Shown here piece by piece: positions 1-64,000 of a stretch of DNA of 64,000 bases (position 1 is the first letter of the stretch; each line of letters starts with the position of its first letter). The notes under the pieces were generated by a model. That model did no database searches. It was not told the origin of the DNA and saw nothing but the letters and a program-made list of their open reading frames with translations. The translations under genes and the position numbers were made by a program. The stretch is taken from assembly GCF_034366625.1 (NCBI RefSeq), contig NZ_JAXMIH010000023.1:186001-250000 (forward strand), given 5' to 3'. Source of the DNA: Prosthecobacter sp. (GTDB lineage: Bacteria; Verrucomicrobiota; Verrucomicrobiia; Verrucomicrobiales; Verrucomicrobiaceae).

Positions 1-2
1 CG

Positions 3-188
3 GGCGATCTCATCGCGTATGAGCATGAGGGCGGCCAGACATGGCTGGCCCGTGTCATCACCGTGGAAACCAAGGGCTTGCGCCTCAAACGTGCCAGCAA
101 CCCGGACGAGTTCTTCATGCCATGGGACAAGATCATCGGGAAGATGCTGTTTTCGTACATGTCGCCGGGTGCGCTGCCAAAATCATGA
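3..188 (+). CDS. C-terminal end of an unidentified protein (S24/S26 peptidase-like?)
   Basis: The frame is open from the window edge to a TGA at 186-188, giving about 61 residues with no start in view. It reads GDLIAYEHEG, then LARVI, then a hydrophobic FFMPWDKIIGKMLF stretch. A GDL(I/V) strand followed by an RV(I/V) strand is typical of S24/S26 (LexA or signal-peptidase-like) folds, but no catalytic residue is visible, so this is only a guess. Its stop overlaps the start of the next gene (ATGA), which suggests translational coupling with the sigma factor downstream. Confidence 0.5.
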   Translation, partial: GDLIAYEHEGGQTWLARVITVETKGLRLKRASNPDEFFMPWDKIIGKMLFSYMSPGALPKS

Positions 189-910
189 CGCACAGTTTCC
201 ATGACACGCGCTGGACTCTCATCGCCCGCTCGCGTGGTGATGATCCGGTGAGCCGTGCGGCGCTAAGCGAGCTGTGTGAGGCTTACTATGCGCCGGTGGT
301 GTCCTTCTTGCGACACGATGGCCGTGCGGAGGATGCTGCGCGGGACTTGGCGCATGATTTTTTTGCCAAGTTGCTCGAGGGGGATGCCATCAACGGGGCC
401 GATCCGCTCCGCGGTCGTTTTCGCAGCTATCTGCTATCCGCGTTGAAGCGATTCGCTGCGGATCAGCGGGATCACGATCATGCGGCAAAGCGCGGTGGCG
501 GGCAGATTCATGCGGTGATCGAGAATGACGACTCCAGCACCGGTGCTGGCCTGCAAATCGCCGACGCGAACGTCGAAGCGCCCGATGCGGCGTTTGATCG
601 CCAGTGGGCGCTTACGGTGCTCGCACGAGCGTTGAGCACGTTGGAAGCAGAGTTGCGTGACAGTGGCAAAGGACTCCAATTCGAGACGCTGAAGCAGTGG
701 CTGACCGCAGACGGTGATGCCACGCCGCAAAGTGAAGCGGCAGCGAAACTCGGCCTCAGCGAAGATACCGTCAAAGTCGCCATCCACCGCTTGCGCAAAC
801 GCTTCCGCGATGCCGTGAAGGCCGAAATCGCTCAAACCGTGAGCGATTCAGGCAACGTGCGTGAGGAGCTTGATGCGCTGATGAACGCGTTGCGCGGAGG
901 CGGAGGATAG
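185..910 (+). CDS. RNA polymerase ECF sigma factor, planctomycete-type
   Basis: Predicted 241 residues, starting at the ATG that overlaps the previous stop (ATGA at 185-188); an in-frame extension back to 41 only reads through the upstream gene. Region 2 lies near residues 20-100 (TRWTLIARSRG, then LCEAYYAPVVSFLR, then AARDLAHDFFAKLL). Region 4 lies near 145-210 with the helix-turn-helix SEAAAKLGLSEDTVKVAIHR. The TRWTL opening, the KRGGG motif at 102-106 and the long linker are shared with the sigma factor at 58529, so the two are paralogues of the ECF class often found beside Ser/Thr kinases in Planctomycetes and Verrucomicrobia. No anti-sigma gene is adjacent. The last codons and stop lie in a palindrome shared with aspS. 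Confidence 0.85.
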   Translation: MTHSFHDTRWTLIARSRGDDPVSRAALSELCEAYYAPVVSFLRHDGRAEDAARDLAHDFFAKLLEGDAINGADPLRGRFRSYLLSALKRFAADQRDHDHAAKRGGGQIHAVIENDDSSTGAGLQIADANVEAPDAAFDRQWALTVLARALSTLEAELRDSGKGLQFETLKQWLTADGDATPQSEAAAKLGLSEDTVKVAIHRLRKRFRDAVKAEIAQTVSDSGNVREELDALMNALRGGGG

Positions 911-1007
911 GCCTCCGGCCTGTCAATGGATTGAGGCTTCCAGCCTTGATTCGGACGGGCCAAGGCTGGAAGCCCCGGTCCATTGACAGCCTGGAAGGCT
1001 ATCCTCC
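902..1007. repeat. Long imperfect palindrome spanning two convergent stop codons (REP-like, possible bidirectional terminator)
   Basis: Nested complementary arms are visible. GGAGGATAG at 902-910 pairs with CTATCCTCC at 999-1007, CTGTCAATGGA at 920-930 with its complement at 979-989, and GGCTTCCAGCCTTG at 935-948 with CAAGGCTGGAAGCC at 961-974. A 12-base loop remains. The outer arms contain the TAG stop of the sigma gene and, on the other strand, the TAG stop of aspS. There is no U-run, so a REP-like element acting as a terminator or mRNA stabiliser fits better than a standard intrinsic terminator. Confidence 0.75.
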
Positions 1008-2831
1008 GATGGGAGCAGCAGCCTCCGGCTTCTTCTCCTTGAAGGTGCTCTGGATGTAAATCTCGCGGAGCGTCTTGAAGTCGATGGTCGTCGGGCTGTC
1101 AGTCATCAGGTCGGCGCCTTTGTTGTTCTTCGGGAAGGCGATGACTTCGCGGATGCTGTCCTCGCCGCTGACGAGCATGGCGACGCGGTCGAGGCCGAGG
1201 GCGAGGCCGCCGTGAGGCGGAGCGCCGAAGCGGAAGGCGTCGAGGAGATGGCCGAATTTATGCGCCTGTTCTTCCTCGTTCACGCCGAGGACGCTGAACA
1301 TCTTGGCTTGCAGATCCTTCTCGTGGATTCGGATGGAGCCGCCGCCTAGTTCGTAGCCGTTGAGGACCACGTCGTAGGCTTCGGCGCGGACTTTGGCGTA
1401 TTCACCGGCTTCCATGAGCGGGATGTCCTCCGTTTTCGGGCGGGTGAAAGGGTGATGCACGGCCACCCAGCTCTGCGTTTCGGCGTCGTGGGCCAGGAGC
1501 GGGAAATCGACGACCCAGAGGAAGTTGAAGGCGGTGCTGCCCTTCGTGAGTTCGGTCATGTTCGCGATCTCGACGCGGACGCGACCGAGAATGTCACACG
1601 CTTCCTGCCAGGTGCCGGCGTAGAAGAAGATGAGGTCGTTTTCTTCGACCTTGAGCTTGGCGATGAGCGCCTGCTGTTCCTCGGGGCTGAAGAATTTCCA
1701 CAGCGGGGACTTGTACTCGAGCACGCCATTCGCATCGCGCTCCACCTTGATGAAGGCGAGTTGCTTCACCTTCATGCCCGCCTGCGTGGCGATCTCGTTC
1801 AAACGGATCATCTGACCCGTGGTGATGCCGGCGAAACCCTTCACGTTGATGGAGCGCACGACGCCACCGCCTTCGATGGTGCTGCGGAAGATTTTGAAGC
1901 CGCTGCTGGCAAAGACATCGGCCATATCGACGATCTCGTTGCCATAGCGTGTGTCGGGCTTGTCAGAGCCGTAGCGGTCCATCGCTTCCTGATACGTCAT
2001 GATCGGGAAGGGCAGGGGAATGTCGCGTCCGGTGCCAGATTTGAACATGCTGGCGAGCAGGCCTTCAACGAGCGTGATGATGTCGTTGCGCTCGATGAAA
2101 CTGGCCTCGATGTCAATCTGCGTGAACTCGGGCTGGCGGTCAGCGCGCAGGTCTTCATCGCGGAAACAGCGGGCAATTTGAAAGTAGCGCTCCAGGCCAG
2201 CGACCATGAGAAGCTGCTTATACTGCTGCGGGGCCTGCGGCAGCGCATAGAACTTGCCGGGATTCAAACGGGCGGGCACGAGGAAGTCACGGGCGCCTTC
2301 GGGCGTCGGGTTGCTCAAAATCGGCGTTTCGACTTCCACGAAGCCAGCGGCGTCGAGATAGTTGCGCGCAGAGTTGGTGATCTTGTGACGCGTGCGGATG
2401 TTCCGGTTCATGCGCTCGCGGCGCAGGTCGAGGTAGCGGTATTTCATCCGCAAATCCTCGTTGGAAAGCTCCCGGTCGAGGTGGAAGGGCAGCACGTCGG
2501 CCTTGTTGAGCACTTTGCATTCGGTGGCGACGATTTCGACATCACCCGTCGGCAGTTTGGCGTTTTCCGTGCCTGCGACACGCGCGGCGACCTTGCCGGT
2601 GATCTGCAGCACGTCCTCGTCACGCAAGGTGTGGCTCTGCGCGGCCAGTTCAGCATTCTCCTCGGGGCGGAAGACCACCTGTGTCAGTCCTTCGCGATCG
2701 CGCAGGTCAATGAAGATGACGCCGCCGTGGTCGCGGGCCGAATTCACCCAGCCACAGAGCGTGACGGTCTGGCCGATGTGCTCTGAGCGGACGGCGTTGC
2801 AGTGAAGGGTGCGGAAGATGTTCGGGATCAT
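999..2831 (-). CDS. aspS: Aspartate-tRNA ligase, probably non-discriminating (Asp/Asn)
   Basis: Cytoplasmic class II synthetase of 610 residues, close to the usual bacterial AspRS length of about 590. The start is the ATG at 2831 (MIPNIFRTLH); upstream codons in frame lack family similarity. The order is an N-terminal OB-fold anticodon domain (about 1-110), a catalytic domain with motif 2 (FRDEDLRADRQPEFTQID) and motif 3 (GLALGLDRVAML), and an inserted GAD domain. His35 in NSARDHGG and Gly87 in ARVAGTEN align with the H31/G83 pair of non-discriminating AspRS (Pseudomonas aeruginosa) rather than the L30/K82 pair of E. coli. This predicts that it also charges tRNA-Asn for amidation by GatCAB. 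The C-terminal PIGG and stop come from the flanking palindrome. Confidence 0.96.
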   Translation of the reverse strand: MIPNIFRTLHCNAVRSEHIGQTVTLCGWVNSARDHGGVIFIDLRDREGLTQVVFRPEENAELAAQSHTLRDEDVLQITGKVAARVAGTENAKLPTGDVEIVATECKVLNKADVLPFHLDRELSNEDLRMKYRYLDLRRERMNRNIRTRHKITNSARNYLDAAGFVEVETPILSNPTPEGARDFLVPARLNPGKFYALPQAPQQYKQLLMVAGLERYFQIARCFRDEDLRADRQPEFTQIDIEASFIERNDIITLVEGLLASMFKSGTGRDIPLPFPIMTYQEAMDRYGSDKPDTRYGNEIVDMADVFASSGFKIFRSTIEGGGVVRSINVKGFAGITTGQMIRLNEIATQAGMKVKQLAFIKVERDANGVLEYKSPLWKFFSPEEQQALIAKLKVEENDLIFFYAGTWQEACDILGRVRVEIANMTELTKGSTAFNFLWVVDFPLLAHDAETQSWVAVHHPFTRPKTEDIPLMEAGEYAKVRAEAYDVVLNGYELGGGSIRIHEKDLQAKMFSVLGVNEEEQAHKFGHLLDAFRFGAPPHGGLALGLDRVAMLVSGEDSIREVIAFPKNNKGADLMTDSPTTIDFKTLREIYIQSTFKEKKPEAAAPIGG

Positions 2832-2942
2832 GGCGGAAAAAGGGCGCGTAGAGTCGGCGGATTCGGCCTGGGTGCAAGGGGGAAGGCATGGCCGAAAAAC
2901 GCTCTGGCATGGATCGTGCGGCTTTGTTAGTCTGGTCCGGTC

Positions 2943-3602
2943 ATGACGCGCTTTTTCATTCACACTTTGCTCCTGGCTGCCTGCACAGGCACTTTGCATG
3001 CGCAGGGCGGCATCGAAGGCGCGGTGACACTGACCGGCAGGCCGATGGGACCGCCGCCGACGGCGCACTATGCGCTGAACGCGGGCCAGGTGGCTGCCTC
3101 GCCGAAACAACTGGCCGTGGTCTATCTCGAAGTGCCGGGTGCCAAACAACAACCGCCGGGGCAGCCGCTGGTGATGGTGCAGCGCGGCTACCAGTTTGCG
3201 CCGGGCGTGCTGGCGGTGCAGACCGGCACGCAGGTGGTGTTTCCGAACAACGACAGCGACTATCACAACGTCTTTTCATTCTCGAAGACGAAGCGCTTCG
3301 ACCTGGGGCGCTTTCGCAAAGACGAAACGCCGCCCGCGCTGACCTTCGACAAGGCGGGCGTGGTGCGGCTCTACTGCGAAATTCATCAGCACATGCGCGG
3401 CGTCATTCTCGTGCTCGACACACCGCACTTTGCCATCACGGACGCGGACGGGCGCTACCGGCTCAGCGGCCTGCCCGCCGGCACCTGGCAGCTCAAGGCC
3501 TGGCTGGATGAAAAAACCACCATCATGCAGGATGTGACGGTGACGCCGGGCAAAACGCTGCGCGTGGATTTTGCCGGCGTGCGCACCGCCAGCACCCGCT
3601 GA
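2943..3602 (+). CDS. Secreted cupredoxin-like protein (methylamine-utilisation-type) with carboxypeptidase-regulatory-like fold
   Basis: Predicted 219 residues with a signal peptide (about 1-21, cleavage near LHAQ). The central domain is plastocyanin-like, with His108 in SDYHNVF and the CEIHQHM cluster giving Cys145, His148 and Met151. These match type 1 copper ligands (His, Cys, His, Met). The C-terminus (about 160-215) looks like a carboxypeptidase-regulatory beta domain (ITDADGRYRLSGLPAGTW). It is probably periplasmic and copper-binding; electron transfer or copper sensing is inferred. It is the first gene of a tight forward group, with only 13 bases before the cyclase gene. Confidence 0.82.
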   Translation: MTRFFIHTLLLAACTGTLHAQGGIEGAVTLTGRPMGPPPTAHYALNAGQVAASPKQLAVVYLEVPGAKQQPPGQPLVMVQRGYQFAPGVLAVQTGTQVVFPNNDSDYHNVFSFSKTKRFDLGRFRKDETPPALTFDKAGVVRLYCEIHQHMRGVILVLDTPHFAITDADGRYRLSGLPAGTWQLKAWLDEKTTIMQDVTVTPGKTLRVDFAGVRTASTR

Positions 3603-3615
3603 ACCGCCACCCGCG

Positions 3616-5379
3616 ATGCCCGCGCTCACTTTCCGCACGAAGCTGATCCTGGCGATGTCGCTCACTGTCGCCGCCGTGACAGGTTCGACGCTCTACATGA
3701 CACAGCAGCGCGTGCAGGCGGCGTATCAGCGCCAGTTTGAGGAGCAGTTCCGCCTGCAGCTCACCTTTTTCAGCGAACGCCGCGTGCAGCAGCTCGGCGA
3801 GATCGCGAAACGCTGCCAGCGAGTGACGGAGTCCGTGCGCATCACCTCCGCGCTCGAAGAAGCGCTCATGGAGGACGACCCCGATCTCTTTTACGACAAT
3901 CTTGACACCGAGATCGCGTTGCTGACCGCTTCTGCCGACAATCCTTCGATCACGGTGATTGATCCGATGGGCCGTGCGCTCGTGCCGAAGAAAACGCGGG
4001 CGTATTTTCTGCCGCAAGGCACGGGCGATGGCCGCACCAGTCCGCTGGGCCGGCTGGTGGTGCGCATGTCGGCAGGCGAACGCAGGCAGCAGGAGATCGG
4101 CTATCTCACAGTGGCGGATGGCACGCTGAGCGAGTTCATCGTCACCACGCTGATCAATCAGGCCACCGACGATGTGCTCGGCGCTTTGGTGATGGCGTTT
4201 CCTCTCAGTGACCAAGGCGAGCGCGCGATGCATGAATCCAGCCGGCAGGCGCTGCTCAGCGGCATCTGGCTGGACGGGCTCATCCATTCGCAGACCATTC
4301 CCGCCGCGATGCATGACCTGCTGGCAAAGCGTGTGGCGGCAGAACTTAAAAACACCTCCAGCGGCACCAGCCGCGAGACGATTCGTGTCGCGGACATGCC
4401 GCACTTGCTGTTTCACCGTGTGTTGAATCCAGGATCGCTGTTTCCACCGGCGGCTCAGGTGGGCCTGTATTCGATGGCGGAGGCGGTGCGCGAGCAGCAG
4501 CAGCTTCGTGCGCGCATTCTTGGTTTCGGTGCTGCAGCGCTCCTCGGCGGTATGGCGTTGATCTTGTATCTCTCGCATGGCTTCAGCCGTCCCATTGAAG
4601 CACTGGCCGCTGGAACTCGGCGCATTGCGGCGGGTGATTTCGAGGTGCGTGTTCCGGTGCGCGGGCGCGATGAACTCGGCGCACTGGCGGCGTCGTTCAA
4701 TGAGATGGCCGTCGAGCTTGCGCAAAAGGAACGTTACAAACTGCTGCTCGCGCAGGTGAGTGATCCGCAGGTGGCGGACGCGTTGATGCATGGCCGCGTG
4801 GCATTGGGTGGCGAGGTGCGGCATGCCAGCGTGCTGTTTTGCGACATCCGCGGTTTCACCGCGCTCACCGAGGGCATGCCGCCGCAGGAAGTCATCGCCA
4901 TGCTGAACGAGCACATGACCGCGATGACGCGCGTCGTTCACGCACACCACGGCGTGGTGGACAAATTTGTCGGCGATCTGATCATGGCGATCTTTGGCGC
5001 GCCGAAAAGCTACGGCGATGACACGCGGCTGGCGGTGGATTGTGCGCTGGAGATGCTCGCGGTGCGGCGGAAGTTGAATGCAGCGGCCAAACAGCGCATC
5101 GAGATGGGCATTGGTGTCGCCACGGGTGAGATGGTGGCCGGCTGCATGGGTTCTGACGACCGACTGAACTACACCGTGCTCGGCGAACGCGTGAACCTGG
5201 CCTCGCGCCTGTGCTCGAAGGCTGGCGCCGCCGAATTGTTCATCGACGAGGCCACGCACGCGGCGCTGAACGGCATTTTTACGGCGGAGCCAGTGGAGCC
5301 GATGCCGCTGAAGGGCTTTAGCCAGCCGGTGGCGGCGTTTCGATTGAGTCTTGCCGAAACGACCGGCCCTGTTGCATGA
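3616..5379 (+). CDS. Transmembrane class III adenylate cyclase with periplasmic sensor and HAMP domain
   Basis: Predicted 587 residues from ATG 3616; an in-frame ATG at 3571 lies inside the preceding gene and adds only a proline-rich stretch. TM1 is about 10-27, a periplasmic sensor region follows (28-299, Cache-like by position only), TM2 is about 301-320, HAMP 321-372 and the cyclase domain about 403-575. Metal-binding Asp410 (FCDIRGFT) and Asp454 (KFVGD), purine-selecting Lys450 and Thr520, and Asn527/Arg531 (NLASRL) are all present. The enzyme therefore looks active and ATP-specific, making cAMP in the cytoplasm in response to a periplasmic signal. Its TGA overlaps the first possible start of the barrel gene downstream. 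Confidence 0.92.
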   Translation: MPALTFRTKLILAMSLTVAAVTGSTLYMTQQRVQAAYQRQFEEQFRLQLTFFSERRVQQLGEIAKRCQRVTESVRITSALEEALMEDDPDLFYDNLDTEIALLTASADNPSITVIDPMGRALVPKKTRAYFLPQGTGDGRTSPLGRLVVRMSAGERRQQEIGYLTVADGTLSEFIVTTLINQATDDVLGALVMAFPLSDQGERAMHESSRQALLSGIWLDGLIHSQTIPAAMHDLLAKRVAAELKNTSSGTSRETIRVADMPHLLFHRVLNPGSLFPPAAQVGLYSMAEAVREQQQLRARILGFGAAALLGGMALILYLSHGFSRPIEALAAGTRRIAAGDFEVRVPVRGRDELGALAASFNEMAVELAQKERYKLLLAQVSDPQVADALMHGRVALGGEVRHASVLFCDIRGFTALTEGMPPQEVIAMLNEHMTAMTRVVHAHHGVVDKFVGDLIMAIFGAPKSYGDDTRLAVDCALEMLAVRRKLNAAAKQRIEMGIGVATGEMVAGCMGSDDRLNYTVLGERVNLASRLCSKAGAAELFIDEATHAALNGIFTAEPVEPMPLKGFSQPVAAFRLSLAETTGPVA

Positions 5380-5399
5380 TGTGCATGTCATTTTCCCGC

Positions 5400-6581
5400 A
5401 TGAAACACTGCCTTGCACTCCTTCTCCTCGCTGCTCCGGCATGGGCCGTCGAACTGCTGCCGCGTGACTGGCCGGTACAGGCGAGCTTGAGCGGGCGCAT
5501 CGACATGGAGAGCTATTTGTCCGACGGAGCGCCGCCTGCGCTGCTGTTTTCCGATGACGAGCTGTTTTTTAATCCGCGTGTGTCGTTGTTTGCTGACGTG
5601 CATTTCGGCAGCCATTGGTATGCGTTTGCACAGGCGCGGTTTGACCGTGGTTTCGATCCTGGCTTGAATGCGGGCGGCAAGGGCCGGATCGATGAGTATT
5701 TCCTGCGCTGGACGCCGCTGGATGCGCCGGTGATCAACCTTCAAGCCGGCAAATTTGCCACGGTGTTTGGGAACTGGGTGCAGCGGCACCTCGCGTGGGA
5801 CAATCCGTTCATCACCGCCCCGCTGGCGTATGAAAACGTGCTCATCATGACGGATCGCACCGCTCCGGCTGGTGCGGGAGGTTTTCTCGGTCGGCGCAAT
5901 CGCACGGACACGAAGGGAAGCTGGCTGCCGGTGATCTGGGGGCCGTCGTATGCCACGGGTGCGTCGGTGTTTGGCCGCATCGAGCGGTTTGATTATGCCT
6001 TTGAAATCAAGAACGCCAGCCTCTCGTCGCGTCCCACGGCTTGGCGTGCTGATGAAGTGGGCTTCAATGCGCCGACCTACAGCGGTCGTCTCGGTTTCCG
6101 TCCCGATGCCGCATGGAACCTCGGCATCAGCGGCAGCACTGGCGCCTACATGATCGGAGAACCGACGCCGGGGCTGCCCGCAGGCTCGGAGCGCGATGAC
6201 TACCAGCAAAGCACGCTCGGCTTTGATGTGAGCTATGCCCACGGTCATCTGCAACTGTGGAGCGAGGTGATTCTCTCCCGTTTCGAGGTGCCAAATGTCG
6301 GCAACGCCGATTCGCTCTCTTATTTCATCGAGGCGAAGTACAAGTTCACCGAAAGCCTGTTCGCCGCGCTGCGCTGGAACCAGCAGTTTTTTGACACTGT
6401 GCCGAATGGTGCCGGAGGTAACGCCACCTGGGAATCGCGCATCATGCGCATCGACACGGCGGTGGGTTATCGCTTCAACCGCAGCCTCCAGCTCAAGCTG
6501 CAATACAGTTACGGCCACGAAAACAGCCCCGCCGAAAACGCCGAGCACCTGCTGGCCACGCAGTTGACGTGGCGGTTTTGA
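5400..6581 (+). CDS. Outer-membrane beta-barrel protein, porin-like
   Basis: Predicted 393 residues. The start at 5400 (MKHCLALLLLAAPAWA) gives a textbook signal peptide; alternatives at 5376 (overlapping the cyclase stop) and 5385 add up to eight residues. The mature part is rich in alternating aromatic/polar strands (FGSHWYAFAQARFDRGF, LFAALRWNQQFFD, LQLKLQYSYGHEN) and ends in Phe (LTWRF), the usual C-terminal signal for outer-membrane barrel insertion. Substrate is unknown. It sits last in a coupled group with the periplasmic cupredoxin and the sensor cyclase, so a shared role is likely. Confidence 0.8.
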   Translation: MKHCLALLLLAAPAWAVELLPRDWPVQASLSGRIDMESYLSDGAPPALLFSDDELFFNPRVSLFADVHFGSHWYAFAQARFDRGFDPGLNAGGKGRIDEYFLRWTPLDAPVINLQAGKFATVFGNWVQRHLAWDNPFITAPLAYENVLIMTDRTAPAGAGGFLGRRNRTDTKGSWLPVIWGPSYATGASVFGRIERFDYAFEIKNASLSSRPTAWRADEVGFNAPTYSGRLGFRPDAAWNLGISGSTGAYMIGEPTPGLPAGSERDDYQQSTLGFDVSYAHGHLQLWSEVILSRFEVPNVGNADSLSYFIEAKYKFTESLFAALRWNQQFFDTVPNGAGGNATWESRIMRIDTAVGYRFNRSLQLKLQYSYGHENSPAENAEHLLATQLTWRF

Positions 6582-6626
6582 ATCAAGCGGGCAAGGTGGC
6601 CGGCGAATGTGTCGTTACCTGCGGCC

Positions 6627-8105
6627 ATGATTCGAATCCTGCCTGCGTTCTTTTTTCTGACGGTCGTGCTCCACGCCGCTGAGAAACCCAATGTGATCTT
6701 TCTCCTCGCCGATGATCTTGGCCGGCAGGATCTCGGCTGTTACGGCAGCACCTTTTACGAGACGCCGAATCTGGATCGCATTGCGAAGGAAGGGGCTCTT
6801 TTCACCAATGGTTATGCGGCTTGCCCCGTGTGTTCGCCCACACGTGCGGCGGTGCAAACCGGTCGCTGGCCACAGCGCACGGGCGTGACGGACTACATCG
6901 GTGCCGCGATGAAGCCCGAGCTTTGGAAGCGCAATACGTTGCTGCTGCCGGCACCGTATACTGATCGCCTCGCGCACGAGGAGGTGACGATGGGCGAGAT
7001 GATGAAGAGCTCGGGTTACGCCACCTTCTTCGCCGGGAAGTGGCATCTCGGGCCAGAAGGTTACTGGCCGGAGAATCAGGGCTACGACAGCAACATGGGT
7101 GGCGTGGATCGCGGTGGTCCTTATGGCCCTGGGAAGTATTTCACGCCCTACAATAACCCGCGTCTGCCAGACGGCCCGCCGGGCGAGCACTTGCCGGACC
7201 GGCTGGCGACTGAGACCTGCAAGTTCATCGAAGCGAACAAGAACAAGCCCTTCTTCGCCTGCTACTCCTTTTATGACGTTCACACGCCGCTGAACGCCCG
7301 CGCTGATTTGACGGCCAAGTATGAAGAAAAACGCAAGAAACTCGGGCTTGAGCCGAAGTTTGGCCGTGAGGAGCCGCGCGATGTGCGTCTCGTCCAAGAA
7401 CACGCCGTCTATGCCGCGATGGTCGAGGCCATGGATCTTGCTGTGGGCAAGATTTTGTCGAAGCTCGACGAACTCGATCTCGCCAAGAACACGCTGATCA
7501 TTTTCACCTCCGACAACGGCGGTCTGAGCACCAGCGAAGGTTCACCCACCTCGAATCTCCCGCTGCGAGGTGGCAAAGGCTGGCTCTACGAAGGTGGCAT
7601 TCGCGAACCGCTGCTCATCCGCTGGCCCGCCGTGCTCAAAGCTGGACAAACCATCGACACGCCCGTGTGCAGCCCGGATTACTTCGCCACGCTGATGGAT
7701 GTCGCTGGTGGCAAAACGACCACCAAAGTCGACGGCGTGAGCCTACGCCCGCTGCTCGAAGGCAAGGGCGACCTGCCGGAGCGGTCACTCTGCTGGCACT
7801 ACCCGCACTACGGCAATCAAGGCGGTGCGCCGGGGGCTGCGATTCGCCGGGGCGACTGGAAACTCATCCAGTGGTTCGAGAAACCCGACGAGCCTGAGCT
7901 CTACAACCTGCGCGATGACTTGAGCGAAACGAAGAATCTCGCCACGCAGGAGCCGAAGCGTGTCAAAACACTGCTCGCCGAGCTGCAAGCCTGGCAAAAA
8001 GATGTCGGGGCTCTCCTGCCCGTAAAAAACACCGCCTACAACCCGGCCCAGCCCAATGGCCGCATCGCGGCGAATCCAGCGAAGGGCGCGAAGAAGAAAA
8101 AATAA
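6627..8105 (+). CDS. Secreted sulfatase (arylsulfatase/alkaline-phosphatase superfamily)
   Basis: Predicted 492 residues from ATG 6627, which opens a signal peptide (MIRILPAFFFLTVVLHAAE); a GTG at 6609 is possible. The start of the fold, KPNVIFLLADDLG, carries the metal-binding Asp pair. CSPTR at 69-73 is the CxPxR formylglycine motif, with Cys69 as the modified residue. GKWHLG and the FTSDNGG metal site near 300 are also present. It probably removes sulfate esters from polysaccharides outside the cytoplasm; the exact substrate cannot be read. Activation needs a formylglycine-generating enzyme, which is not encoded here. The C-terminus is lysine-rich (KGAKKKK). Confidence 0.93.
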   Translation: MIRILPAFFFLTVVLHAAEKPNVIFLLADDLGRQDLGCYGSTFYETPNLDRIAKEGALFTNGYAACPVCSPTRAAVQTGRWPQRTGVTDYIGAAMKPELWKRNTLLLPAPYTDRLAHEEVTMGEMMKSSGYATFFAGKWHLGPEGYWPENQGYDSNMGGVDRGGPYGPGKYFTPYNNPRLPDGPPGEHLPDRLATETCKFIEANKNKPFFACYSFYDVHTPLNARADLTAKYEEKRKKLGLEPKFGREEPRDVRLVQEHAVYAAMVEAMDLAVGKILSKLDELDLAKNTLIIFTSDNGGLSTSEGSPTSNLPLRGGKGWLYEGGIREPLLIRWPAVLKAGQTIDTPVCSPDYFATLMDVAGGKTTTKVDGVSLRPLLEGKGDLPERSLCWHYPHYGNQGGAPGAAIRRGDWKLIQWFEKPDEPELYNLRDDLSETKNLATQEPKRVKTLLAELQAWQKDVGALLPVKNTAYNPAQPNGRIAANPAKGAKKKK

Positions 8106-8326
8106 CCCCAGCCAGCTTGAGGGGACGGTGACTGAGAAAGAGGGCCGCTTGCAATTTTTTTTCCGGCCTTTTCCCGGTTGAATTACGATTGAAGGTTGTC
8201 TAGCACGGTCAAGGATGTTCTAAAACATAGACAAAAATTTCACAAACTTCGACAAATTGAAACAAAACTTTGACGAAATGGCTTTTTGTCGCAATTATCC
8301 TCCTCATAACCACTAACCCACCTGCC

Positions 8327-8923
8327 ATGACTGCCATCGCCCCCTCCACCGAAGTGGATCTCACGGTTGAAGAAGACATCCGCCTGCTGAAGCGGATCGC
8401 CGAGCGTGATGCGGCCAGCTTCCAAGCCTTCTACAAGAAGTACAGCGGCCTCATTTTCGCCTCGATTTCCAACGTCCTGAACGACCACCACGACACCGAA
8501 GACGTGATGCAAGAGGTGCTGGTTCAAGTCTGGAACAAGGCCCATCTCTACGAATCTCGGAAAGGCAAGCCTCTCACCTGGCTCACCACCTTGGCCCGCA
8601 ATCGTGCCATTGACCGCATCCGCTCCAAACAGCGACGCTCCAGGCTCAATGACGACTTCGAGACCGAAAACAAGAAGGATCAGTTCGAGTTTGAGCCTTC
8701 AGGTCATGAAAACCTCGAGTTCAAAGAGCGCGACGGCATCCTGCACCAAGCCGTCTCCCGCCTCACACCCGACCAGCGCGAAGCCATTGAGCTGACTTAT
8801 TTCAACGGCCTCACTCAGGCCGAGGTGGCCGAGCGTCTGCACGAACCTCTAGGCACCATCAAGGCGCGTATCCGTCGTGGTGTGAATCGCCTCGAAATGC
8901 TCGTGAAGCCGCGCCTTTCCTGA
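8327..8923 (+). CDS. RNA polymerase ECF sigma factor (RpoE/SigK-like)
   Basis: Predicted 198 residues from ATG 8327; the frame extends to a TTG at 8270 but that stretch is AT-rich leader. Region 2 is near 32-101 (FYKKYSGLIFASI, DTEDVMQEVLVQVW, LTTLARNRAIDRIRS) and region 4 near 135-190 (RLTPDQREAIELTYF, then the helix-turn-helix GLTQAEVAERLHEPLGTIKARI). It belongs to a different ECF subtype from the two planctomycete-type factors in this window. The 220-base AT-rich leader contains two imperfect direct repeats of the form ACAAA-CTT-GAC-AAA near 8242 and 8262. No anti-sigma factor is adjacent. A strong terminator follows directly. Confidence 0.93.
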   Translation: MTAIAPSTEVDLTVEEDIRLLKRIAERDAASFQAFYKKYSGLIFASISNVLNDHHDTEDVMQEVLVQVWNKAHLYESRKGKPLTWLTTLARNRAIDRIRSKQRRSRLNDDFETENKKDQFEFEPSGHENLEFKERDGILHQAVSRLTPDQREAIELTYFNGLTQAEVAERLHEPLGTIKARIRRGVNRLEMLVKPRLS

Positions 8924-8947
8924 TTTTACCCCTCAGAACCAAATGCG

Positions 8948-8980
8948 AAGGGCGGACTCCGGTCCGCCCTTTGTTTTTTT
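8948..8980 (+). terminator. Rho-independent terminator after the ECF sigma gene
   Basis: A perfect 10-bp stem, AAGGGCGGAC (8948-8957) with GTCCGCCCTT (8962-8971), has a TCCG tetraloop and is followed by seven T after one G (8974-8980). The T tract overlaps the stop codon of the convergent dtd gene. Confidence 0.93.
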
Positions 8981-9431
8981 ATTCACGCGCCCGTGAGTCG
9001 AGGCAGATCGTCACCGGGCCGTCGTTGATCAGCGCCACTTTCATGTCCGCGCCGAAGATGCCGCGTGCTACCGGCTTGCCAATCTCCACTTCCAGCATCG
9101 TCAAAAACTGTTCGTAGAGCGGAATCGCGTGCTCAGGACGTGCCGCGCGGATGAAACTGGGCCGGTTGCCCTTCTTCGTGCTCGCATGCAGCGTGAACTG
9201 GCTCACGACGAGCAACTCGCCACCGATGTCCTTCACGCAGAGGTTCATCTTGCCTTCCGCATCGCCGAAGATGCGCATCTGTGTCACCTTCTGCGTTAAC
9301 CAGGCTGCATCATCCGCCGTGTCATCGCTTTCAATGCCGGCGAGAATGAGCAAACCGGCGCCAATCTGGCCGGTGATTTGATTGTCGACGGCTACGGAGG
9401 CGGAAGAGACGCGTTGGAGGACGAGGCGCAT
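8979..9431 (-). CDS. dtd: D-aminoacyl-tRNA deacylase
   Basis: Predicted 150 residues, the normal Dtd length. It hydrolyses D-amino acids wrongly attached to tRNA. The two signature motifs are present: SQFTLHAST near residues 77-85 (usually SQFTLxADT) and the cross-subunit motif [11 protein letters not shown] near the C-terminus. It opens [16 protein letters not shown], typical of the family. The gene is last in a reverse group after deoA and the amidohydrolase, starting four bases from the amidohydrolase stop, so co-transcription is likely. Confidence 0.96.
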
Positions 9432-9435
9432 GCGG

Positions 9436-10359
9436 TTACTGGCGTTCGATCCAGCGATACGCGGTCAGCGAGTTCTTCCAGAAGTACTTCTCGCAGGCTT
9501 CGGGGCCTTTGGCGCGGAAGTATTCGTCCACGATCTTGAACAAGACCTCGTAGGGCGCTCCACGGTCGGAAACCGGCCAGTCGCTGCCGTAGATGAGGCG
9601 GTCGGGGCCGAAGGTTTCCCAGAGGTGATCGAGAATGGGCAGGTAGTAGGCTGTGTCGCGCGGAGCTTGGCCGTCGGGCCATTGCTTCTGCTCGACGAGG
9701 GCGGAGACCTTCATGAAGACGTTCGGCTGCTTGGCAACGGTGCGGATGTTGTCCTTCCACTCAGGACGCAGGGCCTGCGGATCGCCAGGAGCACCGAGGT
9801 GATTGATGAGGACACGTAGATCGGGAATATCGGCGGCGAGTTTGGCGGCGTGCGGCAGATAAGCTGGGGGTCCGTTCAAATCGAGTTCGAGGCCGTGCTC
9901 GGCCAGCAGTTTGGCCCCTGCGAGCACGGATTCGCGTTTCGCCTCGTCGAGCAGGAAATTGCCACTCCAGCGGATGCCACGGAATATCGGATTGGCGGCG
10001 AAACGTTTCAAGTTCGCGGCAAACTCCGCTCCAGGATCGAGATGACCGACGAAACCGACGATGGACTTCTCTTTCGCTGCGAGATCGAGAATCCACTGGT
10101 TGTCTTCCACCAGCGGACTGGCCTCGACGATGACCGTTTCTTTGACGCCATGCGGTGCTGCGACGGCAAGCCAGTCGGCAGGCAGCACGGTGCGGTAGAG
10201 TTTGGACCCTTTGCCGGGCCACGGAACGCCGCTGGGACGCGTGGGATCGTAGAAATGCGTGTGCGTGTCGATGATGCGCGTCGCTGGTGGTGCGGCCTGG
10301 GCAGGTTCATGGATCAGGGCGGCTGCGGCGGTGGTCTGGAGGAAACGGCGGCGGTTCAT
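9436..10359 (-). CDS. Tat-exported amidohydrolase-2 family protein
   Basis: Predicted 307 residues. The N-terminus [15 protein letters not shown] is a twin-arginine signal. The body is a TIM-barrel metal hydrolase of the amidohydrolase-2 family (lactonase/decarboxylase group): DTHTHFYD supplies the first metal His pair, INHLG a central His and GSDWP the final Asp. L-fuconolactonase-type enzymes and 2-pyrone lactonases share this layout, so hydrolysis of a sugar lactone is plausible but not proven. The gene sits between deoA (12 bases away) and dtd. Confidence 0.85.
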
Positions 10360-10371
10360 GAGAGGGAAACG

Positions 10372-11604
10372 TCAAATGACATCGATGTGCTGCGGCAAAA
10401 CGTCGAGGGCGCGTGCCAGCGCGGCCTTGGTTCGTGCATGAACGCGCAGCAGCACATCGCCAGAACGCACTAGAGTGCCAGTCTTGGCGATTTGATCGCA
10501 GCCGACGGCGAAATCGACGGGATCGGCGGCTTTGGATCGGCCGGCGCCGAGTTCGAGGACGACTTGGCCGATGCCACCGGCGTCCATGCGATGCAGCACG
10601 CCACTCTTGTCGGCTTTGAACTCGCCGATGAACGGAGCGCGATGCACGGTGGTGATTTTTTCGAGTGATTCAACGCTGCCGCCTTGCAAGGCGACCATCT
10701 GCTGGAATTTGGCCCAGGCATCGCCGCGATGGAGCATCTTTTGCAGATCAACGCGTGGTGAAACGGCCACGGCGGAGGCGAGATCGAGCACAATGTCCTC
10801 CAAATCCTGCGGGCCTTCGCCTTTGAGGCAGCGCACGCATTCAGCGACCTCCAGCGCGTTGCCGACAGATTCGCCGGTGGGTTCGTTCATGGCGCTCAAT
10901 CGCACACTGGAGCGCACGCCGAGCGCATTGCCGACGCGGACCATGCTTTGCGCGAGTTCATGCGCCTGCGCCTCGGCCTTCATGAAGGCACCGCTGCCGT
11001 ATTTCACATCAAGCACGAGGCGGTTGAGGCCTTCGGCGAGTTTTTTGCTCATGATGCTCGCGGTGATGAGCGGGATGCTCGGCACGGTGCCGGTGACATC
11101 GCGCAGCGCGTAGAGTTTTTTGTCGGCAGGGCAGATGCCCGCCGTTTGGCCGATCATGGCGCAGCCGACCTGGTCGATAACACTGTGGATTTCCACTTCG
11201 TTGAGCTGCGTGCGGAAGCCGGGGATGCTTTCGAGCTTGTCGAGCGTGCCGCCGGTGATGCCGAGGCCGCGGCCGGAGATCATGGGCACCCAGACGCCGT
11301 CGCAGGCGAGCAGTGGTGCGAGGACAAGCGAGGTTTTGTCGCCAATGCCGCCGGTGCTGTGTTTATCGACGCGGATGGGATCGTCGTCGTTCCACGCGAG
11401 CATGGTGCCGCTGTGCAGCATCGCGTTGGTAAGAGCGGCGGTTTCCTCCGGCGTCATACCACGGAAGAAGATGGCCATCGCCAGCGAACTCATCTGATAC
11501 TCCGGCATGTCGCCACGCGTGAACGCGGCGATGATGGCGTGGATTTCCTCATCGCTGAGGACTCCGCCGTCGCGCTTGCGCTCGATGAGGGTCGGGATGT
11601 GCAT
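10372..11604 (-). CDS. deoA: Thymidine/pyrimidine-nucleoside phosphorylase
   Basis: Predicted 410 residues. It splits pyrimidine (deoxy)nucleosides with phosphate to the base and (deoxy)ribose-1-phosphate. The phosphate-binding signature KHSTGGIGDKTSL is near residues 80-92, and SGRGLGITGGTLDKLESIPG just after is the classic family block. The C-terminal alpha/beta domain (GVLHRMDAGGIGQVVLELGAGR) is present. Length is near the usual 430-440. It leads the reverse group with the amidohydrolase and dtd. The symbol could equally be pdp, since substrate preference cannot be read from sequence. Confidence 0.93.
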   Translation of the reverse strand: MHIPTLIERKRDGGVLSDEEIHAIIAAFTRGDMPEYQMSSLAMAIFFRGMTPEETAALTNAMLHSGTMLAWNDDDPIRVDKHSTGGIGDKTSLVLAPLLACDGVWVPMISGRGLGITGGTLDKLESIPGFRTQLNEVEIHSVIDQVGCAMIGQTAGICPADKKLYALRDVTGTVPSIPLITASIMSKKLAEGLNRLVLDVKYGSGAFMKAEAQAHELAQSMVRVGNALGVRSSVRLSAMNEPTGESVGNALEVAECVRCLKGEGPQDLEDIVLDLASAVAVSPRVDLQKMLHRGDAWAKFQQMVALQGGSVESLEKITTVHRAPFIGEFKADKSGVLHRMDAGGIGQVVLELGAGRSKAADPVDFAVGCDQIAKTGTLVRSGDVLLRVHARTKAALARALDVLPQHIDVI

Positions 11605-11679
11605 GGAGCATGCTAGGTTCGGCCATGCATGCTTGGCAACAGTGAACCTGATGGCTTCGTATTGTTTCCGCCTCCAATC

Positions 11680-14109
11680 ATGCGTCTTCTTTGCATCCTC
11701 ATCAGTTTCGGCTCCGCGCTTTCAGCAGCGACGATTGATTTCTCGCGGGACATTCAGCCGATCCTCTCGGAGAACTGCTATCATTGCCACGGTCAGGACG
11801 CGAACGAACGCAAAGGCGACCTGCGGCTGGATGTGGAGAAGGAGGCGAAGGCGACCAAGGCGGTCGTGGCGGGCAAAAGCCACGAAAGCTCGCTCATTGA
11901 GCGCATTTTCAGCACGGACCCGGATGAAGTGATGCCGACACCGAAAAGCAATCGCAAGCTGACCGAGGCGCAGAAGCAGCTTCTCAAACAGTGGATCGAC
12001 CAAGGGGCGAAATGGGGCAGGCATTGGGCGTTTGAGCGAATCGAGCGGCCGAAGGTGCCTGCCAATGGCGCGAAGAACCCGATTGATGCCTTTGTGCGGG
12101 CGAAGCTGGCGGAGAAGGGGATGAAGCCATCGCCGAAGGCTGAGCCGGAGACGTTGCTGCGGCGCGTGTCGTTGGATTTGATCGGTTTGCCGCCGGATGG
12201 GAGGAATGGGATGGAGGAGAGCTATGAGCGTGCGGTGGAGCGATTGATGAGCAGTCCGCAGTTGGGCGAACGATGGGCGTGGGACTGGCTGGATGCGGCA
12301 CGCTATGCGGATACAAACGGCTACCAAGGTGACCCCGAGCGCACGATGTGGCCGTGGCGTGACTGGGTGGTGAAGGCGATCAACGACAACATGCGCTACG
12401 ACCAGTTCACGATCTGGCAGCTTGCGGGCGATCTGCTGCCGAAGGCGACGCAGGAGCAAAAACTGGCGACGGGATTCAATCGCAATCACATGATCAACGG
12501 TGAGGGCGGGCGCATCGCCGAGGAGACGCGGGTGGAGAACGTGATGGATCGTGTCGAGACAACCAGTACGGTGTGGCTGGGCCTGACGATGGGCTGCTCG
12601 AAGTGCCACGATCATAAATTCGACCCGCTGACGATGCGCGACTACTACGCGCTCTACGATGTCTTCAACCAAACGAGCGAGGACGGCAAAGGACGCAGCG
12701 GCCAGGCGGCTCCGGCGATGGATATTTCGACGCCAGCGGAGCTGGAGCGCGTGAAGAAGACCACTGCGAAGGTCGAACTTGCCGCCAAGGAGGTGGAGAC
12801 GTTTGAACTGACGAAGTTTCCGCGTCCTGACGGCAAACCACTCACTGAATCCGATGCGATCAAGCTGCCGGGCAATCTGCCAAGTTACATTGCGAAGACG
12901 GAGCCGAAGAACCGTGGTGTCGATCCACTGCTGGAGGCGGTGAGTTATTTCAAGGAGAAGGATGCGGCCTATGCGAAGCTGCTGCAAAAGCTGTTGGCGG
13001 CGGTGCGGGAACGCGTCTCAGCCAGCAACAACGTCACCAAGGTCATGGTGATGGACACGCTGCCGCAGCTGCGTGAGACGTTCACGTTTGAGAAGGGCGC
13101 GTATGACAAGCCGACAACGACGAAGGTGAGTTTCAGTGTGCCAGCCAGCCTGCCGCCGATGCCAAAAGGCGCTCCGAACGATCGATTAGGCCTCGCACAA
13201 TGGATCGTGAGCCGTGACAACCCGCTGACGGCGCGTGTGACGGTGAATCGCTTCTGGCAGGCTTTTTTCGGCGTGGGCTTGGTCAAAACGGCGGAAGATT
13301 TCGGCGTGCAGGGCGAAACGCCACTGCATCGCGAGCTGCTGGACTGGCTGGCGGCGGAATTCATCGAGAGTGGCTGGGATGTGAAGGCGCTGCTGCGGTT
13401 GATTGTGACGAGCGAAACCTACAAGCAGTCGTCGAAGGTGGCGGATGCGCAGATTGATCCTGAGAATCGTTATCTGGCGCGCGGCCCTCGTTTTCGCATG
13501 CCGTCGTGGATGATTCGTGATCAGGCGTTGTTTGTGTCCGGCTTGTTGAGGGAGCAACTCGGCGGACCTTCGGTGAAGCCATATCAGCCGGAGGGCATCT
13601 GGGAGGAGGCGACTTTTGGAAAGAAGAGCTACGTGCAGGATCACGGTGATGCGCTCTATCGACGCACGCTTTACACCTTTTGGAGGCGCATCGTGGGGCC
13701 GACGATGCTGTTCGACAACGCAGCACGGCAGGTGTGCGCGGTGAAAACAACGCGCACGAACACACCGCTGCAGGCGCTGGTGACATTGAACGACATCACC
13801 TACGTCGAGGCAGCGCGTGCGCTGGCGCAGCGGGTGTTGTCGGCACATCGTGGCAATGAGGACGCGGCGCTGGAGCAGGCGTTTCAGATGGTGACATGTC
13901 GAGCACCTGCCGGTGAGGAAAAGGCGTTGCTGAAATCTCAACTCGGCAAATTGCGGGTGCAGCAGGCTTCGGATCATGCCTCAGCTCTCAAGCTGCTTGC
14001 TGTCGGTGAGTCGAAGCGGGATGAGTCACTCGATGCTGTCGAGCATTCGGCATGGACGAGCCTGTGCCTCATGCTGCTGAACTTGGACGAAACAGTGACG
14101 AAGGAGTGA
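11680..14109 (+). CDS. Secreted c-type cytochrome with DUF1549 and DUF1553 (PSCyt1-PSCyt2-PSD1 protein)
   Basis: Predicted 809 residues from ATG 11680, which starts a signal peptide (MRLLCILISFGSALSA); an in-frame ATG at 11629 is less likely. One haem c site, CYHCH with Cys33, Cys36 and His37, lies in the planctomycete-type cytochrome domain (about 18-125). DUF1549 follows (about 135-340, LLRRVSLDLIGLPP) and DUF1553 is in the C-terminal half (NPLTARVTVNRFWQ, FGVQGETPLHRELLDWLA). Such proteins are hallmarks of Planctomycetes and Verrucomicrobia and are usually followed by a DUF1501 gene; here none follows and a convergent gene starts six bases on. The function is unproven. Confidence 0.93.
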   Translation: MRLLCILISFGSALSAATIDFSRDIQPILSENCYHCHGQDANERKGDLRLDVEKEAKATKAVVAGKSHESSLIERIFSTDPDEVMPTPKSNRKLTEAQKQLLKQWIDQGAKWGRHWAFERIERPKVPANGAKNPIDAFVRAKLAEKGMKPSPKAEPETLLRRVSLDLIGLPPDGRNGMEESYERAVERLMSSPQLGERWAWDWLDAARYADTNGYQGDPERTMWPWRDWVVKAINDNMRYDQFTIWQLAGDLLPKATQEQKLATGFNRNHMINGEGGRIAEETRVENVMDRVETTSTVWLGLTMGCSKCHDHKFDPLTMRDYYALYDVFNQTSEDGKGRSGQAAPAMDISTPAELERVKKTTAKVELAAKEVETFELTKFPRPDGKPLTESDAIKLPGNLPSYIAKTEPKNRGVDPLLEAVSYFKEKDAAYAKLLQKLLAAVRERVSASNNVTKVMVMDTLPQLRETFTFEKGAYDKPTTTKVSFSVPASLPPMPKGAPNDRLGLAQWIVSRDNPLTARVTVNRFWQAFFGVGLVKTAEDFGVQGETPLHRELLDWLAAEFIESGWDVKALLRLIVTSETYKQSSKVADAQIDPENRYLARGPRFRMPSWMIRDQALFVSGLLREQLGGPSVKPYQPEGIWEEATFGKKSYVQDHGDALYRRTLYTFWRRIVGPTMLFDNAARQVCAVKTTRTNTPLQALVTLNDITYVEAARALAQRVLSAHRGNEDAALEQAFQMVTCRAPAGEEKALLKSQLGKLRVQQASDHASALKLLAVGESKRDESLDAVEHSAWTSLCLMLLNLDETVTKE

Positions 14110-14115
14110 GCGACT

Positions 14116-14892
14116 TCAGAAGCTGATATAGCTCGTAGGCACCTGTGAATCAGGCTTGAGCTTGAAGTCGCGATCCACGATGCAAGGCACTTGCTCGAGG
14201 GCGATGAGTTCCTTGGTGAACTTGGCATTGGCGTCCGGACTGGCCTCCACAAACAGCACGTTGCCGGCGCTGTCGCGGATGATGAGAACGTAGCCGTAGT
14301 TTTTCACGCCATAAGGAGTGCCGATGCCCTGGCTGTAAGTGAGGCGGATGGGCGTTGTCGAGTGAACCATTTTCGACTGGGGGCGGATGCTGACCTCAAA
14401 CACCTCTTTTTGCAGGACGATCAAATCATTGCCGGAGTCCCCGGTGTTTTTGCCGAGGGTGATGGCGAGGCCGGTGGCGTTTTGGAGGTCGCGCTGCACC
14501 TCGCGGTTGCTGAGGTTGAAGTTGTAGGAGAGCTCGATGACGCGTTCGCCGCCATCAGGCGGGCCGCGGTTGCTTTTGGAAGGCAGCGTCTGGCAGGCGA
14601 GGCTGTATTTCTGCACTGGAGCGGGAGCACTGGTCGTGGTGGGAGCGATAGATTTGTCCGGATTTTTCTCCATCCAGCCGAGGATGTAGGCGTTGTCCTC
14701 CTTGCAGAGCGTCTTGCGGTTCACGACGAGGGATTGCTCATCGTTCACGCGTCTCAAAGTGACACTGTCCCCAGCCACAGCGGTGATCTCCGCTTCCAGC
14801 AGTGTTCCAGCGAGGCTGACGAAGACACGCGTTTCGGCCAGCGCCAAAGGGGCGAGGATGACAGTCAGAAACAGCAGGCAGAGGGTGCGCAT
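14116..14892 (-). CDS. Secreted SHD1-domain protein of unknown function
   Basis: Predicted 258 residues from the ATG at 14892 (MRTLCLLFLTVILAPLALAE, a signal peptide); an upstream in-frame ATG at 14922 adds ten residues. Residues 21-75 (TRVFVSLAGTLLEAEITAV, VTLRRVNDEQSLVVNRKTL, DNAYILGW) match the SLA1-homology-1-like domain common in planctomycete and verrucomicrobial exported proteins. The rest is beta-rich with a TTTSAPAP linker and no recognised catalytic motif. It converges on the PSD1 gene with a six-base gap. Confidence 0.75.
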   Translation of the reverse strand: MRTLCLLFLTVILAPLALAETRVFVSLAGTLLEAEITAVAGDSVTLRRVNDEQSLVVNRKTLCKEDNAYILGWMEKNPDKSIAPTTTSAPAPVQKYSLACQTLPSKSNRGPPDGGERVIELSYNFNLSNREVQRDLQNATGLAITLGKNTGDSGNDLIVLQKEVFEVSIRPQSKMVHSTTPIRLTYSQGIGTPYGVKNYGYVLIIRDSAGNVLFVEASPDANAKFTKELIALEQVPCIVDRDFKLKPDSQVPTSYISF

Positions 14893-14951
14893 GATCGAGC
14901 TGTGGAGGATACGGCGTGGCACCGGCTAAATTGCAGGCCGGACGCGGGTGT

Positions 14952-16370
14952 TCAAGCCTCGCGCAGCAGAATGGCGTCGACATTGACACCGTCATAGAGG
15001 GCATCGCTGAGAATGACGAGGGGATCCCCCAACTTGATAAAGTTTTCTTTGCGCAGGAGATCGAGCGCATCGCGGATGCTGTCCTCAGGCTGGCCTTCGG
15101 TGAACTTGAGGACGAAGGGATGCACACCACGGGCGGTGACGAGGGTGCGGCTGACGTGCAGGTTCGGCGTGAAGGCGAAGATGGGGGCGAATTCGGGGCG
15201 CTGGTGTGCCAGCAGATGTGCCATGACTCCGCGAATGGTGAAGACGAGCAGCTTGCTGCCGGGGATGCTGTTGGCGAGCAGGATGGCGGCCTTGACGGTC
15301 TTGTGTTTGTTGGTTTTGAGCGGCGCATCGCTGGCGAAGCGGCCGGAGGGATACTTTTGCTCGATGCGGCGGATGACGGTGTCGAGCACCTCGACGCACT
15401 TGTCAGGATAGCGGCCCACGCTGGTTTCGCCGCTGAGCATGACGCAATCCACCTGCTCGATGACGGCGTTGAAGATGTCAGTGACCTCGGCACGGGTGGG
15501 CACGGGGTTTTCGATCATGCTCTCGAGCATCTGGGTGGCGACGATGACTTTGCGGCCATGGTAGGAGCAGCGTTCGACGATCTGGCGCTGGATGAGGGGC
15601 AGATCCTCGATGGGGCACTCGCTGCCGAGGTCGCCACGGGCGATCATGATGCCGCCGGAGGCCTCAACAAGGGCGTCGATGTTGTTGAGGGCCTGCTGGT
15701 TCTCGATCTTGGCGATGACGCGGGCTTTGCTGCGTTTTTGTTCGAGCAGGAGTTGGAGATGCTGGAGGTGGCCAGGTTCACGCGCAAAGCTCAGGGCGAA
15801 GAAATCGACCCCGAGATCGACCCCGAGATCGAGATCGGCATAATCTTTCTGCGTGAGCGGCGGCAGGCGCACGGGAACGCCGGGAAGATTGATGTGGCGG
15901 CGGGATTTCATCTCGCCTTTGGTCATGACGGTGCCGATGACGCGGGTGGTGGAGATTTCTGTGGCTTTGATCTGGATCATACCGCCATCGACCATGATGG
16001 TGTCACCGGCTTTGAGGTCCTTGCCGAGGTCAGGGTAGTTCACGCCGACGGAATACTGTGTGGTGGCCGTGATCTCGGGTTTGCAGCGGAATTCGACGGT
16101 GTCGCCGACCTGGAGCTGCCAGGGCTGCTCGACATCGCCGGTGCGGATGCTGGGGCCGGTGAGGTCCATGAGCACGGCGATCTCGCGTTTGGTGGCGGCG
16201 GCGGCTTCACGGACGCGGGCATAGACGGCGCGCACCCAGTCGTGCGAGGCGTGGCTCATGTTCAGACGGATGACGTCGGCGCCTTTGGCAATGAGGGTGG
16301 AAATGACTTCGGGGCTCTCGGTGGCAGGGCCGAGAGTGCAGAGAATTTTGGTTTTGCGCATGGAAGGCAT
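14952..16370 (-). CDS. pyk: Pyruvate kinase
   Basis: Predicted 472 residues from ATG 16370 (MPSMRKTKILCTLGPAT); ATG 16361 is equally reasonable. It catalyses the last step of glycolysis, phosphoenolpyruvate plus ADP to pyruvate plus ATP. The family blocks are the N-terminal KTKILCTLGPA, IRLNMSHASHDW, MDLTGPSIRTG, the catalytic IAKIENQQAL and the metal-binding MIARGDLG. The DLGVDLGVDFF segment is encoded by a 12-base tandem repeat at 15804-15827, yet spacing equals that of other pyruvate kinases. The preceding TatD gene ends 54 bases upstream on the same strand, so the two may be co-transcribed. Confidence 0.96.
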   Translation of the reverse strand: MPSMRKTKILCTLGPATESPEVISTLIAKGADVIRLNMSHASHDWVRAVYARVREAAAATKREIAVLMDLTGPSIRTGDVEQPWQLQVGDTVEFRCKPEITATTQYSVGVNYPDLGKDLKAGDTIMVDGGMIQIKATEISTTRVIGTVMTKGEMKSRRHINLPGVPVRLPPLTQKDYADLDLGVDLGVDFFALSFAREPGHLQHLQLLLEQKRSKARVIAKIENQQALNNIDALVEASGGIMIARGDLGSECPIEDLPLIQRQIVERCSYHGRKVIVATQMLESMIENPVPTRAEVTDIFNAVIEQVDCVMLSGETSVGRYPDKCVEVLDTVIRRIEQKYPSGRFASDAPLKTNKHKTVKAAILLANSIPGSKLLVFTIRGVMAHLLAHQRPEFAPIFAFTPNLHVSRTLVTARGVHPFVLKFTEGQPEDSIRDALDLLRKENFIKLGDPLVILSDALYDGVNVDAILLREA

Positions 16371-16424
16371 GATGAGAGCAAGTGGCGGGCCAGCGGTGGC
16401 CCCTGTCTTGCTCATTGGCAAGCC

Positions 16425-17219
16425 TCAGAAGGCAAAGAGTGTGGTGTAATTGGCGGCGATGATGCCTTGCAATTCTTCCACAGGCATGCCGCGCACCCGG
16501 GCGAGGAGTTCGTAGCTCACACTTAGGTTGGCCGGGTGATTGAGGGCGGCACCGTCGGCGGTTTTCAAAGGATGCGGGTTCAATTCATCCGGCGGCCACA
16601 TGTCGGGGGCGTCGGTTTCGGCGAGGAGGCGGTCCAGCGGCACGGACTGGAAGACGGCGAGCTGTGCGGCTTTGCGTGGATGGCCGAAATAGGGTGAGAG
16701 GGAGAACCGCGCACCCAGTTCGACAAAGCTCGGGATCATTTCGGTCGGGCCCCCATACGAATGCAGCAAAAAGCCGCGACGCGGCAGCGGCATGGAGCGA
16801 AGCGTTTGTTCCAGCAATCCAAACGCACGGAGGCAATGAATGGTGGCGGGCCGGTCGAATTCGACGGCCAGGGCGAGTTGTGAGCGGAAACATTCGAGCT
16901 GAGCGTCGATATCCGGATTCTTGATCCAGCGGTCGAGGCCGATTTCGCCGACCACGGCGTTAGGCTGATCCAAAAGATACTGGCGAAGGATTTCCAACCA
17001 TCTGGCTGTGCGTTTTTTGACGTACCACGGGTGCAAACCGAAGGCGGGACGAATCCAGGTGTGATTGTGAGCGAGTTTCGCCACGGCGGGCCAGTCTTCT
17101 TCGCAGGAGCCGTTCACGATCATCTCCGCCAGGCCGGATTGCGGCAGCGTGGCGATGATTTGATCCCGCCAGGGGTCGAGGCGCTCGTCCTGGAGGTGAT
17201 TGTGGGCGTCGTAGAGCAT
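16425..17219 (-). CDS. TatD family metal-dependent hydrolase
   Basis: Predicted 264 residues from ATG 17219 (MLYDAHNHLQDE), the natural start because the metal-binding HNH follows at once; upstream in-frame ATGs lie in a terminator. TIM-barrel ligands are seen in order: DAHNHL, GEIGLD, TIHCLRA, LLHSYGG and ETDAP. Family members are deoxyribonucleases or related hydrolases. It is one of two TatD paralogues here; the other, at 53727, follows the family more closely (FHCFTG, ETDAPYL). Confidence 0.88.
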   Translation of the reverse strand: MLYDAHNHLQDERLDPWRDQIIATLPQSGLAEMIVNGSCEEDWPAVAKLAHNHTWIRPAFGLHPWYVKKRTARWLEILRQYLLDQPNAVVGEIGLDRWIKNPDIDAQLECFRSQLALAVEFDRPATIHCLRAFGLLEQTLRSMPLPRRGFLLHSYGGPTEMIPSFVELGARFSLSPYFGHPRKAAQLAVFQSVPLDRLLAETDAPDMWPPDELNPHPLKTADGAALNHPANLSVSYELLARVRGMPVEELQGIIAANYTTLFAF

Positions 17220-17227
17220 GGGGGAAG

Positions 17228-17263
17228 AAAAAAGCCCGCGCATGAGCATCATGCACGGGCTTT
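17228..17263 (-). terminator. Rho-independent terminator for the HtrA gene (reverse strand)
   Basis: The arms 17231-17244 and 17250-17263 form a 14-bp stem with a single mismatch and a five-base loop. On the reverse strand the stem is followed by six T (A28-A33 of this stretch on the forward strand). It lies downstream of the protease stop and just before the TatD start, so it separates those two transcription units. Confidence 0.88.
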
Positions 17264-17280
17264 GTGAGAAACAGGACGAA

Positions 17281-17295
17281 CAGGCTGGCAGCCTG
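17281..17295. repeat. Short palindrome CAGGCTGGCAGCCTG
   Basis: A 15-base palindrome lies just after the HtrA stop. Its GGCTGGxAGCC core resembles the inner arm of the palindrome at 902-1007, so both may belong to one REP-like family. Two copies are too few to establish this. Confidence 0.4.
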
Positions 17296-17303
17296 TTTCA
17301 CGG

Positions 17304-18989
17304 TCAGTTGTTGCCAATCATCAGCAGCATGGTGTCGCCTTTGCGCCAGACGCGCAGGAGGACGGTCTTGTCGCTGCCTTTGGCGAGGGTGCGGGCCTCG
17401 GCGGCGTTGGCGACGGCCTTGCGGTTCACATGCGAGATGACATCGCCTTCCTCGACGCCCATGGCGGCGGCACGGCTCTCGGGATCGACTTTGGTGACGA
17501 TGACGCCGCTGACGTTGGCCGGGACGTCATGGCGTTCGCGCAACGCGGCCGTGAGCGTCTGCACAGTGACGCCGGTGACGAGTTCGCCGACGTTTTCTTT
17601 TTGCTGCTGCGCACCGCCAGTGCCTGGACGTGGCTTGAGTGATCCGCCGCCGACTTCGGACAGGGCTTCCTCCGGCAGGGCTTCGAGCGTGGCGTTCACC
17701 GTGATGCGTTTGCCAGCACGCATGAGCTCGATGGGGATCTGGGTTCCTGGCTTGGCACTGCTGACGATGAGGCGCAGACGGCTGCTGTTATCGACCCTCT
17801 GGCCGTTGATGCTGACGATGACATCCTCAAGCTGGATGCCGGCCTTTTCAGCGGGCGAACCCGCGCCCACCATCATGACGACCGCGCCGCCGTGTTCTTT
17901 GATGCCGAGGCGCTCGGACAGGGTGGCATCGAGATCGGTGATCTGCACGCCGAGGAAGCCGCGCTGCACGGCGCCGTCATCGAGCAGGTCTTCGACGATG
18001 TTGAGTGCCATGTTGATCGGAATGGCGAAGCCGATACCGGCGTTCATGCCGGACCGTGACAGGATGGCGGTGTTGATGCCGACGACACGGCCCATGGCAT
18101 CGACGAGCGGGCCGCCGGAGTTGCCGGGATTGATGGAGGCGTCGGTTTGAATGAAGTCCTCATAGCCTTTGACACGGCTTTGGCCGTTGCCTCTGCCAAC
18201 GATGCCCTCATTGCTGCGGCCAAGGGCGCTGACGATGCCCTGGGTGACGGAGCGGCTGAGCTCCATCGGCGCACCGGCGGCGAGCACGATGTCGCCGACG
18301 CGGAGCTTTGAGCTGTCGCCGATCGTGGCGGTTTTGAGGCCCGTGGCGTTGATCTTGATGAGGGCGACATCGGTCAGCGGGTCGGCGCCGACGACCTCCG
18401 CCGTGTAGGTGTGGCTGCTGCCATCGGTATCGACATCGACCTCGATTTTTTTGGCATCAGCGATGACGTGATTGTTCGTCAGAATGTAACCGTCAGCAGA
18501 AATGATCATGCCGGAGCCGACTCCGCGCTGCTGGTGCGATTCATCCTCAGGCAACTGCTGCGGGCGCTGTGGCTGGCCGCGCTTGCCGCGCGGATTGAGC
18601 GAGGGTTCGTCATCCTCGTTCATTCCGCCAAAACCATCTGGCGCGCCGAAGAAGCGGTAGAAGAAGGGGCGGAGCTGCGGCGGGATTTGATCGATCTCAG
18701 GCGTCTTGATCGGCGCGGAGGAGTGGATGGTGACGACGCTGGGCAGGATTTTATCGACCACGCTGGCATAGCTCATCTGCAACTGGCCGCCATTTGGCAG
18801 GGGACTGGCGTCCTTGATGATTTTCGCCTGAAAATCGGCGGGAGTGGTCTTCGGAGCGGCGGAAGGCAACAAAGGCGGTGGTGTGGTGGCCGGAGGTGCC
18901 GCGGGCTGTTGTGCGCTGAGGTGCGGCAGTCCTGCGGGCAGGAGGCTGAGGCACGCGAACGTGGTGAGGAGGCGATGCGGGGTTTTCAT
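17304..18989 (-). CDS. HtrA/Deg-family periplasmic serine protease with two PDZ domains
   Basis: Predicted 561 residues, including a signal peptide (about 1-26, cleavage after LSA) and a Pro/Ala-rich linker. The trypsin-like domain (about 70-335) carries a full triad: His174 (TNNHVI), Asp207 (DPLTDVAL) and Ser291 (GNSGGP). PDZ1 is about 340-435 (RGFLGVQITDL) and PDZ2 about 470-558. This is the DegP/DegQ layout for removing or refolding damaged envelope proteins. Residues 115-156 form a long acidic/Gln-rich loop (RGKRGQPQRPQQLPEDE) at the position of the regulatory LA loop. It has its own terminator downstream. Confidence 0.95.
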   Translation of the reverse strand: MKTPHRLLTTFACLSLLPAGLPHLSAQQPAAPPATTPPPLLPSAAPKTTPADFQAKIIKDASPLPNGGQLQMSYASVVDKILPSVVTIHSSAPIKTPEIDQIPPQLRPFFYRFFGAPDGFGGMNEDDEPSLNPRGKRGQPQRPQQLPEDESHQQRGVGSGMIISADGYILTNNHVIADAKKIEVDVDTDGSSHTYTAEVVGADPLTDVALIKINATGLKTATIGDSSKLRVGDIVLAAGAPMELSRSVTQGIVSALGRSNEGIVGRGNGQSRVKGYEDFIQTDASINPGNSGGPLVDAMGRVVGINTAILSRSGMNAGIGFAIPINMALNIVEDLLDDGAVQRGFLGVQITDLDATLSERLGIKEHGGAVVMMVGAGSPAEKAGIQLEDVIVSINGQRVDNSSRLRLIVSSAKPGTQIPIELMRAGKRITVNATLEALPEEALSEVGGGSLKPRPGTGGAQQQKENVGELVTGVTVQTLTAALRERHDVPANVSGVIVTKVDPESRAAAMGVEEGDVISHVNRKAVANAAEARTLAKGSDKTVLLRVWRKGDTMLLMIGNN

Positions 18990-19173
18990 GGTCTTGAGGG
19001 TTGGGTTTTGGGACGCGGCACAAGGTGGCGCGCATGCCGTCTGACGGTGTGACGTGAAGAATGTTGAAACAATTTTGAGCGAAAGAAAGGGACTCTTTCA
19101 CTTCGCAAAACACCGATACAAAAGCTCCAAACGGCGGCGTTTTCACGCGTCCTGGGGCGATCTGCGAACAGCG

Positions 19174-20151
19174 TTACTTTCGTGCCTCGGCTAGCGCCTT
19201 GTCCATCACTTCCTTGAGGGTGACCTCGGCCCCGTTGCGCCGCTTGCTCTCGTCCGCAGCCTCCATGAAGGCGTAGATTTCGATGGTTTCCTCCGGTGAG
19301 ACCGGTGCGATTCCGGTGCGGAAGAAGTGCACCGCTGAGAACAGCAGCGGATCGTAGCCGTCGTAGGTTCCGATGGCGGCCTCGCCTTTTTCACCGACGG
19401 CCTTGCCACCGTAGCCCTTGGCCTCGGTGAAGGTGCCGGTGCGTCCGCCGGACCAGGTGCCGGTGACGGTGATCTTGCCTTCGGCGGTGGTGCCACGCTT
19501 CACGCTCTGGCAGCCAGTGCCCATGACGGTGAAGAGTGATTCGACACCATGGACGCCATACCAGAACAGATCAGGATGATGTTCTTCGAGACTGGCCGGA
19601 CTGGTGGTCTCCGCTTGTTTCACCGTGCCAATGCTGCCGCCGCGCACCGCCTGCGTGCCTTTGCCGAAACGCAGCGAGGACGAGGAGAACACAGGAATGC
19701 TCGCTTTCTTGGACGCATCAAAAATTTTGATCGCATCGACGAGCGTGCCGGCGATCGGCTTGTCGATGAACACAGGCTTGTGGGCCTCGATGCATGGCAG
19801 GATTTGCTCAAGGTGAACGCGGCCGTCGTTCGACTCGAGGAAAACAACGTCCACCTTGTCGAGCAGATCGTTGATGCTGGGGACAATTTCCACGCCCAGC
19901 TCTTTCACCTTCTCCGTGTACTCAGGCACGCGCTGAGTGCTGGATGGAATGTCCTTGGAGCCTTGCGCATAGGCGGCGACGAGCTTCACGCCCATGACCT
20001 CCGGTTTCTGCGGCGTGGTGTTCAGCGTTTTTGTGAAGGCGAGGACATGCGAGGTGTCGAGACCGATGATGCCGGCGCGGATGTGCTGGGCCGAGGCATT
20101 GAGGGAAAACAGCGCGAACGCGCCGACGGTGAAGATCAGGTTGCGAATCAT
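19174..20151 (-). CDS. Secreted Gfo/Idh/MocA-family oxidoreductase-like protein
   Basis: Predicted 325 residues with a signal peptide (MIRNLIFTVGAFALFSLNASAQ). The Rossmann start is HIRAGIIGLDTSH and the family motif EKPxAG appears as IDKPIAGT, retaining the Lys-Pro pair. The C-terminal half is the beta-sheet dimer domain typical of the family. Members usually oxidise or reduce sugars with NAD(P). An exported form with an altered glycine motif (GIIGLDTS rather than GxGxxG) may bind its cofactor differently or not at all. The gene stands alone between the protease and the propeller protein. Confidence 0.8.
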   Translation of the reverse strand: MIRNLIFTVGAFALFSLNASAQHIRAGIIGLDTSHVLAFTKTLNTTPQKPEVMGVKLVAAYAQGSKDIPSSTQRVPEYTEKVKELGVEIVPSINDLLDKVDVVFLESNDGRVHLEQILPCIEAHKPVFIDKPIAGTLVDAIKIFDASKKASIPVFSSSSLRFGKGTQAVRGGSIGTVKQAETTSPASLEEHHPDLFWYGVHGVESLFTVMGTGCQSVKRGTTAEGKITVTGTWSGGRTGTFTEAKGYGGKAVGEKGEAAIGTYDGYDPLLFSAVHFFRTGIAPVSPEETIEIYAFMEAADESKRRNGAEVTLKEVMDKALAEARK

Positions 20152-20201
20152 GGGCGAAGACTACGCGGCGCGTGGCGTGGCCTTTCGGGCATGAGGCGAT
20201 C

Positions 20202-21482
20202 TTACTTCGTGCCGATGCAGTACACCGCCTTGTCGCTGCGCAGGATCAGTTGATCACCGCTGACGGCGGGAGTGCCGTGGAACTGCGACTTGTCGAGCGA
20301 GAACACATTGCTGCCGATGAGTTCGAACTTCGGCTTCGCGGCGATGATGAAGGCACCGTCCCTGCGGGAGACGCAGACGAGTTTGTCGCCGATGAGCACG
20401 GGTGAGGCGTAGAACGGTTTGCCGCCGCCGCGGGCACCCATGAGCACGCGTTCGCGATAGACGTCCTGGCCGGTTTTGGCGTCGATGCAGGTGGCGAAGC
20501 CCTGGTCGTTGATGACGTAGAGATGGCCGTTCTTGAGAATCGGTGTCGGCACATAGGAGCTGGTGTTGCTGCTCCACAGGATGGCGTTCGCGGTGATGTC
20601 GCCTTTGCCGCCGAGCTTGATGGCGGCGCTGCGGGTGGAGGGAAAGCCGCCGAATACGTAGGCGGTGTCGCCGCCGGGAACGACGCTGGGGGAGACGTTG
20701 CCGCTCAAGCCATGCACGGCATACCAGCGCAGTTTGCCGGTTTCTGGATTCAAACCCCACAACTCCAGCGGCACGGCAATGACGAGATCGGTGACGCCGT
20801 CGCGCTGGAGAATGTTCGGCGTGCCGTAGGCCATGCCGAAGTCGCCCTCGGCCTTCCATACCTGTTTGCCGGTTTTTTTATCGAGGCCAAAGATGGTCTG
20901 GCTCTCATCGTTCGCATTCACGATGAGAAGATCGCAATGTACAATCGGGCTGCCTGCCGAACCCCAGCGCATGCGGCCGGAACCCGTGCCGCAGGAGGTC
21001 TGCCAGAGCTGTTTGCCCGCCATGTCGAAGGCGAGCGCGCCGCTTTTGCCGAAGAACACATACACGCGCTCGCCATCGGTCACGGGGGTGTGCGTGGCGT
21101 AGCCGTGCTCGGTGATGTAGCCCTTCCACGGATCCTCCTCGACGCTGGAGGGCACTTTGGCATCCCACAGTACTTTGCCGTCGGCCTTGCTCAGACAAAG
21201 CAGATGCCGCGTGAGCTTGGACATGTCATTCGCTCCTTCCTTGTCGCCATAACCGGTCCAGCAGGTCACGAAAACCTTGTCGCCAAAAACAATCGGACTC
21301 GATGAGCCGGGGCCAGGCATCTCCGCCTTCCACACGATGTTCTCCGAGTCGCTCCACTTCAGCGGCACCTTGGACTCGGCGGCAATCGCCGCTCCCGTGG
21401 GCCCAAGGAAACGCGGCCAGTCGGTCGAGGTGGTGGCGTGAAGAGTGGTGGTGGCAAAGACGAGAGCGAGAACGAATTTCAT
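20202..21482 (-). CDS. Secreted PQQ-like beta-propeller protein
   Basis: Predicted 426 residues from ATG 21482 (MKFVLALVFATTTLHA, a signal peptide); the longer frame to 21536 overlaps the neighbouring gene. Repeated W-docking blades are visible (DGKVLWDAKV, TGKQVWKAEG, TGKLRWYAVHG, DAKTGQDVYRERV) as in PQQ-type propellers. It opens WPRFLGPTGAA, a common start of the outer-membrane-biogenesis-like propellers abundant in Planctomycetes and Verrucomicrobia. Dehydrogenase catalytic residues are not evident, so a binding or scaffold role is as likely as an enzymatic one. Confidence 0.85.
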   Translation of the reverse strand: MKFVLALVFATTTLHATTSTDWPRFLGPTGAAIAAESKVPLKWSDSENIVWKAEMPGPGSSSPIVFGDKVFVTCWTGYGDKEGANDMSKLTRHLLCLSKADGKVLWDAKVPSSVEEDPWKGYITEHGYATHTPVTDGERVYVFFGKSGALAFDMAGKQLWQTSCGTGSGRMRWGSAGSPIVHCDLLIVNANDESQTIFGLDKKTGKQVWKAEGDFGMAYGTPNILQRDGVTDLVIAVPLELWGLNPETGKLRWYAVHGLSGNVSPSVVPGGDTAYVFGGFPSTRSAAIKLGGKGDITANAILWSSNTSSYVPTPILKNGHLYVINDQGFATCIDAKTGQDVYRERVLMGARGGGKPFYASPVLIGDKLVCVSRRDGAFIIAAKPKFELIGSNVFSLDKSQFHGTPAVSGDQLILRSDKAVYCIGTK

Positions 21483-21514
21483 GGCCGCAGGAAAACCCCG
21501 CATGGCCGGAAAAG

Positions 21515-22528
21515 TTACGCCGCGCGCTTCCACCACAGCACATAGCCGCTGAAAATCTGTAGCAACAGCGCCACACAGACGAAGAACGCGATCCAGCGCG
21601 TGGCCGTGCCGCCGACGGCGCCGATGTGCAGCGAGAGCTGGAGATTGTCATAGCGCTCCATGAAGCTGCCTTCACGAGCGCTGTGAACGGCGAGCGCTGC
21701 GCCGCTCCACTGATCCACAAACACCACGCTGCGGCCCGCAGGCGATCCATCTTCAGGAAAAGCGAGCTGGATGCGATACGTCGCATGCGGATTGGGCGGC
21801 GGTATTTCCACGGCGGCGGCCTTGGCGCCGGGCAGGGCTTTTTCAGCGGCTTGAACCGCCGCATCGACGCTGATGCGCAGTGCTCCGGTCTGCGGCGCAT
21901 GCGATCCTGGCGAATGCGGATGCTCGAGATGCAGATGCCGCATGGTGAGGCCGGTGATGCAGACCACGATGAGAAACAACGACGAGTACAAGCCCGCCAC
22001 GCTGTGCAGATCGAGATTGAAGCGGCGAAAACTCGCGCCTTTGCGGAATCCGAAGATGCGCAGCGGCCACCACAGCCACAAACCGGTCAGCGCGAGGCCC
22101 AACGTGATCCAGGTCGCGATTTCGACGATCAAACCGCCCGTGGAGCCGAGCATGAGGTTCACATGCAGTTTTACAAAGGTCTGCCACCACAGGCCCATGC
22201 GCGGGCGGATGCCGAGAACCGCTCCGGTGCGCGGATCGCAGTGAATCATGCGGTTTCCACCCATCAAGACCAGCGCGTCGCTTTCATCACGCGGCAGGCG
22301 GATGCCTTGCACGGGTATCTCGGGATGTAATTCATCCAGCGCCGCACTTACCGGCGCCCGCTTTTCAACAGCGGTGGCCTCACGCGGGAACAACTCAGGA
22401 TTCAGCCAGCGATCCTGTGTGTGCTGAAACACCAGCACGCCACCGGTGACCGCAACAAACAGAATGACCAGACCAGCGATCACGCCCACCCAACGGTGCA
22501 GCCAGAGAAGAATGCGGCGAAATTTCAT
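21515..22528 (-). CDS. PepSY-associated transmembrane protein
   Basis: Predicted 337 residues from ATG 22528 (MKFRRILLWLHRWVGVIAGLVILF). The LHRWVG start, a second HVNLMLGSTGG segment before a TM pair, and the C-terminal SLHIGAVGG plus TM helix are the standard PepSY-TM layout with about four membrane helices. Such proteins often sit with siderophore receptors or act as inner-membrane ferric-siderophore reductases; there is no TonB receptor here. The frame extends to 22705 only by running antisense through the next gene. Confidence 0.87.
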   Translation of the reverse strand: MKFRRILLWLHRWVGVIAGLVILFVAVTGGVLVFQHTQDRWLNPELFPREATAVEKRAPVSAALDELHPEIPVQGIRLPRDESDALVLMGGNRMIHCDPRTGAVLGIRPRMGLWWQTFVKLHVNLMLGSTGGLIVEIATWITLGLALTGLWLWWPLRIFGFRKGASFRRFNLDLHSVAGLYSSLFLIVVCITGLTMRHLHLEHPHSPGSHAPQTGALRISVDAAVQAAEKALPGAKAAAVEIPPPNPHATYRIQLAFPEDGSPAGRSVVFVDQWSGAALAVHSAREGSFMERYDNLQLSLHIGAVGGTATRWIAFFVCVALLLQIFSGYVLWWKRAA

Positions 22529-22584
22529 GCGGAGATGCCGCGCATGAACCGCCTCAAACCTCGAAGGTTGCACCTCTGATGAAA

Positions 22585-24081
22585 TCAAGCTGCCGCCACG
22601 GGCGCGGTCTGGAAACGCTCCATGCTGAAACGCTTCATCAGCGAGCCTGCGGCCACGTAACCGAAGCCGAAGAAGAACAGCAGCAGGAAGGGGATCGAGC
22701 CCCACTGGCCGCGCTGGGCGGCGAGGGCGATCATCCAGCCGAAGTAACCGGTGAGCGCGACCTCAATCCACAGCGCGATGGATTTGCCGGCCTTGTAGCG
22801 GGATTTCTTCACAGCGGCCTGCGACTTGGTTTCGACGCCGTATTTCGGCGTGCGGACGAATTCGGAGCTCTGGTTCAGCAGCGCTTCGAGCACGGCCTTG
22901 CCGTTGTTGATGCTCATGCCGATGCCGAGCGCGAGCAGCACGGGCACGTACGGCAGCGCTTTGAGCCAGCCGAAGCGCGTCTGCGCACCCTGCGCGGTCA
23001 TGTAAAACACCACGACGGAGAAGGAGGCGAAGAAGAACACGGGCACGTCGACGAACACCGCCTTGTGCCAGGAGCTGCCCATCACGAAATTCGCCGGATA
23101 CATGAGCACCAGCGTGCAGAGCGTGAGCAGGTAGGCGAAGTTGGAGGTGAGGTGCGCGGTGGCCTCCAGCTTCAGGGGCAGCGGGATGTCGCTGCGCCAG
23201 ATGTCACCGAGGATTTTTTTGCACACCTGGATGGAGCCCTTCGTCCAGCGATGCTGCTGGCTCTTGAAGCCGTCCATGTCCGGCGGCAGTTCGGCGGGAA
23301 CGACGACATCTTTGAGGTAGATGAACTTCCAGCCCTTCAACTGCGCGCGATAGCTGAGGTCGAGGTCTTCCGTGAGCGTGTCGTGCTGCCAGCCGCCACC
23401 GTCTTCGATCGCTTTGCGCCGCCAGATGCCGGCGGTGCCGTTGAAATTCAAAAACTCGCCGTGGCGGCTGCGGGCGGTCTGCTCCAGCACGAGATGGCCG
23501 TCGAGAAACAGCGCCTGGAGTCGTGTGAGCAGGGAGAAATCCTTGTTCGCGTGGCCCCAGCGGGCCTGCACCATGCCGACGTTCTCGTGGGTGAAGTGGT
23601 GGATGACTTTTTTCAGATAATCCGGCTGCGGCTGGAAGTCGGCGTCGAAAATGCAGATGAACTCGCCCTTCACGAACGGCATCGCCTCGTCCAGCGCGCC
23701 GGCCTTGAAGCCGTGGCGGTTGGTGCGGTGGCGGTATTCGATGTCGAGACCCTTCGCGGCGTATTCGGCGCTGAGTTTTTCAGCAAAGGCGGCGGTTTCA
23801 TCGATGGAATCGTCCAGCACCTGGATCTGCAGGCGGTCATGCGGGTAATCCAGGGCACTGACGCAGCGCAGCAGGTTTTCGACGACGTCGTATTCGTTGA
23901 AAATCGGGAGCTGGATCGTGATGACCGGCAGCTCGGCGAATTCGTACTTCGGCTGCGGCGCGTTGTTCCGGTGTTTCCAGAATTGATACAAGACCTTGAT
24001 CCTGTGCGCGCCAAAGGCGGACAGGGCGGTGAAGACGAGGATGTAGCTGGTGAACCAGAAGGGATTATCCCACACAGTCAT
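22585..24081 (-). CDS. Membrane glycosyltransferase family 2 (CslA/cellulose-synthase-like)
   Basis: Predicted 498 residues. It has an N-terminal TM helix, a cytoplasmic GT2 domain with QVLDDSID, the FDADF DxD motif, TEDLD catalytic Asp and the processivity motif QQHRWTKG, then about four TM helices. D, DxD, ED and QxxRW are all intact, so it is probably a processive beta-glycan synthase. The closest family look is CslA-type glucomannan 4-beta-mannosyltransferases. Lack of a PilZ domain argues against c-di-GMP control within this chain. It is transcribed divergently from the methyltransferase. Confidence 0.92.
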   Translation of the reverse strand: MTVWDNPFWFTSYILVFTALSAFGAHRIKVLYQFWKHRNNAPQPKYEFAELPVITIQLPIFNEYDVVENLLRCVSALDYPHDRLQIQVLDDSIDETAAFAEKLSAEYAAKGLDIEYRHRTNRHGFKAGALDEAMPFVKGEFICIFDADFQPQPDYLKKVIHHFTHENVGMVQARWGHANKDFSLLTRLQALFLDGHLVLEQTARSRHGEFLNFNGTAGIWRRKAIEDGGGWQHDTLTEDLDLSYRAQLKGWKFIYLKDVVVPAELPPDMDGFKSQQHRWTKGSIQVCKKILGDIWRSDIPLPLKLEATAHLTSNFAYLLTLCTLVLMYPANFVMGSSWHKAVFVDVPVFFFASFSVVVFYMTAQGAQTRFGWLKALPYVPVLLALGIGMSINNGKAVLEALLNQSSEFVRTPKYGVETKSQAAVKKSRYKAGKSIALWIEVALTGYFGWMIALAAQRGQWGSIPFLLLFFFGFGYVAAGSLMKRFSMERFQTAPVAAA

Positions 24082-24233
24082 ATCGGGAGGGGGGAGGCGA
24101 GCACGGGGGGCGCATCAATCTCCACCGTTGATCAACAATCAAGTAGCATTTCGGGTGCCAGCAGGGGCACTAATCTTCAGGCTTTTGCTAACTCCGCCGC
24201 TGATTTCTGGCGCGGCGCCCCGGACTCGCCATC

Positions 24234-25034
24234 ATGCGACCCATGCCCACCGAACAGCGCGACTGGTATGACACGCCCCTTTATTATGACATCGTCTTCG
24301 ATGACGGCACGAGACAGGAGGCTGACTTCCTCGAAGGCGCGTTCGTAAAGCATGGTGATGGCAAAGGCCGTCGTTTGCTCGAACCTGCCTGCGGCAGCGG
24401 CCGTCTGGCGCTGGAGATGGCCCGCCGTGGCTGGGACGTGAGCGGATTCGACGGCAATGCGAACATGATCGAGTTCGCCAAGGAACGCATGGCTCAACAC
24501 GGCCTCAAAGCGTGGCTGTGGGAGGACTGGATGCAGAGTTTCACGCTGCCGAAGGGCTTGAAAGGTGGCTTTGATCTCGCGCATTGCCTCGTGAGCACCT
24601 TCAAATACCTGCACACGGAAAAAGACGCCGCCGAGTGCCTGCGCCGAGTCGCGGCGAGCCTGCGGCCCGGCGGATTGTTCTTCCTCGGGCTGCATCTGAC
24701 CGATTACGAACGCGGCACCGCCGAGCATGAGCGCTGGGTGGCGAAACGCGGCAAAATCGAGGTCGTCTGCAACACCCACACCTGGCCCGCCGACCCGAAG
24801 ACGCGTCTCGAAAACCTGCGCACACGGCTGAAGATCACGGACGCGGGCCGCACGCACACGCAGGAGACCCACTGGCAGTTTCGCACCTACAATGCGGCGC
24901 AATTGAAGGCGCTGCTGCGCAAGGTGCCGGAACTCGAGTTGCAGGAGTGCTACGACTTCACCTACGACCTCGCCGAGCCGCGACGTTTTGACGACAGCTA
25001 CGCGGACGTGCTGCTGGTGCTGCGGAAAAGCTGA
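24234..25034 (+). CDS. SAM-dependent methyltransferase (class I)
   Basis: Predicted 266 residues from ATG 24234; ATG 24243 is a close alternative. Motif I is LLEPACGSGRLALEMARRG near residues 48-66, followed by the acidic loop GFDGN and the motif near LRPGGLFFLGLHL. The opening RDWYDTPLYYDIVFDDGT is typical of a methyltransferase group of unknown substrate. It probably acts in the cytoplasm. The following 116 bases include a small hairpin directly before the giant gene. Confidence 0.87.
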   Translation: MRPMPTEQRDWYDTPLYYDIVFDDGTRQEADFLEGAFVKHGDGKGRRLLEPACGSGRLALEMARRGWDVSGFDGNANMIEFAKERMAQHGLKAWLWEDWMQSFTLPKGLKGGFDLAHCLVSTFKYLHTEKDAAECLRRVAASLRPGGLFFLGLHLTDYERGTAEHERWVAKRGKIEVVCNTHTWPADPKTRLENLRTRLKITDAGRTHTQETHWQFRTYNAAQLKALLRKVPELELQECYDFTYDLAEPRRFDDSYADVLLVLRKS

Positions 25035-25150
25035 GCATTGACGGCGGGGAGGCCACTTTGGTAGTCTCCTGGAAATCAACCCAACCGGCACATCTGTTCT
25101 AATCAAACGGATCCGTGGCCGTTGGGCTTTGAACGCCCCAACCAATCTTC

Positions 25151-28100
25151 ATGCGCAAGCGCACGCTTTTGTGTCTCGTGGCGGCTGTACTGGCCGCTGC
25201 CTTTATTTTTTGGCCCCAACCGGCTGAAAAAACGGGCGTGGCCGCATCGAAGCGTGCAGGAATCAAAACGGCCCAACCCGGAGAGCGGGCACCGGAGGCT
25301 CCACAAGCTGCCGAGCGTCCGAAAATGGCTTCGCAGGCCGTTTCGGGCGATGTGCTGACGGATTTTGGTGCCTGGATGAAGCGCTATCTCGACGCATCGG
25401 AGACTGAACGCGCGGCCTTGGTGGTGGAGGGCATGAAACTGGCACGGGAACGGCGTCCGGTGTTCAAAGCGTTGATCATGGAGAATCCGCGGGAGGCGAT
25501 CCAGAAGGCGGTGCCGATGGTGGTGCGGCAGAAGCTGCCGCCGGAGATCGTTTCGCTGCTGGAAAAGCGGATGAATGAGATCGGTGCCATCCGCGTGATG
25601 CAGGGCGTGCCGTTGGACCCGAATGATCCGCCGGTGGCGACGTATCGCGAGGTGGAGTTGCAAAAGGGCGGGACGTATCGCGCTTATGTTTATGGTGAGC
25701 GTGAATTAAAGCTGACGTGGACGGCGGGCGCGTCTGTGAATGGCGTGGCGCTGGATTCGGAGTTCGCCATCAGCGATGAGCCGACGCGGCGGCTGGAGGT
25801 GGGTGAGATCCTGCCAGCGGGCAAGACGGTCGTGGCGAACTGCCCGGTGTCCGGCAAGTATGTCCTCGATCCCGAGGATGTGCCCGAGATCGTGCCGGAG
25901 AGCCTGCCAGCGGTGGAGACGCCGGTGGAGATCATCACGTTCTGCGATGGCTCGCACATCGCGATGCAAAACCAGACGATCCTTTATGGTGAAGGTGTCA
26001 CGGGTGGTTCGTTTGCATTTTCGGGCATCCTGCCGGGTTCACCGACGCCTGCGCTGGGGCAGGTGAAGGTGATCGTGCTGAACACGACTTACGCGGATCA
26101 AAACGCGCTGCCTTCCACCGAGGCGCAGCTTTACGCGACGCTGCGGGATGTGGCGGATCATTATTCAAAGGCCTCGTATGGCCGTCTGTCGCTCGTGGGT
26201 GTCGTGGCGCCACCGATCAAGCTGCCGCACAATGAGGCGTGGTATGTGAATCGTGACACGAGCAACGGCGGCGACATCGGCGGCACGAGCATCTCGATGG
26301 CGGACGCGCGTGCGGAGGCGAAGAAGCTCGGCTTCGACTGGAATGACTACGACTGTACGGTGATGCGGCACAATGGCGGGCCGGGCAGCTATGGCGGGCT
26401 CGGCGGTGGCAACACGGTGTGGTGCCGCAGTGATGGCGTGAGCCTCTGGGCGCATGAGATCGGCCACGCCTTCGGTCTGGGGCACTCGAACTTCTGGGAT
26501 ACGGCGGGCACCAGCAGCATCGGCAATGGCGCGAACCAGGAGTACGGCGACAGCTACGACATCATGGGCGGCGCAGGCACGACGGGGCATTACAACACGG
26601 CGGCGAAGAGCCAGATCCGCTGGCTGCCGAGCAGCTTTTTGCAGCCGGTGACGCAGAGCGGGCTGTATCGCATTCACGCGTTTGACCAAGGATCGCTCGA
26701 TGCGTCGAAGCGTTATGCGCTGACGATTCAAAAAGACGTGCAGCGCACCTACTGGGGCATGGTGAGGTCGCTGTTTGACAGCAATCCCTTCGTGAAAAGC
26801 GGTCTCGTTTTTGGCTGGAAGTTTCCCAACGGCGGCGGCGGAAATTTCCAACTCATCGACACGACGAATGGCTCGCCGTATGCCAAAACGGATGCGCCCA
26901 TCTCGCTCGGGGCCACGTTTGGCGACACAGAGAGCGGCATCTACGTCACCACGGTCGCAGCGAGTGACATTCCACGTTACATCGACGTGCAGGTGCATCT
27001 CGGCACCTTCCCCGGCAATCATGCGCCGACGATGACGCTGGCCGCCAGCGCGGAGGTGATCCCGCTGAACGGCACGGTGACCTTCACCGCGACGGCGAAT
27101 GATGTGGATGGCGATCCGCTGGCCTTTAACTGGCAGCACTTTGGCGGCGGCACGCAGATCGTCTCGCCGAACTCGAATGTGATCACACGCCAGTTCACGG
27201 CGGCGGGCACTTTCATCGTCACCTGCACGGTGAGTGACATGAAAGGAGGCACGGTGACGCGGAATCAGCTCATCACCGTCGGTTCGGTGACGACTTCCAC
27301 CATCAGTGGTCGCGTGACGTTGCTCGGGCAGGGTTTGTCAGACGTCGTCATCACGGCGAACAACGCCAACGGCGTCATCAGCGACGCGGACGGCTATTTC
27401 ACCATCCCAAACCTGTCAGCGAACACCTACACGCTCACGCCGCTGCTTTACGGCTACACTTTCAGTGAGTTGTTCAACAACAGCATCACCGTGGGGCCGA
27501 GTTTCAGCGGGGCGGACTTTGAAGCGACGGCGCAGAGCGTGGTGACGCTCACAGCAGCGAATCCGAATGCGAACGAGCTTTCGCCGGTGACACCGGGTGC
27601 CTTCCGCCTCACGCGGACGGGCGACATCTCGCAGGATCTCGTGGTGAATGTGAACTCCGCGCTCGGCGGTGCCACGAAGACGACGGACTACACCTTCACG
27701 CCGGATTATGCGACCGGCTCGCAGGGCTTCAGCACCTTCACCATCCCGGCGGACTCGGACGTGCTCGACATCGCCGTGACGCCGGTGGTCGATGCGACCA
27801 GCGAAGGGCCGGAGACAGTCATTTTACAGCTCGGGCCGGGCAATGGTTATCTCGTAGGCTCTGCATCGAGCGCCACGGTGGTGATCGCGGATGATGACAC
27901 CTCTTTGCCAAAAGTGAGCCTCACGGCGACGCGGAACTCCGCGCTCGAAAACATCGCCCCGCCGGGTCTTTTGACGATTTCGCGCACGGGGAGCACGGCG
28001 GCCGATTTGACCGCGAATTATGCTGTTTCCGGCACGGCAGCAAGCGGCGGAGATTACACGGCTCTGGCCGGAAATGTGGTCATTCCGGCCGGCTCGGCCT

Positions 28101-31100
28101 CGGCGACGGTCGAAATCGCTCCGCTGGACGATTCGGCCTCCGAATCGCTGGAGACGGTGATCGTCACGCTGAGCACGAATGCGGCCTACATCATCGATCC
28201 GCTCGCCACGGCAGCCACGACGACGATTTACGACGATGACATGCAAACCGTGAGCGTCACCGCGAGCGACGCGGAGGCCACGGAGATCGATCTGAGCGTT
28301 CCGGGAGCTGCGGCGGACACGGGCACCTTTTTGATCACCCGCAGCGGCGATACCAGCCAGGCGCTGACGATTTATTACGCCTTCTCCGGCGTGACTGGCA
28401 GCGGCATCATGGCGCTGCACGGCGTCGATTACGAGTGGATGCCCGGCGTCGTGCAGATCCCCGCCGGACAAAGCTCCGCTGCGATCACCATCGTGCCGCG
28501 TTTTGACGGCGTGGGTGAAGGCCAGGAGCGCTGCGTGCTGAATCTCGGCGCGAGCGCGACGAACTACATCCTCGGCACCAGCGCCACCGCCACGGTGAAC
28601 ATCAACGACAACGCCGCCGACCTTCCCTACATCGACGTGGTGAACACCGCGAATGGCGTGGAGCCGGCCACGAACGCGAACTTCCGCTTCTCGCTGCGCG
28701 GTGACGCGACCACGGACACGCCGGTGGTGGTGAATTTCACCCTCAGTGGCGCTGCGGTGAACGGCACGGACTACGACACGATTGGATGGTGGCTGCCGCA
28801 GAGCTCCGGCAGCACGGAAAACCTCCGCGCCATCTGGGCGGCGGACGCGGCGAACCTCTGGGCAGTCGGCGACAACGGCACCATCCTCAAAGGCGACGGC
28901 ACAAGCTGGACCGCGCAGACCAGTGGCACCACGCAGCACCTGCGCGCCGTGTGGGGCACGAGTGCGACGAATTTGTGGGCGGTGGGTGATGGTGGTGTCA
29001 TTTTAAAGGGCGACGGCACAAGCTGGGCCGCGCAGACGAGCGGTACGACGAACGCCCTGCGCGGCATCTGGGGCAGCAGCGGCACGAATGTCTTCGCCGT
29101 GGGTGATGGCGGCACGATTGTGCGCAGCACGAACGGCACCTCATGGGCCGCGAGCACCTCCGGTACCACGAATCAGCTCCGCGCGGTGCATGGCAGCGGT
29201 GTCAGCAATGTGTGGGCCGTGGGCGCGGCGGGCACGATCCGCTTTTGGAACGGCACGACCTGGGGATCGCAAACCTCCGGCATCACCACGCAGCTCAACG
29301 CGGTCTTCGCGGCCAATTCGACGAACATCTGGGCCGTGGGCGCGGGCGGAGTCGTTCGCAAAGGCAGCGGCACGACCTGGGCGTCTCAAACCTCCGCGAG
29401 CACGGCGGATTTGAATTCCGTGTGGGCCTCCAGCACGACGAACCTGCTCGTCTCAGGCTCCAGCAGCGCGCAGATGGTCAGCACGAACGGCACATCCTGG
29501 ACAAACGCGATGCTGAGCGCGCTGGGAACCTTCAATGGCGCCTTTGGCACCAGCAGCAGCATTGGCTGGGCCGTGGGTGATGGCGGCGCGATCTTCAAAC
29601 GCGACAGCACCACCGCCATCAACGTGCCGGGCAGCGTGGTGATCCCGCGCGGGGCCAGCACGCTCGATCTCGCCTTGCGCACGATCAATGACACCGACCT
29701 TGAGGACCTGGAGAGCATCGCTTTGAGCATCACACCCGGCGCGGCGTATCAAATCTTCCCTCCCAGCGCCTCCGCCAGCGCCTGGCTGCGTGACAATGAC
29801 AACGTGAACACACTCGTGGTGGACACACAGGTGGGCACCGGTGGTGCAATCAGCATCGCGGAGGGCGCATCGACCTCGCCGGTGAAGTTTTATATCTCCC
29901 GCCTCGGCAGCACGACGGCAGAGGTTATAGTGAACATCATCTACGGCGGCACCGCGACGATGACGGACGACTACACCGCGCCTGCCAGCGTCACCATCCC
30001 TGCCGGTGCGACGGGCGTGAATGTGCCCGTCACCATCGTCAATGACACGACGTTTGAAGGCACGGAGACGATCACCTTTGAGTTTGACGCGGGCAGTTAC
30101 GGGCGTGGCGTCGGCGCGGTGATGTACATTACGGACAATGACACCGCCACGGCCACCGTGGCCTTCTCAGCGCCCAGCTCCTCCGGTTTGGAAAATGCGG
30201 GCACGGTGAACATCCCGGTCACTCTCTCCGCCGCGCAGGCTGCGGATGTGACCGTGGAATATCAGACGAGCGGCAACACCAGCGGCAGCAGCGCTTCCTT
30301 CGGCAGCCGCGCGGTGCCCTACTGGGTGCGGGTGGTGAAGACCGGCAACTCGCTGGCCTTTTTCCAAGCCAACGATGGTGTGACGTGGACGCAGCGTGGC
30401 AATGCGGTGACGGTCTCCAATCTCGGCAGCAGCTACCTCGCGGGCCTCGCCTTTGCGCCAGGATCGACCACTCAATTCACCGCCGTGATGGATAACTTCA
30501 CGGTGAGCGATCTCTCGGCAGGCGGCAGCACCGGAGCGGAGACAGCGGTCAGCATCGGTACCGTCACTGGTGGCAGTTCCGTCGCCTCGGGCGTCTATAC
30601 CTTCACCAACTCCGGCAACGGCCTCAGCAACTCGACGACGGACAGCTTTCGCTATGTCTATCTGCCGGTCACCAGCTCCGCGAACTGCACCATCACCGCC
30701 CGCATCGTGAGCAATGGCAATCCGGCTGTCGTCTCCCGCGCAGGCGTGATGCTGCGCTCCAGCACGGCGGCGAATTCCGTCCACGCCTCCGCCTTCGGCA
30801 CGGGCCCGACCACCGGGGAGTATTACTCGATCTATCGCACCACCACGGCGGGCAGCGCGACGCTGAGTTCGTCTTTCACCAGCCTCATCCTGCCGATGTG
30901 GGTGCGTACCAGCCGCGTGGGTAATGTTTTCACCCAGTCCGTCTCCCGCGATGGAGCGGTGTGGACGAGTTTTGGCACCACGCCCAACATCGCCTTTGCG
31001 CCCAAAGTGCTCGCCGGACTCGCCGTCAGCGCGGTGGGTGACGGGCAGATCTCCACGGCCACCTTTGACAATTTCACGCTCGGCGGATCGCCTGTCACCG

Positions 31101-34100
31101 AGCTCGGTGGCCGCACGATCGGCTTTGTGAACGAGCAGGGCGGCGAAAGCCTCGCTGGCAGCGTGTGGACGGTGAACGGCAGCGGTGCAGGCATCGGGGG
31201 CTCCAATGACGAGGCGCATTTCCCCAGCATGGAGGTCACGGGTGACTTCACGCTCGCCGCACGCATCACCTCGCTCACCGGTGGCGGCACCAATGCCCAG
31301 GCGGGCATCATGGTGCGGGATGATCGCACGCATTATGCGCGGGCCGTTCACACCGGCTGGGTGAAAAACAACACCCTGGAGCAGCGCTACCGCCTGCAAA
31401 GCAACACCACCGCCTTCGGCTCCGGCGTGGACTACTCGCTGCCTGCAGCCGTGCTCACCATCCCTGCCGGCCAGACCACGGGCAACATCACTCTCACCGT
31501 CGTGAACGACACGATGGACGAGCCGGACAACCTCGTGACCCTGCAACTCCTCAACGCCAAGGGTGCCAACGTCGGCACGAACGCCTACCACGGCTTCACC
31601 ATCATCGACGATGACAATCCGCCCGCGCAGCCCTACGCGGGCTTTGCGACGGCCTCCAGCAGCGTCGTCGAAAGCGCGGGCACGGTGCAGATCGCCGTCG
31701 CTTTGAGCAGCCCGGCCACCGCGACGTGCAGCGTGGACTTCAGTACCACCGACGGCACCGCCACCCAGCCCGGTGACTACACCACCACGACCGGCACGCT
31801 CAACTTTGCCGCTGGTGAGAGCGTGAAATACATCTCCGTGCCTATCACCGATGATTCGACGCTCGAACCCGGAGAAAATCTCACCCTCACGCTCGCCTCT
31901 CCCGTCGCTTTGAACCTTGGCAGCACCAGCACGCACACGCTGACGATCACCGATGACGATTCGCCCGCCGTGAGCATCGTGGCGAATGATGCCAGCGCCT
32001 CTGAAAGCGGTGACGCGGGACAGTTCACCCTCACACGCACCGGCGACACGGCAGCCTCCCTCATCGTGAATGTCACCCGCAGTGGCACAGCAACCAATTC
32101 GACCGACTACACAAGCATCGCCACCACGCAGACCATTCCCGCCGGTCAGGCGAGCGTGGTCGTCAATGTCACTCCTGTTCAGGATGCGACCAACGAAGGC
32201 AACGAGACCGTCATCCTCACCGTGGCCACTGGCAGCGGCTATGTCATCGGCACGCCGAGCGCAGCCACCGTCACCATCGCGGATGATGATCGCAGCACGG
32301 TCACCATCACCGCGAATGATCCGACGGCATCTGAAAGCGGTGACGCAGGTCAGTTCACCGTCACCCGCACCGCGCCGACCAATGTGGCCCTCACCGTGAA
32401 TATCACCATCGCCGGCACGGCCACGAACACGACAGACTATACCACCGTCACCACCACGGTCTCCTTTGTCTCGGGCGATGTCTTCAAAACCGTCAGCATC
32501 ACGCCTGTCGATGATGGCATCACCGAAGGCCCCGAGGATGTCACGATCTCGCTCGCCAGCGGCAGCTACGACATCGGCGCTGATTCCTTCGACAATGTCA
32601 GCATCACCGACAATGACAATCCGCCCACCGTCTTCATCGGCAGCCCCACCGCGCAGGCACCGCTCATCGCGGCGGCGAATGGCGTCATCGTCAGTGCCCA
32701 GGTGAGCGATGACGGCTTCCCAAATGCTCTCGCCACGACCTGGAACTGCGTGAGCGGTCCCGGCGTGGCCACCATCGAGTCGCCGAGTGCCACCACGACC
32801 GCAGTGACTTTCTCCACCCCAGGAACCTATGTTTTGCGCATCAGCGCCACCGACGGGCAATTCACCGTGGGTGATCAAGTCACCGTCGTGGTCGGCAGCG
32901 GCCTCGTGGCATCGAATTGGATCACCCAGGACATGGGGCCTTCATCCTCGCGTCGCGGCCAGGGACTCGAATACGGCGGCCTTTTCAGCGTCACTGGAAC
33001 CGGAGCCGGTTACGCGGCCACCAGCACCGATCAGGCTCACATCATGGTCCGCAGCGCCGTCGGCGATGGCAGCGTGGTGGCGAAACTGACGAGCTTTTCG
33101 ACCACGGCGGCCCTCGCAGGCGTCACCATTCGCGATTCGCTCGCACGCGGCTCGAATCGCGCCGTTTTGGGTTTTGTGCCGGGCGCAGGCTTGCAGTTCC
33201 GCACCCGTGCCGCGAGCGGAAATGACACCAGCGTCGCCGCTGCAGCTCCTGCCTTGCCTTTCTGGCTGAAACTCGAGCGCAATGCCACCACGAACGAAAT
33301 CAGCGCCAGCTACAGCACCGATGGCACTGCCTGGACCGCAGTCGGCACGCCCGTCGTCATCCCTCTGCTCAACTCGAATGCGCATTACGGCCTCACCACG
33401 ACCAACAACAGCACCGCAGGCACTGCCACGGCCCTCTTTGACAATGTCACGCTCACGCCAACACCCAGCGGCCCCGCCTTGGTCAATGAAGACAGCGGCA
33501 CCGCGCCCAACACCGCCGGCAGCGCCAGTTTTGACGGCACCACTTACACCGTCAACGGCCCCACCACCGGCTACTTTTACGGCTGGCAATATTACGGCGA
33601 CATGGTCATCACCGCCCGGCTGAATACCTTCAGCAGTGGTGCCGGCAGCAGCAGCGGCGGCATCCGCATCGCCGAGAGCATCGAAAGCGGAGCCCAGCTC
33701 CACCTCGGACGCATGCCCACCGGCAGCTACAGCGGCTACTACTGGACCAGCATCGCCGGTGGCAGCGGTGGCGGCGTCCCCAGCAGCATCGCCGCCGGGA
33801 ACTGGATGCGCATCGTGCGCCGTGGTAATGCCATCACTGGCTACCGCGCCACGCACAACAGCACCACGAACAATCCCAACGCCTGGACACAAATCGGCCA
33901 GCCACAGACCATCATCATGACCACGCCCGTGTGGGCTGGCTTCTTCGTCAACAACGCCAGCGGTGCCACCGGCACACAAAACACCTGCACCTTCACCCGC
34001 CTCACCATCGAGCCGCTGCACAAAGCCCCCGTCATCGCCGCCACTGCCGGAGGAAGCATTTCGCCAGTCACCCTCGACGGCACCATCACCGACGACGACC

Positions 34101-34675
34101 TCCCCGCCACTCCGACCAGCCTCTGGACACGCCGTAGCGGCCCCACCGGCATCGTCTTCGCCAACGCCACCTTTGCCGACACCACTGCCTCCCTCACCGA
34201 AAGCGACACCTTCGAACTCCGCCTCACTGCGGATGACACCGGCACCGTGAGCTTCTTTGACCTCAATCTGACAGCCTACACCACGCCCTTCGCCCAGTGG
34301 CTCGATCAAAGCGGCACCGGCAACGAAAACAACCAGCTCGTCGAAGCCACCGCCGACGCCGACGGTGACGGCCTCGTCAACCTCCTCGAATACGCCACCG
34401 GCACCAACGGCACCGTGAACAACACCAGCCCGCAGATCATCGAGTTTGCCCCCTCGAGCGGCGAAACCTATCTGCGTCTCTCCATTTCGAAAAACCCCGC
34501 CGCCACGGATGTCTTGTTTGAAGTCCAGGCCACCGGCAATCTGGCCGACCCGCTCAGTTGGAGCAGCGCCGGCCTCGTCATCGAGGAGGACACGCCCACC
34601 ACGCTGCGGGTGCGTGATGTCGTGCCTGCATCCGCAGGCCAGTCGCGTTTCATGCGGGTGAAGGTGACGCAGTAG
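25151..34675 (+). CDS. Giant secreted multidomain protein: metzincin-type protease, Calx-beta array, inserted propeller and jelly-roll domains
   Basis: Predicted 3174 residues, with a signal or anchor at 1-20 and a Lys/Pro-rich linker. The zinc-protease region is about 280-620: HExxHxxGxxH at 435-445 (HEIGHAFGLGH) and Met472 in YDIMGG as a plausible Met-turn, as in M6/M11-like proteases. Then come a PKD domain (623-710), a carboxypeptidase-regulatory-like domain (717-775) and about nine Calx-beta domains starting near 796, 919, 1031, 1158, 1553, 1666, 2161, 2271 and 2381. The fourth is split by seven 39-residue AVGDxGTI repeats (1212-1490) and the sixth by laminin-G/DUF1349-like blocks (1714-2090). 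PKD-like and DUF1349-like domains follow, ending with DADGDGLVNLLEYATGTN near 3070 and no PEP-CTERM. It probably acts at the cell surface in adhesion or polymer degradation. Confidence 0.9.
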   Translation: MRKRTLLCLVAAVLAAAFIFWPQPAEKTGVAASKRAGIKTAQPGERAPEAPQAAERPKMASQAVSGDVLTDFGAWMKRYLDASETERAALVVEGMKLARERRPVFKALIMENPREAIQKAVPMVVRQKLPPEIVSLLEKRMNEIGAIRVMQGVPLDPNDPPVATYREVELQKGGTYRAYVYGERELKLTWTAGASVNGVALDSEFAISDEPTRRLEVGEILPAGKTVVANCPVSGKYVLDPEDVPEIVPESLPAVETPVEIITFCDGSHIAMQNQTILYGEGVTGGSFAFSGILPGSPTPALGQVKVIVLNTTYADQNALPSTEAQLYATLRDVADHYSKASYGRLSLVGVVAPPIKLPHNEAWYVNRDTSNGGDIGGTSISMADARAEAKKLGFDWNDYDCTVMRHNGGPGSYGGLGGGNTVWCRSDGVSLWAHEIGHAFGLGHSNFWDTAGTSSIGNGANQEYGDSYDIMGGAGTTGHYNTAAKSQIRWLPSSFLQPVTQSGLYRIHAFDQGSLDASKRYALTIQKDVQRTYWGMVRSLFDSNPFVKSGLVFGWKFPNGGGGNFQLIDTTNGSPYAKTDAPISLGATFGDTESGIYVTTVAASDIPRYIDVQVHLGTFPGNHAPTMTLAASAEVIPLNGTVTFTATANDVDGDPLAFNWQHFGGGTQIVSPNSNVITRQFTAAGTFIVTCTVSDMKGGTVTRNQLITVGSVTTSTISGRVTLLGQGLSDVVITANNANGVISDADGYFTIPNLSANTYTLTPLLYGYTFSELFNNSITVGPSFSGADFEATAQSVVTLTAANPNANELSPVTPGAFRLTRTGDISQDLVVNVNSALGGATKTTDYTFTPDYATGSQGFSTFTIPADSDVLDIAVTPVVDATSEGPETVILQLGPGNGYLVGSASSATVVIADDDTSLPKVSLTATRNSALENIAPPGLLTISRTGSTAADLTANYAVSGTAASGGDYTALAGNVVIPAGSASATVEIAPLDDSASESLETVIVTLSTNAAYIIDPLATAATTTIYDDDMQTVSVTASDAEATEIDLSVPGAAADTGTFLITRSGDTSQALTIYYAFSGVTGSGIMALHGVDYEWMPGVVQIPAGQSSAAITIVPRFDGVGEGQERCVLNLGASATNYILGTSATATVNINDNAADLPYIDVVNTANGVEPATNANFRFSLRGDATTDTPVVVNFTLSGAAVNGTDYDTIGWWLPQSSGSTENLRAIWAADAANLWAVGDNGTILKGDGTSWTAQTSGTTQHLRAVWGTSATNLWAVGDGGVILKGDGTSWAAQTSGTTNALRGIWGSSGTNVFAVGDGGTIVRSTNGTSWAASTSGTTNQLRAVHGSGVSNVWAVGAAGTIRFWNGTTWGSQTSGITTQLNAVFAANSTNIWAVGAGGVVRKGSGTTWASQTSASTADLNSVWASSTTNLLVSGSSSAQMVSTNGTSWTNAMLSALGTFNGAFGTSSSIGWAVGDGGAIFKRDSTTAINVPGSVVIPRGASTLDLALRTINDTDLEDLESIALSITPGAAYQIFPPSASASAWLRDNDNVNTLVVDTQVGTGGAISIAEGASTSPVKFYISRLGSTTAEVIVNIIYGGTATMTDDYTAPASVTIPAGATGVNVPVTIVNDTTFEGTETITFEFDAGSYGRGVGAVMYITDNDTATATVAFSAPSSSGLENAGTVNIPVTLSAAQAADVTVEYQTSGNTSGSSASFGSRAVPYWVRVVKTGNSLAFFQANDGVTWTQRGNAVTVSNLGSSYLAGLAFAPGSTTQFTAVMDNFTVSDLSAGGSTGAETAVSIGTVTGGSSVASGVYTFTNSGNGLSNSTTDSFRYVYLPVTSSANCTITARIVSNGNPAVVSRAGVMLRSSTAANSVHASAFGTGPTTGEYYSIYRTTTAGSATLSSSFTSLILPMWVRTSRVGNVFTQSVSRDGAVWTSFGTTPNIAFAPKVLAGLAVSAVGDGQISTATFDNFTLGGSPVTELGGRTIGFVNEQGGESLAGSVWTVNGSGAGIGGSNDEAHFPSMEVTGDFTLAARITSLTGGGTNAQAGIMVRDDRTHYARAVHTGWVKNNTLEQRYRLQSNTTAFGSGVDYSLPAAVLTIPAGQTTGNITLTVVNDTMDEPDNLVTLQLLNAKGANVGTNAYHGFTIIDDDNPPAQPYAGFATASSSVVESAGTVQIAVALSSPATATCSVDFSTTDGTATQPGDYTTTTGTLNFAAGESVKYISVPITDDSTLEPGENLTLTLASPVALNLGSTSTHTLTITDDDSPAVSIVANDASASESGDAGQFTLTRTGDTAASLIVNVTRSGTATNSTDYTSIATTQTIPAGQASVVVNVTPVQDATNEGNETVILTVATGSGYVIGTPSAATVTIADDDRSTVTITANDPTASESGDAGQFTVTRTAPTNVALTVNITIAGTATNTTDYTTVTTTVSFVSGDVFKTVSITPVDDGITEGPEDVTISLASGSYDIGADSFDNVSITDNDNPPTVFIGSPTAQAPLIAAANGVIVSAQVSDDGFPNALATTWNCVSGPGVATIESPSATTTAVTFSTPGTYVLRISATDGQFTVGDQVTVVVGSGLVASNWITQDMGPSSSRRGQGLEYGGLFSVTGTGAGYAATSTDQAHIMVRSAVGDGSVVAKLTSFSTTAALAGVTIRDSLARGSNRAVLGFVPGAGLQFRTRAASGNDTSVAAAAPALPFWLKLERNATTNEISASYSTDGTAWTAVGTPVVIPLLNSNAHYGLTTTNNSTAGTATALFDNVTLTPTPSGPALVNEDSGTAPNTAGSASFDGTTYTVNGPTTGYFYGWQYYGDMVITARLNTFSSGAGSSSGGIRIAESIESGAQLHLGRMPTGSYSGYYWTSIAGGSGGGVPSSIAAGNWMRIVRRGNAITGYRATHNSTTNNPNAWTQIGQPQTIIMTTPVWAGFFVNNASGATGTQNTCTFTRLTIEPLHKAPVIAATAGGSISPVTLDGTITDDDLPATPTSLWTRRSGPTGIVFANATFADTTASLTESDTFELRLTADDTGTVSFFDLNLTAYTTPFAQWLDQSGTGNENNQLVEATADADGDGLVNLLEYATGTNGTVNNTSPQIIEFAPSSGETYLRLSISKNPAATDVLFEVQATGNLADPLSWSSAGLVIEEDTPTTLRVRDVVPASAGQSRFMRVKVTQ

Positions 34676-34734
34676 CGATCACGCCGTTCAAGCTGCTGGA
34701 CAATTCACGCCGTCTCCGCTCCAATACGCTCCGC

Positions 34735-35700
34735 ATGAATTTGAAAACCCTTGCCGGCCTCCTGGCGCTCGCCTGCGCCTCCATCGCCCCCTCCCAAACA
34801 CCGGAGACACCTGCCGCACCGCCGCAGCCCACGACGTTTGAGTTCAAAGACGGCGACCGCCTCGTGCTCATCGGCAACACCGTGCTGGAGCGCGAGCAGC
34901 GCTATGGCTCCTTCGAGCCGCGTCTGGCCCTGGCGCTCGGCGAGGTGAAGGTCAGCGTGCGCAATCTCGCCTGGAGCGGCGACACGGTCTTCGGCCATGC
35001 GCGTTCATATTTCGGCCCGCCGGAAGAAGGCTTGCAGCGCATGGCCGCGCATCTGGAGATGCTGAAGCCGACGGTCGTGGTCCTGTGCTACGGCTCCGAG
35101 CTGGCCTTCGAGCGTCTGGGCGGCCTGCCGGACTTTTTGAGCGGCTACCGCAGTCTGATCGAGCTGATCCGCACGAAATCACCCGGCGTGCGCGTCATCA
35201 TCGCCACACCGCCACCGCTGGAAAATCTGGCGCCGCCACTGCCGGATCTCACCGTGGAAAACAGGAACCTCTCCAGCCTGCGCGACGCGCTGCGCAAGTT
35301 CGCGGGCATGCAGAACGCGTTCTTCGTGGATTGGTTCGAGCTCATGGGCGGCCTGCCGAAGCCGGGCGCGATCTTGAAGCCGCTCACCGAGAATGGCGTG
35401 CACTACACCCGAGAAGGTTATGAAAAGCTCAGCGCCAGGCTCATCGAAGGTCTCGGCCTGAAAATGCCCGACGCGCCTGCCCCCGCGCTCGAAAATCTGC
35501 GCCGCGCCGTCATCGCCAAGGACACGCTGTTCTTCAACCGCTGGCGTCCGCACAACGAGACCTACCTCTTCGGCTTCCGCAAACACGAGCAGGGCCAGAA
35601 TGCGAAGGAGATCCCCATGTTCGACCCGCTCATCGCGCAAGGAGACGAAGCCATCCAGAAGCTCAAGGCCGAGGCGCTGGCGCAGACACGGCGGCCGTGA
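34735..35700 (+). CDS. Secreted SGNH/GDSL hydrolase-like protein lacking the usual nucleophile
   Basis: Predicted 321 residues with a signal peptide (MNLKTLAGLLALACASIAPS). The fold is SGNH-like: block I is DRLVLIGNTVLE, block II-III LAWSGDTVFG and CYGSELAF, block V ENGVHYTREGY with the catalytic His. Block I normally reads GDS with Ser as nucleophile; here it reads IGNT, so Ser is replaced by Asn. The C-terminus (NRWRPHNETYLFGFRKHEQGQNAKE) resembles regions found in large planctomycete dehydrogenase fusions. It may be a binding protein or use another residue. It starts 59 bases after the giant gene. Confidence 0.82.
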   Translation: MNLKTLAGLLALACASIAPSQTPETPAAPPQPTTFEFKDGDRLVLIGNTVLEREQRYGSFEPRLALALGEVKVSVRNLAWSGDTVFGHARSYFGPPEEGLQRMAAHLEMLKPTVVVLCYGSELAFERLGGLPDFLSGYRSLIELIRTKSPGVRVIIATPPPLENLAPPLPDLTVENRNLSSLRDALRKFAGMQNAFFVDWFELMGGLPKPGAILKPLTENGVHYTREGYEKLSARLIEGLGLKMPDAPAPALENLRRAVIAKDTLFFNRWRPHNETYLFGFRKHEQGQNAKEIPMFDPLIAQGDEAIQKLKAEALAQTRRP

Positions 35701-35702
35701 GG

Positions 35703-35728
35703 TGAAGGGCGCCGGCCCTTCTATCACC
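35703..35728. terminator. Hairpin between convergent SGNH and KamA genes
   Basis: GAAGGGC (35704-35710) pairs with GCCCTTC (35715-35721) across a GCCG loop, with flanking GTG/CAC bases able to pair past a bulge. It lies in the gap between two convergent stops. There is no U-run, so it is a weak bidirectional terminator candidate. Confidence 0.4.
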
Positions 35729-36884
35729 GCCGCACCAGCACCGGTTCGGGATACTCGAAGGTCTTGCCTTCGTAGTTGCGGATGAGCACGCGCTGTTCGT
35801 CGCGCAGCAGGACGTAGTCGGGATTCAGCGGGACTTTGCCGCCGCCGCCGGGGGCGTCGATGACGAACTGCGGGATGGCATAGCCGGTGGTGTGGCCGCG
35901 CAGTTGCTCGATGATGTCAATGCCGTCGGCCACGCTGGTGCGCAGATGGGAGGAACCCTGGATCAGATCGCACTGGTAGAGGTAGTAGGGCCGCACGCGG
36001 CACATGAGCAGCTTGTGCACGAGACTCTTCATGATGTCTGCCTTGTCGTTCACACCGCGCAGCAGCACGCTTTGATTGCCCAGCGGCACGCCGTGGTTCG
36101 CGAGCAGCGCCAGGCCATCGCGCACTTCCGTCGTGAGTTCACGCGGATGATTGGTGTGGATGCTGAGCCACAGCGGATGGTGCTTTTGCAGCATGCGGCA
36201 CAGCTCGGGCGTGATGCGTTGTGGCAGGAAAATCGGCACGCGGCTGCCGATGCGGATGAACTCGATGTGCTTGATTGCGCGCAGGCGGGTGAGCAGCGCG
36301 CCGAGCTTGGCGTCGGAGAAGAGCAGGGGATCGCCGCCGGAGAGCAGCACGTCGCGGATTTCCGTGTGGCGCTCCAGATAACGGAACGCGGCCTCGAACT
36401 CGATGTGCAGTTCCTGCTCGCCCACACCGGAGACGACGCGGCTGCGCGTGCAGTAGCGGCAGTAGCTGGCGCAGCGGTCGGTCACGAGAAACAGCACGCG
36501 GTCCGGGTAGCGATGCACCAGGCCGGGCACCGGCATGTGGCTGTCCTCACCGCAGGGGTCGCTCATTTCATCGGGGTCTTCCCAGGTTTCCTCGATGCGC
36601 GGGATGACCTGCCGGCGGATCGGGCAGCCGGGGTCGGCGGCATCCATCAGGTTGAAATAATGCGGCGTGATCGCCATCGCCAGCTTGTTGCCGGAGAGCA
36701 GCACGCCGGCGCGCTCCTCTTCGGAAAGCGTGAGGTGCTCTTCGAGCTGTCTCAGCGTGGTGATCCGGTTTTTGAGCTGCCAGGTGGCGCTGTTCCAGTC
36801 GGCGGGGGAAATGTTCTTGTCGGACCAAAAGCCAGGAGCAAAGGAGCGGAACTCCTTCTCAGGCAGCGTGGGGGTGTCGTGCAT
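35724..36884 (-). CDS. KamA-family radical SAM aminomutase (lysine 2,3-aminomutase / EpmB-like)
   Basis: Predicted 386 residues from ATG 36884 (MHDTPTLPEKEFRSFAPGFW). The frame is open to 37052 (ATGs at 37034 and 37052), but that extension lacks family features. The radical-SAM cluster motif CxxxCxxC is at 138, 142 and 145 (CASYCRYC), and the following SGGDPLLF is the SAM-binding GGE-like motif. PLP should bind through a C-terminal lysine. KamA enzymes convert lysine to beta-lysine, and EpmB does this for EF-P modification. No EF-P or EpmA gene is nearby, so a free-lysine or EF-P role stays open. Confidence 0.88.
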   Translation of the reverse strand: MHDTPTLPEKEFRSFAPGFWSDKNISPADWNSATWQLKNRITTLRQLEEHLTLSEEERAGVLLSGNKLAMAITPHYFNLMDAADPGCPIRRQVIPRIEETWEDPDEMSDPCGEDSHMPVPGLVHRYPDRVLFLVTDRCASYCRYCTRSRVVSGVGEQELHIEFEAAFRYLERHTEIRDVLLSGGDPLLFSDAKLGALLTRLRAIKHIEFIRIGSRVPIFLPQRITPELCRMLQKHHPLWLSIHTNHPRELTTEVRDGLALLANHGVPLGNQSVLLRGVNDKADIMKSLVHKLLMCRVRPYYLYQCDLIQGSSHLRTSVADGIDIIEQLRGHTTGYAIPQFVIDAPGGGGKVPLNPDYVLLRDEQRVLIRNYEGKTFEYPEPVLVRR

Positions 36885-37177
36885 GTGCTGCGGGTCGGTA
36901 AGCGGCGCGGAGGTTAGGCGCGGGGGGGCGAAGATGTCAAACGTCGCCTGCGGTTGTTTGGGTGCATGAACCCACGGCTCTTCTCCTGGTGCCGCAGCTC
37001 CCATCTCGCGTTCTGTAGTCCCGGGTTCGCTCATAGTGGCAACCAACGGCAACGCTGGGGCGTCCCGTTTGAAAGTCGAAGCCGCGCCAGCTCCTCGTTA
37101 CTTCACGGTCCGCAACTCGGCGGATCAGCTTTTCCTTACTTTCCGAACGCTCCAATGCACGGGCCACCCACATCCAT
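36885..37177. other. Intergenic stretch between KamA and the RAYT element
   Basis: About 290 bases without a supported gene. A reverse-strand frame (36937-37197, 86 codons) has protein-like composition (EKLIRRVADREVTRSW, SWRGFDFQTG) but reads into the transposon end and has no recognised family, so it may be a relic. Upstream sequence for kamA transcription should lie here; no promoter stands out. Confidence 0.5.
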
Positions 37178-37213
37178 GAAACGGGGTCAGTGTGCAAAAA
37201 GTTGACAAAATAG
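37178..37213 (+). repeat. Left inverted repeat of the RAYT element
   Basis: The outer part contains GAAACGGGGTCAG and TGCAAA; the inner part is TTGACAAAATAG. It matches the reverse complement of the right end with one mismatch over the outer 21 bases and about six more over the next 15. Confidence 0.85.
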
Positions 37214-37237
37214 CTGTCTCAGGGTTAAAAGGGCGGC

Positions 37238-38293
37238 ATGCCACGCAGCATCCGCATTCAATCCGCCGGGGCTTATTACCACGTCATGGCCCGTGGCAAC
37301 CGGCGCGAGGAAATCTTCCACGATGACGATGACCGGCGCTTCTTTCTGCACACGCTGAGCCAGGCCTGTGAGATGACCGGCTGGCACGTGCAGGCTTGGG
37401 TGCTGATGAGCAATCACTATCATCTCTTCCTCCAGACGCCGGAGCCGAACCTTGTGGCGGGCATGGCTTGGCTGCAAAACACGCTCACGCGTCGTTACAA
37501 CGTGCGGCATCGAAAGTGGGGGCGGCTGTTTGGCGACCGCTACAAAGCAGTGGTGGTGGAGGGCGAGGACCGTTACCATTACCAGACGTTGATGGACTAC
37601 ATCCACCTCAATCCCGTGCGGGCGCGGATCATCCAGCCCAAGGTGGGCCAGAGTGTGCTGGACTATCCATGGAGCAGCCTCGCGGGCGGTTACGCGCTGC
37701 CGCCCAGGAAGCGAGCGAAGTGGCTGGATGTGGAGAGCGGGCTGAAGGCCTTCAGCTTGCCGGACACGACGCCGGGCCGCCGCCGGATGGTCGAGCGGCT
37801 GGACCGGCGCGCGGTGAGCGAGGAAATCAAGAGCTGCGGGGTGCCGCCGCAGTCCGAGGAGATGGATGCGCGCAGCAGCCACCTGCGGCGCGGGTGGTAT
37901 TGGGGCACGCAGGCCTTCGGCGAGGCGATGCGCAAGCTGGCCGGGGCACTGGTCAGTAAACGTGCGCCCAAGTCACGCAGCTACCGGGGTAATCCGCATG
38001 TGGCCGGGCACGGGGAGAAGCAGGCGGAGGACTGGCTGAAGGAGGGACTCAAAGCCGCCGGACTGAAAGCGTCGGAGCTGAGGACGCTGAAGGGATCGGA
38101 CCCGCGGAAGCTGTTGCTGGCGGACCTGCTGTGGCGGCACACAACGGTGTCACAGGAATGGCTGGCGGAGAAGCTGGCGATGAAGTCGGCGGCGAACGTG
38201 AGCCAGCAGTTGCGGCGTCTGGACCGTAAGAAGGCGCGGGTAGGACTGCCGGAGGCGATGCGGAGCTTTTTGGACGAATCCACACCGTCATGA
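37238..38293 (+). CDS. REP-associated tyrosine transposase (Y1/HUH) with C-terminal helix-turn-helix
   Basis: Predicted 351 residues. The Y1 nuclease domain is about 1-170: the HUH motif is His60-Tyr61-His62 in MSNHYHLFLQ, and the catalytic Tyr is probably Tyr121 in DYIHLNPVRA. The start MPRSIRIQSAGAYYHVMARGNRR is diagnostic for RAYTs (TnpA-REP). The C-terminal part is longer than in typical proteobacterial RAYTs and ends with a helix-turn-helix-like segment (VSQEWLAEKLAMKSAANVSQQLRRL). It cuts and rejoins single-stranded DNA at hairpin ends, presumably the flanking repeats. The frame is intact, so it may be active. Confidence 0.93.
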   Translation: MPRSIRIQSAGAYYHVMARGNRREEIFHDDDDRRFFLHTLSQACEMTGWHVQAWVLMSNHYHLFLQTPEPNLVAGMAWLQNTLTRRYNVRHRKWGRLFGDRYKAVVVEGEDRYHYQTLMDYIHLNPVRARIIQPKVGQSVLDYPWSSLAGGYALPPRKRAKWLDVESGLKAFSLPDTTPGRRRMVERLDRRAVSEEIKSCGVPPQSEEMDARSSHLRRGWYWGTQAFGEAMRKLAGALVSKRAPKSRSYRGNPHVAGHGEKQAEDWLKEGLKAAGLKASELRTLKGSDPRKLLLADLLWRHTTVSQEWLAEKLAMKSAANVSQQLRRLDRKKARVGLPEAMRSFLDESTPS

Positions 38294-38307
38294 ATCATGA
38301 GCATCAT

Positions 38308-38343
38308 CCACTCTGTCAATAATTTGCACCCTGACCCCGTTTC
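38308..38343 (-). repeat. Right inverted repeat of the RAYT element
   Basis: Reads TTTGCACCC then TGACCCCGTTTC on the forward strand, the complement of the left end apart from one base in the outer 21. It starts 14 bases after the transposase stop. Confidence 0.85.
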
Positions 38344-38411
38344 CCAGCAACAATTCACAACGTCCTCAAAGTGAAAGCGAATTGAGTGCGAAATTGCTTA
38401 CGTTACGTATC

Positions 38412-39323
38412 ATGACCTTAACTAACGAGCCAAAACGACGAATTCTTCAAACCGCAATCTGGCTTTTTTTGCCTGTTGCGCACGGACAGTTGGACAACTC
38501 CACAGCTATTGACTCAAATAGATTATGGGAGGTAAGACAAATGGTTGTAGAGCTGCCAAGTGATTTTATTGGGGAACCATCACCCGATGACCGCCAGAAG
38601 CTCGAAGCATGGAGAAGGGAGAAGGCGGTCCGAGATGAAGTGAGAATTAAAAGAATACGGGATGAGCCTGGTCTAGCACGATATCTAGTAGCCTTGGCTG
38701 ACAAGCAAATAAGCGACGGGGAATGGGAAGGGTTGGCTCAAATTATGTCAGCTATTGCAGTCCGAAGTGATATAGGGGCTGCGGACATCCAACGCTACAT
38801 CGACAAGACAAAGGAGCTTCTCGACTTTCCGTCGGACCGTCCACAGCCACTCAGGGACAATTTTCTTTTGGGTATGACCGATGTGATGAAAACACACCCA
38901 TCGGCCGAAAATGAGGATTTGCTCATAAAGATAGTCTATCTTTATGATGATTACCGCGGAGTGAATTTGAAAGTAGCAGCCGGAGGGGTGTTGGCCATAA
39001 ACGGCACAAGCAAAGCACTTCCGGCGTTGGAGTATGCAGCCTCTTGGTGCGAGCGTTTTGTGACCACATCAGGTGAGCCAACCATATGGAAAAGTGCCGC
39101 TGACAGCCTAGTGGGCAATGTCGCGTCGCTTCGGAAGAAGCTTGGCGTTGGAGAGAGCTTGCAAGGTAAAAAATATCCTGCGGAGACCATTCAGCAAAAT
39201 GAAGGAGTGGCGGAAGATGTGTTCAACAGAGATAAAGAAGTGAATATTGGATGGTATGCTTGCCTGGTGTTTGGTGTTGCTCTTTGTTTAGTTTATTTGC
39301 TAAAATTTCATCGAAAAAGATAA
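38412..39323 (+). CDS. AT-rich orphan: membrane-anchored protein of unknown function
   Basis: Predicted 303 residues from ATG 38412 (MTLTNEPKRRILQTAIWLFLPVAHG); a TTG at 38382 is in frame. It has an N-terminal hydrophobic segment (about 14-23), a charged helical middle, an alpha-repeat-like stretch (KVAAGGVLAINGTSKALPALEYAA, HEAT-like in look) and a C-terminal TM helix (IGWYACLVFGVALCLVYLLKF) followed by HRKR. I do not recognise a family. Base composition is clearly more AT-rich than its neighbours, with AGA/ATA/TTA codons, pointing to horizontal gain. It lies directly after the RAYT element. Confidence 0.65.
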   Translation: MTLTNEPKRRILQTAIWLFLPVAHGQLDNSTAIDSNRLWEVRQMVVELPSDFIGEPSPDDRQKLEAWRREKAVRDEVRIKRIRDEPGLARYLVALADKQISDGEWEGLAQIMSAIAVRSDIGAADIQRYIDKTKELLDFPSDRPQPLRDNFLLGMTDVMKTHPSAENEDLLIKIVYLYDDYRGVNLKVAAGGVLAINGTSKALPALEYAASWCERFVTTSGEPTIWKSAADSLVGNVASLRKKLGVGESLQGKKYPAETIQQNEGVAEDVFNRDKEVNIGWYACLVFGVALCLVYLLKFHRKR

Positions 39324-39385
39324 GGAAACGGGGGTCGGGAGTCGATTCTTGACAGCAACGGCTGAGCAAGCATTGGACTTCTCAA

Positions 39386-39517
39386 ATGGTGAAGAACACA
39401 AGCCGCCGGGTTTCCGACTTGGCAACGGGCTTGCCTGTGGCAGCATCGGCGCTGTGTGGACTCGCAGGCGGCATCGGAACCTCAACGGGTGGCTTGACCT
39501 CCGGGGCACTGCCTTGA
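39386..39517 (+). CDS. Possible 43-residue small hydrophobic peptide
   Basis: ATG 39386 to TGA 39517. It reads MVKNTSRRVSDLATGLPVAA and continues with a Gly/Ala-rich segment ending in LTSGALP. A short basic N-terminus before a small-residue hydrophobic segment could be a membrane peptide. No ribosome-binding site is obvious and no family is known. A chance frame is the main alternative. Confidence 0.2.
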   Translation: MVKNTSRRVSDLATGLPVAASALCGLAGGIGTSTGGLTSGALP

Positions 39518-39640
39518 ACTCGCACAACACACGAGACGAATCCGCCGACTACAACGGGAATGGTACGCCGCCTTCACCGATCACGGCGCAGCAGGCTACG
39601 AACATTGATCCATGCAGGATCCCAAACCCCTGCCAGCTCC

Positions 39641-39675
39641 AAAGCCGGGCGGGTTCACTCCTGCTCGGCTTTTTT
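39641..39675 (+). terminator. Rho-independent terminator candidate upstream of the RND gene
   Basis: AAGCCGGGCGGG (39642-39653) pairs with CCTGCTCGGCTT (39660-39671) using two G-U pairs across a six-base loop, followed by a run of T to 39675. The orientation ends a forward transcript, from the AT-rich orphan or an RNA in the gap. Confidence 0.72.
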
Positions 39676-39786
39676 GTACGCATCTCCCGCGATTCGTGGC
39701 AATGAGTGCGATCTTCCGGCCGTCACAATCGTTCCCACAGTCGTCCGTTTCTTCGCCCTTAGCCCTACGCTCTTCGCCCTCCTCCC

Positions 39787-42700
39787 ATGATCGCCTGGTT
39801 TGCCCGCAACGGTGTCGCCGCCAATCTTCTCATGCTCGCTGTCATGGGGATGGGTTTCTGGACGCTGTGGACCGGCCGCATTCCTCTGGAGGTCTTTCCG
39901 GACATGCCCTCCCGCTTCATCTCGGTGAACGTGCCGTATCCCGGCGCCACGCCGGAGGAGGTGGAGGAAACCATCGTCCTGCGCATTGAGGAGGCCATCC
40001 AGCAGGTCGCGGGCATCAAGCGCATCGTCTCCACCGCCTCCTCCAGCGGCGGGAATGTGATGATGGAGATCGACGACGCGGACCTGGCCCGCCAGATCAT
40101 GGACGACGTGAAGATCCGCGTGGACGCCATCCCCAATTTCCCCGCGCTGGCCGAGCGGCCCATCATCCAGCACGACGACTTCATGAGCTCCGTCATCAGC
40201 GTGATCCTCTCCGCCGACATGGCGGAGCGCGATCTGCGCCGCCTCGGCGAGCAGGTGCGGGATGAAATTTCCGCCCTGCCCGGCATCTCCCACGCCAATC
40301 TCACCGGCGTGCGCGATTACGAGATCAGCATCGAGATCCCCGAGGCCCGCCTGCGCAAGTACGGCCTCACGCTGGATCAAATCAGCGCCGCCATCCGCAG
40401 CAGCGCCATCGACCTGCCTGCGGGCGTCGTGCAGACGGAAGCAGGCGATGTCTCCATCCGCACACGAGGCCGCGCTTACAGTGGCAACGACTACGCGCGC
40501 ATCGTCATCCTCACCCGTCCGGACGGCACCAAGCTCACGCTCGGCGAGATCGCGAACATCACCGACGGCTTCAACGAGAATCCGATGATCTCCCGTCTCG
40601 ACGGCAAGCGCTGCGTCTCCATCACCGTCATGCGCGAGGGCAGCCAGAACGCCATCCACATCGCCGAGACGGTCAAAGACTACATCCTCGACAAAAACCA
40701 GCGCTTCCCGGACGGCGTGCGGCTCGAGTTCATGGGCGACCGCTCCAAGATCGTGAAGGGCCGCATCAATCTGCTGCTGCAAAATGCCCGCAGCAGCCTC
40801 ATCCTCGTTTTCATCTGCGTGGGCCTTTTTTTGCGGCTCGACGCCGTCTTCTGGGTGGCCGTGGGCATGGTCATGGCCTTCCTCGGCGCCTTCGCGCTCA
40901 TGCCCTTGTTTGGCCTTTCAATCAATCTCTCCTCCGTCTTCGGTTTCATCCTCGTGCTCGGCATCGTCGTCGATGATGCCATCGTGACCTCGGAGCAGGT
41001 CGATACGATGCGACAGCAAGGATTCTCGGCGCTGGACGCGGCCATCGAGGGCACGCGCCGTCTCGCCGCGCCCATCACCTTCGGCGTGCTCACCACCATC
41101 GTCGCCTTCCTGCCCATGGCCTTCGGCTTTGGCGACTTTGGCGTCATGTTCCAGCCCATCTCGATCGTTTTCATCTGTGTCATGGTTTTGGCGCTGATGG
41201 AGACGAAGCTGATCCTTCCCAGCCACCTGGCACACCGCACGCCCATCATCAGCGCCGCCGCCGATGCGCTCGATCCCATCCACCGCTTCTCCGAACGGCA
41301 ACTGGCCCGCTTCGTGGATGTCGTCTATCGCCCCTCGCTGCGCTTCTGCCTCAAAAACCGCTACAGCGTGCTCGCCGCCGTGTTTGGTGGTCTCGGCGTG
41401 CTCTTCTCCGTGTTTTTCAGCGACCGCATCGCCACCGCGCTCTTTCCACGCGTGGCCAGCGAGCGCATCGAGTGCCGCCTCACCATGCTCGACGGCACGC
41501 CCTTTGAAGTCACCGACGGCCACATCTCCCGCATCTACGAGATCGCCGAGCAGATGCGCAAAGAGTACGTCGGGCCCGATGGCATCCTCGTCGTGCGCAG
41601 CATCATCTCGAATTCCGGCATGACCGGCGGCTCCCGAGGTTCCTCCGGTGGCAGCGGCAGCCACCGTGGCGAGGTGATCATGGAAACCTACGGCCCCGAG
41701 GAGCGCACGCTGCAAGTGAGCACCGTCGATATGGCCGCCGACTGGCGCAAACGCATCGGCACCATTGTGGGAGCCGAGGAAATGACCTTCCGCGCCGAGA
41801 TCATGCGCAGCGGCGATCCCATCGACATCCAGCTCACCGGCACCAATCCCGACGAACTCCTCGCCATGTCCGAGCGCATCAAGGCGCAGATCTCCACCAT
41901 CGCCGGCGTCTTCGATGTCTCCGACAGCCTCGACTCCGGACGCAATGAGATTCAACTGCGTCTCAAGCCCGAAGCCAGCCAGTTCGGCTTCACCGTCACC
42001 GACCTCGCCCGCCAGGTCCGCGCCGTTTTCTTCGGCGATGAAGTCCAGCGCATCCAGCGTGGCCGCAACGAGGTCAAGGTCATGCTCCGTTACCCGAAGG
42101 ACGACCGCAAATCCCTCGCCACGCTCGACACATTGCGTGTCCGTGCCGCCAACGGCCTCGAAATCCCCTTCGCCCGCGTCGCCGAGGCGAAAGTCGGCAA
42201 GAGCTTCACCTCCATCAAGCGCGTGGACCGCCGCCGCGCTCTCAACATCTCCGCCGACGTCAACAAGGTCACCACCAATCCCACCGTTGTCCGCGAAGCC
42301 CTGCGTCCCTTCATCGAAACGCTTCTCGCCGACCATCCGCACATCGGCTGGAGCTTTGAAGGCGAGGCCCGTTCCGAACGCGAGAGCCAGTCCGCCCTTT
42401 GGCTCTCCTCCATCCTCGTGCTGTTCGGCCTTTACGGCCTTATGGCCATCCCGTTCAAGAGCTACATCCAGCCTTTCATCGTGCTGCTGGTCATTCCCTT
42501 CGGCGTCGTCGGCGCCACGCTGGGCCATGTTGTCCACGGCATGCCGCTCAGCCTCATGAGCCTGTGCGGCATCCTCGCCTGCTCCGGCGTCATTGTGAAC
42601 GACACCCTCGTCCTCGTCGATCGCATCAACGAGCTGCGGGATGAAACCGGCGACATGACGCACGCTGTCACTGAAGGCGGCGCCTCCCGCTTCCGCGCCA

Positions 42701-43026
42701 TCTTTTTGACGCAAATCACCACCTTCGTCGGTTTGATGCCGCTCATCTTCAACTTCGGCCCTCTCGTCGATCACTCGCCGCCCGTCATCAAACAGATCCT
42801 CGAATGGATCTTCGGCGACAATCGCAGCGCCCAGGCCACCAGCGCCCAGTTCCTCACCCCCATGTCCGTCGCCATGGGCTACGGCAGCCTCATCGCCACC
42901 GTGATCACGCTGTATCTCGTGCCGATGTGCTATCTCGCGCTCGAAGACATCCTCAAGCTCGTGCGCCGGCTGCTGTCCTTCGCACGTTTCTCCCCGCAGG
43001 TCGATGCTCCTGCCGAAGCCTCCTGA
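39787..43026 (+). CDS. RND-family efflux transporter permease (AcrB/HAE-type)
   Basis: Predicted 1079 residues, inner-membrane. The order is TM1 (about 10-28), porter domain, TM2-6, a second TM (VLAAVFGGLGVLFSVFF), a second porter domain and TM8-12. The TM4 proton-relay motif appears as GIVVDDAIVTSE, with both Asp residues. PGATPEEVEETIVLRIEEAI is the usual first porter strand. A Gly/Ser-rich insert (GGSRGSSGGSGSHRG) sits in the second porter half. The periplasmic adaptor and outer-membrane channel that complete a tripartite pump are not adjacent, so it must recruit them from elsewhere. The DUF3445 gene starts 11 bases later. Confidence 0.94.
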   Translation: MIAWFARNGVAANLLMLAVMGMGFWTLWTGRIPLEVFPDMPSRFISVNVPYPGATPEEVEETIVLRIEEAIQQVAGIKRIVSTASSSGGNVMMEIDDADLARQIMDDVKIRVDAIPNFPALAERPIIQHDDFMSSVISVILSADMAERDLRRLGEQVRDEISALPGISHANLTGVRDYEISIEIPEARLRKYGLTLDQISAAIRSSAIDLPAGVVQTEAGDVSIRTRGRAYSGNDYARIVILTRPDGTKLTLGEIANITDGFNENPMISRLDGKRCVSITVMREGSQNAIHIAETVKDYILDKNQRFPDGVRLEFMGDRSKIVKGRINLLLQNARSSLILVFICVGLFLRLDAVFWVAVGMVMAFLGAFALMPLFGLSINLSSVFGFILVLGIVVDDAIVTSEQVDTMRQQGFSALDAAIEGTRRLAAPITFGVLTTIVAFLPMAFGFGDFGVMFQPISIVFICVMVLALMETKLILPSHLAHRTPIISAAADALDPIHRFSERQLARFVDVVYRPSLRFCLKNRYSVLAAVFGGLGVLFSVFFSDRIATALFPRVASERIECRLTMLDGTPFEVTDGHISRIYEIAEQMRKEYVGPDGILVVRSIISNSGMTGGSRGSSGGSGSHRGEVIMETYGPEERTLQVSTVDMAADWRKRIGTIVGAEEMTFRAEIMRSGDPIDIQLTGTNPDELLAMSERIKAQISTIAGVFDVSDSLDSGRNEIQLRLKPEASQFGFTVTDLARQVRAVFFGDEVQRIQRGRNEVKVMLRYPKDDRKSLATLDTLRVRAANGLEIPFARVAEAKVGKSFTSIKRVDRRRALNISADVNKVTTNPTVVREALRPFIETLLADHPHIGWSFEGEARSERESQSALWLSSILVLFGLYGLMAIPFKSYIQPFIVLLVIPFGVVGATLGHVVHGMPLSLMSLCGILACSGVIVNDTLVLVDRINELRDETGDMTHAVTEGGASRFRAIFLTQITTFVGLMPLIFNFGPLVDHSPPVIKQILEWIFGDNRSAQATSAQFLTPMSVAMGYGSLIATVITLYLVPMCYLALEDILKLVRRLLSFARFSPQVDAPAEAS

Positions 43027-43037
43027 CATCGCTGCTC

Positions 43038-43847
43038 ATGCCCGACTGGCTCCGCCTTCTTCCTGACGCCGATTATCGCCCGCAAATGAACCTGCGGCCC
43101 GGTGACGCGCGAAGTTACTGGCAGCCTTCCCCCGAAGCAGAGTCCGTCCTCGCCGAACGCCGCCGCTGTCTGGTGGACACGCCCGAACGCTACCTGCGCA
43201 TTCTGCCTGAAGGTCACGAAGCCGTGAACGAGGCCCTCGCCTTCATCATGGCCCTGCTCGAACGTCCTGCCTGCACGCCAGAGCAGGCCGCCGTCGAACT
43301 CGAACCTGATTGGATTGTCCTGTCCGGCGATGCGGAGCGCTCGCATCCCGTCCTTGGCGGCGCGGTCATCTTTCCTTCCAGTTGGGCGTTTGAAGACAAG
43401 ATCGGCAAACCCTTGCACGAGGTTCACGCGCCCGTTCCCGGCCTGCAAAGCAGTCTCGGCACCTCAATCACCACCTTCCTCAATCGCCTTGCCCCGCATG
43501 CCGCCTGGGAACGCGACAACTGGGGCCTCAGCGCTGATCCCACACTCAATCATCACCCCGCCATTCCGATCCGCCGTCTCGCCGCCGCAGCCACGCTCAC
43601 CAACACCTGGCTTCGTCTCGAACAGCAATTTCTTACCCGCCTTCCCGCCACCAATGCCATCCTGTTCGGCATCCGTGTCACCAATCACCGCCTCGATCAC
43701 GTCGTGGCCCTCCCCGAAGCCGCTCAACGGCTCGCACGCATCCTCACGAGCATGTCCGGCGAGTTCGCTCACTACAAAGGCCTGCAAACGGCCCGCGCAC
43801 CTCTCGTGACCGCGCTTACCAGAGCAGCAGCATCATCACACACATGA
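43038..43847 (+). CDS. DUF3445 protein (haem-dependent oxidative N-demethylase family)
   Basis: Predicted 269 residues from ATG 43038, 11 bases after the RND stop; the frame runs back into the RND gene. DUF3445 features include MNLRPGDARSYWQ, the RYLRILPEGHEAVNEAL stretch, FPSSWAFEDKIGKPLHEVHAPVPG, and RLEQQFLTRLPATNAILFGIR. The family includes fungal and bacterial haem enzymes that demethylate amines oxidatively. The last 32 bases overlap the convergent CPBP gene. Confidence 0.83.
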   Translation: MPDWLRLLPDADYRPQMNLRPGDARSYWQPSPEAESVLAERRRCLVDTPERYLRILPEGHEAVNEALAFIMALLERPACTPEQAAVELEPDWIVLSGDAERSHPVLGGAVIFPSSWAFEDKIGKPLHEVHAPVPGLQSSLGTSITTFLNRLAPHAAWERDNWGLSADPTLNHHPAIPIRRLAAAATLTNTWLRLEQQFLTRLPATNAILFGIRVTNHRLDHVVALPEAAQRLARILTSMSGEFAHYKGLQTARAPLVTALTRAAASSHT

Positions 43848-45183
43848 TCCCGTTGTTCAGCGCGTGCGCTGTCATTGGTGCGATCAGGCTCTGCCGCCAC
43901 ATCCGCAGCAACGAAAACGTGCCCGCCAGCGCCATGATCGCCGGCACACCGGCCCATCCCTGCGGATGAATCACCGCAAATACAAACGCGGCTAAAATCA
44001 TGCCCAGCAGCCAGCGCAACCACGCTGACAAGCCGGGGAACAGCAGTCCGCGAAACATCACCTCTTCCGAAACCGGCGCCCACACCACCGCCAGCACGAC
44101 CGCGCCCAGCTTTGCCCATCCATCGCCTGCAAACACCTCCACAATCGGGTGCGATGGAAACTGGCCCGTGAACTTCGTGATCCATGACGCGGCGATCATG
44201 CCCAGCACCAGCAGCGGCAGCGCCGCCAGCCATCCCAGCACGCCCGTGCCCATTTCCTTGAACCACCCAGCGCCGCGATGCAGTCCCAGCGTCTCACGCC
44301 ACAGCGGCCGCTGCATGCCACGCAGCAGCGGCCACAGCATGCCGAGGATCAAAGCCGCCAGCGCAGGCCCGTAAGCCGCCCAACGCGGCCATGACACCGG
44401 CAGCAGGCGCAACAGCCACGCCAGCAGCAAAAACAGCAGCAGATAAATCGCAAAACCCTCGATCAACACAGCCCCGTGCTCACGACTGCGCCGGCCAAGC
44501 GTCAGACGCAGCTTTCCGCCACGCCAGCGCCGGATGCCCCAAATCATGAGCACCAGCCCGCCGACCGCCGCCAGCATTCCCAACATCATGCCAAAGATCA
44601 GAACCATCGCCGTGCTCATGCCCTGCTGCACCACCATCTGCCGCGCCGGATCTTTGGCATCCAACGTCTGGGCGCGTGCCAGTTGAGCCATCCAGCCATG
44701 CCGTTTGAAAAACAGCTTCCAATCTTCATCAGCAGCCACGTCTTGAATGGATGACAACCTTCCCAGCATCGCCATATCCGCCTTCAAACTCTCGTTCTTT
44801 TGCGCAAGAGCGGTCATTTTCGCCTCATCTGGCGGTTGATCCGCCATCCAGCCCTTCAGCATCAAAAGGCGCAGCACGTCCTCATCCGTGCGTGAATGAG
44901 CGGTCAAATCTCCCAGCAGAGCTGCATCCAGTTCCACATTCCTTTGACATAATTGCCCGTCTCCTTCCATAAAGCTCTTCACTCCCACCGCATAGCGTGC
45001 CATCAGCTCCAGCATGCGGTTCGGCCTCACCTCTGAGGTAGGTTCTTCACGCTCCATCGTCTGCACCCGCACGACAAACACCGCGCACGCGGTGATCACA
45101 CAGAGCGCCAGCACCAGGCCCAGTTTGGAATGACGATAGTTCATTGCCTGAGGCAGCGGCGGTGGTGAGGCGGCAGATTCCAT
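43816..45183 (-). CDS. CPBP-family intramembrane glutamic/metal protease
   Basis: Predicted 455 residues from ATG 45183 (MESAASPPPLPQ); an in-frame ATG at 45219 is possible. An N-terminal TM helix and a long periplasmic or cytoplasmic region precede a polytopic C-terminal half. All three CPBP motifs are present: EEVMFRG (EExxxR), FAVIHPQ (FxxxH) and HALNNG (HxxxN). The family includes CAAX prenyl-type proteases and bacteriocin self-immunity proteins. Its 3' end overlaps the DUF3445 gene by 32 bases in antisense. Confidence 0.87.
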   Translation of the reverse strand: MESAASPPPLPQAMNYRHSKLGLVLALCVITACAVFVVRVQTMEREEPTSEVRPNRMLELMARYAVGVKSFMEGDGQLCQRNVELDAALLGDLTAHSRTDEDVLRLLMLKGWMADQPPDEAKMTALAQKNESLKADMAMLGRLSSIQDVAADEDWKLFFKRHGWMAQLARAQTLDAKDPARQMVVQQGMSTAMVLIFGMMLGMLAAVGGLVLMIWGIRRWRGGKLRLTLGRRSREHGAVLIEGFAIYLLLFLLLAWLLRLLPVSWPRWAAYGPALAALILGMLWPLLRGMQRPLWRETLGLHRGAGWFKEMGTGVLGWLAALPLLVLGMIAASWITKFTGQFPSHPIVEVFAGDGWAKLGAVVLAVVWAPVSEEVMFRGLLFPGLSAWLRWLLGMILAAFVFAVIHPQGWAGVPAIMALAGTFSLLRMWRQSLIAPMTAHALNNGIMCVMMLLLW

Positions 45184-45279
45184 AGTCTTCCGCCGATCAA
45201 ACATCACCTTGCCAGCCAAGGCACGCTTTATTCACTCAGCGTTAAATCCACCTCACCCATCACGTTCCTTCTTCCCATC

Positions 45280-46530
45280 ATGCGCACTCTCCTTGTTCTC
45301 GCTCTCGCCACCACCGCCCTTGCCCAAACGCCCCGCCCCGGTGTGAACTACGACGAATCCAAAGTAGGTAACCACCCGCTGCCCGATTTAAAGCTCACCA
45401 CGGTTGAGGAGTGGACCAACAAACGCCGTCCTGAAATCCTGAAGCTTTTCGAGGTCCATGTCTTCGGCAAAACACCCACTAGCATCGGTACGCCCAAGTT
45501 TGAAGTCACTGCCACGAAGACGGATGCTCTCGGCGGTCTCGCCACGCGCAAATTCATCCACATCTCGCTGCCAGATCGGCCCGCATGGCCCGGCATGGAT
45601 GTAATGCTCTACACGCCCAATGCCACCAAGGCCGCGCCCTGCTTCGTCGGCCTCAGCTTCGGCGGCAACCACGCCGTCAGCAAAGAAACCGACGTTCCGC
45701 TCAACACTCGTTGGATGCGCGACAACAAAGAGAAGAACATCGTCAATCATCGTGCCACGGAAGCCTCACGCGGCACCGAAAGCAGCCGCTGGCCGCTCGA
45801 AATGATTCTCAAACGCGGCTTTGCCGTCGCCACCGCCTACTATGGCGACATCGAGCCTGACCACGCCGACGGCTGGAAGGAAGGACTGCGTGCCGCCGTC
45901 AGCAAAGATGGCGCGAACACGGTTTGGAAAGATGGCGAGTGGGGCGCCATCGGCGCTTGGTCTTGGGGGCTCAGCCGCATCGTTGATTACCTCGAAACCG
46001 ACCAGCTCATCGACTCCAAGCATCTCGCCGTCATCGGCCATTCACGTCTCGGCAAAACCTCTCTCTGGGCCGGAGCACAGGACAAACGCTTTGGCTTTGT
46101 GATCTCCAACAACTCCGGCGAAGGCGGAGCCGCTTTGATGCGCCGCGACTTCGGCGAAACCACCGCCATCATCACCAAGGCCTTCCCGCACTGGTTCACG
46201 CCCAAGTATGCGAGCTACGCCAACAACGCCGCCGCCTGTCCCATCGACATGCACATGCTCATCGCCCTCGCCGCGCCACGTCCCATCTACATCGCCAGCG
46301 CTGTCGAAGACCAGTGGGCCGATCCCAAGGGCGAATTCCTCTCCGGCAAGTTCGCCGATCCCGTGTATGCCCTGTTCGGCAAAAAAGGTGTCGTGGCTGA
46401 CGAACACCCCGCCATCGACACCCCTGTCGGCGATTTCATCGGCTACCACGTCCGCACCGGTAAACACGATGTCACCGACTTCGACTGGACCCAATACATG
46501 AACTTCGCCTCACGGCATTGGGTGAAGTGA
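45280..46530 (+). CDS. Secreted glucuronoyl esterase (CE15 family)
   Basis: Predicted 416 residues with a signal peptide (MRTLLVLALATTALAQ). Alpha/beta hydrolase with the CE15 signature GHSRLGK: nucleophile Ser255, acidic residue Glu281 (SNNSGEGG) and probable catalytic His396 (TGKHDVT). CE15 enzymes cleave ester links between glucuronic acid of xylan and lignin alcohols, so this fits plant-polymer degradation. Length (about 400 mature residues) matches bacterial members. It stands as a single forward gene ahead of the ROK kinase. Confidence 0.91.
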   Translation: MRTLLVLALATTALAQTPRPGVNYDESKVGNHPLPDLKLTTVEEWTNKRRPEILKLFEVHVFGKTPTSIGTPKFEVTATKTDALGGLATRKFIHISLPDRPAWPGMDVMLYTPNATKAAPCFVGLSFGGNHAVSKETDVPLNTRWMRDNKEKNIVNHRATEASRGTESSRWPLEMILKRGFAVATAYYGDIEPDHADGWKEGLRAAVSKDGANTVWKDGEWGAIGAWSWGLSRIVDYLETDQLIDSKHLAVIGHSRLGKTSLWAGAQDKRFGFVISNNSGEGGAALMRRDFGETTAIITKAFPHWFTPKYASYANNAAACPIDMHMLIALAAPRPIYIASAVEDQWADPKGEFLSGKFADPVYALFGKKGVVADEHPAIDTPVGDFIGYHVRTGKHDVTDFDWTQYMNFASRHWVK

Positions 46531-46591
46531 TTTCGACGCCCGTCAGAATGTCACTTGCCCATTTCGCCAAGCCCGTGTGTCTTGCGGGCGT

Positions 46592-47620
46592 ATGCCAGCT
46601 AAAAAAGCATCCAAAAAACCAGCCAAGGCCGCCAAAGCTCCGAAAAAACTCCGCAGCGTGCCGTTCTGGATCGGCTTCGATCTCGGTGGCACGAAGATGA
46701 TGGCCTCGGTGCTCGACGCGAACTACAACGTGCTCGGCTCCGCGCGCAAATCGACCAACGGTTCCGACGGTGCCGCCAAAGGACGCAACAAAATCGTCAA
46801 AGCCATTCATGAGGCGATTGCAGAGGCCGGAGTGAACCCCAAAGGCATCCAGGGCATCGGCATCGGTTGTCCCGGCCTCGTGAATCCGGAGAAGGGCATC
46901 CTGATTTTCGCCCCGAACCTCGGCTGGTCGAACATGGCGCTGCGCAAGCTGCTGCAAAGTGAGTTCAAGGCCCCGGTGGCCGTCTTGAATGATGTCGATG
47001 CCGGAACCTACGGTGAGTACGCCCTCGGCGCTGGCAAAGGCGCGCGTTCGCTGCTCGGTGTGTTTCCGGGCACGGGTGTGGGCGCTGGCTTCGTGTACAA
47101 TGGCCAGATCATCATGGGCCGCGCCATTTCAGCCATGGAACTCGGCAACATTCTGCTGCCCGGCACGCACATCGGCAGCCCGGTGTTTGGCACGGTCACG
47201 CTCGAGGACCTCACCAGCCGCCTCGCGCTCGCCTCGCAGGCCGGTCTCGCCTGCTACCGCGGCCAGCTTCCTGATCTCGACAAAAAGACCGAAGGCGCGC
47301 TCCGCAGCATCCGCAGCAAGTCGCTCGCCAACGCCTTCCGCAGCGGCGAGGACGCGGCGATGGTCATGTTCCGCAATTCCATCCGCTACCTCGGCATGGG
47401 CGTCGCCACGGTCGTCAATCTGCTCGCCCCGGACCGCATCACGCTCGGCGGCGGACTCGTCGAAGAACTCCCCGGCCTCTACCTGAACCTGCTCAAAGAA
47501 GAGGTCGATCGTTACGCCATTCCTGAACTCGCCAAAGGTGTGAAATATTCGCTCGCCAAACTCGGCGGCCAGGCCGTGGCCGCCGGTGCGGTGGCGTGGA
47601 TGCGCCATGAAAAGGAATGA
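46592..47620 (+). CDS. ROK-family sugar kinase without zinc motif, with lysine-rich N-terminal tail
   Basis: Predicted 342 residues from ATG 46592; an in-frame ATG at 46577 adds five. Residues 1-22 hold eight lysines (MPAKKASKKPAKAAKAPKK), then the ATP-binding GFDLGGTK, the ROK block GIGIGCPGLVNP and catalytic Asp in VLNDVDAGTYGE. The usual ROK zinc site (GHxxxxxxxxxCxCGxxGC) is replaced by MELGNILLPG without His or Cys. It phosphorylates a hexose, probably glucose, using ATP or perhaps polyphosphate. The latter is suggested by the downstream ppx/HD and ppk1 genes and by the zinc-motif loss also seen in polyphosphate glucokinases. Confidence 0.82.
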   Translation: MPAKKASKKPAKAAKAPKKLRSVPFWIGFDLGGTKMMASVLDANYNVLGSARKSTNGSDGAAKGRNKIVKAIHEAIAEAGVNPKGIQGIGIGCPGLVNPEKGILIFAPNLGWSNMALRKLLQSEFKAPVAVLNDVDAGTYGEYALGAGKGARSLLGVFPGTGVGAGFVYNGQIIMGRAISAMELGNILLPGTHIGSPVFGTVTLEDLTSRLALASQAGLACYRGQLPDLDKKTEGALRSIRSKSLANAFRSGEDAAMVMFRNSIRYLGMGVATVVNLLAPDRITLGGGLVEELPGLYLNLLKEEVDRYAIPELAKGVKYSLAKLGGQAVAAGAVAWMRHEKE

Positions 47621-47674
47621 CGAATCAACCCTCCATTTTGCGCCGTGCCATGACTCGTCAGCCATTCGTCATTT
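47617..47674. repeat. Inverted repeat AATGACGAAT between ROK and Ppx genes
   Basis: AATGACGAAT at 47617-47626 (covering the ROK stop) and ATTCGTCATT at 47665-47674 are exact complements 38 bases apart. A strong Shine-Dalgarno (AAGGAGG) follows before the next ATG. It could be a REP-like repeat or a hairpin that sets expression of the downstream genes. Confidence 0.5.
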
Positions 47675-47689
47675 CCAAGGAGGCCGCCC

Positions 47690-49246
47690 ATGAGTGACGT
47701 GACACCGCCGGTCGCATTTCAGTCTCCGCCCGAACACGCCGTCATCTACGTCGGCGCGGCCTCCGTGTCGCTCGTCATCGGCCGCAAGGATGACCGCGGC
47801 CAGTTCATCCGCATCGAAAGCCTCGACCGCCCGCTGCCCGTCGCGCGCGACATCTTCCGCGCCCGCAGCATCTCGCGCAACACGGTCGATCAGGCCGCGG
47901 CCATCTTGCGCGACTATCTGCAAACGATGCGTGAGTACGGCATCCCATCCTCGCAGTTGCGTTTGTTCACCACGAACATCCTCGCCGAGGCCTCCAACCA
48001 CGAAATTTTCCTCAACCGCCTTCAGGTTCACAGCGGCGTCATCCCCAGCCTCATCGACGACGGCAACATGACCCGCCTCGTCTATCAGATCGCCCAGCGC
48101 CTGCTGTTAAAGAATCCCATGCTGGCCAAGGGCAACACGTTTGTCTCCCACATCGGCCCCGGCAACACGCGCGCGATTTACTTCCAGCAGGGCCGCCTCG
48201 CCGCTTACAGCAACTACCGCCTCGGTATCTTCCGTGCGCGCGAGGCCGTCGCCACGCCCGATGATGAGGCACCGCAGCAGATGCTGCATCTCGAAGAGCA
48301 CATTCGTGGCGTCGTCGATCACCTCGCGCAGGATTATTCCGACGTGCAAATCGACCATCACGTCGCCATCGGCGCGGAAATTCAAAGCGTCGCGCCGCGT
48401 CTCGGCAAAGCACGCCACGGCGCTCACCGCGTGCTGGAAGACGGCCTCTCCCGTCTCACTGACAAACTCGCGCGCCTCACGCCCGACGAGCTCGTGCGCG
48501 AGCTGCACCTGCACTACACCGGCGCCGAGGGCATCGTGCCCGCCTTGCAGACCAATCTCGCCCTCGCCCGCCGCTTCGGCGATGACTCGCTCTGGGTTCC
48601 CGAAGGCGATTTCCAGCTCGAACTCATGCTCGATCTGATGACCTCCGGCTCGCGCACCGCGATCTTCCAGGAGGAGGTCATGCAGGCCGCGTGTGAGATC
48701 GGCCTGCGCTACAAAACCGACCGCAAACACGCCGATCACGTCGCCGGCTTCTCTCGCCAGCTCTTTCGTGAGCTGCAGCACCTACACAGTCTCGATCCCA
48801 AGTATGAGCTCGTCCTCCGCGTCGCCGCCACGTTGCATGAGGTCGGCATGTTCATCAGCCCGCGCGAGCATCACAAGCACAGCCTCTACATCCTGCTGAA
48901 CACCGAAATCTTCGGCCTCAGCAGCCAGGACCGAGAAATGGTGGCCCTGCTTGCCCGCTATCATCGCCGCTACAATCCCGAGCCGAATCACCCGCACTTC
49001 TCCGATCTCACACGTGAAGAGCGCATGATCGTTCTCAAACTCGCCGCCCTGCTGCGCCTCGCCGATTCACTCGACCGCAGCCACGCCCAGCGCATCAAAT
49101 CCATCCAGCTCCGCCCCGAAGGCTCACGTCTCATCGTGCTGACCCAGGGCGCTGACGATACCACCGTCGAGCAGATTGCCATCGACTCCAAGTGCGACCT
49201 CTTCCGCGAAATTTACGGTTATGACATCCTCCTCGCCAAATCCTGA
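47690..49246 (+). CDS. Ppx/GppA-family phosphatase with C-terminal HD domain
   Basis: Predicted 518 residues with a well-placed AAGGAGG site upstream. The N-terminal part is an actin-like Ppx/GppA domain (VIYVGAASVSLVIG, SLDRPLPVARDIF, LRLFTTNILAEASN), and the C-terminal part (about 320-500) is HD-like with LHEVGMFISPREHHKHSLYIL. The function is exopolyphosphate or (p)ppGpp pentaphosphate hydrolysis. The core of the first domain departs from canonical Ppx (VGAASVSL for the usual DxGSNSxR-like loop), so activity should not be assumed. It overlaps ppk1 by 26 bases, indicating translational coupling. Confidence 0.87.
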   Translation: MSDVTPPVAFQSPPEHAVIYVGAASVSLVIGRKDDRGQFIRIESLDRPLPVARDIFRARSISRNTVDQAAAILRDYLQTMREYGIPSSQLRLFTTNILAEASNHEIFLNRLQVHSGVIPSLIDDGNMTRLVYQIAQRLLLKNPMLAKGNTFVSHIGPGNTRAIYFQQGRLAAYSNYRLGIFRAREAVATPDDEAPQQMLHLEEHIRGVVDHLAQDYSDVQIDHHVAIGAEIQSVAPRLGKARHGAHRVLEDGLSRLTDKLARLTPDELVRELHLHYTGAEGIVPALQTNLALARRFGDDSLWVPEGDFQLELMLDLMTSGSRTAIFQEEVMQAACEIGLRYKTDRKHADHVAGFSRQLFRELQHLHSLDPKYELVLRVAATLHEVGMFISPREHHKHSLYILLNTEIFGLSSQDREMVALLARYHRRYNPEPNHPHFSDLTREERMIVLKLAALLRLADSLDRSHAQRIKSIQLRPEGSRLIVLTQGADDTTVEQIAIDSKCDLFREIYGYDILLAKS

Positions 49247-51359
49247 TCCACGTCCCGCACCGCCGAAGCTGCGCCTGACCGAGGAGCATTTCATCAACCG
49301 TGAGCTGAGCTGGCTCGCGTTTAACTCCCGCGTGCTCGATGAAGCCGCGCGTGCCGATCTGCCCGTGCTCGAACGCGTGAAGTTCCTCGCCATCACCGCC
49401 TCGAACCTTGATGAGTTCTTCATGGTCCGCGTCGGCGGCCTCCAGCTCCTGCGCGAGCAGGGCCTCCGCGCGCGTGACAGCGCCGGGCTCACGCCCACGC
49501 AGCAGTGGGAACAGATTCATCAGCATGCCGCCGCCTTCGTCGCCCGTCAGTATGACATCCTAAATCAGCAGCTCATGCCGCTGTTACTGGAAAAAGGCAT
49601 CCGCCGCCTCCCCATCGCCGATCTCACTCCCGCGCAGCGCACACATCTGCGCGAGTACTTTGACGAGCACATCTTCCCGGTGCTTTCGCCCGTCGTGATT
49701 GATGATGCAGGTGCCCGCGCGGCCATCCCGGCTCTCAACATCGTCCTGCTGTGTACCGTCAGCAGCACCGAGAAACGCCACGTTTTGCTGCCTCTCCCGG
49801 CCAACCTGCCGCGCCATGTCGTCGTCCCTGATCCTGATGGCGGCCAGCATCTCTACGTGAACCTCGAAGATGTGGTCACACTGTTCATCGGCGAGTTTTT
49901 CCCTGCTGAAAAAGTCTCCATACCCGCCCGCTTCCGCGTCAGCCGCAACACTGACATCACCGTCGATGACGAAAGCGCCTTCGACCTCGCCAGCGAGATG
50001 GAGGAAGTGCTCGAAATGCGGCTCAAAAGCCCCGCCATCCGCATCGAGATCGAATCCGGCGCCTCGCGCGATCACACGCGCATCATCCGTGATCTTTGCG
50101 GCGCGAAAACCGCGCAGGTCTATGACATTCCTGGTGAACTCGATCTTCGCGCCTGCTTCCAGATCGCCGGCATATCCGGCTTCGATGAATTGAAGGTCGA
50201 GTCATGGGAGAGCCATGCCAGCACTGCGATCACGCCCGGCGAGAGCATCTTTGATGCGATCAAACGTGGCGACATCCTGCTGCACCATCCGTATGAGAGC
50301 TTCGATCCCGTGCTCGCGCTCGTCGAAGAGGCCGCCGCTGATCCAAACGTCATCGCCATCAAGCAGATCCTCTACCGCACCGCGAAGAACAGCCGCATCA
50401 TCTCCGCCTTGATCCGTGCCGCGGAGGCCGGCAAGCACGTCACTGTGCTGGTGGAATTGAAAGCGCGCTTCGATGAGGCCCGCAATCTCGAACGTGCCGC
50501 CGATCTCATCAATGCGGGCGCTCAAATCATCTACGGCGTCGCCGGTTTGAAGACACACGCCAAGGTCTGCCTCGTCATGCGCCGCGAATCCGGCCACATG
50601 ACGCGCTACATGCACTTCGGCACCGGCAACTACAACGAGGCCACCTCGAAGCTCTACACCGACATCAGCCTGCTCACCTGCCGCGCAGAATTCGGCGCAG
50701 ACGCCTCCGCCTTTTTCAACACCGTCACCGGTCGTTCCCGCTTCGTGCATTTCAACAAGCTCAGCATGGCGCCCTACGGCCTGCGCGAGCGCCTCGTCTC
50801 CATGATCCGTAGCGAAACCGAACGCGCCCGTCAGGGCGAGGCCGCCGAGATCATGCTCAAGATGAACGCCCTCGAAGACCGCCAGATGATCGAGGCGCTC
50901 TACGAGGCCTCGCAGGCTGGTGTGAAGATCCGCCTCAACGTGCGCGGCATCTGCTGCCTGCGCCCCGGCATCAAAGGCATCAGCGAAAACATCAGCGTCG
51001 TCAGCATCATCGACCGCTATCTGGAGCACGCCCGCATCTTCTGGTTCCGTCAGGGCGGCAAGCCCGCCGTCTTCATCGCCAGCGCTGACTTCATGAACCG
51101 CAATCTCTCGAAGCGCGTCGAGCTTCTCACGCCCGTCGAAGACAAGGAGGCCCGCAAACGCCTGCTGCACATCCTCGAAACCCACTTCGCCGACACCGCC
51201 CGTGGCCGCACCCTGAAATCCGACGCCACCTGGCACCTCCCCCACGTCACCGCAGCTAAATCCCGCCGCTCCCAGGAACAATTCGCCCGCGAAATGGCCA
51301 AGCGTGCGCGGCAGGCGAATGAATCACCCGACGTTCTCGTGCCGCATACGCCAAAATAA
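49221..51359 (+). CDS. ppk1: Polyphosphate kinase 1
   Basis: Predicted 712 residues from ATG 49221, inside the end of the Ppx/HD gene; usual PPK1 length is about 690-720. It polymerises the gamma-phosphate of ATP into polyphosphate. It opens FINRELSWLAFNSRVL, the diagnostic N-terminal block. The autophosphorylated His is His446 in GLKTHAKVCLV, and the second conserved His lies in DRYLEHARIFWF; ILLHHPYESFDPV is also present. The arrangement puts polyphosphate synthesis and breakdown in one coupled unit. Confidence 0.97.
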   Translation: MTSSSPNPDPRPAPPKLRLTEEHFINRELSWLAFNSRVLDEAARADLPVLERVKFLAITASNLDEFFMVRVGGLQLLREQGLRARDSAGLTPTQQWEQIHQHAAAFVARQYDILNQQLMPLLLEKGIRRLPIADLTPAQRTHLREYFDEHIFPVLSPVVIDDAGARAAIPALNIVLLCTVSSTEKRHVLLPLPANLPRHVVVPDPDGGQHLYVNLEDVVTLFIGEFFPAEKVSIPARFRVSRNTDITVDDESAFDLASEMEEVLEMRLKSPAIRIEIESGASRDHTRIIRDLCGAKTAQVYDIPGELDLRACFQIAGISGFDELKVESWESHASTAITPGESIFDAIKRGDILLHHPYESFDPVLALVEEAAADPNVIAIKQILYRTAKNSRIISALIRAAEAGKHVTVLVELKARFDEARNLERAADLINAGAQIIYGVAGLKTHAKVCLVMRRESGHMTRYMHFGTGNYNEATSKLYTDISLLTCRAEFGADASAFFNTVTGRSRFVHFNKLSMAPYGLRERLVSMIRSETERARQGEAAEIMLKMNALEDRQMIEALYEASQAGVKIRLNVRGICCLRPGIKGISENISVVSIIDRYLEHARIFWFRQGGKPAVFIASADFMNRNLSKRVELLTPVEDKEARKRLLHILETHFADTARGRTLKSDATWHLPHVTAAKSRRSQEQFAREMAKRARQANESPDVLVPHTPK

Positions 51360-51360
51360 G

Positions 51361-52095
51361 TCACACCACCGGCCACAGCGCCTTGTAAACCAGCGCCCCG
51401 ATGATGCCGCCAATGGCTGGACCGATCACCGGAATCCATGCATAGCCCCAGTCAGAGCTGCCTTTGCCGGGAATTGGCAGCACGAAGTGCGCAAGGCGTG
51501 GGCCGAGATCGCGGGCGGGATTGATGGCATAGCCAGTGGGGCCGCCGAGGGACAAACCGATCGACCACACGAGCATGCCGACGAGCGCAGGGCCGAAGCC
51601 TTTGTCGAAGCCGGAGTTGGGGACCAGATTCGCGGGCGACAGGATCGCCAGCACGCCGAGCACGAGCACGGCGGTGCCGATGATTTCGCAGATCACATTG
51701 CCCACGGTGTGGCGGATCGCCGGACCGGTGCAGAAGACGGCAAGTTTGGCCCCTTGATCGTCAGTGACCTTCCAATGCGGCAGATAGGCCAGCCAGACAA
51801 GCACGCCGCCGAGGAACGCGCCCGCCATCTGCGCAGCGATGTAGCCGGGCACCAGCGCCCACTCGAATTTTCCAATCGCGGCCATGCCCAGCGTCACCGC
51901 CGGGTTCAAATGCGCGCCGCTGATGGCTCCGGTGCAGTAAACGGCCACCGCCACGGCAAAGCCCCAGCCGGCGGTGATGACAATCCAGCCCGCATTGTTC
52001 CCCTTCGTCTGCTTGAGCACCACATTCGCGACGACACCGTCGCCGAGGAGAATGAGGATCATCGTGCCGAGGAGTTCTGCGAGATTGGCGGACAT
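51361..52095 (-). CDS. glpF: Aquaglyceroporin (glycerol facilitator family)
   Basis: Predicted 244 residues from ATG 52095 (MSANLAELLGTMILILLGDG); upstream in-frame codons to 52155 are leader. Six TM helices with the two pore motifs NPA (AHLNPAVTLG) and NPAR (INPARDLGPR). The Asp after the second motif (NPARD) marks the glycerol-conducting branch rather than water-only channels. It faces ppk1 with a one-base gap. No glycerol kinase or dehydrogenase is adjacent. Confidence 0.92.
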   Translation of the reverse strand: MSANLAELLGTMILILLGDGVVANVVLKQTKGNNAGWIVITAGWGFAVAVAVYCTGAISGAHLNPAVTLGMAAIGKFEWALVPGYIAAQMAGAFLGGVLVWLAYLPHWKVTDDQGAKLAVFCTGPAIRHTVGNVICEIIGTAVLVLGVLAILSPANLVPNSGFDKGFGPALVGMLVWSIGLSLGGPTGYAINPARDLGPRLAHFVLPIPGKGSSDWGYAWIPVIGPAIGGIIGALVYKALWPVV

Positions 52096-52159
52096 GGCGG
52101 TGGTAGGATGGATTGAATTTCCGCGCAGGCTATCGGGCCGTGTGAAAAAGGGCAAGACT

Positions 52160-53638
52160 CTATTCCGCCCGGGCCGCTTTCAGCCGCTCGTCATCGAGAT
52201 CCAGCCGATACAGGAGCTGGTTGTAGTCGTAGCGCGGTGTGGCGACAGGATTGCCGGAGAATGTCTCCGCATAGGTGCCTTGGAAGTAAATGATCCGGCC
52301 ATCCTGCTGGTCGAAGAACGCATGATGACTCGGGTTGTAGAAGCTGTATTTCGGATGCGTGGCGATTTTCACCGCCTTGCGCCACGGACCTTCGATCTGT
52401 TTTGCCTCCAGATACCAAATCTCGCCGAGATACGAAACGTCACCACCTTCCTGCACAGCGATCATGACCCAGCGCTCACGGTGCTTGTTCCAATGCACGC
52501 TGCCGGCATGCAGCAGCACGCGCTTGCCCGTCTGCGCATCCACCACCTGCATGCGCGCCTTTTCCAGCGGCATTTTTTTGGCAGCGATGAGCTTCTCCTC
52601 GTCCTTCTGAGACGTGGGCGGCAACGAGCTCTGCCAGACGTAATCGCCATGCTCCGTGGACCAGGCCAGCGCCTCGTAGCTGGAGGTGTTTTGCACCGAA
52701 TCGTAGTCCGCTTTCACGCGCGTCTGGCAGAATGGCGCGGCAAAGTGAATCCAGTCGCCATCCGCGCCCTTCACACGCACGGCATTGTGTCGCGGATGCT
52801 GCCATTCAAACTCGTCTCCCAGCACGGTGATGCGGCGGAAGCGCTCGGTGGATTCATCAAGCTCCGCAAGGCCATGCTCCAGCCGCTTGCCGAGATCACG
52901 CCAGCGCGAGTAATGCGCCATGAGATGCTCCTTGTTGGCCGCATCCATCACCGTGTGCATGCCGAACAACCACACGACGCCGGGTTCTTCGACCGGCAGC
53001 ATCTTGGCCACGGCATCCTTGTCATCAGTGATGTATTCAAAGTGAATGCCGTGCTCGGGATCGAGGCCTCCCTTGTCCGGCGGATCGCTCCATGCGGCGG
53101 TGGAATGGAAATTGCCCAGCGGGTAGTTCGGCCACTGCGTGTCGCCGAAGATCCAGAAGTAGCGCCCCTTCCATGGCACCACCTGCACCGAGTCCTGGCC
53201 CATGACATCCGCGAAAAGGTTCGGCCGGGGCAGGGGAACCTCATGCCCCAGCAGCGTGCTGTCGCGATAAATGCCCTGTCCGGTGAGCCGACACATGCGT
53301 TCGGCGATGTTCGTGCGCAACACCTTCACCTCCGCCGTTTTTCCAGACACGGGAGTCAGCTTCACCCCCGCAAAACCAAAACCGTCCTTCGGCAGCGCAT
53401 AGCCCGGCCCCTCGACGCCGAAATAGACCACGCGATTCATCAAACCCGGTTCGTTGAAGGCGATCCAGCCCGCGCTGTCCGTCGTCAGCGCGATGTGATT
53501 GGTTGTTTTCAGCGTGATCAGCGGCACACCGCGTCCCGTGGTCTCATCCACCACATGAATGCCAAAATAATCCTCCGGCGCGGCTGAGACAGTCAGCGGC
53601 AGCAGTGTGCAAACGAAGAAAAACAAGCGGAATGGCAT
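52160..53638 (-). CDS. Secreted beta-rich protein of unknown function (possible glycosidase-like propeller)
   Basis: Predicted 492 residues with a signal peptide (MPFRLFFFVCTLLPLTVSAAP). Residues about 20-110 look like a carboxypeptidase-regulatory/beta-sandwich domain (FGIHVVDETTGRGVPLITL). The remainder has the repeated Trp/Tyr-rich strands of a five-bladed propeller (GRYFWIFGDTQWP, WVMIAVQEGG, LGEIWYLEAKQIEGPWRKAVKI), resembling DUF4185/GH43-type folds. No catalytic acid set could be assigned. It is divergent from the TatD gene at 53727. Confidence 0.7.
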   Translation of the reverse strand: MPFRLFFFVCTLLPLTVSAAPEDYFGIHVVDETTGRGVPLITLKTTNHIALTTDSAGWIAFNEPGLMNRVVYFGVEGPGYALPKDGFGFAGVKLTPVSGKTAEVKVLRTNIAERMCRLTGQGIYRDSTLLGHEVPLPRPNLFADVMGQDSVQVVPWKGRYFWIFGDTQWPNYPLGNFHSTAAWSDPPDKGGLDPEHGIHFEYITDDKDAVAKMLPVEEPGVVWLFGMHTVMDAANKEHLMAHYSRWRDLGKRLEHGLAELDESTERFRRITVLGDEFEWQHPRHNAVRVKGADGDWIHFAAPFCQTRVKADYDSVQNTSSYEALAWSTEHGDYVWQSSLPPTSQKDEEKLIAAKKMPLEKARMQVVDAQTGKRVLLHAGSVHWNKHRERWVMIAVQEGGDVSYLGEIWYLEAKQIEGPWRKAVKIATHPKYSFYNPSHHAFFDQQDGRIIYFQGTYAETFSGNPVATPRYDYNQLLYRLDLDDERLKAARAE

Positions 53639-53726
53639 GCTGCTGGTGTATCACCAACCACGGGGGCGGGAAAAGGACAAATTCGTGACGCTTGACACCC
53701 GGAAGACGCATGCGAAGGCGCAGGGC

Positions 53727-54518
53727 ATGTTTTTCGACACGCACACCCACCTCGGCAGCAAGCAGTTTGATCACGACCTCCCCGCCGTGCTCGAACGCGC
53801 ACGCGCCGCAAGCATCACGCGCATGGTCGCGCCTGCCACCGATCTCGAAAACGCGCGCAAGCTGCTCGCCATCGCCGAACACGAGCCGGATGTGCGCGTG
53901 GCGGTCGGAATTCATCCTTGTGATGCAGACACGATCTCCGGCACCGCTTGGATCGACGAATTGCGCGAGCTTGCAGAGCATCCGAAGGTCTGCGCCATCG
54001 GCGAAATCGGCCTCGATTACTTTCATGCGCCACCGGAGGGCTTCACACTCGATGCTTGGAAGGCGCATCAGGCCCAGGTGCTCACGGCGCAACTCGAACT
54101 CGCAGCGGAAGTGAAGCTGAATGTGATTCTGCACAATCGTGAGAGCTGGGAGGATCTCACCGCGCTTGTGCTGCCGTTCAGAGATCGCCTGCGTGGTGTG
54201 TTTCACTGCTTCACCGGCACCATTGAGCAGGCACAGCCGCTGCTGGAGCGCGGGCACCTCATTTCCTTCACCGGCATCGTCAGTTTCAAAAACGCCGGAG
54301 TCATCGCGGAAACAGCCCGTGTGGTGCCCGCTTGCAGCTACATGATCGAAACCGACGCACCCTATCTCGCACCCGTGCCGTATCGCGGCAAACGCTGTGA
54401 ACCGGCCTATGTGGCGGACACGGCGCGTGCCATCGCCGCGCTACGCGATGAATCGGTCGAGCAGGTGGCTGCAGACACGACCCGCAATGCGCTCGATTTC
54501 TTCCGTGGCTGGGATTGA
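53727..54518 (+). CDS. TatD family metal-dependent hydrolase (DNase)
   Basis: Predicted 263 residues from ATG 53727 (MFFDTHTHLGSKQFDHDL); codons back to 53607 are non-conserved. Metal ligands DTHTHL, GEIGLDYF, ILHNRE, FHCFTG and ETDAPYL are all as in E. coli TatD/YcfH. It is probably a cytoplasmic deoxyribonuclease with roles in DNA repair or quality control. It is the more typical of the two TatD proteins here. Confidence 0.93.
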   Translation: MFFDTHTHLGSKQFDHDLPAVLERARAASITRMVAPATDLENARKLLAIAEHEPDVRVAVGIHPCDADTISGTAWIDELRELAEHPKVCAIGEIGLDYFHAPPEGFTLDAWKAHQAQVLTAQLELAAEVKLNVILHNRESWEDLTALVLPFRDRLRGVFHCFTGTIEQAQPLLERGHLISFTGIVSFKNAGVIAETARVVPACSYMIETDAPYLAPVPYRGKRCEPAYVADTARAIAALRDESVEQVAADTTRNALDFFRGWD

Positions 54519-54568
54519 CCTCCTGCGAAAGCATTCCAGACTCAGGCACGTTCACTGCCACCACCACC

Positions 54569-55534
54569 ATGAAACTCCTCCTAGCCGCATCACTCCTGCT
54601 CGCCTCCTTTGCCAGCGCCGCTGAATTCACCGTCGAAAAAACCGCCACCGGCGGCGCCATCGTGAAGGTGGACGGCCAGGTGTTCGCTGAATACGTCGTC
54701 GATCAGGCGAACAAACCCTACCTCTGGCCGATTTACGGCCCCACGGGCAAGTCGATGACGCGTTCGCATCCGATGAAAAATGTCGAGGGTGAAAAACAGG
54801 ACCATCCGCACCATCGCGGTCTGAATTTCGGCCATGAGAACATCGGCGGTTACGACACCTGGGCGGAACTCGCGACTTTCGGCGCGAATCCGAAGACCAG
54901 CGAACGCGTGAAGCACCTTGGAGCCATCAAGCATCGCGAGTTCAAGGAACTGAAGGGCGGCAAAAGCGGCATAATCTACGCGCTGTCCGATTACGTTGAT
55001 CCCGATGGCAAGGTCATCATCACCGAAGAGCGCAGCCTGACCTTTCGTGTGGATGGCGAAACCCGCGTGATCGACGTGGACATCGATTTGATCGCCTCCA
55101 AGGGCACGGTGACGGTCGATGACAAAAAAGACTCCGGTCTGAGTATCCGCGTGCCACACAGCATGTCCGTCGATGCGAAAGAAGGCGGCAAGATCATCAA
55201 CAGCGAAGGCCACCAGGATGCGGATAGCTGGGGCAAACGCGCCAAGTGGTGTGATTTCCACGGCCCGGTCGAAGGCGAGCACCTCGGCATCGCCATGCTG
55301 AACCATCCCAGCAGCTTCCGCCATCCCACGCCCTGGCACGCACGCACCTACGGCCTCTTCACCGCGAACCCATTTGGTCTGTCCCAGTTGAAGATTCAGA
55401 CCGAGAGCGGTGCAATGGAATTGAAGGAGGGCGAGCGCATCAAGCTCCGTCACCGCTTCATCTTCCACAAAGGAGACGAGAAAGCGGGCAAGATCGCCGA
55501 GGCCTATGAGGCCTATGCGACCGAGAAGCGCTGA
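54569..55534 (+). CDS. Secreted DUF6807 (PmoA-like) protein
   Basis: Predicted 321 residues with a signal peptide (MKLLLAASLLLASFASAAE). His-rich DHPHHRGLNFGHENIGGYDTW near 73-93 and HARTYGLFTANPFG near 260 are typical of DUF6807, often annotated as methane-oxygenase PmoA-like although no such activity is shown. The clustered His residues hint at metal binding. Its start is 51 bases after the TatD stop. Confidence 0.82.
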   Translation: MKLLLAASLLLASFASAAEFTVEKTATGGAIVKVDGQVFAEYVVDQANKPYLWPIYGPTGKSMTRSHPMKNVEGEKQDHPHHRGLNFGHENIGGYDTWAELATFGANPKTSERVKHLGAIKHREFKELKGGKSGIIYALSDYVDPDGKVIITEERSLTFRVDGETRVIDVDIDLIASKGTVTVDDKKDSGLSIRVPHSMSVDAKEGGKIINSEGHQDADSWGKRAKWCDFHGPVEGEHLGIAMLNHPSSFRHPTPWHARTYGLFTANPFGLSQLKIQTESGAMELKEGERIKLRHRFIFHKGDEKAGKIAEAYEAYATEKR

Positions 55535-55671
55535 GCGTGCTACCCGTCACGGCGGTTGATGGTTTTTGCAGCTGACAGGTGGCGTTCATATGACCCGCTG
55601 TTCAGCGGAATATTTTCATACGTCCGCAGAGTGGGATCAAACGATCTGTTAGAAACCACCCTCCATACGCT

Positions 55672-55881
55672 ATGAAATACATCCGCCAACTACTCGCCCT
55701 TGGATCAATGATGATGGTGCTGCCCAGCTGTGACACCTATGTCGAAGGTCGTGGACATGCGCATCGCCCCTCTTGGGGGCATGGCCACAACCACTCGAGC
55801 CATTATGACCGGGGGCCGTCCCGCCGCTCGGGCCCTTCCATCAATGCCAATACCAATATTGGCGCGGGATTGCGCCTGTAA
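55672..55881 (+). CDS. Small His-rich lipoprotein
   Basis: Predicted 69 residues. The lipobox is VLPSC with Cys20 following a hydrophobic signal (MKYIRQLLALGSMMMVLPS). The short mature part is rich in His and Ser/Gly (GHAHRPSWGHGHNHSSHYD) and ends with SINANTNIGAGLRL, a tail seen in other short verrucomicrobial proteins. Metal binding is plausible but unproven. Confidence 0.65.
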   Translation: MKYIRQLLALGSMMMVLPSCDTYVEGRGHAHRPSWGHGHNHSSHYDRGPSRRSGPSINANTNIGAGLRL

Positions 55882-55894
55882 CCGGCACTCCTCT

Positions 55895-55937
55895 CAAAAA
55901 AGCAGCGTGGTGGATGACACAGGGTCATCCACCACGC
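55895..55937 (-). terminator. Rho-independent terminator for the Tat-exported unknown gene
   Basis: A perfect 14-bp stem, GCGTGGTGGATGAC (55905-55918) with GTCATCCACCACGC (55924-55937), has a five-base loop. On the reverse strand it is followed by TGC and six T. It ends transcription from the gene at 55961. Confidence 0.88.
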
Positions 55938-55960
55938 ATGATTGAGTGCTGCGAAGCAAG

Positions 55961-57508
55961 TTAAACGCCGAGCAGTTCTCGCGCCTCAGCCTGACCCGGT
56001 GCCGGACGGCCGAACTCGCTGGCGGTGACGCGTGCGAGAGCGGTGAGGTGACGCCAGCGGAAGGCCGGACGCGTGCGATGAAACTCATCCCAGGTGGTCT
56101 GGAAGTATTTCTCGGCATGCAGCGCTCCATCCTCGCTGACGGCGTAGCGCAACAAGGTCTGAAACACAGCCTCTGGGGCGATTCCCTTCATGCCGCAGCG
56201 ATGCACGACGCCAGCGGCATGGCCTTGGAGATTCAGGCGGATGTTCTCGTCGAGCTCGGCGAGCAGTTTCGCCTGATCCGTGGACGCGCTGATCTGGCGC
56301 TTCGAAGGCAGCGGCTCCCATTCGAGGAAACGCTGGACGCCATTACCACCCCGATCCCGTGCGACCTGCCACGCCCCGAGGATGAGGCAGGCGAAAACGT
56401 TCCGACCTTTGCTGACCTGCGAGAGATTGCGCCATGCATGCACCGAATCGCTTGCATGCACGCCGACGGAGTCGCCATGCGTGCTGCCAGCCGGTTTGCC
56501 GGGTGATTCCCACTCCGGCGGGCGGCCGTGGTCGCGCAGGACGAGCTGGTTCGCGGCGAGCGAGATGGCCTCGCCGATTTCATGCGGATCAAAACCTTCC
56601 GCCAGCGCCGCAGCCACCGCGCCAGCGGCCGTTTCGGGCGTGCCGCTGAAGATGGTAATGCTGAGCTTCTCCATCACCGAATCTTCCATCGAGCGCGTGC
56701 CGGGATCGCGTCCCATCAGCTTGTGCTCGTCGATCAGCTTCGTCAGCGCCTTGCTGTGCTCGTCCCATTCAGGCCGACGATACTTTTCTGAGTTCAAGCA
56801 GTAGCGCAGGGACATGCGCAGCATCGTGGTGGCATGCTCGCGGCCCACGAGATCGAGCAGATCCCATGCGCGATACGGCAGCACGGTGCGATGCACCTCA
56901 GGATTGTCCTGCACGCATTCGAGCAGAGCGTTGAAGCCGTCGTCCGCGCTGTTTTGCATCAGGGTGGCGAAGATTTTCTCCGCACCTGCGGTGTCCTTGC
57001 GTTTCACCACGTCGTGAAGCTGCTGCGCAGTCGGTTTGTCCTCGCCTGCGGTCACAGGATGCAGCACCTCGTCGCCACGACCGCCGTTTTCCTGCATGCG
57101 GTTGGTATTGCGATACAAAACCTTGAACACCGGCAGCGCTGCCTGTTTGTCCGGCATGGAGCCGGCCATTTTCAGGGCAGGATGCAGCGCCATCAGCGTG
57201 TGGAAGCCGATGTAGTCCTCGCCGCCAAAAGTGCGCGCGTTCGCGAGCACGCCTGCGGCCACGAGTTGTTTCAGTGGCACACCGTCCTTGAGCTTTGCGG
57301 CAAGCGCGGGTTGGAGCTTCGACACAGGCGTCTCCTGCATGAAGCAGACGAGCGACTCCATGCCGCCGAAGTTGAGCGCTGCCGACGCTTCTTCAGCGAC
57401 AGCCGTGGTGATGCCGAGTTCAGCGGCCAGCGCGGGGCCGATGGTGGCAAGAAGAGTGCCTTTGCCCACATCGGCAAGGAACTCGCGACGGGATTGCGGT
57501 TCGTTCAT
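55961..57508 (-). CDS. Tat-exported protein of unknown function
   Basis: Predicted 515 residues. MNEPQSRREFLADVGKGTLL is a twin-arginine signal, so a folded and perhaps cofactor-bearing product is exported. The mature protein is mostly alpha-helical (GFHTLMALHPALKM, LLARYAVSEDGALHAEKYFQTTWDEF-like His/Tyr-rich segments). His residues are frequent (GFHTLMALHP, HAWRNLSQV, VVHRCGMKG), which could bind metal or haem. I do not recognise the family. It has its own terminator downstream. Confidence 0.65.
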   Translation of the reverse strand: MNEPQSRREFLADVGKGTLLATIGPALAAELGITTAVAEEASAALNFGGMESLVCFMQETPVSKLQPALAAKLKDGVPLKQLVAAGVLANARTFGGEDYIGFHTLMALHPALKMAGSMPDKQAALPVFKVLYRNTNRMQENGGRGDEVLHPVTAGEDKPTAQQLHDVVKRKDTAGAEKIFATLMQNSADDGFNALLECVQDNPEVHRTVLPYRAWDLLDLVGREHATTMLRMSLRYCLNSEKYRRPEWDEHSKALTKLIDEHKLMGRDPGTRSMEDSVMEKLSITIFSGTPETAAGAVAAALAEGFDPHEIGEAISLAANQLVLRDHGRPPEWESPGKPAGSTHGDSVGVHASDSVHAWRNLSQVSKGRNVFACLILGAWQVARDRGGNGVQRFLEWEPLPSKRQISASTDQAKLLAELDENIRLNLQGHAAGVVHRCGMKGIAPEAVFQTLLRYAVSEDGALHAEKYFQTTWDEFHRTRPAFRWRHLTALARVTASEFGRPAPGQAEARELLGV

Positions 57509-57680
57509 GATTGACCTCCCTGGTTGGAATTAGCCCGAGTGTCCCGGTTTGGCCGGAGAAGGTCAATGCTCCTTTTGGGCGGTTTTGAAAGATGCCGGAC
57601 GAGCACGACATGAAAATCCATCCGCCTTGCCTGGCTGTGACCAACAGGCGGCTCGTCAAGCCTCAGAGAGTAGCCGCCAG

Positions 57681-58319
57681 CTAGCTGAGCCGACGGCGGC
57701 GGAACATCACTCCCACCAGACCGCCCAGCAGCAGCAAGGCGCGGGAGGGTTCGGGGACGGATTCCGGGTTGAACATCAGAGTTGCGCCGTTTTGAGTCAC
57801 CGTAAAGCTGACCGGTGGGGAGGAAAGATAGTCTCCACCGAACGAAAGGATATCAACCGGCAGAACGGCCGTGCCGCTGAAGGTAAGCGTTTCACCTGTC
57901 ACATAGGTATGATCAAAACTTGATGCAAAACCCCAAGCGTCGAGGTTGCCGCCTCCATTATAAACTTCGATAGAATCGATGGAGAGAACGCCACTCACGG
58001 AGCCAGTCAGTTGCACGTTTCCGAGCTCGTTGAAATAGTGGAGCCCATTGGCGACGGATCCCGGTGGATAGCTTCCAAGATAATCGCCAACGCCGGACCA
58101 TCCGGTAACCACCGATGCCGAAGTAGTGCCCGCGCTCACGAGCCCCCCCGTTGCAACGGTGTAACTGCCAGAGAAAATCCAGGTTGATTCACCGGCATCC
58201 GGAGTGCCTGTGGTGGTAACCACCAGGGCGGCGTGCGCATGGAAAGCCATTGAGATGAACAGTAGCAGTCCCGTGATAAGCCCGCGAAGGGCGTTGGTTG
58301 TATTGAGTTTGGTTTTCAT
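57681..58319 (-). CDS. PEP-CTERM sorting-domain protein
   Basis: Predicted 212 residues from ATG 58319 (MKTKLNTTNALRGLITGLLLF, signal peptide, cleavage near AHA). The C-terminal VPEPSRALLLLGGLVGVMF followed by RRRR is a classic PEP-CTERM signal (VPEP, TM helix, Arg cluster), processed by an exosortase. The mature middle is Gly/Ser/Thr-rich and beta-like. It lies divergent to the ECF sigma gene. The 209-base gap between them carries the shared 30-base element and a leader hairpin (GGCCGC/GCGGCC, 58365-58381). Confidence 0.9.
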   Translation of the reverse strand: MKTKLNTTNALRGLITGLLLFISMAFHAHAALVVTTTGTPDAGESTWIFSGSYTVATGGLVSAGTTSASVVTGWSGVGDYLGSYPPGSVANGLHYFNELGNVQLTGSVSGVLSIDSIEVYNGGGNLDAWGFASSFDHTYVTGETLTFSGTAVLPVDILSFGGDYLSSPPVSFTVTQNGATLMFNPESVPEPSRALLLLGGLVGVMFRRRRLS

Positions 58320-58407
58320 GTTCTTTCTGTCTTGGGTGTGGGTTGAGGATGATGGCTGCCGAAAGGCCGCGTTGTGCGGCCAGCCAGAAGTTGCATCGCC
58401 CGCCTGC

Positions 58408-58437
58408 TTCAGGCCCGGTTTGAGAAGCGTTGTTTCA
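58408..58437 (-). promoter_or_regulatory. Shared 30-base upstream element, copy 1 (before PEP-CTERM gene)
   Basis: On the reverse strand it begins TGAAACAACGC and continues to CGGGCCTGAA. It matches copy 2 at 61991-62020 in 27 of 30 positions. It lies 89-118 bases upstream of the PEP-CTERM ATG. A TGAAAC core is reminiscent of ECF -35 boxes. Confidence 0.65.
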
Positions 58438-58528
58438 CCTGCCACCGAACTTTTTTCAAAAAAGCTTCCTGGGTCGGTATTGGAGCTTCCTTTTTAGGCC
58501 GAAACATGGCAAATCAGCCGCAGCAGAC

Positions 58529-59260
58529 ATGCCCGACGCCTCTCGCTATGCCGACTTCCCCACGACACACTGGACGCTCGTTCAGGCCGTGCAGGGTGGA
58601 AATGCCGACGACGCGGCCCGAGCGATGGAAAAGCTGTGCATGGGCTACTGGTATCCCATCTACGCCTACCTGCGCCGCAGCGGCCATGCGGCACCGGATG
58701 CGGAGGATCTCACGCAGGCCTTCTTTCACCGCCTCATCACCGAAAACGCTCTCCTCATGGCCCAGGAAGGCTCCGGCAAGCTGCGCTCCTGGCTGGTCGG
58801 CGTCCTGAAGCATCTCCTCAGCGATCACTTCCGCCACCACGGCACGCAAAAACGCGGCGGCGGCATTCCACACGTCTCCTTCGATGAACTGGCCGCCGAG
58901 GAACGCTACGCGCTCGAATCGCAGACCGAGAGTGATCCTGATGCTCTCTTCACCCACGTCTGGTCACAGGATTTGCTCGCCGGTGTGCGCGCGAGGCTCC
59001 GCGAGGCCTACGAGGCCGCAGGCCGCAAAGAAGTCTTCGACCTGCTGCTGCCCTACCTCATGTGGGACAAAGAACCACCGTCCTGCCGCGCGATCGCCGA
59101 AAAAATCGGTTCCAGCGAAGTGGCGACACGCATTTTGATCCACCGCCTCCGCGTGAAGTTCCGCACGCTGCTCAAAGACGAAGTCGCCCGCACCGTCCTC
59201 ACGCCCGAAGAAATCCCCGGCGAGCTGGCCTGGCTGCAAGGTGTGCTGGCGGGGAAATAG
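58529..59260 (+). CDS. RNA polymerase ECF sigma factor, planctomycete-type
   Basis: Predicted 243 residues from ATG 58529 ([19 protein letters not shown]); codons back to 58430 are leader. The sequence is paralogous to the factor at 185: THWTL start, KRGGG motif, and a C-terminal helix-turn-helix [23 protein letters not shown]. Region 2 is near 25-110. Such ECFs are commonly partnered with Ser/Thr kinases; the kinase at 62204 lies 3 kb downstream. It may read the shared element found before the PEP-CTERM, FG-GAP and kinase genes. A weaker GAAACA-type core lies about 25 bases before its own ATG. Confidence 0.9.
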
Positions 59261-59308
59261 TCCCTCCCCTTGTTTTCATCCCGGAGGTCCGATGGGCATG
59301 AATGAAGA

Positions 59309-59335
59309 GCGGGACCCCTGCGAGTCCCGCCCTTT
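59309..59335. terminator. Weak hairpin terminator between sigma and FG-GAP genes
   Basis: GCGGGAC (59309-59315) pairs with GTCCCGC (59324-59330) across an eight-base loop, followed by CCTTTGT. It lies between convergent genes and could serve both. The U-run is poor. Confidence 0.4.
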
Positions 59336-59358
59336 GTCATGGCTGGGGCGTGCTTCGG

Positions 59359-61953
59359 TTACTTGCCCTTCTTGCCCTTGTCGTCACCCTTCCCGCCTTT
59401 GTCATCGTGGTCGTCCTTGCCACCTTTGCCGTGGTCCCTGTCGTCATCATCATCGTCATCATCCTCGCCTCCCTGACCTTTCGGGGGACGCGGGGTGCTC
59501 ACGGTGGAGTCATAGACCCCGCCGCTGTCGATGGCGGGCTTCTTCTTGCTGTGCGGCACGGTCACATAGACCACGCCGGAGACGCTTCCTTCGGCATCTG
59601 AGGCGGTGAAGTAAACGCGATACACGCGCCCGTCGCCGTTGCCCGAGCGCTCAGCGCGCAGGAGCACGGTGTCGCCATCGATGACGGCATCGATCGCCGT
59701 GTCGCCATCGCCGCAGCCTTTGGTGGGCTCGTCCTGGGTGACGCCGGTGATGACGATGGTGGCGTTGTTGTCCGGGTCACTCACGCCGGTGATGCCCACG
59801 GCCACCATCTGGTGGTTTGGGGGCCAGAGCAGAGCGATCGTCGGCTGCGCAGCGGAGGCGAGCGGGGGATCATTCATGTTTTGCACATGGACGACCACCG
59901 TGTCGGTCGCGGTGCCGCCGTAGCCGTCGTCCACCGTCAGGGAGAACGTGAGGTCCGCGCCACCGGCACTGACAAAGGGAGCGGTGAGGCTTGGCGTCGC
60001 AGTCGCGCCACCGGTGAGGGTGATGGCCGGGCCACCGGTCTGAGTCCACGCATAGGTCAGCGTGTCACTGTCGGGATCACTGCTGGCTGAGCCGTTGAGC
60101 GCCACGGCGGTGTTTTCGTCCACGGTCTGATCAGCACCTGCGGCGGCAATCGGCAGATTGTTCGTGTTAGTGATCTCGACGGTCACGCGGTCACGCACAT
60201 TTGCCAAGGAGTAGCCGGTGGCGGGTGCATCGGCCTGGAAGCCATCATCCACGAGCAGTTCGAAGACGAGCGTGGCCACCACGCCGGTCGCGCCGCCTGT
60301 GCCGGCGTAGGGAGCGGTGAAGGTCGGGCCGGAAGTGTCAGCGCCGGTGAGGGTGACAGCGGGGCCGCTGACCTGCGTCCAGGCATGGGTGAAGACATCG
60401 TTGTCGATGTCGAAGCTCGCTGAGCCGTCGAGGGCCACTGGGGAGCCCTCGGCGATGGACTGGTCGGCACCAGCATCGGCCACAGGCGGGTGGTTCACAT
60501 TGACGACCGTGACACTGACGGTGTCCACCGTGCTCACGCCATTGGCCGTGACGGTGAGGTCAAAGCTGAGCGTCTCGCCGCCGGGTGCGACGGTCGGAGC
60601 GGTGAAGGTCGGACTGGCGGTGTTGGCTCCGGTGAGGGTCACGGCGGTGCCGCCGGGCACCTGTGTCCAGGCATACGTCAACGGGGCGTTTTCAGGATCG
60701 CTGCTGCCGGTTCCATCAAGTGCGACGGCTTGTCCTTCGTTCACGCTGAAGTCGGCACCGGCGTTGGCGATGGGGGCGCTGTCGGGAAATACCGTGGTGT
60801 TCAGGAGGACCGAGGCGTTGTGGGTGCCCAGGTTTGCCACGGCCAGATCAGGTTTGCCGTCGCCATTGAAGTCCCCCACGCCCACATGCACCGGGGCACT
60901 GCCGACGATGAAGCTGAAGCGTGCCGGGAAAGCACCAGTGCCGTCGCCTGTGAGAATCAAAACTCGATCAGGAAGTTCAGCGGTCACCGCCAGATCGAGC
61001 CTGCCGTCGCCATTGAAATCGCCCGACGCGATAGCGGTTGGACGCCCCGGAGCTGCCGAATGAATCGGTGCCTGGAAGGTGCCATCCCCGTTGCCGCGCA
61101 GGATGGTGACGGAGGAGGAAGCGTTGTTCGACGCGGCGATATCGGCTTTGCCATCCCCATTGAAATCTCCGGCGATGACAGAGATGGGGTTATTCCCCAC
61201 ACTGTGCAGGACCGGCGAACCGAAGGTTCCATCGCCGTTGCCCAGCAAGGTCGAAACCGTCCCGGAGTTCTGGCTGCCGATAGCGAGATCGAGCTTGCCG
61301 TCGTGATTAAAATCAACCACGGCGAGACGGGCGACGATGGTCCCTGGATTGGTCGCCTGGTAGCTCACCGCCGGTGCGAAGGTGGCCGTCCCGTTGCCCA
61401 AGAGAATCCGGACCGTGTTGCGCCGGGCGCTGTCCCAAGTGTCGATCACCGCCAGGTCCAGCCAGCCGTCGTGATTGAAATCACCCATCTTCACGTCCAT
61501 CACGTTGCCACCGGAAAGGAAATTGAAGACTGATGGCGCAAATCCGCCGCTTCCATTGCCGAGCAGGATGGCGACGGCTCCGGAATTGTGGGTGCCGACC
61601 GCCAGATCCATCTTGCCATCGCCATTAACATCACCCACAGCGACGCTGAGGGGGCCGGAGCCCACCCCATAGCTGCCGATGTTCTGAAAGGAGCCGTTGC
61701 CAGCCCCACGCAAGATGGAAACATTGGGATTGGGCCGTGAGTCGGACTGGTTCGTCACGGCAATGTCAGCCTTGCCGTCGCCATCCAGGTCCGCGATGGC
61801 CACGTAGCTCGCATTGGTGCCCAACATGGGGTAATTGACGGCGGGAGCGAATGTGACGTTGCTCTGGGCTGCTGCCTGGAAAACTCCGGCCAGAGAGAGC
61901 AGCCCCGATAGAAGCCCGCAGTGGGCGGTTGATGCTTTTATATGTATTTTCAT
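59359..61953 (-). CDS. Secreted FG-GAP/PKD-like surface protein with Asp/Lys/Gly tail
   Basis: Predicted 864 residues from ATG 61953 (MKIHIKASTA, signal peptide to about 30, cleavage near AAAQ); the frame extends to 62127 through leader DNA. Seven FG-GAP/VCBS repeats carry Ca-binding DxDGDGxxD loops (DLDGDGKAD, DVNGDGKMD, DFNHDGWLD and so on, about 50-420), consistent with a seven-bladed integrin-like propeller. Three PKD-like Ig domains follow (each with ADAGADQS-type starts, about 430-730). The tail is a low-complexity run of Asp then Lys/Gly/Asp (EDDDDDDDDRDHGKGG). It is probably a Ca-dependent cell-surface adhesin. No PEP-CTERM is present. Confidence 0.9.
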   Translation of the reverse strand: MKIHIKASTAHCGLLSGLLSLAGVFQAAAQSNVTFAPAVNYPMLGTNASYVAIADLDGDGKADIAVTNQSDSRPNPNVSILRGAGNGSFQNIGSYGVGSGPLSVAVGDVNGDGKMDLAVGTHNSGAVAILLGNGSGGFAPSVFNFLSGGNVMDVKMGDFNHDGWLDLAVIDTWDSARRNTVRILLGNGTATFAPAVSYQATNPGTIVARLAVVDFNHDGKLDLAIGSQNSGTVSTLLGNGDGTFGSPVLHSVGNNPISVIAGDFNGDGKADIAASNNASSSVTILRGNGDGTFQAPIHSAAPGRPTAIASGDFNGDGRLDLAVTAELPDRVLILTGDGTGAFPARFSFIVGSAPVHVGVGDFNGDGKPDLAVANLGTHNASVLLNTTVFPDSAPIANAGADFSVNEGQAVALDGTGSSDPENAPLTYAWTQVPGGTAVTLTGANTASPTFTAPTVAPGGETLSFDLTVTANGVSTVDTVSVTVVNVNHPPVADAGADQSIAEGSPVALDGSASFDIDNDVFTHAWTQVSGPAVTLTGADTSGPTFTAPYAGTGGATGVVATLVFELLVDDGFQADAPATGYSLANVRDRVTVEITNTNNLPIAAAGADQTVDENTAVALNGSASSDPDSDTLTYAWTQTGGPAITLTGGATATPSLTAPFVSAGGADLTFSLTVDDGYGGTATDTVVVHVQNMNDPPLASAAQPTIALLWPPNHQMVAVGITGVSDPDNNATIVITGVTQDEPTKGCGDGDTAIDAVIDGDTVLLRAERSGNGDGRVYRVYFTASDAEGSVSGVVYVTVPHSKKKPAIDSGGVYDSTVSTPRPPKGQGGEDDDDDDDDRDHGKGGKDDHDDKGGKGDDKGKKGK

Positions 61954-61990
61954 GGTGTTCCTTGTTTTGAACTGTGTTGTCAGCACTCCT

Positions 61991-62020
61991 TTCAGGCCCG
62001 CTTTGCGAAGCGGTGTTTCA
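61991..62020 (-). promoter_or_regulatory. Shared 30-base upstream element, copy 2 (before FG-GAP gene)
   Basis: On the reverse strand it starts TGAAACACCGC and ends CGGGCCTGAA; 27 of 30 bases equal copy 1. It also contains a perfect 6-bp hairpin, CCGCTT/AAGCGG. It lies 38-67 bases upstream of the FG-GAP ATG and is preceded by A/T-runs. Confidence 0.65.
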
Positions 62021-62143
62021 GGAAAAAACCATTTTTTTTTTGCTGAATGCCTCAGATGCATTTCAGAAGTTCCGTCCCTGTCTTCCCTGTGCCCGGGTGG
62101 TTGCGTTGACACCATTGCGATTCGCAATTGTCTTCATTCTTCC

Positions 62144-62173
62144 TGAAACATCGCCGCACCAACCGGGACTGTA
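62144..62173 (+). promoter_or_regulatory. Shared upstream element, diverged copy 3 (before Ser/Thr kinase gene)
   Basis: Starts TGAAACATCGC and continues to AACCGGGACTG on the forward strand. It matches copy 1 in about 23 of 30 positions, in the opposite genomic orientation but pointing to the kinase ATG 31 bases on. Retained blocks are TGAAACA, CGC and AACCGGG. Confidence 0.5.
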
Positions 62174-62203
62174 TTCTATTGCCGCCCCGTTTTATCCTCC
62201 ATC

Positions 62204-62920
62204 ATGCCCGCCGACTCACCATCCCCACCACCGCTCGGCGTGGAGAACTATCAGCTCGGGCAGGAGATCTCCTCCGGCGGCATGGGCAGTGTGCTGGAGG
62301 CGCAGGACGCCAAACTCAAGCGCACCGTGGCCATCAAAGTCATGCTGCTGGAGGCCAATGCGAACGCGGCCATGCGCCAGCGCTTCATCCGCGAGGCGGA
62401 GGTGCTCGCGAAGCTGGCGCATCCAAACATCGTGCCCATCTACGACATCGTGTGGGAGGACGGCCTGCCGCTGTTCTATTCGATGAAGCTCGTCAAAGGC
62501 CGCACGCTCCAAGCCATCCTCCTCGATCTGCGCAAAGGAGTGCCTGAAACGCTGCGCGACTACTTGCTCGACCGCCTGCTGACCATCTTCCGCAAAGTCT
62601 GCGACGCCATCGCCTTCGCCCACAGCCAGGGGGTGCTGCATCGCGATCTGAAGCCGGAGAACATCATGGTCGGCGAATTCGGCGAGGTGCTCGTGATGGA
62701 TTGGGGGCTGGCGAAGCTGATCAAGGATGGGAGCGCGGACACTCCTGTCCGCATGGACGAGCGCGATGACAGCGGACAGGAGTGTCCTATTACAAAACAG
62801 CTTTTCAGCCCTGTTTTACCTGTATATTTGAGGGTCGCGCCGGTTCTTCTTGCGTTTTTATACACTTGTTTTATACTCACTTCGCCGCCCCTCTCCGTGG
62901 GTAACAGCGGCTTCTTATGA
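62204..62920 (+). pseudogene. Ser/Thr protein kinase, truncated in the activation segment
   Basis: The open frame is 238 residues, but only the N-lobe and start of the C-lobe are kinase-like. P-loop ISSGGMGSV, Lys45 (AIKVML), catalytic HRDLKPEN (Asp148) and DWG for DFG at 166-168 are intact. Homology stops after MDWGLAKLIKDG near 176; the APE motif and the rest of the C-lobe are absent. A perfect inverted repeat follows in frame, then a hydrophobic C-terminus with no kinase features. The recombinase start overlaps its stop. The original gene was probably larger, and the remainder should lie past the element outside the window. An active short form is unlikely. Confidence 0.85.
62737..62787. 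repeat. Perfect 16-bp inverted repeat inside the truncated kinase frame
   Basis: GGACACTCCTGTCCGC (62737-62752) and GCGGACAGGAGTGTCC (62772-62787) are exact complements around a 19-base loop. It lies where kinase similarity ends. It may be a dispersed REP-like repeat or the recombination site (att) used by the adjacent recombinase. Confidence 0.8.
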
Positions 62921-64000
62921 GCGCTTCAAAGACTTGGACTTTCTCCGGCATCCCTCATCTCTACCGCCACCAGAAGGGCACGTATTACGCCCGTCTCTCC
63001 ATCGGCGGCAAACCGACTTTTCGCAGTCTCAAGACCAAGGTTTTGAGTGTGGCGAAACCCCAACTCAACGAGATCCTTCAAGACAACGCCCATCGTGATG
63101 AGCTGGGCAAGGATACCGTCATCACTGAAAAAATGACTGGAGCGGAGGCGCTAGTCATCCGCGAAAGCCAGCTTCAAAACGACCCATCCACCAAGAAAAG
63201 CACCAAGCGCTACTGGAAGGAAATTGTCGGACTCATCAAGAAAACTTGGCCCGATTTCGCCGCCTTGGAGATGCGTCGAATCTCTGTTCAGCACTGTGAG
63301 CAATGGGCAGGTGAGGCGGTCAAGGTGATGTCAGCCACTCGTTTCAACAATTGCCTCCTCATTTTGAAATCCCTGTTCAAAATCGCCATCAAACAAGGGG
63401 TGCGCCGCACCAATCCGGCTCTTGAGGTCAAGCGGGCAAAGGTTCGTCCAAAAGACCTCTCCGGTAAGCTGCCCAGCAAAAGCCACTTCAAGGAGTGGGT
63501 GGCGGCACTTCGCGCCGCTCGTGGCTGGACCTCTCAGGATCGAGCCGATTTCGTGGAGTTTCTGGCTTACACTGGGATGCGTCTCGGTGAATCAAAGTTC
63601 GTGCTTTGGAAGCACTGCGATTTTTCAAAAGGCGAATTCCTTGTGCTTGGTGATCCCACAGACGGCACCAAGAACGGCTTGTTTCGGCGCATTCCGATGA
63701 TTGCAGCCGCCAGAGAGTTGCTGGAGAAGATGAAGGCGCGTAGCAAACCCGCTTCGGTCGATGAGCCGGTGATTCGTGTGAAAAGCGCCTATGCAGCAAT
63801 GGGGCGGGCGGCCAACAAAATTGGCATCCCTCCGCTCAGTCACCACGACTTGCGCCATCTTTTCGCGACGATTTGTATCGAGTCAGGCGTTGATATACCG
63901 ACTGTCTCGCGCTGGCTGGGTCATCGGGATGGAGGGATTTTGGCAATGAAGGTTTACGGACATCTTCGGAACGAGCATTCTCTGGCGGCGGCGACCCGTG
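62917..64000 (+). CDS. Tyrosine recombinase/integrase (runs off the window)
   Basis: ATG 62917 overlaps the kinase stop (ATGA) and the frame stays open for 361 codons to the window end. An N-terminal SAM-like domain includes an Arm-binding-like start (YARLSIGGKPTFRSLKTK) and a core-binding region near 90-175. The catalytic domain shows Arg in TGMRLGE, HDLRH (His-x-x-Arg), the LGHRDG His and nucleophile Tyr in KVYGH. All visible catalytic residues are intact and the chain is nearly complete. It is probably the integrase of a genomic island that entered the kinase gene. Codon use is less GC-rich than in neighbouring genes, as expected for acquired DNA. Confidence 0.93.
   Translation, partial: MSASKTWTFSGIPHLYRHQKGTYYARLSIGGKPTFRSLKTKVLSVAKPQLNEILQDNAHRDELGKDTVITEKMTGAEALVIRESQLQNDPSTKKSTKRYWKEIVGLIKKTWPDFAALEMRRISVQHCEQWAGEAVKVMSATRFNNCLLILKSLFKIAIKQGVRRTNPALEVKRAKVRPKDLSGKLPSKSHFKEWVAALRAARGWTSQDRADFVEFLAYTGMRLGESKFVLWKHCDFSKGEFLVLGDPTDGTKNGLFRRIPMIAAARELLEKMKARSKPASVDEPVIRVKSAYAAMGRAANKIGIPPLSHHDLRHLFATICIESGVDIPTVSRWLGHRDGGILAMKVYGHLRNEHSLAAATR

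Follow-up and report, generated by a model that had tools for sequence, protein, structure and literature searches.

A putative circularly permuted jelly roll, probably duplicated in place within a split Calx-beta domain of a Prosthecobacter protein

We asked how a Calx-beta domain could come to enclose a run of jelly-roll pieces that reads half, whole, half. Domain insertion and circular permutation are mostly known as finished products. The question arises in the window (the whole 64,000-nucleotide stretch of Prosthecobacter sp. DNA analyzed here), where one open reading frame encodes a probably secreted protein of 3,174 residues. Its sixth Calx-beta domain breaks off after VEYQTSGNTSGS (residues 1702-1713) and restarts with GVDYSLPAAV from residue 2092, with 378 residues between in one open frame, as a first-pass annotation of this DNA had described. 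The insert consists of a C-terminal half, a whole domain and an N-terminal half of a DUF1349-like jelly roll, in this order. C-terminal halves are called A and N-terminal halves C, with those of the outer and the enclosed domain marked out and in. The exact edges of the insert are uncertain by several residues because the length of its left edge varies among relatives. The features are the following.

25151..34675, + strand: open reading frame of 3,174 aa with a metalloprotease-like N-terminal part, PKD, repeated Calx-beta and two C-terminal DUF1349-like domains
28784..29620 (approximate ends), + strand: WAVGD-repeat, propeller-like insert splitting Calx-beta 4 after the DY motif
30149..30289, + strand: N-terminal half of the split Calx-beta domain, residues ~1667-1713 (sequence and predicted structure)
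30290..31423, + strand: insert of 378 residues (1714-2091)
30299..30520, + strand: A_out, C-terminal half of the outer permuted jelly roll, residues ~1717-1790 (profile 113-190)
30560..31081, + strand: B (C_in and A_in), complete natural-order jelly roll, residues ~1804-1977 (profile 13-185)
31115..31414, + strand: C_out, N-terminal half of the outer permuted jelly roll, residues ~1989-2088 (profile from 8 to 101 or 108)
31424..31621, + strand: C-terminal half of the split Calx-beta domain, residues 2092-2157 (sequence and predicted structure)
32912..34030, + strand: two tandem natural-order DUF1349-like domains near the C-terminus, used as comparison domains

The order of the halves was examined with a profile of 193 positions built from only natural-order domains (n = 79) near the C-termini of homologues. 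The first part of the window insert matched positions 113-190, the middle part 13-185 and the last part 8-101. Natural order thus fails in the outer DUF1349 domain, whose C-half precedes its N-half, and is kept in the middle domain, which bears out the half-domain offset noted in the first-pass annotation. Rejoined in natural order, the outer halves gave a single match (15-187, 115.8 bits); in permuted order they gave two (45.2 and 64.3 bits). Pfam recognized DUF1349 (PF07081) in three stretches of a 510-residue slice (42.9 bits, cut-off 32.4) and Calx-beta (PF03160) in two (33.7 bits, cut-off 27). The slice of one single-form homologue (L115), taken alone, reached 23.7 bits for DUF1349, below the cut-off of 32.4.

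Homologues carry this site in three states. Besides the window, 40 loci have the double form, 8 have a single form and 35 lack the insert; one single-form row (L233) repeats another (L195) over the compared region and was counted once, hence eight singles from nine rows. At 33 of the 35 loci without insert, a contiguous Calx-beta match occupies the expected site, and these are the uninterrupted relatives that the first-pass annotation had suggested looking for. Two of the single forms (L115, L116) come from one-contig genomes. When 387 genomes of the phylum were searched with a single form, 22 had matches at E <= 1e-12; just one of these, in G431 (the record that contains L233), extended over the full 305 residues. 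Each of the 49 inserted regions (8 single and, counting the window, 41 double) begins with an A half and ends with a C half, and the two segments are swapped about one break, as in a circular permutation. C-half matches end at profile positions 102-113 in every region; A-half matches start at 86-118 in 48 regions, the exception being L195 with a start at 71. In the double form one domain is enclosed between the halves of another, which at the level of sequence is a nested insertion.

The window's genome consists of 30 contigs and the sequence is rich in repeats, conditions under which pieces of an ordinary tandem array could be wrongly joined, and the first-pass annotation had named misassembly as a rival. 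We regard its probability as practically negligible, since the window's junctions are common to 30 aligned relatives (35-79% identity), the same order recurs in the 40 other double loci and the double form is found in the named strain Brevifollis gellanilyticus NBRC 108608 (L173). The region is moreover under purifying selection, with dN of 0.08-0.28 and dS of 0.43-1.61 over four segments in the closest 9 of the 30 aligned relatives. As empty, single and double versions occur in relatives, the nesting looks like an old and selected feature and not like an assembly error.

AlphaFold2 modelled the double form with a pLDDT of 89.6 and a pTM of 0.81, and the single form with a pLDDT of 86.7 and a modest pTM of 0.66 (low-confidence stretches 1-4 and 234-239). 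In both models the two flanks form one Calx-beta domain, the outcome of a structure prediction that the earlier annotation had proposed as a check: the double model aligned with Calx CBD1 (3gin_B; Z 16.6, 1.6 A, 113 residues over model positions 13-503), the single model with 3ead_B (Z 15.6, 1.6 A, 110 residues). The predicted folds agree with the sequence families of insert (DUF1349/concanavalin-A-like jelly rolls) and host (Calx-beta); what departs from the family norm is the permuted order in the outer DUF1349-like domain and the break in the Calx-beta domain. The best-ranked jelly-roll matches for both models were 1AJO, an engineered circular permutant of beta-glucanase, which ranked first, and the permuted lectin concanavalin A. 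1ajo_A aligned with the double model at Z 11.9 and 3.5 A (164 residues over 59-431) and with the single model at Z 11.6 and 3.2 A (160 residues over 51-232), where middling Z scores are common in the VIA re-alignment, which covered Foldseek's top 1000 chains; Foldseek by itself gave weak E-values (best 3.5e-3). In the double model the 1AJO match covers the two outer halves, and from its range and aligned length A_out and C_out are predicted to pair as a permuted jelly roll.

The same string of halves might instead fold serially, as two consecutive permuted jelly rolls in which A_out pairs with C_in and A_in with C_out, enclosing nothing. Such a unit can fold alone in the single-form model, and local contacts would be identical in the serial and the nested arrangement. 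A serial pair would, however, end the glucanase match near position 240, whereas in the model it continues to 431 with an aligned length close to that of the two outer halves, and we therefore think the serial fold unlikely. It is very improbable that the pieces are ordinary, separate half-domains degenerated by domain atrophy and without any pairing. Each outer half alone does match about half of the natural profile (48.0 and 65.8 bits), but the halves are complementary, break at a similar place in 49 of 49 regions, are under purifying selection and adopt a permuted fold in two models. The locus is a trap for annotation: profile searches list one complete domain flanked by halves, where the model points to two complete jelly rolls, of which one is both split and permuted.

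Taken with a probability of roughly 80%, our reading is that a circularly permuted DUF1349-like jelly roll lies in the Calx-beta loop and that duplication in place gave it the half-whole-half appearance. A permuted DUF1349-like (concanavalin-A-like) domain, its A half ahead of its C half and its new ends side by side, would have entered the loop of the sixth Calx-beta domain before the (G)VDY...IPAG strand; it would fit there because these new ends adjoin. The ancestral insert would have been one A-C unit, which tandem duplication in the window lineage would have turned into A-C-A-C, a string whose central C-A passes for a normal domain and whose two end pieces, A and C, look orphaned. According to the model of the window's form, these end halves join as a permuted jelly roll whose linker carries the inner C-A, itself folded as a normal jelly roll, so that three levels of nesting are predicted. 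Some lineages may later have returned to one unit; the direction and number of these events we infer. 1AJO and concanavalin A are free-standing and the present jelly roll is inserted, and a common fold and topology shows no function; the arrangement may serve to hold lectin-like modules sideways on a Calx-beta stalk by two strands.

Trees of the half-domains bear on the duplication. Insert A halves formed one clade with support 95 in a 15-locus subset without L115-L117, and grouping the inner A with C-terminal A halves was rejected (AU p 0.021 and 0.011; 15 loci, 57 A rows and 55 C rows, L115-L117 among those left out). In the C-half tree the insert halves fell together with support 78 and groupings with C-terminal copies were not rejected (p about 0.6), so that this tree fits more than one origin of the inner C half. 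This gives room to a two-step origin, in which a single permuted domain later received a complete jelly roll (B) from another source in its linker, as the tree cannot tie inner C to outer C. The grouping of inner A with insert A stands against it, and duplication is one event that needs no precise landing; we consider two steps unlikely. The half-domain trees, of which the small one comprised 21 loci (75 A rows and 74 C rows), name no donor; L080, whose gene is split over two frames, was left out of half-domain sets and trees.

With L115-L117 included, their C-terminal A halves fall inside the insert group of the half-domain tree, and the insert halves of L115 and L116 group with the C-terminal halves found in their own lineage, reflecting either gene conversion or a separate origin. 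The single form L117 sits on a long branch among uninterrupted homologues in the backbone tree (84 rows, N-terminal fragments L085-L114 left out), and a single gain is therefore not shown. Grouping outer A with single A (p 0.09) and inner C with single C (p 0.117) was not rejected, which leaves contraction weakly resolved. Profile score differences of the single forms have to be read against a baseline, for natural halves from the C-terminus shift in the same direction (A, medians of 14.0 and 3.8; C, medians of 13.9 and 9.7); by this measure L070 (+29.3, +78.3) and L130 (+30.8, +47.8) alone give a clear sign of contraction, and L195, L196 and L201 are not decisive.

Permuted and nested insertions are both already known, and the graded empty-single-double series is the interesting part. 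Swaposin, a circularly permuted saposin in plant aspartic proteinases, is presented as an example of permutation by duplication and, like the present domain, is inserted in another protein (PMC3320104). It is, however, a helical saposin within a protease, where the domain described here is a beta jelly roll occupying a loop of Calx-beta, with single and double forms and uninterrupted relatives. Nested A1-B1-C-B2-A2 insertions such as ndhH share the three-level nesting (PMC13114784); what sets the present case apart is a circular permutation of the middle level, seen against its natural-order relatives elsewhere in the protein. Bacterial RNA polymerase also has insertional domains (HABAS and others), which differ in folds and host, and the stem 'duplicat' is absent from the main text of PMC11515920.

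Nested domains could, at somewhat under even odds, have a simple route of origin in the tandem duplication of an inserted domain that is circularly permuted. If so, every added A-C copy would enclose one more complete domain in natural order within a split outer domain and leave the host loop undisturbed, and recombination between matching halves could shorten the array; should this be general, in-place duplication and not repeated insertion would account for some nested architectures. Because uninterrupted, single-unit and double-unit versions survive at one site in related bacteria, the build-up and loss of a nested permuted architecture are directly testable.

The first-pass annotation had taken the insert for a slice of a tandem array. 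A permuted unit later duplicated in place explains the offset best, and a slice is conceivable for the first insertion. Joint lengths gave no support to the C-terminal tandem as the source of such a slice: the A-to-C joint of the insert is the longer one, with a median of 16 (range 4-35, n = 89), and the two C-terminal domains in tandem are joined with a median of -1 (range -1 to 17, n = 45), both normalised to profile ends. The comparison has a bias in favour of short tandem joints, as those tandem domains, cut with padding, supplied the profile. Recombination driven by FGS-containing edges, also suggested, does not hold, since FGS occurs at the left edge in 1 of 31 aligned rows (the window's own) and the insert is far older; of the 31 rows, 14 have [FY]GS at the right edge. 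The insertions into Calx-beta 4 and the sixth domain do share the inter-strand segment, as proposed, at different points, after DY in the former and before it in the latter. That this loop tolerates insertion agrees with the Calx-beta 4 insert being present in 13 and absent in 20 of 33 scored relatives.

The split domain, the sixth Calx-beta domain of its protein, belongs to a large open reading frame (ORF) in which Calx-beta 4 is split as well:

25151-34675, + strand, ORF holding the split domain (3,174 aa)
28784-29620, WAVGD-repeat, propeller-like insert splitting Calx-beta 4 after its DY motif

Pfam matches within the ORF comprise Calx-beta (8 stretches), DUF1349, PKD and weak metallopeptidase matches. 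We take HEIGHAFGLGH to fit the zinc metalloprotease motif, and the protein is presumably secreted.

The first-pass annotation had proposed that the sixth Calx-beta domain is split by an insert offset by half a domain. Indeed, the domain breaks at residue 1713 and restarts at 2092, with 378 residues in between. We built a natural-order profile (193 positions) from 79 DUF1349-like domains near homologue C-termini (43 first and 36 other copies), excluding inserts. The window insert matched this profile three times, in the order 113-190, 13-185 and 8-101. Rejoined in natural order, the outer halves gave one match (15-187, 115.8 bits), whereas gene order gave two, indicating that they are complementary parts of one domain, swapped. 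At the sequence level, the outer domain of the insert is a circular permutation. N-terminal (C) halves ended at profile positions 102-113 in all 49 inserted regions (41 half-whole-half 'double' forms including the window, 8 'single' forms with one A-C unit), and C-terminal (A) halves started at 86-118 in 48 of them and at 71 in L195. On a profile of uninterrupted Calx-beta homologues, the left flank of inserted regions ended at 40-51 and the right flank started between 5 and 42, early starts extending back into the C half.

Misassembly had been raised as a rival explanation for this order; the window's genome assembly consists of 30 contigs (6.6 Mb). Of the family's 68 genomes, 35 (the window's own counted) gave matches at E <= 1e-40 with the 511-residue region as query. 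Both junctions were kept in an alignment of the window and 30 relatives (35-79% identity), and architecture strings derived from half-domain profiles revealed the double form in 40 further loci of the subset carried forward, some being paralogues from a single genome. In addition, comparison with the nine closest relatives gave a dN far lower than dS for the Calx halves, the two outer halves and the middle domain. On these grounds we rejected an assembly artefact. Titles of double- and single-form records include Verrucomicrobia, Verrucomicrobiaceae, Prosthecobacter, Brevifollis, Spartobacteria, Chthoniobacteraceae and Opitutae, among others.

The single A-C unit occupies the same place in eight loci (L070, L115, L116, L117, L130, L195, L196, L201), and 35 homologues lack the insert. 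Relatives with an uninterrupted domain, which the first-pass annotation had suggested looking for, were thus found: 33 of the 35 have an unbroken Calx-beta match where it is expected (e.g. L149, L150), the others being L141, with a cut frame, and L152, with its match elsewhere. On a midpoint-drawn backbone tree with 84 rows (41 double forms, 8 singles and 35 uninterrupted), built from 1,090 N-terminal residues, three states required 6 changes and insert versus none required 2. L115 and L116 branched basally within the inserted group, and L117, on a long branch, grouped with the uninterrupted homologues. The Opitutae singles, L070 and L130 fell among double forms, a pattern we read as contraction of the double form. 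L070 and L130 carry inner-A and outer-C types, as expected from loss of one A-C period, but the tests did not reject the alternatives of grouping single A with outer A (p 0.09) or single C with inner C (p 0.117). Because contraction through recombination between like halves would look alike however the double form arose, this signal is no proof of duplication.

Within a subset of 15 loci, A halves from the inserts formed one clade against those of the two tandem natural-order domains near the C-terminus (support 95), and grouping of inner A with the latter was rejected (p 0.021 and 0.011); for inner C, grouping with C-terminal copies was not rejected. In a tree including L115-L117, their C-terminal A halves fell inside the insert group, so conversion or a separate origin may have occurred there. 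The insert halves of L115 and L116 cluster with C-terminal domain halves of their own lineage, which points to intragenic conversion or to a separate insertion.

Structure prediction, also proposed earlier, agreed with a single split host domain: the flanks of the double model (510 residues, pLDDT 89.6, pTM 0.81) matched one Calx CBD1 over model residues 13-503 (113 residues, 1.6 A). Its top-ranked jelly-roll match was the engineered circular permutant 1ajo_A, with 164 residues aligned over 59-431, about the combined size of the two outer halves, followed by concanavalin A lectins (Z 8 to 9). This range and length suggest that the outer halves pair in the model. The single model (pLDDT 86.7, pTM 0.66) matched Calx CBD1 (Z 15.6) and 1ajo_A (Z 11.6, 160 aligned over 51-232). 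Since its new ends would be adjacent, a permuted jelly roll would fit into a host loop, its old ends being spanned by the A-to-C joint as linker (median 16 residues beyond the profile ends); duplication of the A-C unit would then yield the half-whole-half arrangement. The putative role is likely that of lectin-like modules held sideways on the Calx-beta stalk of a secreted protein.

Both insertions had been assigned to the same loop. The loop, presumably the C-D loop of Calx-beta, is indeed shared, but the insertion points are not, as they lie on opposite sides of DY; within this single protein, the inter-strand loop has thus taken up two inserts unrelated to each other. The WAVGD block, labeled propeller-like for its repeats, is patchy: among the 36 full-gene loci (L049-L084), 33 could be scored, and 13 of these have the block. 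It is missing from the other 20, with a 1-41-residue gap in 19 and overlapping matches in L079.

Permuted domains inserted in a host, as in Calx-beta here, are already known from swaposin (PMC3320104) and RNA polymerase insertions (PMC11515920, PMC13114784), and nested insertions are known as well (PMC13114784). The literature searched, with subscription journals mostly outside its scope, describes neither a permuted jelly roll in a Calx-beta loop nor a permuted unit that was duplicated within its host. The kinds are known; the present case is a fresh variant.

In L080 (G020:C585), the orthologous gene is broken over two frames near the insert middle, through either a frameshift or an assembly error. 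A 903-aa open frame antisense to the insert (30167-32878, - strand) is probably a shadow of codon bias. An IS200-like transposase gene (Y1_Tnp, 37238-38290) lies ~2.6 kb downstream of the ORF, and insert-like stretches occur in large open frames elsewhere in the window's genome (G000:C6:731094-732923 and G000:C8:249709-250257).
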